DNA from: Bermanella marisrubri | Lineage (GTDB): Bacteria; Pseudomonadota; Gammaproteobacteria; Pseudomonadales; Oceanobacteraceae | DNA length: 64,000 bases | Assembly: GCF_012295615.1 (NCBI RefSeq) | Contig: NZ_CP051183.1 | Span: 1,205,001-1,269,000, forward strand | Direction of reading: 5' to 3' | Part shown: one piece after another, positions 1 to 64,000 of the stretch | Layout of the letters: each line of letters opens with the position of its first letter | How positions within the stretch are numbered: position 1 is the first letter of the stretch | Position numbers and translations under genes: made by a program | Notes under the pieces: generated by a model | The model's database searches: none | What the model saw: only the letters and a program-made list of their open reading frames with translations | What the model was told of the DNA's origin: nothing

Positions 1-1091
<1,091 letters not shown>

Positions 1092-1258
1092 ATAACGCCA
1101 AAACTGATCAAGCTGTTTGAATGGATCGCAAAGCGATTGCTAAAGAATTTGAAAGAGAAAATTGTCCAACCGATTTTGTGTAGGTTGTAGTAACCGGTGA
1201 CGTCGTTCCTTGGCATCCATGCCACCACGACATACCGTACATCCTGTACATACCAGTT

Positions 1259-1376
1259 TGCTTGACGACATTAGAGCTGTGGAACCACCTGAACCCATTC
1301 CGAACTCAGAAGTGAAACGCAGCATCGCCGATGGTAGTGTGGGGCTTCCCCATGTGAGAGTAGGTCATCGTCAAGC
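1259..1376 (+). rRNA. 5S ribosomal RNA
   Basis: A complete 5S of about 118 nt, with the conserved core ccgaactcagaagtgaaac and the loop ccgatggtagtgtgggg. The ends tgcttgacga and tcgtcaagc pair as helix I. It follows the 23S gene after a spacer of about 167 nt, which is fairly long. No tRNA is visible in the spacer, only two short palindromes (ggcatccatgcc at 1212 and gtacatcctgtac near 1238). Confidence 0.95.
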
Positions 1377-1385
1377 TCTTATTCA

Positions 1386-1419
1386 AAAAGCCCGATAGGT
1401 AATACTATCGGGCTTTTTT
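1386..1419 (+). terminator. rRNA operon terminator
   Basis: A G/C-rich hairpin (aaagcccgatag / ctatcgggcttt) is followed by a T run. It lies 10 nt after the 5S gene and is a classical intrinsic terminator. Confidence 0.9.
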
Positions 1420-1440
1420 CATGCGCGCTTGCCGAAAGCT

Positions 1441-1766
1441 GGCCCCGCGAGCGAGGCGAGTGTATTGGGTCTGACCTACCTGCTTCGCAGGAAAAGGTCA
1501 TGGTAGAGTTAGCTTCGCTGATCAAGCTTCTATTCAAAGCCCCAGTAGCAAATGTTACTGGGGCTTTTCTCGTTTATGCACCTTCAAAAATTACCAACAC
1601 CTAATAGTAATCTAAAACCTGCTACTGGGGCTTTGGATAGAATACGTATGAATCTCTCTTCCGTCCTGTCATGTGTACCCAAAGGGCATGCTAACCACGC
1701 CTGTGCGAAGCACGGCAGGGGTGAGTGCCGAAGGCATACCCAATACACTCACTTCGTTCGCGGGGC
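1441..1766. repeat. Degenerate inverted repeats derived from an rRNA operon tail
   Basis: Positions 1442-1470 match the reverse complement of 1738-1766 at 26 of 29 bases. Positions 1528-1549 match the reverse complement of 1621-1642 at 21 of 22. The inner left arm (ggtcatgg...gatcaagcttctattcaaagcccc) resembles the real 5S tail and terminator at 1361-1395. The region therefore looks like decayed, inverted copies of a 5S 3' end plus terminator. A second terminator-like hairpin lies at 1536-1568. No believable gene lies between 1420 and 2023. Confidence 0.65.
1536..1568 (+). terminator. Second terminator-like hairpin after the rRNA operon
   Basis: The arms agccccagtagc and gttactggggct are followed by tttt. 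The hairpin is preceded by a sequence like the 5S tail, so it is probably a duplicated rRNA terminator that may still work as a back-up. Confidence 0.6.
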
Positions 1767-2023
1767 AGGCTCTCGCGTAGCGAGACAGGTAGGACATCGT
1801 CGTAAGCACTTTTAATTATCGGCTTCCACCATCCCCAACTCATGCGCGAACGGCGTGAATACATCCTTGTAGCCTTACACCGAGCATCCATGCAAGATTA
1901 AACGTACCACTAAATAAAGATCAAATAGAGCGCCTTAGTTGTCAGCCGAAGGCTAATATGATGAACGTGCTATTAGTAGGCTATGGAGCAGTAAATACTA
2001 ACATTGATGGTTTAAGTTTCTGA

Positions 2024-4498
2024 TCACCACTTGGCGTCTATACCAAACCAAAAGGAGCGACCGATCTCGATGCCATCCTCACTGTCAGTTATCGAATACG
2101 TACGAGTGTTTGTTAGGTTTTTGATTTCACTTACCAAGGCTATGTCACTCTGGCTAGATGGCAGCCACCGAACAGTGCTGTCAAACAGCATAGTCGCTCG
2201 CTGCTTTTTCTCTTCATAGTTATCGAGGTATTCCGCATAGCTAGTTCCATTTTTATCTACAATCCCTGTGTAAGTTTCTCCACTGCCTTTAACTACAGTG
2301 GTATACCGACTTTTATAGCGTCCTTTTATACTTAACGATAGTTGTTTGCCCAAGGGAATAAAAGAATAAACAGAGCCGATTAAAGGGCGAGCGAAGTTTT
2401 CTCTAAGCTGACTAATTTCACTTAATGTGCGCCGCTCATTTTTATACCAAACAAACTCGTCGTTTGTAGCAGCGTCTACATTCTCGTCATAGCTATCATT
2501 ACTACTCTTGGTTTTGGACCAAAAAATATTAAAACCATAACTAAAATAAGTATTGCTGCGATCCCAGCTAATGGATAGGCTTTGATAGCGACTAAAGCCC
2601 TGGTTGTTCAAGCGATAGTATCTGTACCCATCATCTTGTTTATCGGTGACAGTACGTGCAAATTCGTCATTATTTACACGTGAAATAGCTTTGATTTCAG
2701 TCGCACCCTCAAGTATTTTAAATTTTGTACTTAGTGTTATCTCGTCGCTATAGGGCGTGCGTACATTAGTTGTATCGTAACGATAATCACCGGTTTCACT
2801 GTCGTATTCCCAATCATTGACAATATTTTGAGTTGTTCCTCGATATTCTTGATAAAACGGTTTAGCCGCTTCCCGTAGTTTATAAGTGAGCAGAGGACCG
2901 CTGAAATAGCGATTTATACCGCCAACAATAATTAATGAATTATTGTCAAACCAGTCATACGTCCCTCTGGTGCGCCAAGCGATATTTATGTTGTTTAAAA
3001 AATTATCATAATCCAACCTAACCCCTAGACTTGTTTTAAGCTTACTTACGTTGACCTCTAGTTCACTGTAAATAGATGCTTGGGAAAGGCTGACTTCGGC
3101 CGAATCCTCTGGATATATTTTTCTCTCTCTAAAATACTGCTCATTGGTAACACAGTCACTCGTATAGCCGAGGCACTGCACTTGGGTGTTTATGGTGGCA
3201 CCACTATAAATGTAGGTATCTTGAGGGCGACTAAAACGAGCCATGCTCTGGGTGAGTGTCCCACCATAAAGCCATTGCTTGATATTAGGGTGTTGAATTG
3301 GAATACTTACTTTCCAATTGCCAGAAAGTTCAGCCTGACTTTTATCTAGGTCCCCAAACCCTCCTTCTTTACTGCTGCTTAAGCCTGCATCTAAACCCCA
3401 TTGCCGACTATTGCTATTTTTCCAGTTATAAAAATGTGCAGGTGCATTGCGGGAGTTTGTACTATAACTTGTGGCAAGTGAGACATTATGAGTCTGTCTA
3501 CCTCGATAAAACTCTATTTTGCTATTGGCAGTGAAGCCTCCACCTTCAATCTGGAAATCGCTTCCCTTTACATTTTTTTGGAACGTAGATTTTTGGTAGG
3601 GGGAGTAGGTGAAAAAATTTGTTATGAACAATTCATCAGTTTCGTATCCATGAGTTAGAGATAAGCCTGTGTTATTAGAACTGATTGACTTAGTTTGATT
3701 ATACGTAAGCTCAGATGTGACAGATTGAGTCTGGTTTAAACTCAGGCGTAGGGAATGGTCATCATTAATCGGCTGTTCGTGAGAAATTTTGAATCTTTGT
3801 TTTGAATATTTAGGCGCTTGGGGAGTTTCATAAGTAGGATCGTCGTCATTGTCATTGTTGACGATGATATGAAAGTCGCTCCAATCAGAATAAGTCGTAT
3901 AGTAAGAAACTCCCGTTTTCGTTTCGTAACTAGGTGGGCGGATTTGAGCATCAATGACTCCACCAGTGAAATGACCATATTCAACCGGTACGTTACTGTC
4001 ATAAATCGATATCGACTCTAGTTGATCAATATCTAGAAAGATAGCCTGTTCATGTCCAGATAAGTCATTTATTGCGTTGTCACTGGTATTGGCTCCGGCA
4101 GGGTCCAGAAGACTATTATTGGACATACCGTTGATTGAAAAATTGTTGTCGTAGAATCGGCCTCCAGAAATGGATACTGAAGCTGGCTTAATTGAGATCT
4201 TGGACTCAGTGGAATCATGATCGTCACTAAACTGTACGTTAGGGACAGTATCCAACACCTCTGTCAGACTGCCATTACTTTCTTGAAAGCGTTGAATGTT
4301 CTCCTGGTCTAAACTATAGAGTCCTTCTGAGTTCGTAGTGTTAACCTTAGTAGATTGACTATTGCTTTCAATAATTTGTAAGGCAGGTGTAATGATGGCT
4401 TCATCAGAAGCCGCGTTATTGTAAATTGGGGCTAACGAAAACAGCAGAGCAAGGGCTCTGCTGTTCATCCCCTTGTAAAATGGGACGTGTTTCTTCAC
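2024..4498 (-). CDS. TonB-dependent outer membrane receptor
   Basis: An 824-residue protein. A hydrophobic segment at about residues 12-30 should be a signal peptide. It is followed by a plug-like domain (about 50-190) with the order expected for TonB-dependent receptors: a repeat of the type ENIQRFQESNGSLTEVLDTVPNV, then SISGGRFYDNNFSINGM and a segment ending VEYGHFTGGVIDAQI. The rest is rich in alternating aromatic and polar residues, as in a 22-strand barrel, and ends FGIDAKW with the terminal aromatic expected for BAM-dependent insertion. The start is GTG. The next ATG (4468) has a Shine-Dalgarno placed too close to it. The gene lies 14 nt after the large lipoprotein gene on the same strand and close to a dedicated exbBD-tonB set, so energised import is likely. 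The ligand is not recognisable. The nearby Fur boxes point to iron or another metal. Confidence 0.8.
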   Translation of the reverse strand: MKKHVPFYKGMNSRALALLFSLAPIYNNAASDEAIITPALQIIESNSQSTKVNTTNSEGLYSLDQENIQRFQESNGSLTEVLDTVPNVQFSDDHDSTESKISIKPASVSISGGRFYDNNFSINGMSNNSLLDPAGANTSDNAINDLSGHEQAIFLDIDQLESISIYDSNVPVEYGHFTGGVIDAQIRPPSYETKTGVSYYTTYSDWSDFHIIVNNDNDDDPTYETPQAPKYSKQRFKISHEQPINDDHSLRLSLNQTQSVTSELTYNQTKSISSNNTGLSLTHGYETDELFITNFFTYSPYQKSTFQKNVKGSDFQIEGGGFTANSKIEFYRGRQTHNVSLATSYSTNSRNAPAHFYNWKNSNSRQWGLDAGLSSSKEGGFGDLDKSQAELSGNWKVSIPIQHPNIKQWLYGGTLTQSMARFSRPQDTYIYSGATINTQVQCLGYTSDCVTNEQYFRERKIYPEDSAEVSLSQASIYSELEVNVSKLKTSLGVRLDYDNFLNNINIAWRTRGTYDWFDNNSLIIVGGINRYFSGPLLTYKLREAAKPFYQEYRGTTQNIVNDWEYDSETGDYRYDTTNVRTPYSDEITLSTKFKILEGATEIKAISRVNNDEFARTVTDKQDDGYRYYRLNNQGFSRYQSLSISWDRSNTYFSYGFNIFWSKTKSSNDSYDENVDAATNDEFVWYKNERRTLSEISQLRENFARPLIGSVYSFIPLGKQLSLSIKGRYKSRYTTVVKGSGETYTGIVDKNGTSYAEYLDNYEEKKQRATMLFDSTVRWLPSSQSDIALVSEIKNLTNTRTYSITDSEDGIEIGRSFWFGIDAKW

Positions 4499-4512
4499 TG
4501 AATGAAACCTAT

Positions 4513-7500
4513 TTATATTTCAGCGTAAAAAGGAGTTGAATCCATACTGTCGTTAACGTTGTCTCCATCTACGTTACTGTCTTCTATTAGACGTGAATTC
4601 ATTATGTCTTCAGCGGAAGCATTGGCGGTAAAGAAGTCGGGTAACCCGTCATTATCTTGGTCGATTTTCGCAAGGTCTTCGCCTTCAAAAGCATCCGCAT
4701 TCAAGATTTGATTAGCCAACTCAGCACGATAGCCATTGATTAAAGATTGGGATTCTGTTTCCTGCATGGATTCAATCAGGCTGGCGAGGGTGTCGAATAT
4801 GCCGATCCACTTTAGATTCGCAGTGTTTCCAATTCCAAATGCATAGTTCATAACATCTTCTCGATCATCTGCATCCGCTAGCGTTTGTATCAAAGCAAAT
4901 ACTTCGAGTAGCAAGGCGGAGGCCTCGGTCTGAATGGCATTCACAGTGTCGGCCTGATCGGTCAATAGGACACCTTCTGTTGCAGCTGCACGTAAGCCGT
5001 GAACCACGTTTGCGTATGCACCTAATGTACGAATACCTAAGTTAGCTGCATTTTTGATTTCTTCTTGTGTCGTTGCGTATTCTGCAGTGTCATTGAAGGC
5101 GATCGTTAACTCGTCTAACGGAGTTGTGATGGCACTGATATCAACGCCGGTTGCTAATAAGCCTGATTCGATTGGGTAGAGTAGGGCAGCTCGTACCGCA
5201 TCCACTCTCTCTTCATCATTGAGAAGTGATGCATACGCGATTGCTTTTTCAAAAGCCTGTTGGGCTAGACTATCTAATCCAGTGGTTAATGCATCGCTCG
5301 CGAGATAGGTGTATGCCTCAGATACCGCTGATGTAGCGCCTTCGGTTTCAAAGTTAGCGAGAATCGTAGCGCATTCATTCATTCGTGATTGGCCTAGTGA
5401 CTGATCAATGCGCTGATAGGTTATGCGGGCAATTTTACTGCAGCCATATCGAGTAAGTTGTGTGCCATTATCCAATTGGCCATTGATAAAGGTGTCTGAT
5501 GTAGCGATCTCCCATGCTGCGGTAAAAACTTGAGCGCCTTCCTCTAAGTAGTTTTGTTTTAATAGTTTTAACCCTAAGTAAGAACTTGGGTCGCTTTCAT
5601 TAATTCCATTGTTCGTTAAGTAGGTGATGCGGCTTGCTAGGTCACTGGCATCTTGGTCGTCAGGATAGAGCGCTGATACCATGGTAATGGCATCGGCTAC
5701 GTTATCTGAGTCCGCTTCGTTGGCTGTTTTAGCCAGGTCCAATGCTTGATAGATGGCTGCGGCACTGAGTGATCTATCGATGTAGGTTTGGGTTAAAGAG
5801 GTATCGTTATTCACCATATCAATATAGTCGCTGATGGTACCTAGGTAACCATAAACAGAGGCCATGTCGTCTACGTAGGCAATGGTTTGTTGCGCTGTGC
5901 ACTCTTCAGCACGAATGCCTTCAAACTTATCGACGGTCGCTTGCACACCGGCGGTATCTCCGATGCGAATATAATATTCTGCAATTTTCGGGTAATTGAA
6001 CGTGCGGGCTTTAAAGTAGTCTGCACCGTCACATTTATTAGCGCTGGACTGGGCGCCTACACCTTCATTGATGTTGGCGAATAGATCGATAGAAGCCTTG
6101 GCCGCGCGAACTGAATCTTCAGTGAAGTTAGCCGCTTCAGCTGCTTCAACCAGTTCTTTTGCTTTATTTGAAAATGAGAAAGTTAAAATATAATAGGCGA
6201 CAGAATAGGCACCCGCATTTTCGGCAATGAAGTTGTTCACGGGAGTAATAGTGGCGTCCGCTTCGGAGGAGAAGCCAGCTTCACGGTACGCACTGGCTAG
6301 CCCGTCAATTAAAGCCGCGTCAGCCTGATCCATATTCAGATAGCCCTTACTAGATAAGTAATCGGATAAGATGCTTGCGGCGGTATCCCAATAGGCTTTC
6401 GCGACGTCGCTGCCTTTTTGTTCCAATAGAACATTGCCCACAAAAAGATTAGCTTTAGCTTGGTAAAACGGCATTGCAATCTGACTTTTTAAGATGACAT
6501 TAGCTTCATCAAGCATGCCTTGTTCTGCATAGGTTTTAGCGATGTTTACAAACGTAGGGTCTATGATGTTGTCATCGCTGACTGAGTTGAATAGCTTGAT
6601 GGCTTGATAGGCCGGTGATAGATCAGATTGATAGAAATAGTCACGCTTTGCGTCCGATGACGTTAGTTTTTCCTCGGTCCCAAGAGGGATTGTATGATCA
6701 ATCACGTTGAGAGCGGCAATATCAGCAATATTGGATAGCATGCTGGCGTTTAGTTCGAAGTCTGCACTTTCTAAGTCAGCGGTCGTGATCTGAGCTGTGC
6801 TAAACACATAGCGCACAAGGTTTGCGAACTTTAGGCTGTCGCTGGCTAGGCCTTGTTTATCATTGGCTTTCCATAACGATTCCGCCAGTGTCACGATGTT
6901 CGCAGTGGTTACGTCATCATTTGCAGTGAACGCCAGCTGCTCTTCTAGAAAACGAGTAACACCGTTCACAATAGATAGTCTGTTTACTTCCTCTAGGCTT
7001 TCTTGTGCACTCAACGTATTTTCGATCTGATCAATGGCTTGCAGTTCATTCACCAACTCTGTCACGCGGGCTTGTGCGGTAACCGAGATATCTGGGGTGC
7101 TATTCACTTCACTTGCAATATCAGACCAGACGACACCATTTTCCTCTATGAGCTGCTCAACGCGATCAAAACCATCATCGGTTCGCAATGCAGTAGCAAG
7201 CATGCTTAATTGAATGCTTAATTTTTGTAGGGAAGTATCTTGAGTAGGATCTGAAACCACTTGCGATGGAGTTAGATTAAAGCGCTTGGCAATGGTTTCT
7301 ACTGTGCTGGAGTAATCACTGTCAGAATCTTCCATTTCTTCTACCACAAGGGTCGTAAGGGGCGAGACCACGGTGTACTTACTTTCAACCACAGCTTTAA
7401 GAGTAATACCAGTAAAATCTAGGCCGGTTTGGGTGTCGTGGCCACCACTGGCCGAAACCATTGCAGAGCTTGGTAAATTCTCAGTGGCAAAGTCAAAAGC

Positions 7501-7731
7501 GAATTCACCATTTTTGTCAGTGGTGAGTATAGAAGCGAGTGCGTTACCTTGTAGATCATCTAAGCGCACCTTAGAACCACTTATCGCCGGATCGGTTACG
7601 ATACCTGACAAGGTACTTGTCGAGTTTGGGTTAGTAGGAGAGGAGGAAGATTCATCGAAACAGGCTGTTAATCCACCGATCATTGATACGATTAACGCTG
7701 TCCCCAATGCTGATTTCAGCAGATTTTTCAT
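4513..7731 (-). CDS. Large lipoprotein with helical repeats and calcium-type Asp-rich tail
   Basis: A 1072-residue protein with a lipoprotein signal peptide (GGLTAC, acylated Cys at about residue 24) and a Ser/Thr/Asn-rich linker. Residues about 42-110 form a carboxypeptidase-regulatory-like beta domain (SGIVTDP...GSKVRLDD...KNGEFAFDF). A long Ala-rich helical section follows that reads like degenerate TPR/solenoid repeats. The C-terminus (DQDNDGLPDFF...DSNVDGDNVNDSMD) resembles thrombospondin type-3 calcium-binding repeats. It is the first gene of a two-gene unit with the TonB-dependent receptor, so it may be a surface partner of that receptor, analogous to SusD-type or Slam-type partners. 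I do not recognise a named family for the whole protein. Confidence 0.7.
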   Translation of the reverse strand: MKNLLKSALGTALIVSMIGGLTACFDESSSSPTNPNSTSTLSGIVTDPAISGSKVRLDDLQGNALASILTTDKNGEFAFDFATENLPSSAMVSASGGHDTQTGLDFTGITLKAVVESKYTVVSPLTTLVVEEMEDSDSDYSSTVETIAKRFNLTPSQVVSDPTQDTSLQKLSIQLSMLATALRTDDGFDRVEQLIEENGVVWSDIASEVNSTPDISVTAQARVTELVNELQAIDQIENTLSAQESLEEVNRLSIVNGVTRFLEEQLAFTANDDVTTANIVTLAESLWKANDKQGLASDSLKFANLVRYVFSTAQITTADLESADFELNASMLSNIADIAALNVIDHTIPLGTEEKLTSSDAKRDYFYQSDLSPAYQAIKLFNSVSDDNIIDPTFVNIAKTYAEQGMLDEANVILKSQIAMPFYQAKANLFVGNVLLEQKGSDVAKAYWDTAASILSDYLSSKGYLNMDQADAALIDGLASAYREAGFSSEADATITPVNNFIAENAGAYSVAYYILTFSFSNKAKELVEAAEAANFTEDSVRAAKASIDLFANINEGVGAQSSANKCDGADYFKARTFNYPKIAEYYIRIGDTAGVQATVDKFEGIRAEECTAQQTIAYVDDMASVYGYLGTISDYIDMVNNDTSLTQTYIDRSLSAAAIYQALDLAKTANEADSDNVADAITMVSALYPDDQDASDLASRITYLTNNGINESDPSSYLGLKLLKQNYLEEGAQVFTAAWEIATSDTFINGQLDNGTQLTRYGCSKIARITYQRIDQSLGQSRMNECATILANFETEGATSAVSEAYTYLASDALTTGLDSLAQQAFEKAIAYASLLNDEERVDAVRAALLYPIESGLLATGVDISAITTPLDELTIAFNDTAEYATTQEEIKNAANLGIRTLGAYANVVHGLRAAATEGVLLTDQADTVNAIQTEASALLLEVFALIQTLADADDREDVMNYAFGIGNTANLKWIGIFDTLASLIESMQETESQSLINGYRAELANQILNADAFEGEDLAKIDQDNDGLPDFFTANASAEDIMNSRLIEDSNVDGDNVNDSMDSTPFYAEI

Positions 7732-7861
7732 AGGGTTTTCCCGTGCATTAGCTCAGTAAAGTCATAAATTTCTTTTGCTCCCTCATCTTTGTGCAACTGC
7801 AACCACGTTTATTAGAATTATTAATTGGTACACTTGTTCACTAAATACATTAAATAATAAA

Positions 7862-7876
7862 TACGAATCATTATCA
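7862..7876 (-). promoter_or_regulatory. Probable Fur box between divergent lipoprotein and di-heme peroxidase genes
   Basis: The minus strand reads TGATAATGATTCGTA, which fits 11 of the 14 defined bases of the 7-1-7 Fur consensus TGATAATnATTATCA. It lies in the 193-bp region between the lipoprotein start and the chosen peroxidase start, so it could control both directions. Confidence 0.55.
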
Positions 7877-7924
7877 ATATTATTGGTATATAATCTCCTG
7901 AAATCCTTAGGTTCAGTTTTGAGT

Positions 7925-10168
7925 ATGTTGTTCAGAAATATTAAACATGGTGTGCGTGGCACTCTGATCTCGTTGTTTTTCCTCGTTATGCCGGCTATCG
8001 GTAGTGCAGATTCATTCATGGGCCGAGCTAGCCTTGAAGGTTATGATTCATGGGATTGGTCTGGTTTTGAAGCACGAATTTTAATTGAAGACAAGCCTGT
8101 ATCGTTACCCGTCCCATTGATTGATGATGGGTCTTTTGAGTTGCATAATCTTGCCCATATTCCGTCTGATAGAGGCATAGTGGAGGTGTTTAGTGAGCGC
8201 TACATATTAAGAGGTCGTCTATCAGATCAGCCTATTATCGTCTCCCCAATGAGTACAGCAAGTTTGGCATTAGATATCGAAGCGAACAGTCGTTTGCTTG
8301 ACGCTCGCGGTGTGAAACCATCCAGTGAGGCTAAATTAACAGCAATAGCAAATGCAATTCATAGCGTCTTTTATTCTCAAGTGGCATCCCCAAAAAAATT
8401 AGAAGCATCTCCGATATTGTTGTCGAGATATTCTGATACTTGGTCTCTAGCACAGCATTTATCTCGCTATCCTCAACACCTCATTGGCTATCAGGTGAAG
8501 TACCATGATGAATTAGCGGTTAGCCATCATTCTATGAAGGGTAAACACAAATTAAATATCAACACCCCATTGAATATAGAGCAATCCCTGATGCTGCGAC
8601 TGGATTCTCAAGGGCGCCCATTAAGATGGCAATATTTGGAATTTAACGAGGCACCATGGGCCTGCGTAGATTATTTCGAAAAGCGAATTCGCTGGCCATT
8701 AGGTGTACGTTTATGGGCCGTTGATCCAAGCTTGGCATCTCACTATAACCTTATTCAAGCAGGGACAAACATTGACGAGTTAATCCGAGATAATCACTGT
8801 GGTAATACAAATTGGCGTTTGCCGACGGTACAGGAAATGATGTCTTTGATTGACTCTGACAGTGGAGCGTGGCGTTTTCCATTGAGTTTGCCTGTCAGTG
8901 GCTTAGGTCCGTATTGGGTGCAGGGTGATCAGGGGGAGCCTCAGGTACTGGACCTCGTTACGAAAGAAATAAACGAAAGCACTGAAGCAGCTAAGCTCTT
9001 ACCGATCGCCTTTACCGCGGATGCGCCGCCGCCCACTGCGGTTCGAGACACCACGCCAGTGAATTTGGTACAACTGCGAAACGCGTATTCGCAGCCGTCT
9101 GGCAAATGGCCAAAAGCCACTTTAGATGAAGGGGTTCCATTTAAAGAATTGGCGTCACTACCGCCAGTGGCGTTTCCCCAAAACAATCCTTACAGCCCAG
9201 AAAAAGTTCGGTTGGGAAAAGCGCTTTTTTTCGATAAAAATCTATCTAAACAACGAAACATCGCCTGTTCCAGTTGCCATATACCAGATCAACATTGGGG
9301 TGATGGCCGAAAGCTGTCTCCAGGAACCGATGGTAAAAATGGCAGGCGCAATGCTATGCCGATTTTAAATGTAGCTTACAACACATCGCAGTTTTGGGAT
9401 GGGCGGGTAGGATCTTTAGAGGAGCAATCTATTCATCCTATCGTTGACCAGTTAGAGATGGCCCTTACCTTGGACGAGCTGTTAGACAGATTAAAAGCGG
9501 ATTCACAATACCCAGCTTTGTTCGCTTCGGCGTTTGGTGATTCTGAAATTTCATTGGATCGCTTTAAGCAGGCGGTCGCGACATTTGAGCGTAGCTTGAT
9601 TAGCAAGCCTTCTGACTTTGATCGCTTTTTATCTGGCGATCAACAGGCTATGACAGATCAGCAAATATGGGGTTTGCATTTGTTTCGAACCAAAGCTCGT
9701 TGTGCAAACTGTCACAGTGGGCCTACGCTAAGCGATCAATCGTTTCGTAATACTGGTTTAACATATTATGGCCGTCGTCTTGAAGATGTAGGCCGATTTA
9801 CTCTGGATTATCGTCATGAATCGATGGGGGCATTCCGTGTTCCCCCGTTACGTGATATTGCGTTCACTGCACCCTATATGCATAACGGCGTGTTTCCTAC
9901 ACTGGCGACGGAAACGAAGAGTGGTGCGGTTGTCGGTGTCTTAGCCATGTACAACGCGGGCATGACTAAGGGGCGTAATGCAAATTACCCTCAGTATGCC
10001 ACCAAGTACGACCCTTTCTTTCCAGTGGTTGATGATTTGATACAACCTCTAGGCTTGAGTAACGAAGAGTTGCTAGCGTTAGACGCGTTTTTGAAATCCG
10101 TTTCGGCTGCGTCCAGATTAACTCCAGCGTCTATAGACGTACTTCAAAACCCGTCCATTGAGCGATAG
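7925..10168 (+). CDS. Secreted di-heme cytochrome c peroxidase/MauG-like protein with N-terminal DUF1566-like domain
   Basis: The open frame runs back to 7775, but the ATG at 7925 is followed directly by a good signal peptide (LFFLVMPAIGSA), so I start there (747 aa). Residues about 250-330 hold a DUF1566/C-type-lectin-like signature (ACVDYF ... NTNWRLPTVQEMMSLID). The C-terminal half is a bacterial di-heme peroxidase: the first heme motif CSSCH at about residue 448 is followed by HWGDGRKLSPG, and the second, CANCH, is at about 593. The segment FRVPPLRDIAFTAPYMHNG is typical of MauG/CcpA enzymes. The role would be periplasmic or surface peroxide or oxidative chemistry. It sits between a Fur-like box and a TonB operon. 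The domain fusion is unusual and the substrate is unknown. Confidence 0.8.
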   Translation: MLFRNIKHGVRGTLISLFFLVMPAIGSADSFMGRASLEGYDSWDWSGFEARILIEDKPVSLPVPLIDDGSFELHNLAHIPSDRGIVEVFSERYILRGRLSDQPIIVSPMSTASLALDIEANSRLLDARGVKPSSEAKLTAIANAIHSVFYSQVASPKKLEASPILLSRYSDTWSLAQHLSRYPQHLIGYQVKYHDELAVSHHSMKGKHKLNINTPLNIEQSLMLRLDSQGRPLRWQYLEFNEAPWACVDYFEKRIRWPLGVRLWAVDPSLASHYNLIQAGTNIDELIRDNHCGNTNWRLPTVQEMMSLIDSDSGAWRFPLSLPVSGLGPYWVQGDQGEPQVLDLVTKEINESTEAAKLLPIAFTADAPPPTAVRDTTPVNLVQLRNAYSQPSGKWPKATLDEGVPFKELASLPPVAFPQNNPYSPEKVRLGKALFFDKNLSKQRNIACSSCHIPDQHWGDGRKLSPGTDGKNGRRNAMPILNVAYNTSQFWDGRVGSLEEQSIHPIVDQLEMALTLDELLDRLKADSQYPALFASAFGDSEISLDRFKQAVATFERSLISKPSDFDRFLSGDQQAMTDQQIWGLHLFRTKARCANCHSGPTLSDQSFRNTGLTYYGRRLEDVGRFTLDYRHESMGAFRVPPLRDIAFTAPYMHNGVFPTLATETKSGAVVGVLAMYNAGMTKGRNANYPQYATKYDPFFPVVDDLIQPLGLSNEELLALDAFLKSVSAASRLTPASIDVLQNPSIER

Positions 10169-10187
10169 GGGTTACCTGTAAAGAGGT

Positions 10188-10934
10188 CTATTGGATTTTG
10201 TATTCTACGGGGAGGACTAATGATAGATTGGTCTTACCCGTATTAAAGTCTTGCGGAACAGGTGGCAGTGGTGAAGCCTGAACCAAAACCCTTAAGGCTG
10301 CGTTATCCAAAATGCTTGATCCAGATGATTGTTCTACTCGATGTTCGAGAACTTCCCCTTTCCGGTTCATGGTAAAGGCGAGGTGCACGACGCCTTCAAT
10401 TTTTTTACGTTTTGCTTTCTTGGGGTAGCGCTTGTGTTGGTGAAGCCAGTTGAGTAATTCTTTCATGTAATGATCAAGAGCGCCGACTTGACCACCATTT
10501 TCAGTATCTGAGGCTAAGCCGGTCGAAATGAGCGGCTGCTTAGCGTTAGAGTGTTTCGTGACCTCTTCATTTAGTGGTTTTCTATCTTCCTGATTTTTTT
10601 TGGGGATAACGATCTTGTTCGTTGAGGATGATTGAACTGAATCGTCCAGTTTTACAGGTGGCGTTTTCGTATCTGGTTTAGGCGTTTTGGTTTTTGTTTC
10701 TTTTGCTCTTAGGCGCTGCGTAATCATCTGGTCATTGGCGACGCTGCCGCTGCCAATGTTTATTCCACCCACTCCATAGTGTTCGCTATTACCCATCTCA
10801 TTTTTTTCTAAGGGCGCGTAGAGCCAAGTGGCCACAATGGCATGCACGAGCAAAGCCGTTGTCAGTGCCGCGTATTGGAATCCTCTAGGTAAAGTGCGTG
10901 GCGACTGAATAGGGATAGTGGGAACCGGGGACAT
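10188..10934 (-). CDS. tonB: TonB family energy transducer
   Basis: A 248-residue protein with one N-terminal membrane helix (about 24-40, AALTTALLVHAIVATWLYAPL), a Pro/Lys-rich periplasmic spacer (TKTPKPDTKTPPVKL) and a C-terminal TonB domain (YPKKAKRKKIEGVVHLAFTM ... SSGSSILDNAALRVLVQASPLPPVP). The ATG overlaps the stop of the preceding exbD as TGATG, so translation is coupled. It is the last gene of exbB-exbD-exbD-tonB. It should couple the proton-motive force to the neighbouring TonB-dependent receptor. Confidence 0.9.
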   Translation of the reverse strand: MSPVPTIPIQSPRTLPRGFQYAALTTALLVHAIVATWLYAPLEKNEMGNSEHYGVGGINIGSGSVANDQMITQRLRAKETKTKTPKPDTKTPPVKLDDSVQSSSTNKIVIPKKNQEDRKPLNEEVTKHSNAKQPLISTGLASDTENGGQVGALDHYMKELLNWLHQHKRYPKKAKRKKIEGVVHLAFTMNRKGEVLEHRVEQSSGSSILDNAALRVLVQASPLPPVPQDFNTGKTNLSLVLPVEYKIQ

Positions 10935-11341
10935 CAATGAATGACCTTTTCTGTCACGATATTCACGTGATGAAACCCGCTTTGGCGCAGTAATGTGAGC
11001 AGCGAATTTAAGTGGAGGCTTTGTAAATCTTTATCCGCATAGAGGTTGATAGCCTTCGTTGCGGTTGCTTTGCTCAGTTTCTTTCTTAATTGAGTTTCAT
11101 TTATGGTTTCGCCATTTAGATACCATTGACCCTGAAGCGATACCTCCAATTGAAGGTCAGGTGATGCTGGTGGTTGCTTGCTAAGAGTCTCACTGGTGGG
11201 TAATGATGGCGTCGTCACCAGGGGTGAACGCACATGGCCGGCAATCATAAAAAATATGAGTAGCAAAAATACAATATTGATCAATGGGATCAAGTTATCG
11301 TCCCGTTGGTTGCGTAAAGGAGTGGGTATCAGGGATTGCAT
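10934..11341 (-). CDS. ExbD-like protein with the membrane Asp replaced by Asn
   Basis: A 135-residue biopolymer-transport protein with a short cytoplasmic N-terminus, one membrane helix and a periplasmic domain. In ExbD/TolR the helix carries an essential Asp in the pattern PLxDVVF. Here it reads LIPLINIVFLLLIFFM, and the codon is AAT (Asn), read directly from the DNA. The protein immediately downstream of ExbB carries the normal Asp. The family assignment is secure, but this copy should not be able to carry protons by the usual route. It may act as a structural partner in a mixed ExbD dimer. Confidence 0.85.
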   Translation of the reverse strand: MQSLIPTPLRNQRDDNLIPLINIVFLLLIFFMIAGHVRSPLVTTPSLPTSETLSKQPPASPDLQLEVSLQGQWYLNGETINETQLRKKLSKATATKAINLYADKDLQSLHLNSLLTLLRQSGFHHVNIVTEKVIH

Positions 11342-11342
11342 A

Positions 11343-11813
11343 TCACATTCTCGGGAGTGCTTCGCAAGGCGGTATATCGCCGTCTTTCAGCGCCTTTACG
11401 AAAACCGTAGGAATTAGAGCTTGTTCTAGTTCCGTTAGTGCGGTGAGCATGGTTTGTAGGGTAGTGCTTTCGCCAGTGAATAGCAGCAACGGCTGATTGT
11501 CGGTAATCGACATAGAGTCGAGCTGTACTGCTATGTCTTTAATGGAATATCGAGTTTGCATGGGTGTGGCTTGGTTTACCGATAGGTGCAGACATTGACT
11601 AGAAGCCATGAAGAGCATGGCGGATTCTGAATCCTTGACGTTCGTTTTTGTGGTGGACGGTAGCGGCAAAGAAGCGACATCTTGTTGAATGAAGCTGGAC
11701 GTCAGCATAAAGAACATGAGTAGGATGAATACAACGTCAATCAACGGGGTTAATCCGATACTGCGGTTACGTTGTTGTGGCTGTAAACCTTCGTGTTCGA
11801 TCAAGTTTGACAT
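11343..11813 (-). CDS. exbD: ExbD biopolymer transport protein
   Basis: A 156-residue ExbD/TolR family protein with the membrane segment LTPLIDVVFILLMFFML, including the proton-carrying Asp, and a periplasmic domain. The start overlaps the exbB stop (TAATG). A single base separates its stop from the next exbD start. It forms the ExbB-ExbD motor that energises TonB. Confidence 0.9.
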   Translation of the reverse strand: MSNLIEHEGLQPQQRNRSIGLTPLIDVVFILLMFFMLTSSFIQQDVASLPLPSTTKTNVKDSESAMLFMASSQCLHLSVNQATPMQTRYSIKDIAVQLDSMSITDNQPLLLFTGESTTLQTMLTALTELEQALIPTVFVKALKDGDIPPCEALPRM

Positions 11814-12475
11814 TAAGCGCTACGCAACGAGTTCTCAGTAGAAGGGCTCAACTTCATGGCGATATGAGTCAGCATAAACTCGATATCATTTTCCATTTGC
11901 GCAGCCGTATTTTCGGCTCTCTTCTCTAGTGCGCCATGAATAAGTGTGACGGGTATAGCCACCGCTAGACCAACGGCAGTGGTTAATAGGGCCTGCCATA
12001 TACCGCCGGATAACACAGCCGGGTCAACTTGACTTCCAGCGGCTTCCATCGCCTTGAAGGCTTCGATCATGCCGAGCACAGTACCGAAAAGACCCAGTAG
12101 CGGAGCTAGGGTCGCAATGATTTCCAGAGGCCTTAAATAGTCTTGTAGTGGGCGTAAAAGTAAACGAGCCCGACGGAACAACTCAGTTTTAAGGTGATCC
12201 ATATTCAAGCCGTTGTTTTGAATCATATCTTGAGCTTGTGCAATTAATTGAATGCGGCCGTTTTTCTGGTTTTCCGATAGCTCTAACACTGCTTGGGTAT
12301 TGTCCTCAGAAAACAGACGCAGAAGATCATCTGCAGCGACTTTATCTTTGGGTGCGAGCATCCAGTATTGATACAGTTTAATTAAAACCAAAGCTGACGC
12401 ACAGATGGAAAATAAAACGAGTAGTAATACGACTGGACCACCTATGATGTCTAGCCAGTAAGTCGCCAAATTCAC
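11813..12475 (-). CDS. exbB: ExbB/TolQ family proton channel subunit
   Basis: About 220 residues. An N-terminal membrane helix (IGGPVVLLLVLFSICASALVLI) is followed by a cytoplasmic region and the MotA/TolQ/ExbB signature (LRPLEIIATLAPLLGLFGTVLGMIEAF ... LTTAVGLAVAIPVTLIHG). The open frame extends upstream to 12538 with a TTG, but that start would lie inside the Fur box. The GTG at 12475 has a Shine-Dalgarno (taagg) 8 nt upstream and begins VNLATYW, so I prefer it. First gene of the exbB-exbD-exbD-tonB operon. Confidence 0.9.
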   Translation of the reverse strand: MNLATYWLDIIGGPVVLLLVLFSICASALVLIKLYQYWMLAPKDKVAADDLLRLFSEDNTQAVLELSENQKNGRIQLIAQAQDMIQNNGLNMDHLKTELFRRARLLLRPLQDYLRPLEIIATLAPLLGLFGTVLGMIEAFKAMEAAGSQVDPAVLSGGIWQALLTTAVGLAVAIPVTLIHGALEKRAENTAAQMENDIEFMLTHIAMKLSPSTENSLRSA

Positions 12476-12520
12476 ACTATTCACCTTAAAAACTGCTGGG
12501 ATTCGGGGTATTTTATTGCA

Positions 12521-12538
12521 AATGATAATTAATATCAA
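12521..12538. promoter_or_regulatory. Strong Fur box upstream of exbB
   Basis: The core TGATAATTAATATCA at 12523-12537 matches 13 of the 14 defined bases of the Fur 7-1-7 consensus. It lies about 50 bp upstream of the exbB start, so the TonB operon is very probably repressed by Fur-Fe(II). Confidence 0.8.
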
Positions 12539-12843
12539 ACAAGAAGGGGTGTATCCTGATAGTTAGACCAACATCGTTAGCATCATTCAAACTTTAAAAA
12601 GCTCTCTATTACAGTGTGAGACCCACTAGACTACTGAACAACGACAAATGAATTTGAAGCCAAGCTAAGAATGGCGTTGTACCAATCTTATCCTTTGCTC
12701 ATCTAGTATGTATCAGAACAATAGTCTAAGCCTTCGGATACAGCCGATGTATGAATGGTACGCAGATCGTTCCTATCTATTATTGAAACCTTGCACCAAT
12801 TCCATCGCCAAAGGATAATGCGGGCGCAATTGAAGGAGCGAAC
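12539..12843. other. Gene-free stretch between exbB and the sialidase-like gene
   Basis: About 300 bp between divergently transcribed genes. I see no ORF or RNA gene. The right end carries an AAGGAG ribosome binding site (about 12833-12838) for the next gene. No clear operator was found apart from the Fur box at its left edge. Confidence 0.5.
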
Positions 12844-14010
12844 GTGAAAGTACCCGTTAAAGCACTCAGTAAAAGATATGCATTACTGCCTATTATTGTT
12901 TTAGGTGTGTGGTTATCCCTAAACAAGCAACAATATTCAGAGCCTAGTTTTTATTTTCCTGAACAGGTTTCAGCAGAAGCAGACCAGCCAAAACTAATAG
13001 AAACGACTGCAACAGATGGTGGAACGGCCTCTGTACACAGTGCCACAGCCATTGAGTTAGATAATGGTAACTTACTCGCTATGTGGTATGGCGGTACCCG
13101 TGAAGGGCATACCGATGTGTCGCTATATAAAGCGGTCTTTGATCAATCAAAACAAGCTTGGATTGGGCATGAGAAAGTGCTTGATCGCTATGACATCTCA
13201 CAACAGCTTAACCGCTACATTAAAAAAGTTGGCAACCCAGTTTTAGTCAAACATCCCGCAGGTCCAGTTGTACTATTTTATGTCACTGTCTCACTAGGCG
13301 GGTGGGCTACAAGCCAAGTGAATATGGCAGTATCTTATGATGATGGACAAAGTTGGCATTCATCAAAGCGCCTCGTAACTTCGCCATTCATTAATATCAG
13401 TACACTCGTAAAAAACGATGCGGTTATTTATCAGGATGGCACTATCGGTATCACTGGTTATCACGAATTGTTTGGCGAATTTAGCGAAATGATTCGCGTG
13501 AATCTTCAAGGCGAAGTGATCAATAAATATCGCATTACCGATGGCGATTACACTATTCAACCTACTGTTATCGTGCAGGATCCTGATCACGCGGTTGCGC
13601 TAATTCGTGATAGCAGTCGCCATACCGAAAAAGTACATTACTCCAAAACATCCGATGGCGGCAAAACCTGGTCTGACTATGAAAAACTTGCCGTCGATAA
13701 TCCAAACTCTGCGGTTTATGGTTTTAAAGACAACAAAGATCGTCTTTGGATGCTATTCAATGAAGCCACTCGTCAGGTAGAGTTTCCGCGTAATACCATG
13801 GCGCTTGCGGTATCCACTGATAATGGCAAAACCTGGACGACCAAACATTATTTTGAAAACCCAGGTAAAGATTTAAATCTCAATGCAACCTATGGCTACC
13901 CGTGGGTAACGGTAACCACATCAGGTGATTATCATGTGTTTTATACCCGAGATCGGGAAAGCATTGTGCATCACCAGTTTAATCAGGCGTGGTTGGAGGC
14001 TTTATTATGA
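12844..14010 (+). CDS. Sialidase-like (BNR/Asp-box) glycosidase, membrane anchored
   Basis: A 388-residue protein. The N-terminal hydrophobic helix (about 12-27) anchors or exports it. The start of the propeller has MWYGGTREGHTDVSLY (about 80-95), a signature of the BNR_2 sialidase family. Three Asp boxes follow: SYDDGQSW (164-171), SDGGKTW (270-276) and STDNGKTW (324-331). This supports a six-bladed exo-glycosidase acting outside the cytoplasm. The sugar specificity cannot be read: many members are not true sialidases. It overlaps by 4 nt with a membrane protein gene, and a second membrane protein gene follows, so the three form one operon. Confidence 0.75.
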   Translation: MKVPVKALSKRYALLPIIVLGVWLSLNKQQYSEPSFYFPEQVSAEADQPKLIETTATDGGTASVHSATAIELDNGNLLAMWYGGTREGHTDVSLYKAVFDQSKQAWIGHEKVLDRYDISQQLNRYIKKVGNPVLVKHPAGPVVLFYVTVSLGGWATSQVNMAVSYDDGQSWHSSKRLVTSPFINISTLVKNDAVIYQDGTIGITGYHELFGEFSEMIRVNLQGEVINKYRITDGDYTIQPTVIVQDPDHAVALIRDSSRHTEKVHYSKTSDGGKTWSDYEKLAVDNPNSAVYGFKDNKDRLWMLFNEATRQVEFPRNTMALAVSTDNGKTWTTKHYFENPGKDLNLNATYGYPWVTVTTSGDYHVFYTRDRESIVHHQFNQAWLEALL

Positions 14011-14618
14011 CAGCCATAGCGAGTTTATTAGGGCACGGCTTACTTTTAATGGCCGTTATCCTATACATTATTCAAGCGCGACGTTGGGGAAAGTGGTTTC
14101 CCTATGCTTATATTATTGCTGCAGTAGTGATTGTATTGCCTTTAGAAAACTGGCTCGTTGTAGAATTTAGTCGCGGTTACTTAAGTGATTTAAGTATGGC
14201 CACTGTTGCCATTGCTGTGATGTCAATCGTAGGTCAGGGCCAGTATCAAATGTCCAATGCATTCAAGCTTACTTTCTTATTGTTGGCTATTGTTCTATAT
14301 CCATCGGCAATGGGGTGGGGCATGTTTGATGTGTATTCTCTTGGTTATCCAAGTGATACTGGTTATGGTTATTTAGTTGCTGTCGTTGCTGCCATAGCCG
14401 TGCTTGCCGTTATCGTAAAGTCTTGGCAGTTAGCCATTGTGATGACAATGGTGTTGATAGGCAATGGCGTTGGCTTGTATGAAACACAGAATCTCTGGAA
14501 TTATTTACTCGATCCATTGGTCGTAGTTGCCTGTATATTTAGCTATCTATCTAAATGGGTAGCCCACGCATTTAATATTTTGATTAAGAAGGTTCGCTAT
14601 GTTCAAGCAAATGCATAA
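14007..14618 (+). CDS. Polytopic membrane protein of unknown function
   Basis: About 203 residues, almost entirely hydrophobic with six or seven predicted helices. The ATG at 14007 is chosen because it overlaps the sialidase-like stop (TTATGA) and has GGAG 9 nt upstream. Its end overlaps the next gene by 20 nt. I recognise no catalytic motif. Its tight coupling to a sialidase-like gene suggests a role in a surface-glycan pathway, but this is inference. Confidence 0.65.
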   Translation: MTAIASLLGHGLLLMAVILYIIQARRWGKWFPYAYIIAAVVIVLPLENWLVVEFSRGYLSDLSMATVAIAVMSIVGQGQYQMSNAFKLTFLLLAIVLYPSAMGWGMFDVYSLGYPSDTGYGYLVAVVAAIAVLAVIVKSWQLAIVMTMVLIGNGVGLYETQNLWNYLLDPLVVVACIFSYLSKWVAHAFNILIKKVRYVQANA

Positions 14619-15288
14619 TGTTGAAAAATGGGTATATCCATTATTGGCAATCTATATGTTGGTTGGGATTGTGATCGCATTTGTTGATCCAGAATACTAC
14701 ACCACAGGTTGGGCGCGCGAAGATGGTCCTGTAGAGTGGGTAACTGTGATTGCACTATTGATTGCATGTTTTGTTTGCATCAAGCGCATTGTCGATCTGC
14801 GCTCACAAAAGAATGCCATGTTTGTATTGGTTTGGGGTTTCCTTGCCTTGCTCGTATTCTTCGGTGCTGGTGAAGAGATCTCTTGGGGTCAGCGTATTCT
14901 TGGTATCGAAAGCCCAGAATGGTTTGAACAAAACAATGCACAAAAAGAAACCAATCTACATAACTTGGTTGTAGGCGAAACCAAAATTAATAAACTGATT
15001 TTCAGCTTAGGTTTGGGTCTAGCATTACTTACTTATTTAATCGTGTTTTCTATTGCCTATCGCAAGAGTGAAAAGTTCAAAGCATTCTCTGATTATTTTT
15101 CAGTACCTATCGCGAGAGGTCATCACGTTCTAGCTTGGTTTGCAGTAGCCGTAGTTGCGGAAGTGATTATCAAAGATGTGTCGCGTTCTAGTGAGTTATT
15201 TGAAAGTGGAGCCGCCATCGTATTCTTATTGAATATCACGTTCCCTCACAATGGCGAGCTCTTTGAAAAGCAATCACAGACGGCTTAA
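14599..15288 (+). CDS. Membrane protein with GEEISWGQ and NLHN motifs
   Basis: A 229-residue protein with about six helices. Conserved-looking polar motifs sit at membrane edges: GAGEEISWGQRI (about 89-100) and ETNLHNL (117-123). I know this motif pair from a widespread uncharacterised family of bacterial membrane proteins. Charged residues paired with His in the membrane resemble hydrolase or transferase active sites of the ceramidase-like type, but that link is speculative. It is the last gene of the sialidase-like operon and its stop overlaps the convergent lysR stop by 4 nt. Confidence 0.65.
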   Translation: MFKQMHNVEKWVYPLLAIYMLVGIVIAFVDPEYYTTGWAREDGPVEWVTVIALLIACFVCIKRIVDLRSQKNAMFVLVWGFLALLVFFGAGEEISWGQRILGIESPEWFEQNNAQKETNLHNLVVGETKINKLIFSLGLGLALLTYLIVFSIAYRKSEKFKAFSDYFSVPIARGHHVLAWFAVAVVAEVIIKDVSRSSELFESGAAIVFLLNITFPHNGELFEKQSQTA

Positions 15289-16157
15289 TCCCAATACGGT
15301 GCTTCACCAAAGTAACCGCCTATAAAATCTAAGAAACAGCGCACTTTAAGTGGAATAAACTTACGGTGCGCATACATCGCATAGAGACCCAAAGCCTTGG
15401 GTGTGTAATTTTCCAAAATACTCACTAAATCGCCGCGCTTTAATGCCTCTCCGCAAATGAATGTGGGTTGCATGGCAATGCCACTGCCTGCAATCGCATG
15501 ATCCACTAGAATGTCCCCGTTGTTGCAGGTGATCACAGTTTTTGCGTTTTTAAAGATGGACTGGTTTTGTTCTGCGTAGCTGTAACTTAGGTATGTATGC
15601 TGCTTGAGATCCGCTTCGGTTTTGGGGATACCATTTTTCTGTAAATAATCTTTGGATGCACAGATACGTAGCTGTATCGGCGCAATGTATTTGGCAATCA
15701 ACGATGAATCTTGCAGTTGGCCAATGCGTAGTGCCACATCATATCCTTCCTCGACAATGTCCACTTTACGATCGTTTAGCTGCAAATCGATACTGATATC
15801 TGGGTAGAGGCTTTGAAACTCTCTTAACAAGGCACCCATGTGCAGGTTGGCAAACGAAACGGGGGCACTGATACGCAGATTCCCTTGCGGTAGAGTTTGC
15901 AGATCACCAATTTCATTCTCCATAGCATCAAAGCGATTGATAAGATCTTGTGCTTGCTCTAAGTACGCGGCTCCGGCCTCTGTTAGCTGTACTTTTCGAG
16001 TCGTGCGATTGAGCAAGCGAATATTCAAGCGACTTTCTAGCTGCCCCATATACTTACTGATCAGCTGCGGTGAAGTATCCAGTCGATCTGCGGCTTTGGT
16101 AAAGCTGCCTTCCGCAGCTACCGCAATAAAGGCGCGAATAGTATCTAGAGTGTCCAT
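15285..16157 (-). CDS. LysR family transcriptional regulator
   Basis: 290 residues. The N-terminal winged helix-turn-helix is clear (MDTLDTIRAFIAVAAEGSFTKAADRLDTSPQLISKYMGQLE, shown here as positions 1-41), followed by RLLNRTTRKVQLTEAG and a type-2 periplasmic-binding effector domain. It is divergent from doxX and the DODA dioxygenase gene, the usual arrangement for a LysR regulator and its targets. Confidence 0.92.
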   Translation of the reverse strand: MDTLDTIRAFIAVAAEGSFTKAADRLDTSPQLISKYMGQLESRLNIRLLNRTTRKVQLTEAGAAYLEQAQDLINRFDAMENEIGDLQTLPQGNLRISAPVSFANLHMGALLREFQSLYPDISIDLQLNDRKVDIVEEGYDVALRIGQLQDSSLIAKYIAPIQLRICASKDYLQKNGIPKTEADLKQHTYLSYSYAEQNQSIFKNAKTVITCNNGDILVDHAIAGSGIAMQPTFICGEALKRGDLVSILENYTPKALGLYAMYAHRKFIPLKVRCFLDFIGGYFGEAPYWD

Positions 16158-16191
16158 AGTCGTGTGCCCGCCTCATTCATGCATAAATCTA

Positions 16192-16210
16192 TTAACAATA
16201 AAATGTTGAT
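16192..16210. promoter_or_regulatory. Candidate LysR operator
   Basis: The palindrome ttaacaataaaatgttgat (TTAACA-N6-TGTTGA type) lies in the 157-bp divergent region between lysR and doxX. It fits the T-N11-A dyads bound by LysR proteins. Inferred only from symmetry and position. Confidence 0.5.
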
Positions 16211-16314
16211 AATAATTAAATAATAGGCGTATTAATAGGTCTTTTCATTGATAGTAATATGAACTTACTGATTGAGGCGAACGCCTTACACAATGAATTA
16301 ACCGGAGAACGATT

Positions 16315-16764
16315 ATGAGCAAGCAAACAATGATTCAATTACTGACCTCAAACGCAGGCTTGGCAGCAACCGTATTGCGTATTCCTGTGGGTCTAATCTT
16401 GGCAGCCCATGGTGCGCAAAAGCTGTTCGCTTGGTTTGGTGGCTATGGACTAGAAGGCACAGGACAATGGATGGCGAGCATCGGTCTAGAACCGGGTTTC
16501 CTGATGGCTTTGGCAGCCGGTAGTGCAGAGTTTTTTGGCGGCCTTGCATTGGTATTGGGTTTGCTAACTCGACCAGCAGCATTGGTATCTGCTTTCACAA
16601 TGCTTGTTGCGATATTTGCCGTACATTTTGAGAACGGTTTATTTATGTCCAATAATGGTTACGAATACGCACTGACACTATTTGTGGTATCTATAGCGCT
16701 TACAATTCAAGGTGCTGGTAAGTTCGCATTGGATAACCAACTTGTGAAAGCCATTGCAAAATAA
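16315..16764 (+). CDS. DoxX family membrane protein
   Basis: 149 residues with four helices and the DoxX signature near the N-terminus (LRIPVGLILAAHGAQKLFAWFGGYGLEGTGQWM, at about 21-53). A good GGAG site precedes the ATG. DoxX proteins are often found with quinone- or thiol-stress genes. It lies three bases ahead of the dioxygenase gene, in one operon. Confidence 0.88.
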   Translation: MSKQTMIQLLTSNAGLAATVLRIPVGLILAAHGAQKLFAWFGGYGLEGTGQWMASIGLEPGFLMALAAGSAEFFGGLALVLGLLTRPAALVSAFTMLVAIFAVHFENGLFMSNNGYEYALTLFVVSIALTIQGAGKFALDNQLVKAIAK

Positions 16765-16767
16765 CGG

Positions 16768-17583
16768 ATGTATGACATGAAACAGTCAGACATAGTATTT
16801 CTTTCTCATGGAGGCGGCCCATTGCCGCTTCTAGGAGATCCTGATCATGAAGCGTTGGCTCAATACCTCACAACCTTGGGTCAGTCATTAAAACGGCCTG
16901 ACGCCATCGTGGTGTTTAGCGCCCACTGGGAATCGCAAGACGTGCGCATAACTGCGCAGTCATCGCCTGAACTACTCTACGATTATTCTGGATTTCCTGC
17001 TGAAACGTATCAGATTCAATACCCAAGCTCTGGCGCACCGGATTTAGCAAAGCAAGTGAGTGCTGAACTATCTAAGGCAGGCATTGCAAACCAGCTAGAG
17101 CATGAAAGGGGGTTCGATCACGGCGTATTTGTGCCTTTGAAGTTGATGTTTCCGCAAGCGGATGTTCCCGTGATTCAAGTATCACTACTTCATAGTTTGG
17201 ATGCTGCGAAACATATTGCTATCGGAAAGGCGTTACAGCCCTTGCTTGAGCAAAACCTTCTATTCATTGGCTCAGGTTTTTCATTTCACAATATGCGCGC
17301 GTTTTTCTCTTCGTTGTCCCATCAAGATGAAGAAAAGAATCTCGCGTTTGAAGATTGGCTCAAAGATGTGTGTACAGATGAGTCACTGAATGAAAGCCAA
17401 AGAGAGTCAATATTAGCGAATTGGCAAGACGCACCTTATGCTCGATTTTGTCATCCAAGAGAAGAGCACTTGTTGCCCCTGCATGTTTGCTATGGTTTAG
17501 CGGGGCGAGCGGCGGATAGCCATGAATCGGTTAAAGTATTGGGCAAGCAAGCCGGTATGTTTCATTGGCTGAGCAGTCGATGA
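16768..17583 (+). CDS. DODA-type extradiol aromatic ring-opening dioxygenase (YgiD/LigB-like)
   Basis: 271 residues. The LigB-type metal-binding features are present: FLSHGGGPLPL at the N-terminus, VFSAHWES at about 50, and FDHGVFVPLKLMFP in the middle. These match the zinc- or iron-dependent 4,5-DOPA dioxygenase family. The alternative ATG at 16777 (MKQSD) is possible and would remove three residues. Co-transcribed with doxX and divergent from a LysR gene. The physiological substrate is unknown and is perhaps a catechol. Confidence 0.85.
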   Translation: MYDMKQSDIVFLSHGGGPLPLLGDPDHEALAQYLTTLGQSLKRPDAIVVFSAHWESQDVRITAQSSPELLYDYSGFPAETYQIQYPSSGAPDLAKQVSAELSKAGIANQLEHERGFDHGVFVPLKLMFPQADVPVIQVSLLHSLDAAKHIAIGKALQPLLEQNLLFIGSGFSFHNMRAFFSSLSHQDEEKNLAFEDWLKDVCTDESLNESQRESILANWQDAPYARFCHPREEHLLPLHVCYGLAGRAADSHESVKVLGKQAGMFHWLSSR

Positions 17584-17617
17584 TCACTAGAAAAATGAAT
17601 GATTAGAAATTAGTCAT

Positions 17618-17664
17618 AAAAAAAGCGATGTACAAACGTTAGATATGTTTGTCATCGCTTTTTT
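17618..17664. terminator. Bidirectional intrinsic terminator
   Basis: A long hairpin with arms aaaaagcgatg..acaaac and gtttgt..catcgcttttt lies between the convergent dioxygenase and phosphomannomutase genes, with T runs on both strands. Confidence 0.85.
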
Positions 17665-17697
17665 GGTTGCTTAAAGAGCTATGTGATAAGCGCTTAA

Positions 17698-19059
17698 TTA
17701 CGCTTTATCAAATTGAGCAATCTTGTCTAAAAGCTCTTTGGTTTTACTTTCCATAAGCGCGCTATCGCCACGTGCTTCTACATTTAGGCGCACAACCGGT
17801 TCGGTGTTGGAGCTACGTAGGTTAAAGCGCCAATCAGCAAAGTTAATGCTCACGCCATCGGTGTAATCTGTGCTTTCTGCATCTTTGCTATAAACCTTGG
17901 TGATGCCCTCAATCACTTGCTTAGGATTTTCTAAGCGAGAATTGATTTCACCACTGCAAGGGTAAGCTGCCATGCGTTCTTCTACTAACTGAGACAGTGG
18001 TTTACCGGTTTTGCTCATGAGCTCAGCCACAAGCAACCAAGGAATCATACCGCTATCGCAGTATGCAAAGTCACGGAAGTAGTGGTGGGCACTCATTTCG
18101 CCGCCATATACTGCATCTTCTTTGCGCATGCGTTCTTTAATGAATGCATGGCCGGTTTTACTTTGAATAGCTTCACCGCCCAAATCTTCACATAGCGCCT
18201 GTGTATTCCAAATTAAACGAGGGTCATGCACGATTTTATTCGGGCTTTCTTTTTTCAAGAAGGCTTCGGCCAACAGACCGACGATGTAATAGCCTTCAAT
18301 GAAGTTGCCTTTCTCATCAAAGAAAAAGCAGCGATCAAAGTCACCGTCCCAAGCAATACCCATATCCGCACCAGATGCTTGAATAGCTTCAATGCTGGGT
18401 GCTCGATTTTCTTCAAGCAGTGGATTTGGAACGCCGTGGGGGAAATTACCATCGGCATCGTGATGTACTTTGTTCCAAGTAAAAGGCAATGCAGATTCAA
18501 TCGCATCAATAACGGCACCTGCGCCACCGTTACCGGCATTACAAACAATGTTCAAAGGCTTAAGTGATGCAACATCGATATAGGTCAACAAGTGTTCAAT
18601 ATAAGCAGGGCGCGTATCTTGTTCGCTGACTTGGCCTTTATGGCTTACCTCTGCAAACTCGTTGGCTGCGGCAAGCGCTTCAATGTCTTTTAAACCAGTA
18701 TCGCCACTAATAGGCTTGGACTCTTCGCGCACGAACTTCATGCCGTTGTAGTCTTTAGGATTATGACTGGCGGTAACACAAATACCACCGTCCGCTTTCA
18801 GGTGGCTGGTTGCAAAATACACCTCTTCGGTGCCGCATTGGCCAATGTCGATGACATCGGCACCAGCGTCCGTTAAGCCTTCAATAACTTTTCGGCTGAG
18901 TTCATGACTGGTTAAGCGGATGTCATATCCAACCACCACTTGCTTAGGTTTTAGGTATTCACCATAGGCGCGGCCAATACGATAAGCAATATCATCGTTT
19001 AGCTGATCAGGAATACGACCGCGTACATCATAGGCTTTAAAACAACTAAGCTGGGTCAT
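17698..19059 (-). CDS. Phosphomannomutase / phosphoglucomutase
   Basis: 453 residues of the alpha-D-phosphohexomutase family. The phosphoserine loop TASHNP is at 96-101, the magnesium loop DGDFDR at 238-243, the sugar-binding GEMSAHHYF near 320, and the phosphate-binding [10 protein letters not shown] near the C-terminus. Length and N-terminus (FKAYDVRG) fit the CpsG/ManB group, which often acts on both mannose and glucose phosphates. It lies 5 bp after galU on the same strand. In this context it would interconvert glucose-1-P and glucose-6-P beside galU and the glucosylglycerate genes. Confidence 0.92.
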
Positions 19060-19064
19060 GGTGT

Positions 19065-19910
19065 TTAGAGTCCTTGTTTATAAATATTATCGTAAACATA
19101 ATTCGTGGCTTCGACGAACCCATCAATGGAACCACAGTCGAATCGCTTACCACGGAATTTATAGGCAATAACGCAACCCTGTTGCGCTTGTTTCATGATG
19201 GCATCAGTAATCTGTACTTCGCCATTTTTGCCCGGTTGAGTGTCGGCTATCTTATCAAAAATGTCAGGTGTGAGGATATAGCGACCAATGATAGCCAGGT
19301 TAGTGGGGGCGTCCTCTTTTGCGGGTTTTTCCACCATGTCGGATACACGAAAGATGCCATTGCCCATATCTTGACCATCAATCACACCGTATTTATGCAC
19401 TTCATCCATGGGTACTTCTTGAATGGCAACTACTGAGCAACGGAATTGTTTATAAATCTCTACCATTTGTGCAAGCACACCAATATCTCCTGGTTCAGGT
19501 ATACACAAATCATCGGCGAGAATCACAGCAAACGGATTATCACCCATGAGGTTCTTACCAGAAAGAATGGCATGCCCTAAACCCTTCATGTGCACCTGAC
19601 GCGTGAAAGCAAAATCGTTTTGCTCAATGAGATTGGTGACGGGTTCCAGCATGGCTTCTTTTCCTGAGCCGGCGATTTCTTTTTCTAGCTCATAGCTCAT
19701 ATCAAAATGATCAACAATGGCACGCTTGCCTCGGCCTGTGACAAAGCCCATATCATTGAGGCCTGCTTCGACGGCCTCTTCTACACCGTATTGCACCAGA
19801 GGTTTATTCACGATGGGCAACATCTCTTTGGGCATGGCCTTGGTAGCAGGTAAAAATCGAGAGCCATAACCAGCAACAGGGAAGAGGCATTTTGAAATCA
19901 TAGTGGGCAC
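19065..19910 (-). CDS. galU: UTP-glucose-1-phosphate uridylyltransferase
   Basis: 281 residues. The nucleotide-binding start [22 protein letters not shown] is at 11-32 (read in two parts), and [11 protein letters not shown] follows, both diagnostic of bacterial GalU. Makes UDP-glucose, a possible donor for the glucosyl-3-phosphoglycerate synthase 4 kb away. The second ATG (MISK) is an alternative start. Divergent from zwf. Confidence 0.95.
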
Positions 19911-20080
19911 CTTTTTCGGTTTTCTTGATTATGAGTCTCGTAGTTGTCACTCTTGTGACATAGCATCATCAGATTAAGATTTAGCGGACTCATTAATTTG
20001 CTGTAAATTAGCTAGAGCGAAAAACGTACCACCCTGAATAAAAGCGAATGATATTTGAACGAAAGGCACACAAAGTGCAC

Positions 20081-20095
20081 GAATTATTTTAATTC
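20081..20095. promoter_or_regulatory. Small palindrome upstream of zwf
   Basis: GAATTA-TTT-TAATTC lies about 28 bp upstream of the zwf start. It may be an operator in the galU/zwf divergent region (a HexR-type site would be expected in this group, but it does not match the HexR consensus I know). Confidence 0.3.
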
Positions 20096-20122
20096 CGAAT
20101 TTTTGACAAGGAGCAGCCATAG

Positions 20123-21586
20123 ATGCGCATGCCAGACGTAACGGAGCCTTTTGAACTGGTGTTATTTGGTGCAAAAGGCGATTTGGCCCACCGAAAACTC
20201 ATTCCTGCTTTATACAACCTGCATGTCGATGGTCGCCTCAGCGAACAGGGAAATATTTGGGCAATCACACGCCCCAATACGGAACAAAGTGCTTATATCG
20301 AGCAAGTAAAAGACTGGGTGCGCAAACTTGGTGCAGAATTCGACGAAAAAACTTGGAAGGCGTTCTCACAGCGAATCAAGTTGGTGGGCGTGGATCTTTA
20401 CAAGGCAGCGGGATACAGCAAGTTAGCGAAAAAACTCAACGCCTCTGGTAACCCTGTGGTCTATTACTGTGCGGTGCACTCGCGGCTGTATCCCGTGATT
20501 TGCGAGCAATTATTTGCCCATAACCTCATCACTGAACATAGTGCCATCGTGCTTGAGAAGCCCATTGGCAACGACTATGAGTCCGGCATGGTGATCAATC
20601 GCCGCGTAGCGGAGTTTTTTGAAGAATCGCAAATTTACCGTATTGACCATTATCTCGGTAAAGAAACTGTGCAGAACCTTTTGGCCTTGCGCTTTGCCAA
20701 CAGTATATTCGAGCATCAATGGAATCAGCGCTATATCGATCACATTCAAATCACCATCAGTGAGACCGTGGGTGTCGAGCAACGCGCGGGTTTTTATGAG
20801 GGCACAGGCGCCTTGCGGGACATGCTGCAAAACCACTTACTTCAACTTTTATGTATGACCGCCATGGAGCCACCGGCGTCTATGGAAGCAGAAAGCGTGC
20901 GGGAAGAGAAAGTAAAAGTCCTAAAAGCCCTCAAACCTATCGTTGGTGCCGATATCAGCGAATGCGTCGTGCGCGGCCAATATGGTGAAGGCATCTCCGA
21001 AGGGGAAATGGTCCCTAAATATAAAGATGAACCCGGCGTGGATACCCATTCCACCACAGAGACATTTGTCGCCCTTAAGGCTCAAATTGATAACTGGCGC
21101 TGGAGCGGCGTACCGTTTTATCTACGTACCGGCAAGCGACTCGCCAAGCGCGCTTGTGAAATCGTGGTGCAGTTTAAAGAGGTGCCACACAGTATTTTTG
21201 AGATGCAGCATAAAAAGACCATGGCCAACAAATTGGTATTCCACCTTCAGCCTGATGAAGGCGTGAGTCTGCAATTATGTGAAAAGCGTGTGGGCAACCA
21301 CATGCAAGTGCGTCCAATGGTATTGAGCCTGAATCAAAGCGACCAAGATAAAAATCGCGTGCCTGAAGCTTACGAACGGTTGCTGGCGGATGCCATCAAT
21401 CGCAACCCAACGTTATTCCTGCGTGAAGATGAACTCATGACCGCATGGCAATGGGTTGACCCCATCCTGAACCACTGGCAGACCAGTGATCAGCGCCCAG
21501 ATACCTATACAGCAGGCAGTTGGGGGCCAGCAGCTTCCACCTTATTGTTAGCGAAAGATGGGCGCTTATGGGAGGAAAATAGCTAA
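20123..21586 (+). CDS. zwf: Glucose-6-phosphate 1-dehydrogenase
   Basis: 487 residues. The NADP-binding motif GAKGDLAHRKL is at 16-26, and the substrate-binding RIDHYLGKE is at about 173-181, both hallmarks of G6PDH. An AAGGAG site lies 9 nt upstream of the ATG. Catalyses the first step of the oxidative pentose phosphate or Entner-Doudoroff route. No pgl or edd follows, unlike common gammaproteobacterial zwf operons. Instead the glucosylglycerate operon begins 186 bp downstream. Confidence 0.96.
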   Translation: MRMPDVTEPFELVLFGAKGDLAHRKLIPALYNLHVDGRLSEQGNIWAITRPNTEQSAYIEQVKDWVRKLGAEFDEKTWKAFSQRIKLVGVDLYKAAGYSKLAKKLNASGNPVVYYCAVHSRLYPVICEQLFAHNLITEHSAIVLEKPIGNDYESGMVINRRVAEFFEESQIYRIDHYLGKETVQNLLALRFANSIFEHQWNQRYIDHIQITISETVGVEQRAGFYEGTGALRDMLQNHLLQLLCMTAMEPPASMEAESVREEKVKVLKALKPIVGADISECVVRGQYGEGISEGEMVPKYKDEPGVDTHSTTETFVALKAQIDNWRWSGVPFYLRTGKRLAKRACEIVVQFKEVPHSIFEMQHKKTMANKLVFHLQPDEGVSLQLCEKRVGNHMQVRPMVLSLNQSDQDKNRVPEAYERLLADAINRNPTLFLREDELMTAWQWVDPILNHWQTSDQRPDTYTAGSWGPAASTLLLAKDGRLWEENS

Positions 21587-21772
21587 GCAATAACAAGCAA
21601 AGCATCTGCTTTGCCTCACTTTGGTTCATAAATTGCAAAACCCTAAGTAGAGCATTGTTAGAAACGAGAAGTACCGCGAGCGACGATTAAAAACTGCACA
21701 GAAAAAGTGCAAACCAATAAAAACCGCTCAAGGCTTCTCTAAAACAGTGCATAGAAACGGACGGGAAGGCCC

Positions 21773-22729
21773 ATGAACCAATTAATGAATAACGCAGAAA
21801 TAGAAGCGTTAATATCCAGCAACCTGTTACCCAAGAATTACCAAGAGGGAATTCGCCGATATCTAATACCACTCGCCCAGTCTATTTGTCAGCACCACGA
21901 ACAGTTTTACAAAGGCAAAACCTGGTATATCGGATTGCAAGGCACACAGGGCAGTGGCAAAAGTACTACCGCCGAATTCTTACGAGCCCTTATAGAGCAA
22001 TACCCATTGTCCGTCACATTGGTGTCCATTGACGACTTTTACCTCACTCACCAAGAACGTACTGAATTATCTGAAAGCGTCCATCCTCTCTTAAAAACCC
22101 GAGGTGTGCCCGGCACACATGATGTGCAACTCGCCATGGATACGCTAACCGGCTTATCGCAAGAAAAAATCACTAACGTGCCGCACTTTGATAAAGCTAT
22201 GGACGATCGCAGCAGCAAAACCTATTGGGAAAAAGTTCATGGTGCGGTTGATATTGTGATATTCGAAGGCTGGTGTGTGGGACTGCCTGCGCAAAGCGAC
22301 AGCGAACTAAAAACCGACGTAAACGAATTAGAAGCCAAAGAAGATACTGATCATCAATGGCGCCAATATGTTAATGAAAAACTAGCGAGTGAGTATCAAG
22401 CATTGTATGCCTTACTTGAAGATCTCATTGTGCTGCAAGCGCCTGACTTTGACTGTGTATACGAGTGGCGCTTGCTGCAAGAAGAAAAACTGAAAAAAGC
22501 GGCTATAGCAGAAAGCCGCAGTTTAGACCGCATTCAAAGCCCTGAACAAATAAAGCGATTTATTAGTCATTATCAGCGCTTAACCGAGCATGGCTTACAA
22601 AATCTAAAAGATTATGCACGCTGGATTTTAAAACTCAATAATCAACACGAGTTTACCGAGCTGGTGGATCAAAAGCCCAAAAAGGTATTGGGTCAATCGC
22701 AACAGGAAAAAGGAGGTGAGCATGAATAG
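21773..22729 (+). CDS. D-glycerate 3-kinase-like kinase (plant GLYK type)
   Basis: 318 residues. P-loop at 57-65 (GTQGSGKST), followed by SIDDFYLT, KTRGVPGTHDVQL, VPHFDKA and IFEGWCVGL. This order matches the plant-type glycerate kinase branch of the PRK/P-loop kinases. It would phosphorylate the glycerate released by glucosylglycerate phosphorolysis to 3-phosphoglycerate. The stop overlaps the next gene, so the operon glyK-gpgP-gpgS-phosphorylase is tightly linked. An ATG four codons in (MNNAE) is an alternative start. Confidence 0.82.
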   Translation: MNQLMNNAEIEALISSNLLPKNYQEGIRRYLIPLAQSICQHHEQFYKGKTWYIGLQGTQGSGKSTTAEFLRALIEQYPLSVTLVSIDDFYLTHQERTELSESVHPLLKTRGVPGTHDVQLAMDTLTGLSQEKITNVPHFDKAMDDRSSKTYWEKVHGAVDIVIFEGWCVGLPAQSDSELKTDVNELEAKEDTDHQWRQYVNEKLASEYQALYALLEDLIVLQAPDFDCVYEWRLLQEEKLKKAAIAESRSLDRIQSPEQIKRFISHYQRLTEHGLQNLKDYARWILKLNNQHEFTELVDQKPKKVLGQSQQEKGGEHE

Positions 22730-23585
22730 CACTCAATTCATTGTCAGCACCGATTTGGATGGCACATTGTTGGACCATCACAGTTATGACTACACTCCAG
22801 CACTTACCGCGATTCAAGCCCTCACCAAACTGCACATTCCCATCATCGTTAATACCAGTAAATCACAAGCAGAAGTCGCATCCATCGTTAACGAATTACG
22901 ACTACGCCCCAGTATTTATATTGTGGAGAATGGATCAGGCTTAGTGTTACCGAACGAATATGTTCGTCGCTTATCAAGCGAATCTTTGAAAGGGATTGAA
23001 AAACGCATCATGGGTGACGAGACCTGTTTGGTCTTTGGTCGCGAACGACAAGACGTCACCGATTTCCTTTATGGTTTACGTGCTGAAAAAGCATGGCAGT
23101 TTAGCGGTTACTCCGATTGGTCTTTACAGCAGATCATGGAGCTTACCGGGCTAGACGAAAGCAAAGCGCGACAGTCTTCTCACAAAGCGTTTTCAGAGCC
23201 ATTCATTTGGCAAGATTCAGAAGCCAAGCTCACAGAGCTAAGGCAAACCTGTTTGGAAGCGGGCTTTAACTTAGTGAAAGGCGGGCGCTTCTATCACTTG
23301 CAAGGCCAGTGCGATAAATCTACACCTTTGCAGTTTATAAAAGAAAACGTCAATGAGTTATTTCCTGAAAAAAGCGATATCAAAATCATCGCACTGGGTG
23401 ATAACCACAACGACATCGCCATGCTGAATTACAGCGATTATCCCATCTGCATTAAATCGCCGGTGAATGACTTCCCAAATTTAAATACTCAACAGCCAAC
23501 ACTGTATAGCGACGAATACGGTCCTGCCGGTTGGCGACAAAAAATCGAATGCTTATTGAATAACCTATCATTATTAGAATCATAA
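22722..23585 (+). CDS. Mannosyl-/glucosyl-3-phosphoglycerate phosphatase (HAD family)
   Basis: About 287 residues. HAD motif I STDLDGTLLD is near the N-terminus, VNTSKS is motif II, and GDNHNDIAML is motif IV, as in the MpgP/YedP branch. The strong site GGAGGT at 22710 favours the ATG at 22722 over the GTG six bases earlier. It should remove phosphate from glucosyl-3-phosphoglycerate made by the next gene to give glucosylglycerate. The start overlaps the end of the kinase gene by 8 nt. Confidence 0.85.
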   Translation: MNSTQFIVSTDLDGTLLDHHSYDYTPALTAIQALTKLHIPIIVNTSKSQAEVASIVNELRLRPSIYIVENGSGLVLPNEYVRRLSSESLKGIEKRIMGDETCLVFGRERQDVTDFLYGLRAEKAWQFSGYSDWSLQQIMELTGLDESKARQSSHKAFSEPFIWQDSEAKLTELRQTCLEAGFNLVKGGRFYHLQGQCDKSTPLQFIKENVNELFPEKSDIKIIALGDNHNDIAMLNYSDYPICIKSPVNDFPNLNTQQPTLYSDEYGPAGWRQKIECLLNNLSLLES

Positions 23586-23594
23586 GAGGCTCCC

Positions 23595-24815
23595 ATGGCT
23601 GACTTTCATCAAAACGGTATCATTACCACACTGCATAATTTGAATCAGCGCCCGCTAGAGGCAATGGAAGACGAGCTGCGAAGCTTTTCTAAAACACGAC
23701 CCATGACACTTGTATTGCCATCACTCTACAGTGAATTAGAAGGCCCAGCGTTGGGGAACATCGTCAATGAACTCAGCAAAGTCGACTACCTAAGCGAAAT
23801 CGTCATTGGTTTAGACCAAGCCACAGAAGAGCAATACAAAAAAGCGTTAGAGTTTTTTCAGCCACTGAATCAAAAATTCAAAGTCTTATGGAACGACGGC
23901 CCACGTTTGCGCGCCATCGACGCAAAACTGCAGGCGGAAGGCTTAGCGCCTATGGAAGCAGGTAAAGGTCGTAACGTCTGGTATTGCTTAGGCTATGTAT
24001 TAGCTTCGGACTCGGCAAAAAGCGTGGCCCTACATGATTGCGATATTCTCACCTATGATCGCAGCCTATTAGCCCGTTTGATATATCCGGTTGCTAATCC
24101 AGCTTTCAATTATGAATTCTGCAAAGGGTTCTACGCACGTGTTGCTAACGACAAAATTCATGGCCGAGTGAGTCGGCTATTAGTAACGCCATTGATCCGC
24201 GCGTTAAAGAAAACCCTAGGACAAAGCGATTACCTAGATTACATCGATAGCTTCCGTTATCCATTGGCAGGGGAGTTTTCATTCAGAACTGATGTAATCA
24301 ATGATATTCGTATACCCAGCGACTGGGGTTTAGAAATCGGTGTACTCAGTGAATTAAATCGAAACTATGCCAATAACCGCTTATGCCAAGCGGATATCGC
24401 TGAAACCTATGACCATAAACACCAAGAGCTCAGTGCGGAAGATGCGGCAAAAGGCTTAAGTAAAATGTCCATCGATATTTCGAAAGCCCTGTTTCGTAAA
24501 CTAGCGACCAATGGTGTGGTGTTCAATACAGAAACCTTCCGCTCTATTAAAGCGACGTATTTCCGTATCGCTTTGGACTTTATCGAAACTTACTACAATG
24601 ATGCCATGATGAACGGTTTAAAACTGGATATTCACGCAGAAGAAAAAGCAGTAGAAATGTTCGCCAAGAATATTCTTACAGCCGGTAAAAACTTCTTAGA
24701 TAACCCAATGGAAAAACCGTTTATCCCCAGTTGGAACCGTGTCACCAGTGCCATGCCCGATGTGCTCGGGGACATTAAAGCGGCCGTCGAAGCGGATATG
24801 AAATCGTATTTATAA
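23595..24815 (+). CDS. gpgS: Glucosyl-3-phosphoglycerate synthase
   Basis: 406 residues of the GT81 retaining glycosyltransferase family. The segments EAGKGRNVWYCLGYVLA (about 121-137) and HDCDILTYDRSLL (147-159, with the metal-binding DxD as D148-C-D150) are typical of GpgS. Transfers glucose from an NDP-glucose to 3-phosphoglycerate. It lies 9 bp after the phosphatase gene and 10 bp before the phosphorylase. This operon order strongly supports glucosylglycerate rather than mannosylglycerate. Confidence 0.9.
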   Translation: MADFHQNGIITTLHNLNQRPLEAMEDELRSFSKTRPMTLVLPSLYSELEGPALGNIVNELSKVDYLSEIVIGLDQATEEQYKKALEFFQPLNQKFKVLWNDGPRLRAIDAKLQAEGLAPMEAGKGRNVWYCLGYVLASDSAKSVALHDCDILTYDRSLLARLIYPVANPAFNYEFCKGFYARVANDKIHGRVSRLLVTPLIRALKKTLGQSDYLDYIDSFRYPLAGEFSFRTDVINDIRIPSDWGLEIGVLSELNRNYANNRLCQADIAETYDHKHQELSAEDAAKGLSKMSIDISKALFRKLATNGVVFNTETFRSIKATYFRIALDFIETYYNDAMMNGLKLDIHAEEKAVEMFAKNILTAGKNFLDNPMEKPFIPSWNRVTSAMPDVLGDIKAAVEADMKSYL

Positions 24816-24825
24816 AGGAAGTGGT

Positions 24826-26556
24826 ATGTCTGCCAGCGAAGAACTCTTTTACAAGGTAAAAGGCCATCTTGATTGTATTTATCCTGACGTGGATACACAG
24901 GCGCTTGCTAGTGATCTCATTTCCATTATGGGGCTGGACGTTAAGCAATATGATGTCGATAGCCATGGCAACCGCTGGGATGAAGAAGACGTATGGGTCA
25001 TCACCTATGGTGATTCCATACAAAAAGAAGACGAAGCGCCATTGCAAACTTTGCGTAAGTTTTGTCATGACCGCCTAGCGGGCATCGTCAATGGCGTGCA
25101 TATTTTACCGTTCTTTCCATACAGTTCTGATGATGGTTTTTCCGTGATCGATTTTTCTCAGGTGAACCAAAGCCTAGGGGACTGGCAAGACATCAGAACT
25201 ATTGCCAAAGAGTTTCACTTAATGGCGGATCTGGTAGTGAATCACTGCTCAAGTCGAAGTCTTTGGTTTGAGAACTTTAAGCAAGATAAATCACCCGGCA
25301 AAGATTACTTCATCACACCAGACGAAGATTTTGATGTAAGCCAAGTGGTGCGTCCACGGATCTCGCCATTGTTGCGGGAAGTACAAACCTTGTCTGGTAA
25401 AAAGAAAGTTTGGTGTACCTTTAGTCACGACCAAGTGGATTTAAATTACGAAAATCCAGAACTGCTAAAAGAAATGGTGAAAACCATTCATTTATATTTA
25501 GAAAACGGAGTGCGTATTTTCCGACTGGATGCCGTCGCATTTTTATGGAAGATCGCCGGTACAAACTGTATTCACTTACCGCAAACCCACGAAATGGTGC
25601 GCCTATTCCGCACGCTCATTGAGCACTACAGTAAAGACGCTATCATCATCACTGAAACCAATGTGCCCAATGCAGAAAACCTATCCTACTTAGGTAACGC
25701 TAACGAAGCCCATGCAGTTTATAACTTTTCATTGCCGCCATTATTAATTCAAGGTTTGCTAAGCGGGCAGTGTCAGCACTTGAAAGAATGGCTCATCGGC
25801 ATGCCTGCACCGCAAATGGGAACCTTCTATTTTAATTTCTTGGCCAGCCACGATGGCATTGGTCTACGTCCAGCAGAAGGCCTGCTGGCGGATGAAGAAA
25901 TCAACGAAATGGTGCACTGCATTAAACGTTTTGGTGGTTTAATTTCCTGGCGCTCTACAGCAGACGGACAAGACCGCCCTTATGAAATGAACATCACCTT
26001 GTACGATGCACTTCAGGGCACGTTAGAAGGACCAGACAAATGGCAAATCCCACGGTTCTTATGTGCCCATGGTGTCATGCTCGCGCTTGAAGGGGTGCCT
26101 GCCATTTATATTCATTCTTTGATGGGCACGCATAATTATCACGAAGGGGTAGAGCACACTAACCACAACCGCACCATTAACCGCTACAAATGGCAGCAGC
26201 CCGATTTAGTGGAAAAATTGGACAACCCCATAACCCATCATCATCAAGTATTTAATCAAATGCTGGCTCTTATGGCCGTGCGCAAAAAACAAAAAGCGTT
26301 TCATCCCAACGCCGAGCAATTCATTTTGCATATTTGCGATCAAGTCTTTGGTTTTTGGCGTCAAAGCATCGACCGCGAACAAAAAATATTTTGCTTGTAT
26401 AACTTTTCCACTGAGCCGCAAACCATTTCGTTGGCAAGCTTAAACTTGCCCGAAGCAGGACCATGGGTGGACCTACTAAGCGATACCCAATACGACAACC
26501 TCTACGGCAGTATTCAACTTCAGCCTTATCAGTTTGTTTGGCTAAGTAACTGCTAA
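24826..26556 (+). CDS. GH13_18 sucrose phosphorylase family enzyme, probably glucosylglycerate phosphorylase
   Basis: 576 residues. The catalytic residues of the GH13 fold are visible: nucleophile D235 in FRLDAVAFLWK, acid/base E277 in IITETNVPN, and transition-state stabiliser D343 in LASHDGIGLRP. The N-terminal YGDSIQ and HILPFFPYSSDDGFSV are typical of the sucrose-phosphorylase subfamily. No signal peptide, so it is cytoplasmic. Because it is co-transcribed with gpgS, its phosphatase and a glycerate kinase, I infer that it cleaves glucosylglycerate with phosphate to glucose-1-P and glycerate. Sucrose or sucrose-6-P phosphorylase activity is the alternative. Confidence 0.85.
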   Translation: MSASEELFYKVKGHLDCIYPDVDTQALASDLISIMGLDVKQYDVDSHGNRWDEEDVWVITYGDSIQKEDEAPLQTLRKFCHDRLAGIVNGVHILPFFPYSSDDGFSVIDFSQVNQSLGDWQDIRTIAKEFHLMADLVVNHCSSRSLWFENFKQDKSPGKDYFITPDEDFDVSQVVRPRISPLLREVQTLSGKKKVWCTFSHDQVDLNYENPELLKEMVKTIHLYLENGVRIFRLDAVAFLWKIAGTNCIHLPQTHEMVRLFRTLIEHYSKDAIIITETNVPNAENLSYLGNANEAHAVYNFSLPPLLIQGLLSGQCQHLKEWLIGMPAPQMGTFYFNFLASHDGIGLRPAEGLLADEEINEMVHCIKRFGGLISWRSTADGQDRPYEMNITLYDALQGTLEGPDKWQIPRFLCAHGVMLALEGVPAIYIHSLMGTHNYHEGVEHTNHNRTINRYKWQQPDLVEKLDNPITHHHQVFNQMLALMAVRKKQKAFHPNAEQFILHICDQVFGFWRQSIDREQKIFCLYNFSTEPQTISLASLNLPEAGPWVDLLSDTQYDNLYGSIQLQPYQFVWLSNC

Positions 26557-26636
26557 AACGTGCCCCCAAATTATACTGCTACACTCAGTAGATAGGGTAG
26601 AGCAATGAATCGGCTGGTGGGGGTAAACAGGGGGAC

Positions 26637-27518
26637 ATGGTTTTAGGGGTGCGAGCAGTAAAGGGGCGCAAATGGATGAGCATCGCTTTGCTGGCTACTT
26701 TGCGGGTTATTGCCTCGTACGCATTCATCAGTACTGCACCTGTCGCACTGGCTTCGTCAGCCATCGAGATTTCCTACGAGCAAGGTTCTCAACAAGAATT
26801 CAGCGGCATCGACGGGTTAAATCTCGAGCAATCTCGCACGGTGCTGGCTTTCCCATTTGCCGATATACAATCCCGCCCGGGCCGCCTTTACGCAGGCTTG
26901 CGCCTCGAACAAAACCAGTTTGAATTATCTGGTACCGCCGATGGTGTGCGCCGCTTTTATTTCGCTTCTTTACCCATACGCTATAACCCACGCCAACGCG
27001 GCAAGGTATCCTATCAATGGCATTTAGAACCCACTTACTACAGTGATGAATCTCTAACTGATCAAAGCCGTTATGAAATACAATTTCATTGGCAGATGCG
27101 CTATCACGTGACATCTCGAGCCTCATGGGTATTGGGTGCCGCGCGAGACAGCGGTTTTGGTGTACGCACTTGGTACCCAAGAATTGGCCTGATTAGCGAA
27201 CCTAAAAAAGGCATCAAGCATCACTGGGTATTCCCCAACTTCTATTCCCGCATTGCCCTCAACCGCAATCACGCCATTCGCTTTCATATCACGCGCGAGG
27301 GCGGTCAGTGGGTGTATTTAAGCGAAGAGGAAACCGAGCAGGTCTTTAGTTACCAGCAATGGGACATCGGCATTCGCTTATTGCGTCGTTCGCCATTGGC
27401 ATTTGATTGGATGATGGGTGCAGGCGTTAAGCAAGCAGGCCAAGCTTCGGTGGCTGGGAATGATGGCGATTTATCCGGCTCCCAATATTTCATTTTAGGC
27501 ATTACCGCACCGCTATAG
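26637..27518 (+). CDS. Outer membrane beta-barrel-like protein, unknown function
   Basis: About 293 residues. After a hydrophobic signal region (MSIALLATLRVIASYAFIST, ending ALAS near residue 40) the protein is rich in alternating aromatic/polar strands and arginines (YAGLRLEQNQFEL, YEIQFHWQMRYHV, WDIGIRLLRRSP). It ends YFILGITAPL, with a weak terminal signature. A start at 26676 (MSIALL) is equally possible. It lies 80 bp after the phosphorylase, on the same strand. I recognise no named family. Confidence 0.55.
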   Translation: MVLGVRAVKGRKWMSIALLATLRVIASYAFISTAPVALASSAIEISYEQGSQQEFSGIDGLNLEQSRTVLAFPFADIQSRPGRLYAGLRLEQNQFELSGTADGVRRFYFASLPIRYNPRQRGKVSYQWHLEPTYYSDESLTDQSRYEIQFHWQMRYHVTSRASWVLGAARDSGFGVRTWYPRIGLISEPKKGIKHHWVFPNFYSRIALNRNHAIRFHITREGGQWVYLSEEETEQVFSYQQWDIGIRLLRRSPLAFDWMMGAGVKQAGQASVAGNDGDLSGSQYFILGITAPL

Positions 27519-27590
27519 TGTTTACAGCCGATTCCTCTTTATTTAGGCGTGTCTTATGGCACAATATCGCCGCCGATTGAGGAGAGATGA

Positions 27591-28283
27591 ATGGAATTTG
27601 TAAAACGCCACTGGGAAATCCCCCTATTTGTTGTATTCGCCATATTGTGTGTCACCTTCCCAGAAGTGGATATCAAGGTTAGCGAGCTATTCTACGAGCC
27701 AGGCGTAGGCTTCCCACTAGATCATGACCCGATCATTCAATTCATTTATGTGGTATTCCGTTACATGCCGCATTTCATCATCCCAATATTTCTACTGATG
27801 CTGGCAGCCCCTTGGTTTATCAAAGCCATGCACGGCACCCGTAAATACACCACGTTTTTGTTGCTGACCCTATTGATTGGCCCCGGCATTATTGTGCACC
27901 CCATCTTAAAAGATAACTGGGATCGCCCACGGCCAGAAAACACACAAAACTTCGGCGGCCAACACGAATTCGCTCCCGCCTTTAAAATGAACGATGTAGA
28001 AGGCAACCACAAAAGTTTTGCCAGCGGCCACGCTGCCATGGGCTTTTGGTTTATTGCCTTCGCATGGGTATTCCGCAAGCGTCGTTTATTCGTAGCAGGG
28101 CTTGTCATCGGCGCCATCGTGAGCATGGGCCGCATCGTACAAGGTGGGCACTTCTTATCAGATATCATCACCGCTGGGTTTATTTGCTACTTCACCTGCC
28201 AAGCCATGTCCTATTGGTTGTTTGGTGATTATCGAATCAAGCGGGAAAAGCTGGCGGATCATTCTGAAGATCTCGACGACTAG
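27591..28283 (+). CDS. PAP2 family membrane phosphatase
   Basis: 230 residues with about five helices. The three phosphatase motifs are present: KDNWDRPRP (KxxxxxxRP), SFASGHAAMGFW (SGH) and GRIVQGGHFLSDI (SRxxxxxHxxxD type, with Gly for Ser). Length and layout fit LpxE/PgpB-like lipid phosphatases acting on the periplasmic side. GAGG lies upstream of the ATG. It is the last core gene before the accessory island. Confidence 0.88.
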   Translation: MEFVKRHWEIPLFVVFAILCVTFPEVDIKVSELFYEPGVGFPLDHDPIIQFIYVVFRYMPHFIIPIFLLMLAAPWFIKAMHGTRKYTTFLLLTLLIGPGIIVHPILKDNWDRPRPENTQNFGGQHEFAPAFKMNDVEGNHKSFASGHAAMGFWFIAFAWVFRKRRLFVAGLVIGAIVSMGRIVQGGHFLSDIITAGFICYFTCQAMSYWLFGDYRIKREKLADHSEDLDD

Positions 28284-28300
28284 CTCAATTAAAAAGACAA

Positions 28301-28331
28301 GCGGCTTTAATCGAAGAATGTTTAAAGCCGC
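28301..28331 (-). terminator. Terminator after the restriction endonuclease gene
   Basis: The arms gcggcttta and taaagccgc enclose a loop of about 12 nt. Read on the minus strand it is followed by ttgtcttttt, so it mainly serves the leftward endonuclease gene. Confidence 0.7.
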
Positions 28332-28340
28332 AAACCCCAC

Positions 28341-29783
28341 CTATCGTTCATTACTTAACATAATAGTTTCAGTTTTTTCATAAAGTGTTTCAGAGGCTTG
28401 ATAGATATTATTTAGACGCCATTGTGTTCGCCTTTTATTTTTGGAAGCGTCCATTTCATTATATTTTGGAGCTGGATCGAGATATATAATTCCGTCATGG
28501 ATTGCTTTTATTAGATTCTCTACAGTTGATCTGAAGCACCAGAGAACCTTGTCTTGAAATACAACACGCTTTAAAAAACCTTCTTCTTTTTCTTCTGCAA
28601 TAGTATTTTCAACGACTTTTGCTGGAACGTAAACAACTTCATTATGTTTTGCCCCCCATTTATTCATTAGGTGTTCAATAGACCATGAGGCTGCAATATC
28701 GCCGTTAGAGTATTCAAGAATGACCTGCATACCATTCATTTGTTTTGAAAATGGGATGCTAGGATCATAGATTTTTCTCGTGATATCTTTTTCTTCTAAG
28801 CCTTTTGTAACCGGGAAGCATATGATTTTCAAGGTTAATTCTGTCTTTGGGTTTATTTTATAGGCTCTGTGAAGGCCTGTAAGTCTATACTCTTCGCCTT
28901 TAAGATAGCCATATTTCTTCATGAAGTTGTTAAAATTTTCATGGTACAAGCCACCATCGGCCTCTGTTGTAATGAGTGATAGTTTGGTTCGGGTAAAACA
29001 CTTCAATTCAATGCCCAAAATATCACCATCATGATTACTATTGGGTATAATCCCTAAAGCATGCTCGAGTGTATACCCGTGCACTTGAGTTCCAGTGAAG
29101 GGGGCTGTTTCCCCTGAACTTAGTAGGCGGCAACCTTTGAGACTCTGATTGGCAATTTTTTGAGAAAGCAGGTTTTTAAGTTTCTCTGTGTTATTGGAAA
29201 CATGTTCAATCTCAAGTAGCTTACAAATTTTAGATCCTTGAAAAAATTTCAGAGTCTTAAAGTCGCTATAGAATTTATCTAATGGATCAACAATCATCAT
29301 TGCTATCGCTACACCATTGTCAGTTGCGCCTAAAACTAGGTAGCGTGGTTTGAGAGCATCGCTTTTTGTGTATTCGACGCTCATCGCCTTTGGCATGTTT
29401 CCATGGATGGTTTGAAACCCTGATAAGCGAGTCTCGGGATATTGGTGATAGGTTATCGCCTTGCATTCTTTAACTTTTTCACGACTGCCGTCGCGTTTTA
29501 GCCAATAGAATTCATTGAATATAGCCTGAGGTATTAATCGTCCTGGATTTGATGCTCTTTTAGTGAGGCTTGTGCTAGCTTCGCGTTCGTCGAAAGTCAT
29601 ATCATATACAGAGTTTAAAGCACTTGTATCATGATGAAAGTAGACTTGATTTTTATCGTTATTATTTTTTGGCAGCTTTTTGATTAGAGCAATCGTACAA
29701 TCATTTGATTTTAATTTATCATGAACATCATTCATGCTCTCTATGTTCAAGAAATCTAAATCACTGAACTCCATTTTACTCAT
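28341..29783 (-). CDS. MvaI/BcnI-family type II restriction endonuclease
   Basis: 480 residues. The C-terminal catalytic domain shows the MvaI/BcnI pattern: GTQVHGYTLEHALGIIPNS, then HDGDILGIELKCF (251-263), in which D254, E259 and K261 form a PD-(D/E)xK centre. The N-terminal part (FNEFYWLKRDGS ... TYHQYPETRLSGF) resembles the extra domain seen in longer members. MvaI cuts CCWGG. The Dcm-like methylase 175 bp away supports the same target, but the specificity is inferred. The gene is visibly A/T-rich against its left neighbours, as expected for acquired DNA. Confidence 0.85.
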   Translation of the reverse strand: MSKMEFSDLDFLNIESMNDVHDKLKSNDCTIALIKKLPKNNNDKNQVYFHHDTSALNSVYDMTFDEREASTSLTKRASNPGRLIPQAIFNEFYWLKRDGSREKVKECKAITYHQYPETRLSGFQTIHGNMPKAMSVEYTKSDALKPRYLVLGATDNGVAIAMMIVDPLDKFYSDFKTLKFFQGSKICKLLEIEHVSNNTEKLKNLLSQKIANQSLKGCRLLSSGETAPFTGTQVHGYTLEHALGIIPNSNHDGDILGIELKCFTRTKLSLITTEADGGLYHENFNNFMKKYGYLKGEEYRLTGLHRAYKINPKTELTLKIICFPVTKGLEEKDITRKIYDPSIPFSKQMNGMQVILEYSNGDIAASWSIEHLMNKWGAKHNEVVYVPAKVVENTIAEEKEEGFLKRVVFQDKVLWCFRSTVENLIKAIHDGIIYLDPAPKYNEMDASKNKRRTQWRLNNIYQASETLYEKTETIMLSNER

Positions 29784-29897
29784 GCTTCCTTAATAAAATA
29801 CTACAATCTACTGATATTTTTATAAGCTTGCAATATTAGACCGTTTTTTGACGATAAAGCGAGAGAGGGGGAGTACACGAGAATAGGGATAATACCC

Positions 29898-29931
29898 ATC
29901 TTTTACTCTTAGTTTTAGAGTAAAAGATGGA
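29898..29931. repeat. Near-perfect hairpin between methylase and endonuclease genes
   Basis: The arms catcttttactct and agagtaaaagatg enclose a short loop (tagttt). It lies in the 175-bp gap between dcm (upstream) and the endonuclease (downstream) with no T run on the minus strand, so it may be an attenuator, an RNA-stability element or an operator. Confidence 0.6.
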
Positions 29932-29958
29932 TACGATAATACTTAGTTTTTGCGAGAC

Positions 29959-31335
29959 TTAGGCAGCAGATTTATTAGGTTTTATTTTTATCGATTCTTG
30001 GATATATGGTTTCATTAGTTTTGCAACGGCCTCAAAAACAGGAACAATAACTGAATTACCGAATTGTCGATATGCTTGAGTGTCTGAAACAGGAATGATA
30101 AAAGGGCTTTCTTCTACCTTTTCAAATCCCATTAATCTTGCGCATTCCTTAGGGGTTAAGCGTCTAGGACGACGCTTTTGATTTGATTGGTTCCAAAAAT
30201 CAGTTTCTCCAGTTCTTTTATTCCAGCCGCGATCAATCAGTATTTCGGACCCATCTTTGTGATAACGAGCGGATAGAGTTCTACACACTGCCGAGCTATT
30301 TTTTGGATCAACTAGTCCATAACCAAATCCGTTGCCTTTGGCTTGGTGTTTTTTCGCATATTCATACAGGTATTCCCATAGTCTGGGTGTGAGTACGTAC
30401 TTTTCGTCTACAGATTTTTCTAACAAGGAAGATAGAGATGGAACTTCTCTTGGTTTCGGTAAATTAGTTAGAGTAAATCTATTGGTTAGGTTCAGATCCT
30501 TTCTAAAACCGACTAAAACTATACGTTCTCGGTGTTGAGGTAAGAAGTTTGCACCGTCAATAATTTTGGGATCTTTACCAGAGTAATCTACATCAGCTAC
30601 ATCATAACCTAACTCATCCAAAGCCTCTAAGATGACTTTAAAGGTTTTACCCTTATCATGACTTTTAAGATTTTTAACATTTTCTAACACAAACGCGTTT
30701 GGTTTTCGGGCACGAATAATCCTGCACACATCAAAAAACAATGTTCCTTGAGCATCACATTCAAACCCATGTTTTCTACCTAGTGAGTTTTTCTTTGAAA
30801 CACCAGCTAAAGAAAAAGGCTGACAGGGAAAGCCGGCTAGAAGAACCTCATGATGAGGTATGATCTTTCTAATATGCTCATCAGCATCTCGTTCAGAAAT
30901 ATCATCAATGTTCGAAAGAGTAACGTCGCGAATATCTTCATTAAATTTGTGATCTCTAGGGTCACAAAAATGATTCGCTTTGTAAGTTCTTATTGCATAT
31001 TTGTTCCATTCACTGGTAAAAACACACTTTCCACCTATATTGTCGAAACCTTTTCTAATTCCTCCAATACCTGCAAACAGGTCTATAAACGTGAAATCAG
31101 GGTTGTCGTAGTGTGGTGGTTTTTCGGGAAGCAAGCCCTCTAGAAAAAATAGCTCGTTTTCGTTAAAGCATTTTTCACTTTTGCCTTTGAGAACCCTGTT
31201 GATAGTTTCTCGACACCAATCATTTACGGTAATTGGGTTTAGTTTCTCTGCTATTTGTTTCTGGTCATAAACTTCCAGCAATTTGTTTAAAATATCATGT
31301 GTTTTGTCAGGAAGGCTCATGCTTATTTGTTCCAT
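29959..31335 (-). CDS. dcm: Dcm-type DNA (cytosine-5-)-methyltransferase, probable CCWGG specificity
   Basis: 458 residues. Motif [16 protein letters not shown] starts at about 83, motif [22 protein letters not shown] has the catalytic Cys171, then [17 protein letters not shown] and [11 protein letters not shown]. The C-terminus has [14 protein letters not shown] and [15 protein letters not shown]. The whole sequence, including the N-terminal extension ([15 protein letters not shown]), follows E. coli Dcm closely as I remember it, which supports methylation of CCWGG. It is upstream of and in line with the MvaI-family endonuclease. No vsr gene is seen. Confidence 0.92.
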
Positions 31336-31412
31336 ATAGTTTCCTCAACGATATCACTCGTTTGACCCAGAGTAAACCTTTGGCTGTACATAATTACAGT
31401 ACAGTATTTGCA

Positions 31413-31544
31413 ATGAAAGGAATCGGCAACAGCACTCCATCGCCTTGTTTAAAAAATAAGCAATTAGTGTTAGGCATACTATTCTTGATTGGCCTTGTGA
31501 GCGCAATAATTATTCGATTATTTCTTCAATACTCTGATGGGTAG
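31413..31544 (+). CDS. Possible small single-helix membrane protein
   Basis: A 43-residue frame starting MKGIGNSTPSPC and holding one good membrane helix (LVLGILFLIGLVSAIIIRLF). No convincing ribosome binding site precedes it. It lies between the methylase start and a decayed AraC gene. It could be a gene remnant or chance. Confidence 0.25.
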   Translation: MKGIGNSTPSPCLKNKQLVLGILFLIGLVSAIIIRLFLQYSDG

Positions 31545-31557
31545 CTGACACAATCAC

Positions 31558-31892
31558 CTAAACCCTCCAGGGAGGCACTCCCATAATTCGCTAAAACGCG
31601 CGTGAAAAAGCCGCTTCTGATTCATATCCCAATTCTTGCGCCAAGTAAATCAATGGTTCATGTTGCTATTTTAACCGTTGGTAAGCTAGATTCTCGCCAT
31701 TGGGTTTAATAAGCGTTTAAAGTGAGCGGAAAAGCCAGAGCGTGACATGCCGCATTCTTTAGCTAATGAATCGACTCTCCATTTCTTTTCGGAGTGTTGA
31801 TGAATCGGAGATAAATAGCTTCGAATTTCAACTAATTTTAAATGTAGTGGAATTTTATACAGTAGGTTAACAGCACCTAGGCCGCATATCAT
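31558..31892 (-). pseudogene. AraC family regulator, decayed C-terminal part
   Basis: The open part encodes VNLLYKIPLHLKLVEIRSYL ... WRVDSLAKECGMSRSGFSAHFKRL, a typical AraC helix-turn-helix. After RLLNPM the frame shifts. The other frame continues LAYQRLK-stop-QHEPLIYLAQELGYESEAAFSRAF-stop-RIMGVPPWRV, the second helix-turn-helix, with two in-frame stops. One frameshift and two stops show it is dead. The N-terminal cupin domain is not recognisable upstream. Confidence 0.85.
31868..31892. repeat. Imperfect direct repeat, copy 1
   Basis: ttaacagcacctaggccgca and the next five bases match 32118-32142 at 21 of 25 positions. This copy lies inside the AraC pseudogene. Confidence 0.55.
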
Positions 31893-32163
31893 TATTTTGA
31901 ACGATTCCTGAGAAGCCCCGATTCATGGGCCCTAGAGATAACTATGCACAAGGGTATAGAATTATGTGGCCCTGTTGATGAGTTATGCGAATGGGCGTTT
32001 TCAAATTAAAACCGGCGTGCTATTGTTGTGGATAACATTAACTCGGCTAATGGATATAGCGGTAAGTCATTGAGAAGAAAGGGAAATTCATCCCCACCTC
32101 CAAGCCGTATATAGTTTATTAACAGTACCTAGGTCGTATAACACGCTGTTATATGGATAAGAA
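31893..32163. other. Degenerate stretch upstream of the AraC remnant
   Basis: No intact gene. It holds the second copy of a 25-bp direct repeat (32118-32142, ttaacagtacctaggtcgta and five more) and a palindrome ataacacgctgttat at 32139-32153 just before a small conserved gene. The second repeat copy read on the minus strand resembles the AraC fragment (LGTVNKLY against LGAVNLLY), so this may be a second gene remnant. Confidence 0.45.
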
Positions 32164-32484
32164 ATGACGAACCAGCTTACACAAGGACAAAGTAAACGAG
32201 TCATGTATATCGAAAACAAAGAAGGATATATTGACGACTTTGCAGCGCATATTGGCTGGGTTACTTTTTCTAAATCAGGTAAAACTGTTTACTACCAAGA
32301 TAAGGCTCTTTCTCGCATCAAAAAAGGTGGGATCTCTGGCAATCATATGGATGAAGAAACTGGAGAAGAGTATTGGGTCTCCGGAATTAAAAAGAGAGGC
32401 TCAAATACTCACTGGGCCGAATCTACCAATGTAAAAATCGACGATGATGCTAGAGAAGAGTATGAACGCATTATCAACAGTTAA
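32164..32484 (+). CDS. Small conserved hypothetical protein
   Basis: 106 residues, very hydrophilic, beginning MTNQLTQGQSKRVMYIENKEGYIDDFAAHIGWVTFSKSG (first 39 residues, in outline) and containing YYQDKALSRIKKGG, GEEYWVSGIKKRGSNTHW and an acidic end. This pattern is familiar from a widespread family of small cytoplasmic proteins of unknown function. The stop codon falls directly on the left edge of an attC-like palindrome, as in an integron gene cassette. Confidence 0.75.
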   Translation: MTNQLTQGQSKRVMYIENKEGYIDDFAAHIGWVTFSKSGKTVYYQDKALSRIKKGGISGNHMDEETGEEYWVSGIKKRGSNTHWAESTNVKIDDDAREEYERIINS

Positions 32485-32565
32485 CCCATATAACCAGTCA
32501 GGGCACCAACGCCCACTTCGTGGGCTGGACGGCTTCGCCGCCGGTGCCTGAGGCGGTATATGTTA
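32482..32565. repeat. attC-like palindromic element
   Basis: An 84-bp imperfect palindrome. The outer arms catataaccagtcagggcacc (given in part as 32488-32507) and ggtgcctgaggcggtatatg (32543-32562) pair, with two short inner hairpins (gcccacttcgtgggc and cggcttcgccg). Its ends carry GTTAAC and GTTAAT, each one base off an integron core site. The polarity is ambiguous and the double inner hairpin is not classical, so it could also be a REP-like element. Confidence 0.5.
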
Positions 32566-32745
32566 ATTCTACCGTGAGTACCAAACTCATATATGCGTAC
32601 TCGCGCAAACTCTGAAGCATCCCTGTCCATTTTTATGTAATTGATACGGCTCGTATTCTTGTTTTCTATCATGTTGCTTTCCATATACTTATGAGATACT
32701 GGCACTGGCTTTGAGCATCGTTTTTTTGAAGGAATATAGAATAAT

Positions 32746-33588
32746 ATGAAGGTAGTCAGCTTTGTAAATATGAAAGGTGGTGTTGCAAAAACAACCTTGT
32801 CTATAAATATTGCAGACTGTATGGCAACTAGACATGGATTGAGAGTGCTAATTATAGATTTAGATCCTCAATTTAATGCTACTCAGGCGTTAGTACATGG
32901 TTCAGATTATGTCGGTTACCTAGAAAAAGGTGGGCATACGATTGTTGATATCTTTGATGATAACCCTAGAGTTCAAACTAGCTCTGTGAAGGGGGAATTG
33001 CCGGCTCAACCTCTTGCATTAGAAGAAATTAAGCCAATGGTACGCAAAAACAACTTGTTTTTACTTCCCGGTGCACTTGAGCTTTATCGTTTGGATATGA
33101 CAGGAGGGCAAGGTAGAGAGCATCGCTTAAAAAGATATATAGACATTGTTAAAAGTTCAGGGCTATATGACCTAGTTATCATTGATACTCCACCAACGCC
33201 TTCTACTTGGATGTCCGCTGCTTTAATCGCATCTGATTATTATTTGGTTCCTGTTAAACCTGAACCTCTATCAGTTACTGGTGTTGACCTCTTAAGAAAT
33301 GTGATAAATCGAGTTAAAGAGAATTACTCGCTTGGAATCGAGTGCCTTGGTGTGGTGTTGACAATTTCAGATGAAAGAGAAACGGTTTACAAAAATGCCA
33401 AAGAGTACCTTGATTCGGCTGCTTTCTGGAAAGGGAAGCGATTCAAAAAATCATTACTGAAGCGAACGGAAATAGCGAGACGACAAGGTAACCAAGAATT
33501 AATTTTGGATACCGATGATTCAAAATTAAAAATGGCGATAGCAGATATTACTAGAGAAGCACTACAGAAATTAGGTTTGGAGAACTAA
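32746..33588 (+). CDS. ParA/Soj family ATPase, first gene of a three-gene unit
   Basis: 280 residues. The deviant Walker A motif KGGVAKTT is at 10-17 (Ala for the usual Gly at one position), Walker A' IIDLDPQFNATQAL is at about 37-50, and Walker B LVIIDTPPTPSTWM is near 144. The domain is complete, up to PVKPEPLSVTGVDLL and a C-terminal helical part. No helix-turn-helix extension precedes the ATPase, so it resembles MinD/Soj-type or small plasmid ParA. It is followed after one base by a helical protein gene and then a third gene, with no parB. GAAGGA lies upstream of the ATG. Confidence 0.85.
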   Translation: MKVVSFVNMKGGVAKTTLSINIADCMATRHGLRVLIIDLDPQFNATQALVHGSDYVGYLEKGGHTIVDIFDDNPRVQTSSVKGELPAQPLALEEIKPMVRKNNLFLLPGALELYRLDMTGGQGREHRLKRYIDIVKSSGLYDLVIIDTPPTPSTWMSAALIASDYYLVPVKPEPLSVTGVDLLRNVINRVKENYSLGIECLGVVLTISDERETVYKNAKEYLDSAAFWKGKRFKKSLLKRTEIARRQGNQELILDTDDSKLKMAIADITREALQKLGLEN

Positions 33589-33589
33589 G

Positions 33590-34081
33590 ATGAAAGACAA
33601 AAAAGAACTAAAGACGCTTTTACGTTTTTTAGAAGAACTCTCATGGCTTATGGATAGTTACTCAAAAATAGATTTCAGAAATGCGGCGTCTCTTATTGAA
33701 AATTTGGCTACCGATAAGTCTGACGCTAAAAAAGCTGTTGGGGAGTACGAATCTAAAAATCCTAATAAACATTTTTTAGTTGGGGCGTTACCCGCTCTAT
33801 TTCTAGATATAGATCTTTTTAAGCGTAATCAAGATATAGCTGACTTTTCAAAAACTGTACTAGGTATTGAATTAACTAGGTTTAGCAGGAGTTCTAGAGC
33901 AGATGTTATTGGTAGGGTAATTTGCGCTACAGTTGACTTAGATGATGAAGGTCTAAATGTTTTAGTTAAGGCATTGGCTGTTTTAGCTGGTAATAAGGAA
34001 AAAACAAAACAGATATTACGCGATCGGGATAGTAATGACTTCAACTGGAATACTGTTATAAATGAGCTTTCTTCGAGGTAA
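33590..34081 (+). CDS. Hypothetical helical protein, second gene of the ParA unit
   Basis: 163 residues, mainly helical, Lys/Asp-rich. I recognise no domain. Notable segments are KTLLRFLEELSWLMDSY at the N-terminus, a hydrophobic stretch FLVGALPALFLDIDLF, and SSRADVIGRVICATVDLDDEG, which looks like a conserved core. Its start is one base after the ParA stop and its stop is 3 bp from the next gene, so the three proteins are made together. It occupies the place of a partition adaptor but has no ParB-like motif. Confidence 0.7.
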   Translation: MKDKKELKTLLRFLEELSWLMDSYSKIDFRNAASLIENLATDKSDAKKAVGEYESKNPNKHFLVGALPALFLDIDLFKRNQDIADFSKTVLGIELTRFSRSSRADVIGRVICATVDLDDEGLNVLVKALAVLAGNKEKTKQILRDRDSNDFNWNTVINELSSR

Positions 34082-34084
34082 AGC

Positions 34085-34801
34085 ATGTCGACGAGATTGA
34101 TACAAGACGATTTTGAGTGCTTAAAAGAATTTGTAAGTGAATACCGACTACCAAATGAAGATAATGTTGAGTACTTTAACAATTTAAAAAGAACTCACAA
34201 GGTTTATTTTTCGGTTTTGGAGCTTCATTCCATATGTAAAGGTATGGGACCTTTCAAAAGTAACATGGATTCAACGTTCGTAAAATATCTAGGAGAGTCA
34301 ATTTCAGAGCTTGGAAGCTCTCTATTTGTTTCGCTTCATGGGTGCTATAAAGGAAGTGATCAGATATTAAGAAGTTCTATTGAAAACTTCTTAAAAGCAT
34401 TTGGAAGTACTGTACATTCTGACATTACTTCTATCAAAAACACTTATGAAGTCATTGATAAGTCAGGGGATGCTGAAGTATTCAAAACTAAAGAGATCAA
34501 AGAGAAGTACTACAGGTTGAAGGATTTATATTCTACACTTTGTGCTTCAGTTCATACTGCAACAGAGTCAAATATGCAAAATGTAGGCGCTTTAGGTCAC
34601 TTTCCTTACTTTGATGCTGATTCCTCTGCACAGTTTGTGAATAACTATATTGCGGTTTCTAACGCAATTTTAGATATTTTGTGTTGGTCAATTAGAACTG
34701 AGTATTCGAAAGTTCATTATCAAAGTAAAGATATAATTCAAGCCTCTTTATCTAAAAAAATTAAATTGATGATTTATTCTGGAGACGCTTCGTTGGCATA
34801 A
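34085..34801 (+). CDS. Hypothetical helical protein with HEPN-like features, third gene of the ParA unit
   Basis: 238 residues, all-helical in appearance. The segment ILRSSIENFLKAF (94-106) together with LYSTLCASVHTAT (148-160) resembles the paired helices of HEPN-like proteins in defence and toxin systems. RTEYSKVH at 204-211 fits the loose RNase pattern R-x4-6-H. None of this is decisive. The end of the gene is followed by a hairpin and then an attC site. Confidence 0.65.
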   Translation: MSTRLIQDDFECLKEFVSEYRLPNEDNVEYFNNLKRTHKVYFSVLELHSICKGMGPFKSNMDSTFVKYLGESISELGSSLFVSLHGCYKGSDQILRSSIENFLKAFGSTVHSDITSIKNTYEVIDKSGDAEVFKTKEIKEKYYRLKDLYSTLCASVHTATESNMQNVGALGHFPYFDADSSAQFVNNYIAVSNAILDILCWSIRTEYSKVHYQSKDIIQASLSKKIKLMIYSGDASLA

Positions 34802-34822
34802 GCTTAGTTACTAGTAATTATT

Positions 34823-34869
34823 CAGGAGAGTAGTGCCCAATTAATGAATTAATAGGGGCTGCTCTCCTA
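34823..34869 (+). terminator. Hairpin after the ParA unit
   Basis: Arms aggagagtagtgccc and ggggctgctctcct. No strong T run follows, so it may stabilise the mRNA end rather than terminate efficiently. Confidence 0.5.
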
Positions 34870-34871
34870 GT

Positions 34872-34968
34872 ATTTAACAAAGCATTTAAGAGGGATTCGC
34901 AACACTTGGCAGTTTCGCTTCGCTCAAGTATAGCCAAGCGCTGCTCACACCTTAATGCGGCGTCAAAA
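34872..34968 (+). repeat. Integron attC recombination site (Vibrio-like)
   Basis: The left core ATTTAAC at 34872 matches RYYYAAC fully. It is followed by the Vibrio-type arm gcatttaagagggattcgca, the inner stem acttggc...gccaagcg with a loop of about 20 nt, and the right arm ctcacaccttaatgcggcgt. I recognise this arrangement from Vibrio/Pseudoalteromonas cassette arrays. The right core reads GTCAAAA in place of GTTRRRY, so the crossover triplet is mutated and recombination is probably weak. Orientation agrees with a cassette ending here and covering the ParA unit. Confidence 0.8.
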
Positions 34969-35020
34969 AAGGTAGTAAGTTGGTTGTTACTACACTTACC
35001 CTAAGATATTAGAAGGTAAA

Positions 35021-36349
35021 ATGGTTGTGCGTATAGTACTCATAATTGTCTGTTTGCTAGTGTCCCATAACTCAGTATCCAATTTTGGGGGCTATATTAG
35101 CAATGATATTAGTGAATCCGGGAACATTGTCCTTAAGAAAACGACCGCTCCGATCTCTTTAGATAAAGAACGGTTATTCTTTGATGTTGGGCAACGAGTA
35201 AAAGTGAAAGGACATTTCTGGCTGACCAATAACGACGATGTTCCCCACAATGTGACGATTGCATTCCCCCAAGATACGAGATGGAAGGCAGATTGGGATT
35301 CTGATGCTGATCGGTACGTTGCGCAAGATTACAAAGTTTTTAGACCTAATCTGGAAATAAATGATGTGGCAGAAACGTTTAATGGGTTTAAATATTCTAA
35401 AGGCGCTTACGATCTTAACCTAGTAAACAGAAAAACGGCGGCTAAGTGGGTGGAAGAGCATGTTGCTTTGAATGAAGCAAACCCGGTTTATACCGCTACG
35501 GTTTGGCTAACTAAATCCATTTCCTTTGGCGCAAATGAGACCAAGAAAGTCTCTATCTACTATGACTTTCCTTGGTTTTATAAGGATGAAACTTGGTCAT
35601 TTGGTCTTAGATATAGCAATCAAAGGGTTTTTGAATATATAACCACAACAGCAAACACGTGGTTTGGTGGAAAGGTAAAAGATTTTGAAGCAGTCGCTAC
35701 CTTGCCAAAGGATGTTGCTTCTCGCATTGAATTAAATCCTGCTGGATGGAAGTTGGATGAAACGGGTCGAGCTGTCTTAAATAAGCAGAATTGGTCTCCT
35801 AGTAGTGAGGATAACATTGCATTCTCTTGGAGAAGTGATTTAGCCATGCATTCGAAAAACGGTGACAATGACTGTTTAGATTCAAAATACTACCGTGACT
35901 ATCATTGGCGGTTTGGTTTTGATGGCAGCAGAAGAACAGCATGGTGTAGTAATAGAAAAATGTTGGAGTGCAAAACCTTTTCAATCGTGCCGTTTAATGA
36001 TGATGGTGAATATGATCCTCAAGAAATCAGTCACGCGAAAAGTATTGATGGGGAACCAGTTATGGTTAAGGGATTAAAGATCATTAATGGTTACGGAAAA
36101 AACGACAATGTGTTTGCCAACAACGCTCGGGTACGAAATATCGAGTTCTATATGGACGACCGGATAGATAGAGAGCAGGATGTGAAATGGAAGCAAGCCT
36201 TCAGATTGAAAGATACAGATCAGCCTCAAGTAGTGATGTTTGAAGAGCCGATTGATATAAGGAAGGGCTTGGATTTCAACATTATTGATGTCTATAAAGG
36301 GAAGCGGTTCGAGGATATATGTATTTCAGAAATTCAGCTTATCCAATAG
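35021..36349 (+). CDS. Secreted protein with C-terminal discoidin-like (NADase-type glycan-binding) domain
   Basis: 442 residues with a signal peptide (IVLIIVCLLVSHNSVS). The central part (about 40-270) contains immunoglobulin-like beta strands (VKVKGHFWLTNNDDVPHNVTIAFP). The C-terminus (about 300-442) has VMVKGLKIINGYGKN, VRNIEFYMDD, IDVYKGKRFEDICISEIQLI, the strand order of the NADase-type glycan-binding or discoidin-like module. The start is the ATG at 35021. It lies directly after the attC site and is A/T-rich, so it may be part of the same acquired DNA. The target of the binding module is unknown. Confidence 0.65.
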   Translation: MVVRIVLIIVCLLVSHNSVSNFGGYISNDISESGNIVLKKTTAPISLDKERLFFDVGQRVKVKGHFWLTNNDDVPHNVTIAFPQDTRWKADWDSDADRYVAQDYKVFRPNLEINDVAETFNGFKYSKGAYDLNLVNRKTAAKWVEEHVALNEANPVYTATVWLTKSISFGANETKKVSIYYDFPWFYKDETWSFGLRYSNQRVFEYITTTANTWFGGKVKDFEAVATLPKDVASRIELNPAGWKLDETGRAVLNKQNWSPSSEDNIAFSWRSDLAMHSKNGDNDCLDSKYYRDYHWRFGFDGSRRTAWCSNRKMLECKTFSIVPFNDDGEYDPQEISHAKSIDGEPVMVKGLKIINGYGKNDNVFANNARVRNIEFYMDDRIDREQDVKWKQAFRLKDTDQPQVVMFEEPIDIRKGLDFNIIDVYKGKRFEDICISEIQLIQ

Positions 36350-36456
36350 TGGGTTTTATCATAGGTTTTGGGTGGATCTCTCCCGATAATGCGAATGCCT
36401 TTAGAAAACTTAAAGGTGTCTGCATGCCAAAGTAAGATGTCTCCATAAAAACACAA

Positions 36457-36798
36457 TTGTATTCTCATGTGTTTAACCCGGAATGGCCCGCCCATGCACG
36501 CCTGCACGAGGTATGGCAACTGACCACCAATATAACCTTGGGCTTAATAGCGTTATGGCTAACTTGGTTTAAGGAATCTATTCGGTTGGCGGCAGCGATT
36601 TCCATCGCGGTAATGGGTGGCGTTTTGGTTGCCCATGTAATTGAAGATAGCTATTGCGGTAGTTTGTTGTCTGGTAATACTGCTACCACTGTTTTCGGAT
36701 TGCAGCTTGCCGCGTTTGTTGCTTTGTGTGTGGTGCTGTTGTCGATATTGGCAGTGGTATTAGATATCAAACATGAAAGAAGAGAAGTCAGTGCATAG
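36457..36798 (+). pseudogene. Membrane protein, apparently 5'-truncated
   Basis: The remaining 113 codons contain HVFNPEWPAHARLHEVWQL and three helices. In the family I recall, this segment follows an N-terminal helix that is absent here. The reading frame opens only at a TAA (36433) and the first start is a TTG without a convincing ribosome site, so the gene seems to have lost its beginning. The C-terminal part is intact and ends before a strong terminator. Confidence 0.5.
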
Positions 36799-36807
36799 CC
36801 ATTTGCT

Positions 36808-36845
36808 AACACAAAGCCCCCGAAAATAATTGGGGGCTTTGTGTT
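36808..36845. terminator. Bidirectional intrinsic terminator
   Basis: Perfect arms aacacaaagccccc and gggggctttgtgtt lie between two convergent genes. A strong, symmetrical hairpin. Confidence 0.88.
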
Positions 36846-36874
36846 ACGGGTTATGATTTGTTAGCTGTAATTTA

Positions 36875-38425
36875 TTAATACCCAACAATTTTCCACCAAC
36901 CGGATGAGTTCAGTATCATGAGTTCTCCATCTCTAGGAACGTTTGGCACAATCAAATCATTAGCTGAAATATCCCAATAGCCAATAGCGCTATCGCCATC
37001 ATTACCTGACATGAATTGCCATTGACCGTTTTGGTATTTTATTGTGTGTGACCAACCGTTATTTGAATTGATCGCCACCAGCTCATCGTAGCCATCGTTT
37101 TGTACATCCACAACCGCATACTTGTCACTCGAAGAAATTTGCCACCATGCAATGGTGCCTGATCCATCGCCTTCTAAATAGGCCCATTGGGATCCAGTCC
37201 AATACATGGTGTGATGCCAACCATTTGGATTCAATGCCAGTAATTCATCACGGCCGTCGCCATTGAAGTCACCTGTGAGATATTGATCGCTTGGGCTGAG
37301 AGTCCACCAATAAATCGAACCTGATTGTCCTTGATTAATGATGTCCCAGTTTTGTGTTTGTGAGTTGTAACGCATGGTGGCATGTTTGCCCTGACTGGGT
37401 TTGATTTGCATCAGCTCATCGACACCGTCGCCATTAAAGTCGCCACTTAACAGACGATCTCCATTATCAATGTCGCCGTTTACGGCTGCTTGAATTTGTT
37501 GCCAATAGCCATTGGTATATTGAAAGGTTTTGTATTGCCCGTTTGGATTGGCTAATAATATTTCGTCAAAACCATCGCCATTAAAATCCCCTGCTACGTG
37601 TTGGTCTTGAGCATTCCCCCACCAGTGACTGCCAAACGGATAATTCTGCGTATAGATCTCGGTCCATTGGTTTAATCCTGAGCTGATATAACGGTTTGCC
37701 AAAACAGCTTGTACGCCAGGTTTGATCATTAATAGCTCTTGGCCAAAATCGTTTGTGAAGTTTCCTGAAAGGTATACATCAGTATTGCTGATGCTCCAAT
37801 TGTTTAGCGATGTTGAGTTTGCGTTGGTTTGAGTAAAGTGTTGACCGTCATTACCTTGATCATATTCCCAGTAAGGGTTGCACTTAGCTAATTTCGCCTG
37901 AAGGTATTGAGACCAATGGATATCGTTAAGCGTGAGTACGTTATTCACACCTTGGTAATTGTAATACATCACAGGGCCAGGAAAGGTACGTGTTGGCAAG
38001 CCCATGGCTTGGCCAATTCCAAATAAGAGTACACTTTCTAAGTGATGATAAGGGGTGGAACCAGAACTAATGCTCCAGGATTTGGTTAGGTTTAGTTTTA
38101 TTAACCCTGGGTTACTGTCGTTAATGTCATCCCCTCTGACCAACTGAGTCATTTGTCCCGCTGAACCATAAAACCCTGAGGTATCCCAGCGAAAAACCAA
38201 GCGTGCTGGACCAGAGGATACTTGCTGGAAGTTAACGCGAAAATACGGTGCCCATTTGTTGAGAGCTTGCGCGATGATGGCTTGTTGTACAGAAGGGAAA
38301 ATGGAAGGGTGATAGTTATCGATGCGATATTTTACTGTATCGGTACAAGGCCAATACGCTGCTTGTGCCTGTATCGAAAACAGAAATATCAGACATAATA
38401 AAATGGAGTGTAGTGGTCGTTTCAT
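36875..38425 (-). CDS. Secreted matrixin-like protein with dead zinc site and VCBS/FG-GAP repeats
   Basis: 516 residues. Signal peptide (about 1-22, ending AQAAYW). Residues about 30-180 follow the fold of M10 metalloproteases, including an RIDNYHPSI-type start, ALNKWAPYFRVNFQQV and a Met-turn-like VMYY at 152-155. Where the zinc motif HExGHxxGLxH should be, positions 135-145 read FGIGQAMGLPT, so all three His ligands and the catalytic Glu are replaced. After a linker come about six VCBS-type repeats (GDFNGDGFDEILLANPNG and relatives, about 230-516) that form a beta-propeller with calcium loops. A binding or scaffold role is more likely than proteolysis. Confidence 0.75.
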   Translation of the reverse strand: MKRPLHSILLCLIFLFSIQAQAAYWPCTDTVKYRIDNYHPSIFPSVQQAIIAQALNKWAPYFRVNFQQVSSGPARLVFRWDTSGFYGSAGQMTQLVRGDDINDSNPGLIKLNLTKSWSISSGSTPYHHLESVLLFGIGQAMGLPTRTFPGPVMYYNYQGVNNVLTLNDIHWSQYLQAKLAKCNPYWEYDQGNDGQHFTQTNANSTSLNNWSISNTDVYLSGNFTNDFGQELLMIKPGVQAVLANRYISSGLNQWTEIYTQNYPFGSHWWGNAQDQHVAGDFNGDGFDEILLANPNGQYKTFQYTNGYWQQIQAAVNGDIDNGDRLLSGDFNGDGVDELMQIKPSQGKHATMRYNSQTQNWDIINQGQSGSIYWWTLSPSDQYLTGDFNGDGRDELLALNPNGWHHTMYWTGSQWAYLEGDGSGTIAWWQISSSDKYAVVDVQNDGYDELVAINSNNGWSHTIKYQNGQWQFMSGNDGDSAIGYWDISANDLIVPNVPRDGELMILNSSGWWKIVGY

Positions 38426-38794
38426 GAGTATGTCCTTATAAAAAATGAAGGATGAAACACTCAGTCACTCTTGTACTTAATTCTAATGATACGAACTCTG
38501 AAGAGAACCTAAGTGCAGCATCAACGAGTCATCAGTACATCAGAATCTGATGGCCTGTAATCCTAGCAGGGTTCAGTTTTTGATCAATCCGTAAACAATG
38601 GATTTACCCAGCAAACGATTGGATATTAGGGGTTATAGTGAAAAAACAGTCGTGGTCAAAAAATTAGTAAGAATATAGTGCCAAGATTGGTAGAAGAATT
38701 AATTATAAATTCTTAGGCTTATTGCGAAAGGTAGGATGTGTTGTGTGTTTTCTTGAGAATGTTTACTTGAGTGTTTTTCTGGGGGAGGCGAGCT
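38426..38794. other. Gene-free stretch before the toxin-antitoxin pair
   Basis: About 370 bp, A/T-rich, with no believable ORF or repeat. It should contain the promoter of the matrixin-like gene at its left end. I see nothing else in it. Confidence 0.5.
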
Positions 38795-39085
38795 TTACTT
38801 CTGCCGTTTAATATCCCGATAAAAGTTTTCATGGGTACCAAGTGTTAATAGCTCAAGCACAAGCGCGCCGTCATCAAAGCTATAGCCCAGTAAGGTGAGT
38901 TGTTTGTTCATTTTAAATTTATAAACTCGCAGAAAAGCCAAGTCACCTTTCTTTTGATTACCAAGCGTTGGCTCTTCGATTAATTCTCTGACCGCCGCAT
39001 CTAGGTCTTTCTTTTGATTGGGCTTTAGCTTTTTCACCGCTTTCTTAAATGTCGGTGTTTGTAAAACGCTTTTTGCCTTAGCCAA
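38795..39085 (-). CDS. RelE/ParE superfamily toxin (YafQ-like)
   Basis: 96 residues, basic, with the RelE-fold pattern: PTFKKAVKKLKPNQKKDLDAAV, FLRVYKFKMNKQLTLLGYSF and a C-terminal LELLTLGTHENFY. Related toxins cut mRNA on the ribosome or poison gyrase. The gene overlaps the antitoxin by 8 nt. Confidence 0.82.
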   Translation of the reverse strand: MAKAKSVLQTPTFKKAVKKLKPNQKKDLDAAVRELIEEPTLGNQKKGDLAFLRVYKFKMNKQLTLLGYSFDDGALVLELLTLGTHENFYRDIKRQK

Positions 39086-39299
39086 AATCGTAGTCCTCTA
39101 GCTTTCCTGCATCACGCTCTGCTTGTGCAATAATCGCTTGGCGAACAAACTCGTAGGGTAAATCCGGGTTGTCTTCCATCATTTCGCCAATTTTTGCCCA
39201 ATGCTCGATTTGCTTGGGTGGTGTCCGGTTTAGGGCTTTTGCCATAATCGTAGCTTTTTCGATAAGTTCTTGGTCTAGTCGAATGCTGGTAGTAGCCAT
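39078..39299 (-). CDS. ParD-like antitoxin
   Basis: 73 residues. The N-terminus (TTSIRLDQELIEKATIMAKAL) is a ribbon-helix-helix DNA-binding segment, and the C-terminal part with PKQIEHWAKIGEMMEDNPDLP is characteristic of a ParD-like family paired with RelE/YafQ toxins. First gene of the pair. It is expected to neutralise the toxin and repress the operon at the palindrome just upstream. Confidence 0.8.
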   Translation of the reverse strand: MATTSIRLDQELIEKATIMAKALNRTPPKQIEHWAKIGEMMEDNPDLPYEFVRQAIIAQAERDAGKLEDYDFG

Positions 39300-39320
39300 A
39301 AATACTTCTCCATCTTTATG

Positions 39321-39349
39321 TTGCTACAATTGTAGTAACTTGCTACAAG
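39321..39349. promoter_or_regulatory. Operator of the toxin-antitoxin operon
   Basis: A near-perfect palindrome ttgctacaattgtagtaa (39321-39338) is followed by a third half-site ttgctacaag (39340-39349). It lies 22 bp upstream of the antitoxin start. It is the expected autoregulation site of a ribbon-helix-helix antitoxin. Confidence 0.7.
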
Positions 39350-39487
39350 TGATGCAAATAGCCTCTTTTCTTTGACGTGAATATATAATCAAAAAAGTAG
39401 ATCTAATTTAGCTAATAATTCAGAAGTTCAATCGAAATATAGGATGTATTATGACTTCAACCTAAACGAACAGCGTTGGAGCCAAAT

Positions 39488-40087
39488 ATGAAACTTCTAC
39501 AAATCAACAGCGGTATCTTCACCGAAAACAGCCAATCAACTCAGCTTGCAGACAAGTTCGCACAGCAGTGGTTGGCTCAGAATCCAGGCAGTGAGCGCAT
39601 TGTACGTGACCTAATTGCTGATCCTGTGCCGCACTTGGATGCCAACATCATCACGGCGTTTGCTACAGAAGCGGATCAGCGCACAGCAGAGCAAACCCAA
39701 GTACATGAAAACAGCATGGCTTTAATTGAAGAGCTAAAGAGCGCAGATGCTATCGTGATGGGCGTACCCATGTATAACTTTGCGGTGCCATCTCAGCTTA
39801 AAGCGTACTTCGATCACATTGCCCGTGCGGGTATCACCTTCAGCTATACCGAGAATGGCCCGCAAGGTTTGCTAGCTGATAAACCAGTTTATGTTTTAGC
39901 CGCCCGTGGTGGTATTCATAAAGACCAACCAACGGATACACAAACGGGTTTCATTAAAACGATTCTTGGTTTTATTGGCCTTAAGAATGTAGAGATCATC
40001 TATGCAGAAGGCCTTAACATGGGTGATGAAGCCAAAGCGAAAGGTTTGGATGAAGCTAAGCAGCAAATGGAATCACTATTTGTTTAA
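39488..40087 (+). CDS. azoR: FMN-dependent NADH-azoreductase
   Basis: About 199 residues. The start is the ATG at 39488 (MKLLQINSGIF), preceded by GGAG. An upstream in-frame start would add four residues. FMN-binding flavodoxin features: GIFTENSQSTQLADKF, then MGVPMYNFAVPSQLKAYFDHI, then AARGGIH, as in AzoR. Cytosolic two-electron reduction of azo compounds and quinones. Confidence 0.9.
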   Translation: MKLLQINSGIFTENSQSTQLADKFAQQWLAQNPGSERIVRDLIADPVPHLDANIITAFATEADQRTAEQTQVHENSMALIEELKSADAIVMGVPMYNFAVPSQLKAYFDHIARAGITFSYTENGPQGLLADKPVYVLAARGGIHKDQPTDTQTGFIKTILGFIGLKNVEIIYAEGLNMGDEAKAKGLDEAKQQMESLFV

Positions 40088-40193
40088 TGGGCTAGGCTTT
40101 TATGCTGCTTCAAACACCCCTAACGCAAAGTTTGGGGTGGCATAAAAGAAGCTGCTACCATAAGTGCAACTTAATCTCAGATTCGTTGTACTT

Positions 40194-40838
40194 ATGGCTT
40201 TAGAATATCGCATTGTTCCTGTTACTCCCTTCCAGCAAAACTGCAGCATTATTTGGTGCAGTGAAACCAAAGAAGCCGCCGTGGTGGACCCAGGCGGTGA
40301 CTTGCACTTAATCGAGCAAGCCGTTGACGATTTAGGTGTGCAAGTAAAGCAAGTTCTGTTAACCCATTGCCATATTGACCATGCGGGTATGACACAAGAT
40401 GTGTCAGAAAAGCACCAGGTGCCTATCGTGGGTCCGCAAAAGGAAGAGCAGTTTTGGATTGATATGTTGCCGCAGCAGGCGGCTATGTTTAATTTTCCGC
40501 AAGCAAAAAGCTTTAGCCCAGACCGCTGGCTAGAAGAGGGTGATGAAGTCAAAGTCGGCAATGAAACCTTAAGCGTTTTGCATTGCCCTGGTCATACGCC
40601 GGGACACGTGGTTTTCTACAATGCAAACTCGCAGCTCGCTATTGTGGGTGATGTTTTGTTCATGGGTGGCATAGGTCGTACGGACTTCCCTATGGGCGAT
40701 CATCAAACCTTAATCAACGCTATTCAGCAAAAGCTTTTTGCTTTGCCAGAAGAAACGCAGTTTATTCCGGGTCATGGCCCTATGAGTACTATTGGTCATG
40801 AAAAACGCAGCAATCCCTTTGTCAAAATGTACGGGTGA
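40194..40838 (+). CDS. MBL-fold hydrolase of the glyoxalase II-like YcbL group
   Basis: About 214 residues from the ATG at 40194, which begins MALEYRIVPVTPFQQNCSII. An earlier in-frame start is unlikely because its translation does not look like this family. Metal motif THCHIDHAG with H58, H60, D62 and H63, then HCPGHTPGH and GDVLFMGGIGRTD, and a final FIPGHGPMSTI. This is the short YcbL group, which hydrolyses S-lactoylglutathione or other thioesters. Co-directional with an O-methyltransferase 3 bp downstream. Confidence 0.88.
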   Translation: MALEYRIVPVTPFQQNCSIIWCSETKEAAVVDPGGDLHLIEQAVDDLGVQVKQVLLTHCHIDHAGMTQDVSEKHQVPIVGPQKEEQFWIDMLPQQAAMFNFPQAKSFSPDRWLEEGDEVKVGNETLSVLHCPGHTPGHVVFYNANSQLAIVGDVLFMGGIGRTDFPMGDHQTLINAIQQKLFALPEETQFIPGHGPMSTIGHEKRSNPFVKMYG

Positions 40839-40841
40839 TCC

Positions 40842-41504
40842 ATGTCGAATCAAACGCTCTCAATGACGTCAGATTTGTATCAATATTTGCTCGATACCAG
40901 TTTGCGTGAACCGGAGTTGCTCAAGCAGCTACGCGAAGAAACCGCTAAAGATGAAATGGCGCGCATGCAGATCGCCCCAGAGCAGGGCCAATTTATGAGT
41001 TTGTTAGTCAAGCTCATGAATGCACGTAAAATCATCGAAGTAGGCACGTTCACCGGTTATAGCTCGATTATCATGGCCATGAATATGCAGCGTCCTGCGC
41101 AAATGGTGTGCTGTGATATGGATGAAAAATGGACCAACATGGCAAAGGATTATTGGCAGAAAGCCGGTGTAGATGACATTTGTGATTTACGTTTGGCACC
41201 CGCTAACGACACATTGGATGAGCTGCTAAAAAGCGGCGAGCAGGGCAGTTATGATTTGGCGTTTATTGATGCGGATAAAGCCAATTATGATGATTATTTT
41301 GAGAAATGTTTGCGCTTACTACGCCCAGGGGGCTTGATACTCGTAGACAATACTCTGTGGGGTGGCAGTGTGATTGATCATCAGAAAAACGATGAGGATA
41401 CTTTGGCCATTCGTGCGTTCAATAAAAAACGTCAGCAGGACAACCGCATTCAGTTAAGCCATTTGCCCATCGCAGATGGATTAACCTTGTGTGTGAAAGT
41501 TTAA
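40842..41504 (+). CDS. SAM-dependent O-methyltransferase (CCoAOMT-like)
   Basis: 220 residues. The SAM-binding motif IIEVGTFTGYSSIIMAM is at about 65-81, and the metal-site segment FIDADKANYDDYFEKCLRLLRPGG is at about 144-167. LILVDNTLWGGSV follows. This places it in the bivalent-cation-dependent catechol or caffeoyl-CoA O-methyltransferase family. The natural substrate is unknown. Confidence 0.88.
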   Translation: MSNQTLSMTSDLYQYLLDTSLREPELLKQLREETAKDEMARMQIAPEQGQFMSLLVKLMNARKIIEVGTFTGYSSIIMAMNMQRPAQMVCCDMDEKWTNMAKDYWQKAGVDDICDLRLAPANDTLDELLKSGEQGSYDLAFIDADKANYDDYFEKCLRLLRPGGLILVDNTLWGGSVIDHQKNDEDTLAIRAFNKKRQQDNRIQLSHLPIADGLTLCVKV

Positions 41505-41525
41505 ACAGCTTTCACACAAACCGAA

Positions 41526-42242
41526 TTAGGCACTCGCCAATTTCAAATACTGCTCGGTGAGTGCGACCCACTCTTCAGGTGGGTTAATGGAGAGGGGGTG
41601 TTTACTGATCCCTCGTAAGTTAATCCACTGCATTTTCATAAAAAGATTTTGAAGATCCTTTTCACTGCGTTTTTTGTAAAAGCCGTCGATACAAAGCATG
41701 GCCATGCCGTGCACTTTTGACCAGCAGCTTCTTGCTAATAGCTGATAATCATCATCTATGAGTACACCTTCTTCCACGGCTTTTTCAGTTGCATTCAAAA
41801 TGACGTTAAATGATTGATTCCCGGCTTCCATCATTTCTAATTGTTCGGCGCGGTTTGAAATCGAAGGGCCGAACATGAGTTTATATTGCTCAGGATGGCG
41901 TCGGGCAAAGTTCACATAGGCCATGCCAATAGCCATTAAGGTTTTTAAGCTGTCTTTTTGTCCGTATTGCGTTGCTTGTAGTGTGGTCTGTGTTAATTCC
42001 TCAAAGCCTTGCTTGGCCAATGCAACTAACAATGCTTGCTTATCTTTGAAGTGACGATAGGGAGCGGTTTGCGAAACACCCAAGTCACGCGCTACAGCGC
42101 GCAAGCTCAGCTTATCGACGCCTTCTTTTGCAATGCGTTGTAATGCCGCTTGCATGAGGGAGAAGGCGAGATCACCATGATGGTAATTTTGTTTTTTGCC
42201 AAATATTCGGCAGCTGGAAGAGATCTTCTTTACGTCATTCAT
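41526..42242 (-). CDS. TetR family regulator of the adjacent RND pump
   Basis: 239 residues from the ATG at 42242. An upstream frame to 42347 would run through the promoter of the pump and is unlikely. N-terminal helix-turn-helix: ALQRIAKEGVDKLSLRAVA, DLGVSQTAPYRHFKDKQALL. The C-terminal ligand domain is variable. Divergent from the RND adaptor and pump genes, so it probably represses them and itself. Confidence 0.88.
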   Translation of the reverse strand: MNDVKKISSSCRIFGKKQNYHHGDLAFSLMQAALQRIAKEGVDKLSLRAVARDLGVSQTAPYRHFKDKQALLVALAKQGFEELTQTTLQATQYGQKDSLKTLMAIGMAYVNFARRHPEQYKLMFGPSISNRAEQLEMMEAGNQSFNVILNATEKAVEEGVLIDDDYQLLARSCWSKVHGMAMLCIDGFYKKRSEKDLQNLFMKMQWINLRGISKHPLSINPPEEWVALTEQYLKLASA

Positions 42243-42264
42243 AGTACATATAATAAACGAATTG

Positions 42265-42310
42265 TTGACACTGTAAACATCTGATTCTAGTATGTGTTCA
42301 GTGTAAACAT
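42265..42310 (+). promoter_or_regulatory. Promoter and operator of the RND pump operon
   Basis: -35 TTGACA (42265-42270), 17-bp spacer, and -10-like TAGTAT (42288-42293). The direct repeat acactgtaaacat (42268-42280) and tcagtgtaaacat (42298-42310) overlaps and follows the promoter, which suggests binding by the divergent TetR protein. Confidence 0.6.
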
Positions 42311-42335
42311 AATAAATAAGTAGGCTGAGCGAGCC

Positions 42336-43475
42336 ATGAATATGCAATCTTCAATTTATACCGTTATCTTTTCTTTGTTATCTGGTGTTTCCGCGGCCAG
42401 CTTAAGTGATGAGAATTCTGAGCAGGCGACAACTCTGGCGGTTAAGGCCGAACAAACTGTGTCGCAAGAGGCAAGCACCAATGATCCATCAGTGCCAACG
42501 TTGGGCACTCCGGTATTGATTAAGCCGGTCGAATATGTGGCGACTGCAAAAGCCATATACGGTAGTGGTGTTGTGAGGCCGGTATCTGAACAAACGCTTG
42601 CGTTTAAAGTGCCTGGTTATGTTGAAAAGGTACGCGTAAAAGCAGGGCAGTCAGTGAAAAGAGGTCAAGTACTAGCATCGCTGACCTTGGAAGAGATGGA
42701 TGCGCAAGTGAGCAAGGCGCAAAGTGTGTTAGCCGATGCCCAGCGCCAACGAGATCGCATTAACTCTTTACGTAAGGATAGCCTTGCTTCGGATGAACAA
42801 GTTCGCCAAGCGGAGACGCAAGTTTCTGTCGCACAAGCGGATTTACGTTTAGCTAACTTTAATCGTCGGCATGCTCAAATCAAAGCTCCAGCCGATGGTC
42901 GAATTTTGCAACGAAGCCTAGAGGTCAATGAATACATTAACCCAGGCGTTGCCGCTTTTGTATTTGCAGATGACAAAAAGGGTTGGATGTTAAAACTGAA
43001 TGTCACTGATCGTGACCGTATGCGTTTATCGCTGAATGATTCAGCCGAAATTCGTTTAGACGCTTACCCTAGCCAACGCTTTGAAGGGCGTGTTCGCGAA
43101 ATGGCTGGCCGTGCAGATGTGCGTACACAAACCTTTGAAGTTCAGTTACAGATTCTTACCGATAAACCCTTGTACAGTGGTTTGATTGCCCATGCTGTGA
43201 TTACCCCAAGTCAGAATGAGGCCTTAGTGAAAATACCGCTAGAGTCACTTATTTCAGCTTCGGGCATGGATGCAAAAGTCTACGTTGTAAAAGATCAAAA
43301 GCCCGTGTTGAAGAATATTCAGCTTGCGTACCTACAAGGTGATTACGGCTTTGTGCGCAGTGGTTTAGATAAAGGTGACTTGCTCGTGGTGAAAGGCGGT
43401 TCGTTTATTAATCCTGGTGATGCTTTAGCGATTAAACAGATCGAGCAAACCCAATCTTTTTTAGTGAAAGAGTGA
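42336..43475 (+). CDS. RND efflux periplasmic adaptor subunit
   Basis: 379 residues. An N-terminal signal segment is followed by a lipoyl/barrel-sandwich half (FKVPGYVEKVRVKAGQSVKRGQVLASL), a helical hairpin (SKAQSVLADAQRQRDRINSL) and a second lipoyl half (IKAPADGRILQR). This is the membrane-fusion protein fold of the AcrA/MexE kind. The gene begins the pump operon, 9 bp before the transporter gene. Confidence 0.9.
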   Translation: MNMQSSIYTVIFSLLSGVSAASLSDENSEQATTLAVKAEQTVSQEASTNDPSVPTLGTPVLIKPVEYVATAKAIYGSGVVRPVSEQTLAFKVPGYVEKVRVKAGQSVKRGQVLASLTLEEMDAQVSKAQSVLADAQRQRDRINSLRKDSLASDEQVRQAETQVSVAQADLRLANFNRRHAQIKAPADGRILQRSLEVNEYINPGVAAFVFADDKKGWMLKLNVTDRDRMRLSLNDSAEIRLDAYPSQRFEGRVREMAGRADVRTQTFEVQLQILTDKPLYSGLIAHAVITPSQNEALVKIPLESLISASGMDAKVYVVKDQKPVLKNIQLAYLQGDYGFVRSGLDKGDLLVVKGGSFINPGDALAIKQIEQTQSFLVKE

Positions 43476-43484
43476 GTTTAAGCC

Positions 43485-46400
43485 ATGAAAGTATCTCAAT
43501 TCTTTTTACGTAATCATCAATTTACTTGGTTGCTCGCTATTATTTTTGTTTTGCTCGGTGTGGTTGCTTATTTAACGATGCCAAGGGCAGAAGACCCTCA
43601 ATTTGATTTTCCTGCTGTATCTGTTTTGGTGGTGAATCCAGGAACGACACCTAAAGATATGGAATCCTTGGTGGTTGATCCTATTGAAGAATCTATTAAT
43701 GAATTAGAAGACATCAAGTTTATCAAAACCAATATCGAAGATGGTTTGGCGCGTATGCAGGTAGAGTTTTTATATGGCTCCGATCCTGATGAAAAATACG
43801 ATGATGTCGTCACCGCCATTAATAATGTGCGTGATGAATTACCTTCCAGTATTGCAAAACTAGAAACCAAAAAGATTTCACCCAGCGAAGTAGGCATTTT
43901 GCAATATGCACTAAGCAGTCGCTCTAGCGATTATGTGGAACTGCGTCGCTATGGTGAGCGTTTAGAAAATGCCTTAGAGCGTTTAGGCGGCGTTAAACGA
44001 GTGGATCTAGATGCCATGGCGGACTTGGAAGTTCAGGTATCGGTGAATCCGGGCACCATGCACGCGTTGGGTTTGAGTTTATCTCAAGTGAAGCAAGCAG
44101 TGGAGTCCGCTTCCTATAATATTCCTGGTGGTCATGTGCATGCCGGTGATAGACGCTTTAGCGTGCTCACAAGCGGTGATTTTTCCAGTGTGGAGCAACT
44201 AGAGCGCGTATTAATTGCATCGGTAAATGGCAAAAACATTTATTTAGACAATATCGCCAGTATTCAGTTAACCGATGGGCTGCCTAGTTATCGTGGTTAT
44301 TATCAAGGTGAAACTGCGGTCTTTCTTAATGTGATTCAACGCCAGGGGACGAATATCTTTAACGTGGTTGAGTCGATCAAAGGTTATGTTGCCGAATACG
44401 AAACCACGCTGCCCAATGATTTAACACTTTCATTAGTAAACGATCAAAGTACCAGTGTTGAAACCCGAGTGAATGGTTTTTTCAGTAACCTGATTCAAGG
44501 TTTGGTTTTGGTGGCAGCGGCTTGTCTTTGGGTATTAGGTCGTGGACCCAGCGTCGTGGTGGTATTGGCTATTCCCATCTCCATTTTCATTGCCATTGGC
44601 TGGTTGGATTTTACGGGCTATGCGCTTCAGCAAATGTCCATCGTGGGTTTGGTTATCGCCCTTGGTTTGCTGGTGGATAATGCCATTGTGGTGGTGGAAA
44701 ATATTCTGCGCTTAAAACGTGATGGCTATAGTGCACAACAAGCCTCAGCACTGGGCAGTGATCAAGTCTCCATGGCTATTGCCAGTGGTACGCTTACAAC
44801 GATCCTGTCTTTTGTGCCTATGTTATTGATGCAAAATGGTTCGGGTACCTTTATTCGATCCATGCCTGTGACCGTAGTTTTGACGTTACTGGCTTCGCTA
44901 TTGGTGGCTTTGACTTTAACGCCATTGATTATGAAAAAAGTCTTAAGCAAGCAAGGTGATCTAAACAGCGTAAAAACTACCAAAGCCAGCGACTTTCTTG
45001 ATGGTGTCGCCAAAGGCATGTATGCCACAAAATTGAAAACCGCATTGGCTCGTCCTAAAACAGTGATTGGTATTGCGATTGCGACCTTTGTGTTTGCTCT
45101 AATGCTCTTTCCGTTCATTGGTGTCAGTTTATTCCCGAAAGCCGAGAAGCCTATGATTCTCGTCAATATCGAATTACCTGAGGGAGCGAGTTTCTATCAA
45201 ACCGAACAAGCAGCGTTTGATATTGAAGATCAATTGGCTGGCTATGCGCTGATTGAAGATGTGGTGGTGAATGTGGGGCGTGGTAATCCTCGGATTTATT
45301 ATAATGTATCGCCTGACCGTCAAACGCCGAACTTTGCACAGTTATTTGTGCATTTAAGCAAGGCTGACTTATCTGAAGTCGAACCCTTTGTAGAGCAGCT
45401 AAGGAAAGACTTGAATCGCACAGCGGGCGTCCGTGTCTTTGTTAAAGAATTTCATCAAGGCCCACCATCGGAAGCGCCCATCAGTATTCGCGTCGTCGGG
45501 CACGATTGGCAAAGTGTTCGTCAAGGCGCGGCTCAAGTTGAATCCATCATGCGCAATACGCAAGGTACGGTGAACGTCGATAATCCCATTGGCAAAGAAA
45601 AGCTGGATCTAAAACTCAATATCAATCGCGACAAAGCCGCCATGTTGGGGATTTCCTTGAGTCAGCTAGACCAAGATATTCGAGCCGCGCTAGTGGGCAG
45701 TTATATGGGTATCTATAAAGATGAGCAGGGCGATGAATACGATATTGTTTTGCGCTCATCAGAAAGTGATCGACCTTTATTATCGGTGTTTGAACAATTA
45801 AAAGTCACCAGTGGCTCGGGTGCGTTGGTGCCGTTAAAACAAATCGCGAATCTGCAAATGCAAAGTGGTATGGCGCGTTTTCAGCATCATAATACTCGCC
45901 GCATGGCGCGGGTTACATCCGATGTGAAAAGTGGATTCAATACAGCCGCATTGACGCAAGAAGTGTTGCAGCAAGTGGGTGAATTAAATCTGCCATCGGG
46001 CGTATCTATCAGTGTGGGTGGTGAGCAAGAAAACCGTGAAGAAAGCTTTGGCGGTATGGCAAAAGCTTTGATCATTGCGCTATTGGGTATCTTTGCGGTG
46101 TTAGTCATTCAGTTCCGTTCATTTATGCAGCCGCTGATTGTATTTACGGCGATTCCTTTCGCAGCGACGGGGGCATTCTTTGCGTTGTTTTTAACGGGCT
46201 ATACATTCTCGTTTACCGCGTTTGTTGGTTTAACATCGCTGGTGGGGATTGTCGTGAATAACGCCATTATATTGGTGGATTATGCGAACCAAGAGCAAGC
46301 CAACGGCGCCAATATTCATGATGCGATTTTAAAAAGTGCGCAAACCCGTATGACGCCGATTCTTTTAACCACGCTAACCACTATTGGTGGTCTGTTACCG

Positions 46401-46571
46401 TTAACTCTGAGTGGTTCGAGTATGTGGTCACCTATGGGCTGGGCGATTATTGGCGGCCTTGTGGTTTCCACCTTGCTTACTCTATTTGTCGTTCCCGTTC
46501 TTTACACCTTGTTTACGCCAAAAAATAAGCAGGTGAAAGATGAGGCAGACGCTAAGCCGATTTCTGCTTAA
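43485..46571 (+). CDS. RND efflux transporter, AcrB/MexF-like
   Basis: 1028 residues with 12 membrane helices and two large periplasmic loops. The membrane proton-relay motif in TM4, GLLVDNAIVVVENI, and the final helices with GIVVNNAIILVDYANQ are typical of the hydrophobe/amphiphile efflux branch. The operon has no outer-membrane channel gene, so a TolC-like partner from elsewhere is needed. Its 3' end overlaps the convergent yoaK-like gene by 20 bp. Confidence 0.92.
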   Translation: MKVSQFFLRNHQFTWLLAIIFVLLGVVAYLTMPRAEDPQFDFPAVSVLVVNPGTTPKDMESLVVDPIEESINELEDIKFIKTNIEDGLARMQVEFLYGSDPDEKYDDVVTAINNVRDELPSSIAKLETKKISPSEVGILQYALSSRSSDYVELRRYGERLENALERLGGVKRVDLDAMADLEVQVSVNPGTMHALGLSLSQVKQAVESASYNIPGGHVHAGDRRFSVLTSGDFSSVEQLERVLIASVNGKNIYLDNIASIQLTDGLPSYRGYYQGETAVFLNVIQRQGTNIFNVVESIKGYVAEYETTLPNDLTLSLVNDQSTSVETRVNGFFSNLIQGLVLVAAACLWVLGRGPSVVVVLAIPISIFIAIGWLDFTGYALQQMSIVGLVIALGLLVDNAIVVVENILRLKRDGYSAQQASALGSDQVSMAIASGTLTTILSFVPMLLMQNGSGTFIRSMPVTVVLTLLASLLVALTLTPLIMKKVLSKQGDLNSVKTTKASDFLDGVAKGMYATKLKTALARPKTVIGIAIATFVFALMLFPFIGVSLFPKAEKPMILVNIELPEGASFYQTEQAAFDIEDQLAGYALIEDVVVNVGRGNPRIYYNVSPDRQTPNFAQLFVHLSKADLSEVEPFVEQLRKDLNRTAGVRVFVKEFHQGPPSEAPISIRVVGHDWQSVRQGAAQVESIMRNTQGTVNVDNPIGKEKLDLKLNINRDKAAMLGISLSQLDQDIRAALVGSYMGIYKDEQGDEYDIVLRSSESDRPLLSVFEQLKVTSGSGALVPLKQIANLQMQSGMARFQHHNTRRMARVTSDVKSGFNTAALTQEVLQQVGELNLPSGVSISVGGEQENREESFGGMAKALIIALLGIFAVLVIQFRSFMQPLIVFTAIPFAATGAFFALFLTGYTFSFTAFVGLTSLVGIVVNNAIILVDYANQEQANGANIHDAILKSAQTRMTPILLTTLTTIGGLLPLTLSGSSMWSPMGWAIIGGLVVSTLLTLFVVPVLYTLFTPKNKQVKDEADAKPISA

Positions 46572-47214
46572 CGTGAATGGTAAAGTGATACACCATCGCC
46601 ATGGTACAAGCGAGTACGATGGCGATGCTAAAGCTCCAAAGGGCCATTACCTGAAAGGCGTAAACACCAATAATTCCACCCGCTATAAAACCTAAGATAA
46701 TCAAACTAAATAATCTCAGCTTGCGCCTATCGAGATTTTTTCCTCGCAGAGCATGTCCTAGCATGATACCTAAGTCCGTCATAATGCCGGTTAGGTGTGT
46801 GGTACGCACAATCGCACCGCTAAAAGTAGTCACCATGGCGTTTTGTAAACCACAGGCCATGGATGCAAAGTAATATCCGATGACCCAATGATCCAGCAGC
46901 GCAAACATGGCTAAGGCCAATAGAATGGCTTCTAAGAGTAGCGGAATACTGTAGTTTTGGTGTTGTTCGAAATACGTGTGCTTGATGAGTAGGCCACTGA
47001 TTAACGCGCCGATTAGGAAGCTCACCAAGATCAATAATAAATGTATAGAAGGATTATGGGACGCAACCGACAGGCTGAATTGTGTGGCCAATCCAGACAC
47101 GTGCGTAATGGCTTGATGTTTAAAACCCATAAAGCCGATGGCATTAATCAGTCCTGCCATCAGGCTTAATAGGAAAGCGCCATGTTCAACCCAACGGGGT
47201 AGTTGCTTGATCAT
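46552..47214 (-). CDS. YoaK/DUF1275 family membrane protein
   Basis: 220 residues with about six helices. The N-terminal GAFLLSLMAGLINAIGFMGF and TTHLTGIMTDLGIMLG are the family signatures. The function is not established. Convergent with the RND gene and overlapping it. Confidence 0.85.
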   Translation of the reverse strand: MIKQLPRWVEHGAFLLSLMAGLINAIGFMGFKHQAITHVSGLATQFSLSVASHNPSIHLLLILVSFLIGALISGLLIKHTYFEQHQNYSIPLLLEAILLALAMFALLDHWVIGYYFASMACGLQNAMVTTFSGAIVRTTHLTGIMTDLGIMLGHALRGKNLDRRKLRLFSLIILGFIAGGIIGVYAFQVMALWSFSIAIVLACTMAMVYHFTIHVKQKSA

Positions 47215-47239
47215 GGCAGCATATTATCACAGCTGAAAA

Positions 47240-47773
47240 TTAACGTCCTGAGAACTTCATTTTTACGAGGGTATCGTCCTTTTGCACAAAGTGATGCACT
47301 AATGCACCGGCGGCGTGCAAAAAGATAATCCACATAAAGGCTTCGCCGATGGACTCATGAATTTCTTCTAAATCGTGAGCAAAGTCTTTATTGGCCGCAA
47401 CCCAACCTTGCATTTCCATACCCAGAACCGTGGTATCTTTCCCTGCAAATACTAACGTTAATACACCTAAAATGGGCATGGCGATTAAGCATGCATAAAG
47501 AGCAATATGCACACCATGGGCCACAGCTGTTTGCCATTTAGGCATGCTGACCATATCAGGCACTCCTTGCACTTTACGAATCACCAAGCGAGCTATGGTG
47601 AGTAATAGAAGCAAACCACCAATTTGAAAGTGTACGAACTTAAATAGCTCACGGGTTTCCGTGCCTTTTTCATAAAACTCACGAAACTCAATGCTTAAGA
47701 ATGCCGCGATGACCAATAACAATGTGCCCCAATGTATAGCTTTGAGTGTCGTTGAATAATGTTGTTTCGACAT
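47240..47773 (-). CDS. Cytochrome b561 family protein (YodB-like)
   Basis: 177 residues, four helices with the heme-binding histidines of the b561 type (LKAIHWGTLLL, FKFVHFQIGGLLLL, AHGVHIALYACLIAMP, LHAAGALVHHF). An inner-membrane di-heme carrier that probably exchanges electrons with quinol. Next to dsbD on the same strand, so a redox role in the periplasm is plausible. Confidence 0.88.
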   Translation of the reverse strand: MSKQHYSTTLKAIHWGTLLLVIAAFLSIEFREFYEKGTETRELFKFVHFQIGGLLLLLTIARLVIRKVQGVPDMVSMPKWQTAVAHGVHIALYACLIAMPILGVLTLVFAGKDTTVLGMEMQGWVAANKDFAHDLEEIHESIGEAFMWIIFLHAAGALVHHFVQKDDTLVKMKFSGR

Positions 47774-47814
47774 AAAACTCCCTCCTACTGAAACGTCATA
47801 TTAACAAGGCTTTG

Positions 47815-49560
47815 TTACAGCAATGTTTGCATATGAACCATAAATGTTTGGCGAGAAACTTCGCCAATTAAATTCTGCTTTGGTTGGGCGAGGCCATCTT
47901 TATACAAAACGATGGCAGGGGGCCCATAGATGCCATGTTCATTTAAAAACTGTCGATGTGCTTCTTGATTGCTGGTGATGTCCAGTTTGACCACAGCAAG
48001 TTCTTGTAACAGTGATTGTGTCTCTGGATGCTTAAAAATCTCTTTATCCATGATCTTACAAGAGGCACACCAGTCTGCGTAAAGATCAATAACAACCCAC
48101 TTACCATTGTTGCCATTAACGACCTGGTTAACTTTATTTACATCATCGGTTTTGACGATGAGGCTCTCAACTTTGGTCGAAGCTGTATCAGCGTGTAGAT
48201 GCATTTTTAATGGCTGAAATACATCGCTATTGCCCATAGCCGAACCAACCACCATAGTTGAACCATATATTAGAAGCCCTAGGAAAATTCCTTGGCGAGT
48301 GCGGGAACCATTGTCGGTACTTTTAGATAGTGCGCCGAAGTACACCGCGGTAGCGATCAATAGAATACCCCATAGTAAAAGTACGAATTGCGCACTGATC
48401 ACTCGTCCTAACAGCCAAATGGCAATCGCTAAAAGAGCAATGCCAAATAGGCTTTTCACAGTATTCATCCATACACCAGATTTCGGCATAAATCGACCGC
48501 CACCGGTTCCGATCACTAAAAGCGGTACGCCCATGCCTAAACCCAAAGCAAGTAGTGCGAGCCCGCCAAGCAGGGCATCACCCGTGGTTGAGATATAAAC
48601 CAAAGTGCCAGCTAAAGGCGCACTCACGCATGGACTCACCACCAATGCTGATAACATCCCCATAATGCCAACACCGACTAAGCTGCCACCTTGTTGGGCG
48701 TTCTGAACATTGGTCAAGCGGTCCTGAATAAAGCGAGGCAAGACGATCTCGTATAAACCAAACATACTCAAAGACAGAGCAACAAATACTGCGGCGAAAC
48801 TTGTAATGACCCATGGGTTTTGCAGATACATTTGCACATTGGCTTCAGCACCAAAATAACCCATGGCAGTACCGGCTATGGCATAAGTCGAGGCCATAGC
48901 AATGACATACGTGAGCGACATGAAAAAGGCTCGACGGGTGGTAATGGATTCACCCTGACCTACGATGATACTGGAAAGGATAGGGATCATCGGAAAGACA
49001 CAAGGCGTAAATGCCAAGCCAATTCCTAGCGCAAAAAATACAAGAATTTGCCAAAGCAAACTATTGCCCGAAAGAATTTGAGAAATTTGATCCATTTCAG
49101 AACCTGCGTCTGAGGCACTGATCGTTGCGCTATTTTTTGCCAAGCTATCGCTTGAATGAAAGTTAGAAACTGGCATGTTCACTTTGACTGGCGGATAGCA
49201 CAAACCTGCTTCGGCGCAGCCTTGAAATCTGAGTTTAAGCGGTTCAGCCCCTGTTAGACTAGCGTTAGCATTTAACTGGTGATGGAACACCTCTGTTTTT
49301 CCAAAGTAATCGTCCACTTTCGTTTTAGGTGTCTGCTGAAAACGGATATTGAGAGGCGTCTCGCCTTGTTTAAGTTGGATGCGCTCAAGATATAAATAAT
49401 AACCATCCTCAATATCCCATTGGATACTAATGGTATTGTTCTCAATGGAATACTCATAAGCAAAGGCTTGCTCTACCGGTAAAAACTCACTTTCGGTCCC
49501 ATGACTATTAATAGCTAGGCCCGAAATAAGAATCATAATTAATAGCAGAAACCGCTTCAT
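47815..49560 (-). CDS. dsbD: Thiol:disulfide interchange protein DsbD
   Basis: 581 residues. An N-terminal periplasmic domain with a redox pair (CAEAGLCYPP), eight or so membrane helices including CVFPMIPIL and SPCVSAPLAGTL, and a C-terminal thioredoxin domain with WCASCKIMD. Passes electrons from cytosolic thioredoxin to periplasmic partners such as the TlpA-type protein encoded divergently 109 bp away. Signal peptide at the start (LLLIMILISGLAI). Confidence 0.93.
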   Translation of the reverse strand: MKRFLLLIMILISGLAINSHGTESEFLPVEQAFAYEYSIENNTISIQWDIEDGYYLYLERIQLKQGETPLNIRFQQTPKTKVDDYFGKTEVFHHQLNANASLTGAEPLKLRFQGCAEAGLCYPPVKVNMPVSNFHSSDSLAKNSATISASDAGSEMDQISQILSGNSLLWQILVFFALGIGLAFTPCVFPMIPILSSIIVGQGESITTRRAFFMSLTYVIAMASTYAIAGTAMGYFGAEANVQMYLQNPWVITSFAAVFVALSLSMFGLYEIVLPRFIQDRLTNVQNAQQGGSLVGVGIMGMLSALVVSPCVSAPLAGTLVYISTTGDALLGGLALLALGLGMGVPLLVIGTGGGRFMPKSGVWMNTVKSLFGIALLAIAIWLLGRVISAQFVLLLWGILLIATAVYFGALSKSTDNGSRTRQGIFLGLLIYGSTMVVGSAMGNSDVFQPLKMHLHADTASTKVESLIVKTDDVNKVNQVVNGNNGKWVVIDLYADWCASCKIMDKEIFKHPETQSLLQELAVVKLDITSNQEAHRQFLNEHGIYGPPAIVLYKDGLAQPKQNLIGEVSRQTFMVHMQTLL

Positions 49561-49669
49561 GTCCTGTCCTCACTTTTTCAGTTTTTTCAGGATAAATCAG
49601 CGAATGTTAAGGAAACCTTAAGATTGCATAGCCATACTGAAATCAGAGCATCCAGTAGAGGAAAACAAA

Positions 49670-50131
49670 ATGCTTCTTCGGCAAAAAATTTTTAGCGTAG
49701 CCTTGCTGCTTACGCTTTCATTATCCAGCCAGGCAGAAGAGTGGCTTTCGAAATTCGATCTGCAGCAATATCAGGGGCAAGTCGTGTATCTGGATTTTTG
49801 GGCGTCTTGGTGTGGCCCTTGTCGTAAGTCATTTCCTTGGTTAAATGAAATGGAAGATCGTTACAAAAAAGATGGCCTAATCATCGTTGGTGTTAACTTG
49901 GATAGTGATATAGAAGCCGCAAAGCGTTTCTTAAAAAATGTACCCGCTGACTTTCGCGTATTTTCTGACCCTGATGGAGAGTTGGCTGATCAATACAAAT
50001 TGATTGGTATGCCTAGCTCGTTTGTCATTGATCGTAATGGAGAAGTACGCCATCGCCATGTTGGTTTTAAGAAATCGGATATTGATAGCTATGAAACCAG
50101 TATTCAAGAATTGCTGAAAGAAGCCTCTTAG
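49670..50131 (+). CDS. TlpA/ResA-type thioredoxin
   Basis: 153 residues. Signal peptide (about 1-22, SLSSQA), then the thioredoxin active site WASWCGPCRKSF with C48 and C51, and GMPSSFVIDRNGEVRHRHVG with the cis-Pro. Periplasmic reductant. First gene of a cluster with DUF4266, DUF3570 and apbE genes, and divergent from dsbD, its probable electron source. Confidence 0.9.
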   Translation: MLLRQKIFSVALLLTLSLSSQAEEWLSKFDLQQYQGQVVYLDFWASWCGPCRKSFPWLNEMEDRYKKDGLIIVGVNLDSDIEAAKRFLKNVPADFRVFSDPDGELADQYKLIGMPSSFVIDRNGEVRHRHVGFKKSDIDSYETSIQELLKEAS

Positions 50132-50142
50132 GAGTGGACGGT

Positions 50143-50370
50143 ATGAATAAACGCAGCTCAAAAGTTATATTAGTTCTTTCCTTATTCACTCTATTGTCGG
50201 CCTGTTCGTCAATGGGTGTTAAACCATGGGAAAGGGATGTACTTGCCCGCGAAGATATGGCACTGGATTCAGCGCCCATGGATGCGGCCTTTGATGATCA
50301 TATTTACTTTAGTAAAGAGGCCAGTTCTGGTGGCCAGACATTTGGCGGCGGCGGTTGCGGTTGCAACTAA
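50143..50370 (+). CDS. DUF4266 small lipoprotein
   Basis: 75 residues from the ATG at 50143, chosen because GGAG lies 8 nt upstream. Lipobox LLSACSS. Contains the DUF4266 core KPWERDVLAREDMALD and ends GGGGCGCN with two Cys. Such proteins accompany TlpA-like and DUF3570 genes. Function not known. Confidence 0.85.
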   Translation: MNKRSSKVILVLSLFTLLSACSSMGVKPWERDVLAREDMALDSAPMDAAFDDHIYFSKEASSGGQTFGGGGCGCN

Positions 50371-50394
50371 TGGGTGAATGATAGGATCGAAATT

Positions 50395-51636
50395 ATGTCA
50401 AAGAAATTTAAGAATATTCAGACCGCTCTTAAAACCGCCACAGGTTGTTTATTAGGGGCAACGAGTTTAGCGCAGGCTTCACCTGGTATTGCTGGTTGGG
50501 ATACAGATGTGGCAATTCTAATTTACAATGAGCAAGACCGAGTCAGTGCCATTGAACCTGCCATCAGCATTAAGAAAGAATTTGATGATGAAAGTGCCGT
50601 GGGTTTTAAACTGGTTTTAGACAGTCTAACGGGCGCCAGTCATAACGGCGCTGCTCAGTCAGATGAGATACAAACCTTTTCTCGCCCTAGTGGCAATGGT
50701 AGCTATACCACAGGTGTGGGTGAAGTACCTTTAGACGATACGTTTAGAGATACTCGCATCAACTTTAGTGCTAATTATTTGCAGCCTATTAATCGCTTGA
50801 ATCGCCTAATGTGGACGGCCAATGTCTCCAATGAATATGATTTTTTCTCCTTGGGTGGCAGTGGTACGTGGCTGACGGATTTGAACCAGCGCAATACCAC
50901 ATTGAGCTTGGGCTTGTCGTTTGAGTCTAACCAAATTAAGCCTGTTGGCGGTACACCGGTAGCATTAACCGATATGCGCAGTAATAGCATGACACAGCTA
51001 CGAGACGGTGATTCAGAAACCCGCACCATGGCAGAAGTCTTATTTGGTGTGACCCAGGTGATTGATCGTTATACCTTGGCGCAAGTGAATTTAGGCTTCT
51101 CACAGAGTGACGGGTATCACAATGATCCATATAAAATTGTATCGGTATTGGATAGTAATGGTGACTTGATTGCTACAAATGGTTTGAATGGCCGTTACAT
51201 CTATGAGAATCGTCCGGATGCTCGCAGCAAGCAAACCTTATTTGCTCGTGTTAAGCGTGATATCAGTGGAGATGTACTGGATGTGTCGTATCGCATCTTG
51301 AATGATGATTGGGGTATTACTAGTCATACCTTTGATGTGCGCTATCGTTTCAATATGACTTCAGCCAATTATTGGGAACCGCATGTTCGTTATTATCAGC
51401 AGGGCGAGGCCGACTTCTATCGCTATAGTTTGTCTGAAAACGAAGCCTTGCCAGCTGAAGTCAGTGCGGATTATCGCCTAGCGGATATGACAGCCACCAC
51501 CGTTGGCTTGAAGTATGGCTTTACTACACCTGGTGGTAATCAAAATAGTATTCGCGCAGAACTGTATCAGCAAAGCGGTGACAATGATGCGTCCTCAGTG
51601 GATGCCTTTATCTTGCAATACAACTATAAGTTTTGA
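50395..51636 (+). CDS. DUF3570 outer membrane protein
   Basis: About 413 residues from the ATG at 50395 (MSKKFKNI). An upstream in-frame start would add seven residues. Signal peptide (CLLGATSLAQA). The rest alternates polar and aromatic residues like a beta-barrel (YTLAQVNLGFSQSDGY, FDVRYRFNM) and ends YNYKF. This is DUF3570, whose members are always found with DUF4266 and often with ApbE. Function unknown. Confidence 0.82.
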   Translation: MSKKFKNIQTALKTATGCLLGATSLAQASPGIAGWDTDVAILIYNEQDRVSAIEPAISIKKEFDDESAVGFKLVLDSLTGASHNGAAQSDEIQTFSRPSGNGSYTTGVGEVPLDDTFRDTRINFSANYLQPINRLNRLMWTANVSNEYDFFSLGGSGTWLTDLNQRNTTLSLGLSFESNQIKPVGGTPVALTDMRSNSMTQLRDGDSETRTMAEVLFGVTQVIDRYTLAQVNLGFSQSDGYHNDPYKIVSVLDSNGDLIATNGLNGRYIYENRPDARSKQTLFARVKRDISGDVLDVSYRILNDDWGITSHTFDVRYRFNMTSANYWEPHVRYYQQGEADFYRYSLSENEALPAEVSADYRLADMTATTVGLKYGFTTPGGNQNSIRAELYQQSGDNDASSVDAFILQYNYKF

Positions 51637-51661
51637 TGTGATTTCATCCTTGTAGTAAATT

Positions 51662-51700
51662 GAAAAGCCATGGCGTCACTTGGTTCGAGCCATGGCTTTT
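51662..51700 (+). terminator. Terminator after the DUF3570 gene
   Basis: The arms aaaagccatggc and gccatggctttt are followed by gatt. It lies between the DUF3570 stop and the MITE, so the apbE gene downstream may rely on another promoter. Confidence 0.8.
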
Positions 51701-51706
51701 GATTAA

Positions 51707-51971
51707 AGGGCACCTCTAATAAGTCACTTTAAGCTCTGGCCTTGATCGTGTTTCAAGATCAAGGCGTGGTATTGAAGGTCTAACGGGTTAAATCAAAATA
51801 CCACAACACAGAGATTGGAACACGAGTAAGGCCCCAAAGGGCAAGGCCTGTAGCACTTTCCTCCGGTGTCAGGCTTCTGGGAAAGGACTCGTCATTACGC
51901 GGCGAAGCCTTCCTTGAATGAAAGCACTACAGGCGTCTTGCAGAGTCAAATTGACTTATTAGAGGTGCCCT
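51707..51971. mobile_element. MITE with 20-bp perfect terminal inverted repeats
   Basis: The left end agggcacctctaataagtca (51707-51726) is exactly the reverse complement of the right end (51952-51971). A TAA direct repeat flanks it (51704-51706 and 51972-51974), as expected for IS5-related elements with TNA targets. The 265-bp element has no ORF but has internal hairpins (ccttgatc/gatcaagg, gtggtatt/aataccac, cctgtagc/gcactacagg). It needs a transposase supplied from elsewhere. It inserted between the DUF3570 and apbE genes. Confidence 0.85.
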
Positions 51972-51987
51972 TAAGGAAAATCTTTAT

Positions 51988-52902
51988 ATGGCTGTATCGG
52001 ATAAAGCAATCAATATCGAGCAAACGTCCACTGGTTTTATTGGTCGCTTTCAAGCCATGGCCAGTCCCTGTGAAGTACATGTAGAAACTCTCGATCGCAT
52101 TCTGGCCCAATCCGTTATCGATAAGGTTGCTGAAGAAGCTTGGCGTATTGAACACAAATTTAGTCGTTATCGCGATGATAATCTGCTTTATCAAATTAAT
52201 CAGCATCAAACCGTAAAGCTAGATGATGAATTCAAACGTCTAATACAATTTGCGCAGCAATGCAATGAACTCAGTGACGGCTTATTTGATATTACCTCTG
52301 GAGTTTTACGCCGTGTTTGGTCATTTGATGGCGGTGATCGAGTCCCCAGTGATGATGAAATCCAAAAGCTATTGCCATTTATCGGATTCAAAAAGCTAAA
52401 GTTTGACGGAGACTTCCTAACTGTTCCTGATGGGATGGAAATCGATCTGGGTGGTATCGGGAAGGAATATGCAGTGGATCGTTGCTTACAGTTAGCCCGC
52501 GAACAAGTCAACGCGCCAATACTAGTTAACTTTGGTGGTGATTTGGCATGTAATGGTCCACGTATAGTTGAAGAGTCGTCGTTAAAAAAAGGCAAGCCTG
52601 TTCCTTGGCAGGTCGGAATAGAAAAAGTCGGAGGCGGTGCTTCTGCCGTGATTCGTCTTTCTCGTGGGGCACTCGCAACCAGCGGTGATGCTCGCCGTTA
52701 TTTGTTGAAAGATGGCATTCGCTACAGCCATATCCTAAATCCTAAAACGGGTCAAAGTTTTACGTCAGCGCCCAAAAGCATCACGGTTGCAGCCAATACT
52801 TGTGTAGAAGCCGGGTTATTTTCAACGTTAGCAATGTTGCAAGGTGCCGATGCGACGCATTTTCTTAAAGAGCAAGAGATTGATTATTGGGTTCAGGAGT
52901 AG
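51988..52902 (+). CDS. apbE: FAD:protein FMN transferase
   Basis: 304 residues. Typical ApbE features are AMASPCEVHVE, IEHKFSRYRDDNLLYQIN, IDLGGIGKEYAVDRC, and RGALATSGDARRYL plus YSHILNPKTGQ. Attaches FMN to threonines of extracytoplasmic flavoproteins. A signal peptide is not clear. The element to its left ends 16 bp before the start and its TAA copy abuts the AAGGA ribosome site. Confidence 0.9.
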   Translation: MAVSDKAINIEQTSTGFIGRFQAMASPCEVHVETLDRILAQSVIDKVAEEAWRIEHKFSRYRDDNLLYQINQHQTVKLDDEFKRLIQFAQQCNELSDGLFDITSGVLRRVWSFDGGDRVPSDDEIQKLLPFIGFKKLKFDGDFLTVPDGMEIDLGGIGKEYAVDRCLQLAREQVNAPILVNFGGDLACNGPRIVEESSLKKGKPVPWQVGIEKVGGGASAVIRLSRGALATSGDARRYLLKDGIRYSHILNPKTGQSFTSAPKSITVAANTCVEAGLFSTLAMLQGADATHFLKEQEIDYWVQE

Positions 52903-52911
52903 AAAAAATTC

Positions 52912-53577
52912 ATGCGAATTCTATTGCTAGAAGATGATCAAGCGTTAGCTGATGGTTTAAAGCAGTCTCTCAAAAATCATAATTATGCTTGTGATCAATT
53001 TGATACGATAAAAGCCGGTATGAGTGCCTTCGAACAAGAAAGCTATGACCTAGTTTTATTAGACTTGGGTTTAAGCGATGGTGACGGTCTAAATTTTCTT
53101 CAGCATGTTCGCAAAAAATCTGCAACGCCCGTGATGATCCTCACGGCTCGAGATCAAATCGAAGATAAAATCAAAGGTTTGGATCTAGGGGCCGATGATT
53201 ACATGCCCAAGCCATTCGATGTAAACGAATTGTTAGCAAGGATGCGGGCTCTCTTACGACGTAGTGTGGGAGAGAGTAGTAATAACATTACAGTTCAGGG
53301 ACTCAACATTAACCTACAGGCACGCACTTTAAGTTTCGAAAATAGAGATATCAGTCTTTCCCGTCGAGAATTTAATCTCCTTGAGGCGCTTGCGACACAC
53401 CAAGATAAAGTGATGACTCGTAGCCAGCTTGAACACAGTCTTTATAGCTGGGATGACGAGATTGAAAGTAACGCTTTAGAGGTGCATATTCACAATTTAC
53501 GTAAGAAGCTACCTGTCGCGATAATCAAAACCGTCCGTGGTGTGGGTTATATGATTAAAAAGAGCGAGGAGCAATGA
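52912..53577 (+). CDS. OmpR family response regulator
   Basis: 221 residues. Receiver with acidic pocket D9-D10, phosphoacceptor D51 (LLDLGLSDG) and Lys in MPKPFD, followed by a C-terminal winged helix (LSRREFNLLEALATHQ ... TVRGVGYMI). Nine bp after apbE and directly before its kinase, so it is likely to control this cluster. Confidence 0.92.
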   Translation: MRILLLEDDQALADGLKQSLKNHNYACDQFDTIKAGMSAFEQESYDLVLLDLGLSDGDGLNFLQHVRKKSATPVMILTARDQIEDKIKGLDLGADDYMPKPFDVNELLARMRALLRRSVGESSNNITVQGLNINLQARTLSFENRDISLSRREFNLLEALATHQDKVMTRSQLEHSLYSWDDEIESNALEVHIHNLRKKLPVAIIKTVRGVGYMIKKSEEQ

Positions 53578-54981
53578 ATGCCATTTCGCTCCATTAGTCG
53601 ATTTCTTGTTATTGCCATTCTTAGTGTGTTGGTTATTTATCATGGCGTTGTGTATTGGTCGAGTCGTGATCAGGCTATTCACGAAATCGAAGAATTATTT
53701 GATGCACAATTAGCCCATAGCTCAAATATATTGTTTAACCTGTTAGGGGAAAGTGTTTCTACTATTGATCAAAACAATAGTCACCTACCTATTGTTTATC
53801 ATGGCCTAGAAGAAGCATTGAGTAGTCAAGTAGATCCAGACGATGTCAAGGCGCTGTTTTATCAGCGTAAGATTGCTTATCAAATATTCAATTTAGAGGG
53901 TAAGTTGTTAATAAAGTCAAATTCTGCACCACTCGAACCAATGGCACCTCAAGATGCTGGGTTCAGTCGAACAGACTTGGACGGTGAAAGCTGGCGGGTT
54001 TTCAGTCTATATGATAGCGATTGGGATTTTTGGTTGCATGTTGGCGAAAGTGAAATTATTCGTGATGAGCTTTCCTATAATATAGCGAGGCAAACGTTAC
54101 TTCCGGGTGTGATCAGTTTGCCTATTTTACTCTTATTAATAATTTTGATTGTTATTGTGGGTTTAAATCCACTCAAATTATTGGCGCAGCATATAGGCAA
54201 GCGTGACCCTAAAAACCTTTCGCCAATACAGCTTCTGCATATACCGTCGGAGATACAACCTGTTCTAACGGCAGTTAATCAGGTTTTCTCACGGTTGCAA
54301 GACGCTATAGACCGTGAACAACGCCTAACAGCAGATGCAGCCCATGAGTTACGTACGCCTTTATCTGTAATTATGATTCATGCTCAGAACGCACTAGAAG
54401 CCAATGACGAGGACCAACGTTCTCATGCATTACGAAATTTGGAGTCGGGTATAAAACGTATATCTCGGTTATTGGAGCAGCTATTAACGCTTTCTAAAAT
54501 TAACCCAGAGTCTATCCCCATCGGACCTGTTAATTTAGTCAGTATTGCAGAAAATGTTTTATCTGAAATGTTGCCGAAAATTGAAAATAAAGCTCAAGAT
54601 ATCGAGCTCGTTAGTGAGTATCGTAGACTCTCTATTCAAGGAAGTGAGTTTTTATTGGAGATTCTTATGCGTAACTTGGTCGATAATGCAATTAACTACA
54701 CGCAAACAAACGGGAAGATAAACGTAACCCTAAGTACCGAAAAAGACTTGGTTGAAATTAGTATTTCTGATAACGGACCCGGAGTTCCGGAAGAGGATAT
54801 GAGTAAGTTGAAAGAGCGCTTCTATCGACAAAACCATAAAGAAGGGTTTGGTGCCGGCCTAGGTCTGTCACTTGTACAATCCATTGTAGAGTTCCATCAT
54901 GGATCTCTGAGTTTTAAAAGAAATAAACCAAGTGGGCTTTGTGTATTCGTGAGTCTGCCCCTAGAGTCCAATAAGATATAG
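53578..54981 (+). CDS. Sensor histidine kinase
   Basis: 467 residues. Two membrane helices (about 8-25 and 175-195) flank a periplasmic sensor domain. The H box is ADAAHELRTPLSVIM (His near 256). The N box NLVDNAINYTQ, G1 ISDNGPGVPEED and G2 FGAGLGLSLVQSI are all present. It begins one base after the regulator stop and is its probable partner. The sensed signal is unknown. Confidence 0.92.
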   Translation: MPFRSISRFLVIAILSVLVIYHGVVYWSSRDQAIHEIEELFDAQLAHSSNILFNLLGESVSTIDQNNSHLPIVYHGLEEALSSQVDPDDVKALFYQRKIAYQIFNLEGKLLIKSNSAPLEPMAPQDAGFSRTDLDGESWRVFSLYDSDWDFWLHVGESEIIRDELSYNIARQTLLPGVISLPILLLLIILIVIVGLNPLKLLAQHIGKRDPKNLSPIQLLHIPSEIQPVLTAVNQVFSRLQDAIDREQRLTADAAHELRTPLSVIMIHAQNALEANDEDQRSHALRNLESGIKRISRLLEQLLTLSKINPESIPIGPVNLVSIAENVLSEMLPKIENKAQDIELVSEYRRLSIQGSEFLLEILMRNLVDNAINYTQTNGKINVTLSTEKDLVEISISDNGPGVPEEDMSKLKERFYRQNHKEGFGAGLGLSLVQSIVEFHHGSLSFKRNKPSGLCVFVSLPLESNKI

Positions 54982-55137
54982 ATAAGTACCATGTCTGATA
55001 TATCCAATTTTTATATGCACTAAAAAAGTTACTCTCACAGTAGCCAATTCCCTAAAAAAATGTAGATTAGAACTAGACTCATAGTATCCCCAAAAGGGAA
55101 ATCATAGTCGTGGCGAAGCCTCAAAAAGGAGTACGCT

Positions 55138-56175
55138 ATGTTCGATCTCATGTCCCAAGACAAGGTGCAAGAGCTGCACTTTAGTAGTAATGGTCCGTTA
55201 AAGGCCATCATCGCCCTACATAATTTACGTCAAGGCCCAGCACTGGGTGGCTGTCGTTTCATTCGATATCAAAATGAAACACAAGCCATTGATGATGCAA
55301 TCCGTTTGGCAAAAGGTATGAGTTATAAAGCAGCGTTGGCTGGTGTACCGCAAGGTGGTGGTAAGTCTGTCATCATGATGCCTGAAGGAGATTTTGATAG
55401 AGCCGAGTTATTCTCTCTTTTTGGAAAATTTATTAATAGTTTAAACGGTAGTTACATAACCGCCATGGACTCTGGTACCAGTGTCAGTGATATGGATATC
55501 ATTCGTCGTCAAACACCGTTCGTTGCTAGTTCCAGTAATATTGGTGACCCAAGTCCGACTACTGCTAAAGGTATTGTTTTGGGTCTGGCAGAAGCAGTAG
55601 AACAAGCGTTTAATCAATCTGTTCAAGGTTTAACCGTTGCTATTCAAGGCCTTGGCCATGTCGGTATGGTGTTAGCAGAATCTCTACATCAGCAAGGTGC
55701 GAAAATCATTGTTTGTGATGTGGATGAGCAAAAAGTCGATTACGCAGTTAAGCACTTTGATGCGAAAGCGGTATCGGTAAATGAAATTTATTCCCAGCAA
55801 TGCGATGTGTTTAGCCCTTGTGGTTTGGGCTTGTCTATTAATGATAATACGATCAAGCAATTAAAATGTAAGGTCATAGCGGGCTGTGCTAACAATCAAT
55901 TGGCTCATGATGGCCTCGGTCAGCAATTGCATGACCTAGGGATTCTCTATACCCCAGATTATGTGATTAACAGCGGTGGACTAATTTATGCGTCTTCAAA
56001 TTTTCGTGGATTATCACTGGATAAAATTGATCATCAAGTTTTAAAATTAAAAGACACACTGAACAAAATATTCATCTTGTCTAAACAAAAAAATATCCCG
56101 ACACAGGTGATTGCTGATGAGATGGCGGAACATGTTTTGTATGGCAATGACACCACTATGCAGGAGGCCATATGA
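55138..56175 (+). CDS. Leucine/valine dehydrogenase family (Glu/Leu/Phe/Val dehydrogenase)
   Basis: 345 residues. The substrate-binding Lys pair is in KGMSYKAALAGVPQGGGKSV (59-78), and the Rossmann motif GLGHVG is near 170. Catalyses oxidative deamination of branched-chain amino acids to the oxoacids used by the three downstream genes. AAGGAG site before the ATG. The stop overlaps the next gene by 4 nt. Confidence 0.88.
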   Translation: MFDLMSQDKVQELHFSSNGPLKAIIALHNLRQGPALGGCRFIRYQNETQAIDDAIRLAKGMSYKAALAGVPQGGGKSVIMMPEGDFDRAELFSLFGKFINSLNGSYITAMDSGTSVSDMDIIRRQTPFVASSSNIGDPSPTTAKGIVLGLAEAVEQAFNQSVQGLTVAIQGLGHVGMVLAESLHQQGAKIIVCDVDEQKVDYAVKHFDAKAVSVNEIYSQQCDVFSPCGLGLSINDNTIKQLKCKVIAGCANNQLAHDGLGQQLHDLGILYTPDYVINSGGLIYASSNFRGLSLDKIDHQVLKLKDTLNKIFILSKQKNIPTQVIADEMAEHVLYGNDTTMQEAI

Positions 56176-57287
56176 AACTATCGCAATCGAGAGTTACCGA
56201 GCAGGGGCATGTACCACTTGCTCGTTTTGTAATTGATTGGATTCAATTCTTAAATGAACACGGAGAATGGACTCAGCCTCGCCCAGATTTTGCCACGGAC
56301 GAATGGCTCCGTGATATGTACAAACACATGGTGATGACTCGTGTGTTTGATCAAAAAGCCATAGCACTTCAGCGTACAGGTCAAATGGGAACTTATCCCT
56401 CAAGTTTGGGCCAAGAAGCCTTTGCAACAGCAATTGGCATTGCCTTACAAAATGAAGATGTTTTTGTTCCTTATTATCGTGATCATGGCACGCTACTTAT
56501 GCGTGGCTATGATATGAGCGATATTCTTGCGTATTGGGGAGGAGATGAGCGAGGAAGTACAACTGGTCCTAAGCAAGATTTGCCACTTTGTGTGCCTATC
56601 GCTACTCAAATAACCCATGCAGCTGGCGCAGCAGCAGCGCTGAAAATTAAAGCACAAGATAATCTAGTGATTACCACAATTGGAGATGGCGGTACCAGCA
56701 AAGGAGATTTCTTTGAGAGCTTAAATGTTGCTGGTGCTTGGCAATTGCCGTTGATCGTAGTGGTGAACAACAATCAATACGCCATCTCTGTTCCACGAGA
56801 AATTCAATGTGGTGCTAAGACCTTAGCGCAAAAAGCGATTGGTGCAGGGATTCATGGTGTACAAGTTGATGGCAATGACCCTATGGCGTTGTATCAAGCC
56901 TTGTTAGAAGCTCGTCAGCGCATTCAACAGCACAAAGGGGCAACACTCATCGAAGCCGTGACTTATCGCTTGGGTGACCATACTACGGCTGATGATGCGA
57001 CGCGTTATCGTAGCAATGATGAAGTGAAAGAAGCGTGGCTAAAAGACCCGGTTAAACGTTTGCAGAGTTTGCTTGCAAGTTTAAATCTATGGGATGAACA
57101 GCGGGAACAGGATTGGCAAAAGCAATGTGCCAAATCTGTCGATGCTGCAGTGAAACGGTATCTCGCACGAGAACCTCAACAACCTGCGGCTATGTTCGAT
57201 TATTTATACGAGCAATGGCCAGAGGTTATGAACGAACAACTGGATTTGCTTATCGATAAAATCGATCGCATGTCTTCATCGCATTAG
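56172..57287 (+). CDS. Branched-chain 2-oxoacid dehydrogenase E1 alpha subunit
   Basis: 371 residues with the TPP motif GDGGTSKGDFFESLNVAGAW and VVVNNNQYAIS, typical of the E1 alpha of 2-oxoisovalerate or pyruvate dehydrogenases. The context with a leucine dehydrogenase favours branched-chain substrates. Its stop codon TAG lies inside a 20-bp match to the right end of the nearby MITE. Confidence 0.88.
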   Translation: MKLSQSRVTEQGHVPLARFVIDWIQFLNEHGEWTQPRPDFATDEWLRDMYKHMVMTRVFDQKAIALQRTGQMGTYPSSLGQEAFATAIGIALQNEDVFVPYYRDHGTLLMRGYDMSDILAYWGGDERGSTTGPKQDLPLCVPIATQITHAAGAAAALKIKAQDNLVITTIGDGGTSKGDFFESLNVAGAWQLPLIVVVNNNQYAISVPREIQCGAKTLAQKAIGAGIHGVQVDGNDPMALYQALLEARQRIQQHKGATLIEAVTYRLGDHTTADDATRYRSNDEVKEAWLKDPVKRLQSLLASLNLWDEQREQDWQKQCAKSVDAAVKRYLAREPQQPAAMFDYLYEQWPEVMNEQLDLLIDKIDRMSSSH

Positions 57288-57302
57288 AGATGCCCTTAAG
57301 GA
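57283..57302. repeat. Solo match to the MITE right end
   Basis: attagagatgcccttaagga matches the right MITE end and its flank at 51958-51977 in 19 of 20 bases. There is no left partner nearby. It supplies the E1 alpha stop and part of the ribosome site of the next gene. A remnant is likely, though a chance match cannot be excluded. Confidence 0.45.
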
Positions 57303-57311
57303 GGTCTCGTT

Positions 57312-58322
57312 ATGGCCGAAGCAATTCAAGATACTCATGAATTAGTGGACACCGTTTTACTAGAGGCGGTGAACTTGGCAATCCATTGGGAAATGCAGCA
57401 CGATGAGAATGTTGTTGTGCTGGGTGAAGACGTTGGCAGCAACGGTGGCGTATTCCGTGCGACAGATGGACTGAAACAAAAATTTGGTTTTAAACGCGTC
57501 ATGGATACGCCATTGGCGGAAGCATTGATTGGTGGTCTCGCGGTGGGTATGTCGACGCAGGGTTTGCGTCCTATTGCTGAAATCCAATTCAGTGGTTTTA
57601 TTTTCCCCGCTTTAGAGCATTTGATGTGTCACGCTGCACGTATGCGTAATCGGACTCGTGGCCGTTTATCTTGTCCAATGGTATTGCGCGCACCTTATGG
57701 TGGTGGCATTCATGCACCTGAACACCATAGCGAAAGCATTGAAGCGTTAATGGCGCACATTCCTGGTTTACGTGTGGTGATTCCTTCCAGCCCAGCACGA
57801 GCTTATGGTTTATTGTTAGCCGCCATTCGTGATCCTGATCCGGTTATCTTTTTAGAACCTAAACGGGTTTATCGTTCCAGTAAACAGAGCTATGAAAATA
57901 ACGGTGAAGCCTTGCCGTTAGATAGTTGTTTTACGTTGCGACAGGGTAAAGATATTACTCTTGTGAGTTGGGGCGCGAGTATCGCAGAAACATTGCAAGC
58001 AGCGGATGCATTAGCGGAGCATGGTATTGATGCGGAAGTTATTGATGTGGCTTCTATAAAACCGTTAGATATGCAAACCATTCTAATCAGTGTGGCTCGC
58101 ACAGGCCGCTGTGTGATTGTGCATGAAGCAGCAAAATCGTTCGCTGTAGGCGCGGAAATCGCAGCCCAAGTGAGTGAAAAATGCTTCTTGAATTTGCAAG
58201 CGCCAGTACAGCGTGTTGCCGGTTTTGATACTCACATGCCGTATTTTCAGAACGAACATTATTATATGCCTAATGTTCAGGACATCCTTGCCGCGGTCGA
58301 TAAAAGCATGAAGGAAGAATAA
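57312..58322 (+). CDS. Branched-chain 2-oxoacid dehydrogenase E1 beta subunit
   Basis: 336 residues of the transketolase-like E1 beta. Characteristic parts are VVVLGEDVGSNGGVFRATDGL, MDTPLAEALIGGLAVGMS and APYGGGIHAPEHHSES (HAPEHHSE). It pairs with the E1 alpha encoded just upstream, 24 bp apart with AAGGAGG. Confidence 0.92.
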   Translation: MAEAIQDTHELVDTVLLEAVNLAIHWEMQHDENVVVLGEDVGSNGGVFRATDGLKQKFGFKRVMDTPLAEALIGGLAVGMSTQGLRPIAEIQFSGFIFPALEHLMCHAARMRNRTRGRLSCPMVLRAPYGGGIHAPEHHSESIEALMAHIPGLRVVIPSSPARAYGLLLAAIRDPDPVIFLEPKRVYRSSKQSYENNGEALPLDSCFTLRQGKDITLVSWGASIAETLQAADALAEHGIDAEVIDVASIKPLDMQTILISVARTGRCVIVHEAAKSFAVGAEIAAQVSEKCFLNLQAPVQRVAGFDTHMPYFQNEHYYMPNVQDILAAVDKSMKEE

Positions 58323-58324
58323 CA

Positions 58325-59446
58325 ATGAAATACTTCAAGTTGCCGGACTTAGGCGAAGGGTTACACGAAGCAGAAATTGTCGAATGGCATATTAAACCCG
58401 GTGATCAAGTGGCTGTAGATCAATTGATGGTTTCGGTAGAAACGGCAAAAGCCATTGTCGAAGTACCTAGTCCGCAAGCGGGAGTCGTCGCGGCGTTTTT
58501 CGCAGAAGAGGGCGATACGGTACACGTGGGCGAAGCACTTGTTGAATACGAAGGCGAAGAAGATAGCGGCACGGTTGTGGGTGATCTGTCGAAAGCACCC
58601 CAAGGCAATAGTGAGCAAGGCTTTATTGTCGGCAGTGCCTATGACCCCGCAAATAGTGGCGCAAATGCCAGTGTTAAAGCAACGCCCAGTGTGCGTGCTT
58701 TAGCAAAACGCTTAGGTGTCGATCTTTCTCATTTAAAGCCGTCAGGTGGTGATGGTCGATTTACCATAGAAGACGTCGAAAAAGCCGCCGCATTGAATGA
58801 TGAAAAAGGCAGAAGCGAAGTTTTAAAAGGTGTGCGAAAATCCATGGCCAAAGCCATGGCAGATAGTCATGCGAATGTTGTGCCTGTCACCCTTCACGAT
58901 GATGTTGATATTCATCAATGGAAGGAAGGGCAGGATGTGACTATGCGATTGGTACATGCTATAGCTTATGCTTGTGAAGTTCAGCCAGAACTAAATGTTT
59001 GGTTTGACGGGGAACAGATGACGCGGCGTATGTTAAACCAAGTGGACTTGGGTATTGCCGTTGATACAGAGCAAGGTTTATTTGTTCCTGTACTGCGCGA
59101 TATTCGCAATCGCAATATGTTTGACCTGCGTGATGGCCTTAATGCCTTGCGCCAAGCGGTAAAAGAGCGAAAAATTCCACCGCAAGAAATGCAAGGTGCA
59201 TCCATTACGTTAAGTAACTTTGGCACCTTGGCCGGTAAATATGCAAACCCCGTAGTTGTACCGCCTATGGTAGCGATTGTGGGTGCCGGTGGCATTCGAC
59301 GGGAAGCCGTTGTGTGGGAGGGTGAAGTTTGTGCCCATGCGATCATTCCGCTTTCTTTAACGTTTGATCATCGAGCGGCAACGGGCGGCGAAGCCGCGCG
59401 CTTCTTAAAAGCCATGATGCAAGACCTCGCCAAACCAGAAATTTAG
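58325..59446 (+). CDS. Dihydrolipoamide acyltransferase E2 of the branched-chain complex
   Basis: 373 residues, rather short. One lipoyl domain (about 1-76) with the Lys in VETAKAIVEVPSPQAG (more often ETDKA), a peripheral-subunit-binding domain TPSVRALAKRLGVDL (about 120-155), and a catalytic domain ending FDHRAATGGEAARF, the shorter form of the DHRxxDG motif common in these E2 proteins. No E3 gene follows, so a housekeeping lipoamide dehydrogenase is needed. Confidence 0.88.
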   Translation: MKYFKLPDLGEGLHEAEIVEWHIKPGDQVAVDQLMVSVETAKAIVEVPSPQAGVVAAFFAEEGDTVHVGEALVEYEGEEDSGTVVGDLSKAPQGNSEQGFIVGSAYDPANSGANASVKATPSVRALAKRLGVDLSHLKPSGGDGRFTIEDVEKAAALNDEKGRSEVLKGVRKSMAKAMADSHANVVPVTLHDDVDIHQWKEGQDVTMRLVHAIAYACEVQPELNVWFDGEQMTRRMLNQVDLGIAVDTEQGLFVPVLRDIRNRNMFDLRDGLNALRQAVKERKIPPQEMQGASITLSNFGTLAGKYANPVVVPPMVAIVGAGGIRREAVVWEGEVCAHAIIPLSLTFDHRAATGGEAARFLKAMMQDLAKPEI

Positions 59447-59823
59447 CTATCTTTTTTTTGATTACTGTTTAGTCTATCGCAATATTCCGTAGCAAGATCT
59501 ACTGGAATATTGTCCGATAGTTTTTGAGTATTAATGATACAAGTTAGACTCTCAGTTTTATAATTAGAGTAAGCATTTGTATTAAAGAAATTGAGATAAA
59601 CCTCTAGGCCTGCAATGAATGTTGCAACTAATGTCAAAGCTATTACTACTTTGGAAAGGAATCCTGAGCTATCAGACGCTTTATTGATAGATTCTGTAAG
59701 CTGCTCTAACTTAGGTCCAAAAAACTTTTGCTGGTTAGTGGAGTTTAATAATGACTGTAAATTAGCGTTGTTCTGGCTATCACCGATTTTATTAATCAAT
59801 TCATCTATCTTTTTATCTTCCAT
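59443..59823 (-). CDS. Small single-pass membrane protein of unknown function
   Basis: 126 residues: a hydrophilic N-terminus (KIDELINKIGDSQNN ... LEQLTESINKASD), one membrane helix (VVIALTLVATFIAGLEVYLNFF) and a short periplasmic tail. Noticeably A/T-rich. Its stop overlaps the E2 stop by 4 nt in convergent orientation. No family recognised. Confidence 0.5.
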   Translation of the reverse strand: MEDKKIDELINKIGDSQNNANLQSLLNSTNQQKFFGPKLEQLTESINKASDSSGFLSKVVIALTLVATFIAGLEVYLNFFNTNAYSNYKTESLTCIINTQKLSDNIPVDLATEYCDRLNSNQKKDS

Positions 59824-59860
59824 ACATTTCCTTATATTTGTAAGCGGATTAAGTTATATA

Positions 59861-61360
59861 TCAAAGATTAGCTTGCTGTAATTCCTCTACAATAGAATTT
59901 TCATTCTTTCTTAGAAAAACAAGAGGACTGTCTTCGATTGGTTGCTTGAGCAACATCTTTTTATCGATCTCGTATTTGTTTAAAACACGCCATGGCACAT
60001 CTTTTCCTTGTTTAGGTAAGACATCTTTTGCCCGTTTGATATAACCTGATTGCATCTCGTCCATTACCGTGGCATCGGTTTTTTGTCCGGCGTCTGCGTG
60101 GGGATAAACACTCTGCAGCTGGTTTTCGTCCATGTAGTTGATTAAACGGCAGACATAACGTGAAGCAATATCGGCTTTTAATGTCCATGGGGCATTGGTA
60201 TAGCCAAAGATATAAGCGAAATTGGGTACGTCTTCTACGAGTACGCCTTTGTAGGTCATGCGCTCACTAAAGGCTTGCTGTTGCCCATCTTGACCGAGCG
60301 TCATTCCACCCAGAACCTGCAAGCTAAGACCAGTAGCGGTAATAATGATGTCCGCATCGAGGTGTTGACCACTATCTAGTTTGATACCGGTTTCATCAAA
60401 TTGCTTGATCGTATCTGTGACAATATTCGCTTGGCTGGACGAGAGCGCTTCGAATAAATCGCCATCGGGTACGGCGCATAAACGCTGATCCCAAGGGTTG
60501 TAATATGGCGTAAAATGTTTCATGTCCACTTTGTCGCCCACTTGTCTTTTGACTGTCCATAAAAAGAACCGACGCATGGCATTGGGGTAGCGTTTACTGA
60601 CTTTGTACAAGGCCCGTTGTAAGAAAATGTTGCGCTTGCGGGCTAGGTTAAATACCCATTTTTTGGGCATAATGAAGCCTAACCATTTTGATAATGCATC
60701 GAAGGCTGGTACAGAAAATACATAAGAAGGTGAACGTTGCAGCATAGTAATTTCTGCACAGTCTTCAGCCATGGCAGGGACTAAAGTAACGGCTGTGGCA
60801 CCACTACCAATAACCACGACTTTTTTACCTTTATAATCTAAATCATTGGGCCAGAATTGAGGATGAATAATTTGTCCTTTAAAGCTATCTTCATTGGGGA
60901 AGCTCGGGCGGTGACCTTCAGCGTGATTGTAATAACCGGTACAAGGTACAAAAAACTGGCATTCTACTTGTCGCTGCTGTTGGGAGTCATTGTCTTCTAG
61001 TGTAAGGGTCCAAGTTTGTTTTTGAGTATCCCAGTCAGCATGAATAATCGAAGTCGAGAATTGAATCTCATCGTAGACAGAGAATTCTTTGGCTGTATCT
61101 TTTATGTAGTTTTTGATGCTGGTGCCATCAGCCAGTACAGAAAGATCATGCCAAGGACGGAAGTCATAACCAAAGGTGAACATATCACTATCACTGCGAA
61201 TGCCTGGATAGCGAAATAAATCCCAAGTGCCACCAATATCATCACGACGCTCTATTACCGCAAAACTTTTATTCGGACATTTTTGTGCAAGATGGCATGC
61301 CATGCCAATACCTGACAATCCTGCACCACCTATGATGACGTCATAAAACGGAATGGCCAT
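59861..61360 (-). CDS. Flavin-containing Baeyer-Villiger-type monooxygenase
   Basis: 499 residues. N-terminal FAD motif GGAGLSGIGMA (about 11-21), the monooxygenase fingerprint FKGQIIHPQFWP (FxGxxxHxxxW type), NADPH motif VVIGSGATAVTL, and a C-terminal FAD domain. Oxidises ketones or heteroatoms with NADPH and O2. Substrate unknown. The last 20 codons overlap no other gene. Confidence 0.88.
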   Translation of the reverse strand: MAIPFYDVIIGGAGLSGIGMACHLAQKCPNKSFAVIERRDDIGGTWDLFRYPGIRSDSDMFTFGYDFRPWHDLSVLADGTSIKNYIKDTAKEFSVYDEIQFSTSIIHADWDTQKQTWTLTLEDNDSQQQRQVECQFFVPCTGYYNHAEGHRPSFPNEDSFKGQIIHPQFWPNDLDYKGKKVVVIGSGATAVTLVPAMAEDCAEITMLQRSPSYVFSVPAFDALSKWLGFIMPKKWVFNLARKRNIFLQRALYKVSKRYPNAMRRFFLWTVKRQVGDKVDMKHFTPYYNPWDQRLCAVPDGDLFEALSSSQANIVTDTIKQFDETGIKLDSGQHLDADIIITATGLSLQVLGGMTLGQDGQQQAFSERMTYKGVLVEDVPNFAYIFGYTNAPWTLKADIASRYVCRLINYMDENQLQSVYPHADAGQKTDATVMDEMQSGYIKRAKDVLPKQGKDVPWRVLNKYEIDKKMLLKQPIEDSPLVFLRKNENSIVEELQQANL

Positions 61361-61668
61361 GATGAATCCTCGTTTTTTTTATTGTATTGAGCCTATTTCG
61401 ACCTTAGAGCAAGCGGGAATCGTTGTCTATATGCTATTAGCTCAATGAATTGGCTCTACCTACGATCAAGTGTATACCGAAGACGCATAACGAACCGTCA
61501 CGCTACTTAGTTGAGTATCAAACCGTTTGAATTATGGATTATCTGGTGGTTGTTTTTTGAACAGGTATATCACTCAGTTTATATATTTTGACAAGGTTAA
61601 TGTACAAAGCGAGAGCTTGCCTTTATATTGCACCACGATGTTAACTATCTGATTAATAAGGGATAAGT
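61361..61668. other. Gene-free stretch between the monooxygenase and the lipoprotein gene
   Basis: About 308 bp between divergent genes. No ORF or repeat stands out. It should contain both promoters. Confidence 0.5.
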
Positions 61669-62649
61669 ATGGTAATTGGTAATAAGGCCATAGCATGTGT
61701 GCTATCAATGGGATGTTTGGTTGGATGTGGCAATGGTTCAGACTCTAGTACGGAAGATAGCAGTCACAATTCTGGGTTCGATTACATCGGTAAGACAGAG
61801 GCGGCGGTATTAACGCAAGCCGAGAGCTTAACCATAGGTGCGTCTGTTGATACCGCATTTAAGGCATTTTTGTCTGGCACAAAGGTCACCACTGACTCAG
61901 ATATTTTTATAGAGCCTGCTTTGTTGACGATTGATACTGCCACAGATTCTTTAGCCTCTGCCATGGATAATTATTCAGATACGATTGAGTCTTATGTTGG
62001 CAAAGATCAGATTCCCGAAGACTCCATTGGTGGGGAATGTGGTGGCACCGTTAGCGCTAGTGGCGATTACTTAAATTTCAATTTTACCGCTAACGACTAC
62101 TGCGAAACTATTAATAATACACCCATTACTGCCAATGGGTATGCACGATTGTCAACCAATACTCATACCAAGTATCAAACATTTTATTTTGAGCAATTTA
62201 CACTTGAATTCAATGGTGTTGAGATAAAGCTAAATGGCCGAATGGGTGCTGGTGAGATTGATGAGAACAATAATGAGCTCAAAGCTTATGCCAATCTCAA
62301 GGTAGGGTCTTTGTCTCAAGCGATTAACTTTGTTCGCATGTGTGATTCAAGCAATTCCTGTGAAATTGATGCAGAACTTAAGGCTGCAGATGATCAAGTG
62401 TACAGAATAGCAGATTTGAGTATCGATCAATCTCAATCTTATGCATCTACTTGGACTGGGGTAGGTAAAATCTACCTAGCGGAGTTTGGCATGTTATCAC
62501 TGGCCTTTGATGATCTAAGTTACTGTAATAATGGTGAAATTAGAAGCGGGAATGTTTCTGTTTTAGATGCCGACTCTAATTCTATCGAATTAACCTATTC
62601 GCAATGTGGTATAGATCCACTTGTTGAATTTACTGATGAATCAAACTGA
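61669..62649 (+). CDS. Lipoprotein of unknown function
   Basis: 326 residues. Lipobox MGCLVGCGNG with acyl Cys at about 20, followed by a Ser/Asp linker. The rest is beta-rich with several Cys pairs (ECGGTVSASGDYLNFNFTANDYC, at about 123-145; MCDSSNSCEID) that may form disulfides. No named domain recognised. It stands alone. Confidence 0.65.
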   Translation: MVIGNKAIACVLSMGCLVGCGNGSDSSTEDSSHNSGFDYIGKTEAAVLTQAESLTIGASVDTAFKAFLSGTKVTTDSDIFIEPALLTIDTATDSLASAMDNYSDTIESYVGKDQIPEDSIGGECGGTVSASGDYLNFNFTANDYCETINNTPITANGYARLSTNTHTKYQTFYFEQFTLEFNGVEIKLNGRMGAGEIDENNNELKAYANLKVGSLSQAINFVRMCDSSNSCEIDAELKAADDQVYRIADLSIDQSQSYASTWTGVGKIYLAEFGMLSLAFDDLSYCNNGEIRSGNVSVLDADSNSIELTYSQCGIDPLVEFTDESN

Positions 62650-62737
62650 ATAGAGATTCAGACCCAACAAAGAAAAGGTTGATACCTACAAAAGCAGTGA
62701 TACACTCTGCTTACGTTGTTTTGTGATAAGCAAAACA

Positions 62738-62832
62738 TTAGCTCACGGGGTGCCCAATGTGCCATGCGCATAAGGCTGAGATTATGACCCGTAGAACCTG
62801 ATCCGACTAGCATCGGCGTAGGAATGAGCTAA
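62738..62832 (+). promoter_or_regulatory. TPP riboswitch (THI element)
   Basis: P1 arms ttagctca (62738-62745) and tgagctaa (62825-62832) pair. Inside are ggggtgc, ggctgagat, acccgtagaacctgatc and ggcgtaggaa, the conserved TPP aptamer core. It sits 206 bp before thiC and should lower thiC expression when thiamine pyrophosphate is high. Confidence 0.95.
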
Positions 62833-62856
62833 ATGTAATAATCCAATGTTGAATGG

Positions 62857-62935
62857 TGAGTGTTGAGTTGTGAGTTTGTTTTAAGCAAGCCCCCAATTCC
62901 ACTTTAGTCATTCAAAACTAAGCACTCAACACTCA
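62857..62935 (+). repeat. Inverted repeat in the thiC leader
   Basis: The arm tgagtgttgagt (62857-62868) pairs with actcaacactca (62924-62935). It lies downstream of the aptamer, so it could belong to the expression platform, although there is no T run after it. Confidence 0.45.
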
Positions 62936-63029
62936 AAACTGGACTGTTATATTTACCTATCTCTCTATCCAATTACTGAACGTAATGGATAGTCCTCGTC
63001 CTTGCTAGTGGTACTTATGCCAAAAGTAA

Positions 63030-64000
<971 letters not shown>

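Follow-up and report, generated by a model that had tools for sequence, protein, structure and literature searches.

A ParA-type ATPase, a helical protein and a HEPN-like protein in Bermanella marisrubri: a divergent, probably anti-phage module of the RemAIN kind

The locus and its neighbours

The window, by which we mean the whole 64,000-nucleotide stretch of Bermanella marisrubri DNA that was analysed, holds on its forward strand, between positions 32746 and 34801, a trio of closely packed and open reading frames: a ParA/MinD-type, RemA-like ATPase of 280 aa (32746..33588); a helical protein of 163 aa, here called P2, which is the counterpart of the middle RemAIN gene (33590..34081); and P3, a HEPN-like, RemN-like protein of 238 aa and a predicted RNase (34085..34801). 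The lengths of these frames and the gaps of 1 bp and 3 bp between them, as given in an initial annotation made from the letters alone, were borne out, as was the naming of the first gene as a ParA/MinD ATPase (Pfam AAA_31, E 3.4e-38). Both gene pairs said to lie nearby are also present: upstream of the trio, an MvaI/BcnI endonuclease (28341-29783) and a C5 methylase (29959-31335) form a restriction-modification pair, and 4 kb downstream stands the gene of a ParE-like toxin, preceded by a small ORF that overlaps it. No prophage genes were seen near the trio within the window. Elsewhere, the window begins within a 23S rRNA gene, with 5S rRNA after it (1-1376), and a TPP riboswitch lies near its end (62736-62841).

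Beyond P3, on the forward strand, R''/R' boxes and fold mark an isolated attC-like site with a degenerate R' box (34872..34968), which we take to resemble attC sites of the Vibrio type. The proposal that an attC site closes the unit stands in part: there is an R'' box (ATTTAAC) at 34872 and the centroid fold of the bottom strand is attC-like, but the R' box at the end of that fold (GTCAAAA, 34962) has two mismatches, the folding energy is no better than that of shuffled sequences (z about -0.2), and the genome holds no second copy of this site, only matches of 16-22 bases. A box with a single mismatch occurs 17 nt further on, at 34979. The broader view of the trio as cargo of an integron cassette was not borne out: no complete attC in an array by attI and IntI was found, and the only integron-integrase match over the cut-off, at 2,074,719, is about 837 kb from the trio. 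Because of the R' mismatches, the single copy and the distant integrase, the feature is described here as an isolated degenerate attC-like site and not as part of an array cassette. The distant integrase gene is full (G000:C1:2074719-2075654), with attC-like hairpins in the stretch that precedes it (L081). Directly after the attC-like site, at 35021-36349, is a gene whose 442-aa product has an NADase_transloc domain at its C-terminus (Pfam E 1.1e-15).

Upstream of the trio, DNA folding of 32470-32580 revealed a strong hairpin, not assigned to a strand, at 32486..32570 (z -2.73 on one strand and -2.79 on the other, with 1 and 0 of 200 shuffles as good). It is stronger than the attC-like site, has a single copy in the genome, and is possibly a terminator or a second attC-like site.

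Features of the three proteins

The ATPase has the Walker A sequence KGGVAKTT, with A at the position where the RemAIN set has G. This change is common to the window and to an open trio in genome G831, the two ParAs being 56% identical, and so looks inherited and not like fresh decay. That the ATPase lacks a ParB partner, as first proposed, agrees with the searches: Pfam returned no match for P2 and a single one, far below the cut-off, for P3, NCBIfam returned none for either, and no ParB-type DNA-binding model stood among their matches in Pfam, NCBIfam or PHROGs. Since the partners of small ParAs are diverse, a missing match of this type is no proof of absence. Defence-system models were likewise of little help. 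No full model of PADLOC-DB 2023 matched the window and relatives gave weak partial matches; residues 4-40 of the ParA match the candidate PDC-M28B (E 4.9e-4), P3 a specificity subunit (E 0.0093) and P2 nothing. The Pfam and PADLOC matches obtained with P2 and P3 proteins were discarded for their weakness.

P2 matches PHROG 12497 (E 9.6e-21) and, across clades, PHROG 6264 (E 9.6e-7). Its invariant residues, in an alignment of 14 rows (A13), are G65, N80, S102-R103 and W153, and it carries an N-terminal stretch that the RemAIN clade is without.

P3 matches PHROG 12265. Two of the features on which its HEPN-like character had first been argued were kept, namely R96-S-x-I-E-N and H157: over 20 rows, the window's included, R96 is found in 19, E100 in 20, Y149 in 20 and H157 in 19, the single exception at R96 and H157 being apparently the doubtful Acetoanaerobium row. 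A third, an R204-x6-H211 motif, is not conserved (R204 in 2/20 rows, H211 in 3/20) and is therefore rejected as a HEPN motif and ascribed to chance. An R-x4-6-H is also absent before H157, residues 150-152 being S, T and L, and absent from the RemN set of contig L056 too; for want of this motif P3 is termed HEPN-like, not a canonical HEPN nuclease. Its predicted model is helical, and in a VIA-align comparison ranks 1, 3, 4 and 5 are labelled HEPN, with scores below the tool's safe level. Rank 2 (TT1696) is presumably HEPN as well.

Kinship with RemAIN

RemAIN is named in PMC12724215 and PMC12409363, which, as excerpted, cite Sargen and Helaine 2024. Kurasz et al. 2023 (PMC9879122) describe in the Salmonella prophage Gifsy-1 a set of three genes, STM14_3218-3220, with lengths of 840, 309 and 663 bp, that encode a ParA-like ATPase without ParB and two hypothetical proteins; their deletion lowered SOS-dependent activation of RtcR, which responds to RNA ending in a 2',3'-cyclic phosphate, by 50-fold, and supplying them in trans gave partial or no complementation. 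According to the available portion of PMC12724215, remAIN comprises the same Gifsy-1 genes, which block the lytic cycles of resident and incoming phages; plasmid-borne remAIN restored FO1 resistance in a 4/74 deletion strain and had no effect in LT2. An excerpt of PMC12409363 counts RemAIN among tRNA-targeting defences, with RemN a HEPN nuclease that cuts tRNA. In part of another source, PMC9122126, about a fourth of P2-like phages are credited with a putative plasmid partitioning system. No naming of the clade to which the window belongs was found in the literature searched.

In five contigs (L056, L058, L060, L061 and L062) a repressor-like ORF is followed by genes of exactly 840 bp and 663 bp; in L062 this ORF and an exonuclease gene downstream were checked against PHROGs. 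Read from a GTG start, the middle gene of L056 is 309 bp, and the gene lengths of this contig equal those of STM14_3218, 3219 and 3220. As contig L069 has the same 840 and 663 bp lengths with a P3 91% identical, the RemAIN assignment is to a group and not to one strain.

With L056 taken as the RemAIN counterpart on its gene lengths and neighbours, homology extends to each of the three proteins. The window ParA is 36.6% identical to the L056 ATPase over 238 aa (BLAST E 3e-39, 19-row set), and P2 aligns with the RemAIN clade over 77 columns (hhalign E 1.4e-10). P3 is about 14% identical to its RemAIN counterpart (alignment A12) and plain BLAST fails to link the two, but profile comparison joins them over 193 columns (hhalign E 1.7e-6, probability 90%), and in that alignment the RSxIEN motif and the histidine line up. 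The arrangement also agrees, an ATPase gene adjoining one for a small protein and one for a third protein of about 220-240 aa. In trees the window groups with G831, Denitromonas, an E. coli island copy and, in those for which it could be used, Plesiomonas, with support of 100/100 for P2, 96/95 for P3 and 92/95 for ParA, the last below the starred level; Lactobacillus phage LF1 switches sides between proteins, and long branches are flagged. Judged on sequence, the window trio is a divergent clade of the RemAIN kind with a longer P2 and not a new system, and because all three proteins are homologous to RemAIN the initial reading of an undescribed system is unsupported. Its companion suggestion fared better: a self-contained, probably anti-phage module with a HEPN-like third protein accords with the RemAIN homology, with the defence and integrase contexts described below and, less firmly, with the structural comparison.

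Conservation and distribution of the trio

The order ParA-P2-P3 was found in 19 sets, the window's included, with intergenic gaps of -20 to +9 bp; of these, the set from Acetoanaerobium is doubtful, that from Plesiomonas has a broken ParA, and some sets are close to each other. As the order recurs in 18 sets besides the window's, it is more than chance. The sets come from prophages and phages, E. coli islands, a Plesiomonas plasmid, Denitromonas and a Fusobacterium. Searches with P2 and P3 led to the trio in an E. coli record, on Plesiomonas plasmid p11184 and in Denitromonas; searches with ParA and with the P3 of relatives led to it on a circular, prophage-like E. coli element and in Fusobacterium vincentii. 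Further copies lie in G831, which is of the same class as the window's genome, and in several viral contigs. All three genes were present in 14/14 loci of one listing, five of them nearly identical, and P2 and P3 accompany ParA wherever the sequence reached far enough, as would be expected of accessory proteins conserved with their ATPase.

Several copies are damaged or irregular. In plasmid p11184 the ParA is broken by an in-frame stop with P2 and P3 open (L003:3664-4482); an E. coli island copy has its ParA interrupted by IS903B (L027:10001-11912); the deposited annotation of Streptococcus phage Javan1 lacks its P2 gene (L020:4902-5243). A variant of the trio (L046:4751-6669 and L047:4751-6669) does not adjoin an integrase and lies upstream of a long ORF that may be read as tail-tape-measure-like.

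ParA alone is no marker of the trio. Among 482 plasmid records with a ParA match, six were inspected: L002, L003, L015 and L016 hold the trio, L018 is a doubtful case and in L017 the ParA has another partner; among 23 such phage records, two were inspected and both hold it. The doubtful record, from Acetoanaerobium, was set aside because no PHROG of the family matches its P2 or P3, and the other, from a Desulfobaculum plasmid (L017:4992-7340), because a related ParA is followed there by a single 510-aa protein; this protein has a weak CARF-type match, and the pair is possibly another ParA-partner system. Two matches to PHROG 12265 were also discarded, one in G373 that falls in a frame with four stops, and one in G136 that overlaps a 564-aa frame of repeated domains, which we take to be ribosomal protein S1.

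The distribution is patchy. The trio is in 1/55 kin genomes (the source genome only), in 2/398 genomes of a phylum sample, the source genome being one of the two, and in 2/295 genomes of the family of G659. Of 5,426 E. coli genomes, 16 contain 80% or more of the prophage trio and 121 at least 80% of the chromosomal-copy query, which runs from inside the island-copy ParA into neighbouring genes.

Where annotated, the surroundings of the trio point to defence, and the search of genome neighbourhoods that had been proposed did place copies near defence genes and prophage integrases. One E. coli copy has type I restriction genes and DarTG for context and others adjoin DUF262 or HsdM-family genes. 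Integrases adjoin the trio in phages LF1 and Javan1, on the circular 44.6-kb E. coli element, which has one copy, and in other E. coli records; the element and these records carry one nearly identical trio.

Proposed function and its alternatives

The trio is a real, probably defensive three-gene module. We further consider it fairly likely that it is a divergent RemAIN-like anti-phage system, in which P3 would be an RNase restrained until a phage signal arrives and would then cleave tRNA. By analogy, the ParA-type ATPase and the small helical P2 would hold P3 inactive; a signal of phage replication would free it or switch it on; P3 would cut cellular tRNA through a site including R96, E100 and H157; and translation and phage maturation would stop before lysis. 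The analysis itself shows that the trio is conserved, that its three proteins are homologous to those of the RemAIN set, that the modelled P3 is helical and resembles HEPN domains most, that candidate residues are kept and that copies lie beside defence genes and prophage integrases; a function shared with RemAIN, sensing roles and restraint of P3 by ParA and P2 are what we infer. The lytic block, tRNA targeting and RtcR dependence are, in the parts of PMC12724215, PMC12409363 and PMC9879122 cited above, reported for RemAIN only.

In a toxin-antitoxin addiction module, P2 and ParA would neutralise P3 as a HEPN-like toxin, and the trio would persist since cells that lose it die, phage protection being a side effect or absent; we regard this as unlikely, given that by Pfam, NCBIfam and PADLOC none of the partners looks like a known antitoxin and that RemAIN, in the excerpted account of PMC12724215, acts on phages and prophages.

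Somewhat less probable again is a cassette for element maintenance or partition, in which ParA and its partners would serve to segregate or stabilise the DNA on which they reside. The first gene is indeed a ParA family ATPase, the circular E. coli element does hold a copy, and on p11184 the ParA frame begins 4 nt inside the end of a replication gene. This plasmid is the one place where such a neighbour, which would favour a plain partition role, was seen, no replication gene having been noticed beside the other annotated copies, and its ParA is the broken one. Against partition, several annotated E. coli copies are chromosomal or part of an integrated prophage and integrase-bearing phages hold two others, settings in which partition would be of little use, and P3 looks HEPN-like, with no ParB-like domain found. 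The last reading, a once-active module with a weakened P-loop and a dead attC site whose function is lost, draws on the A-for-G change in Walker A, the degenerate R' box and lone occurrence of the attC-like site, and the damaged ParAs of p11184 and the IS903B-bearing copy, but it is very improbable in view of three open and closely spaced ORFs and a Walker A change that G831 has in common.

Significance

The comparison widens what was one Salmonella prophage element to a family that occurs in Pseudomonadota, in a Fusobacterium and in Lactobacillus and Streptococcus phages; its settings now include E. coli chromosomal islands, a plasmid and a place next to an attC-like site. Such trios are easily missed, since PADLOC 2023 does not recognise them and annotations of the E. 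coli copies name a ParA family protein with two hypothetical proteins. Through this family a connection between ParA-type ATPases and RNase-based immunity can be put to the test, with R96, E100, Y149 and H157 as candidate residues.

Comparison with known systems

HEPN domains and toxins (2hsb, MntA-HepT) differ from the window P3, which is without R-x4-6-H at H157 and has other partners. GiPD474, from Gifsy-1 of S. Typhimurium 4/74, is likewise a ParA-like anti-phage ATPase of a prophage immunity region, as portrayed in part of PMC12724215, but it is a single gene without P2 or P3, and the authors of that paper state, in the same excerpt, that the remAIN cluster and the GiPD474 immunity region have no homology. 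Also comparable are the unnamed phage families PHROG 12497/12265 and 6264/7540, which hold the P2 and P3 of two clades, and PHROG 164, the ParA family that accompanies both pairs; these families are given no function, and the two pairs are joined here as one system. RemAIN itself differs in a middle protein of 130 aa (longest frame) or 102 aa (published length) against 163 aa in the window, in E-H where the window P3 has E-N, and in G where the window Walker A has A. With these differences, the window trio and RemAIN are alike in their order of ATPase, small protein and HEPN-type protein, in their tight spacing, and in the conserved R-S-x-I-E and Y...C...H positions of the third protein.
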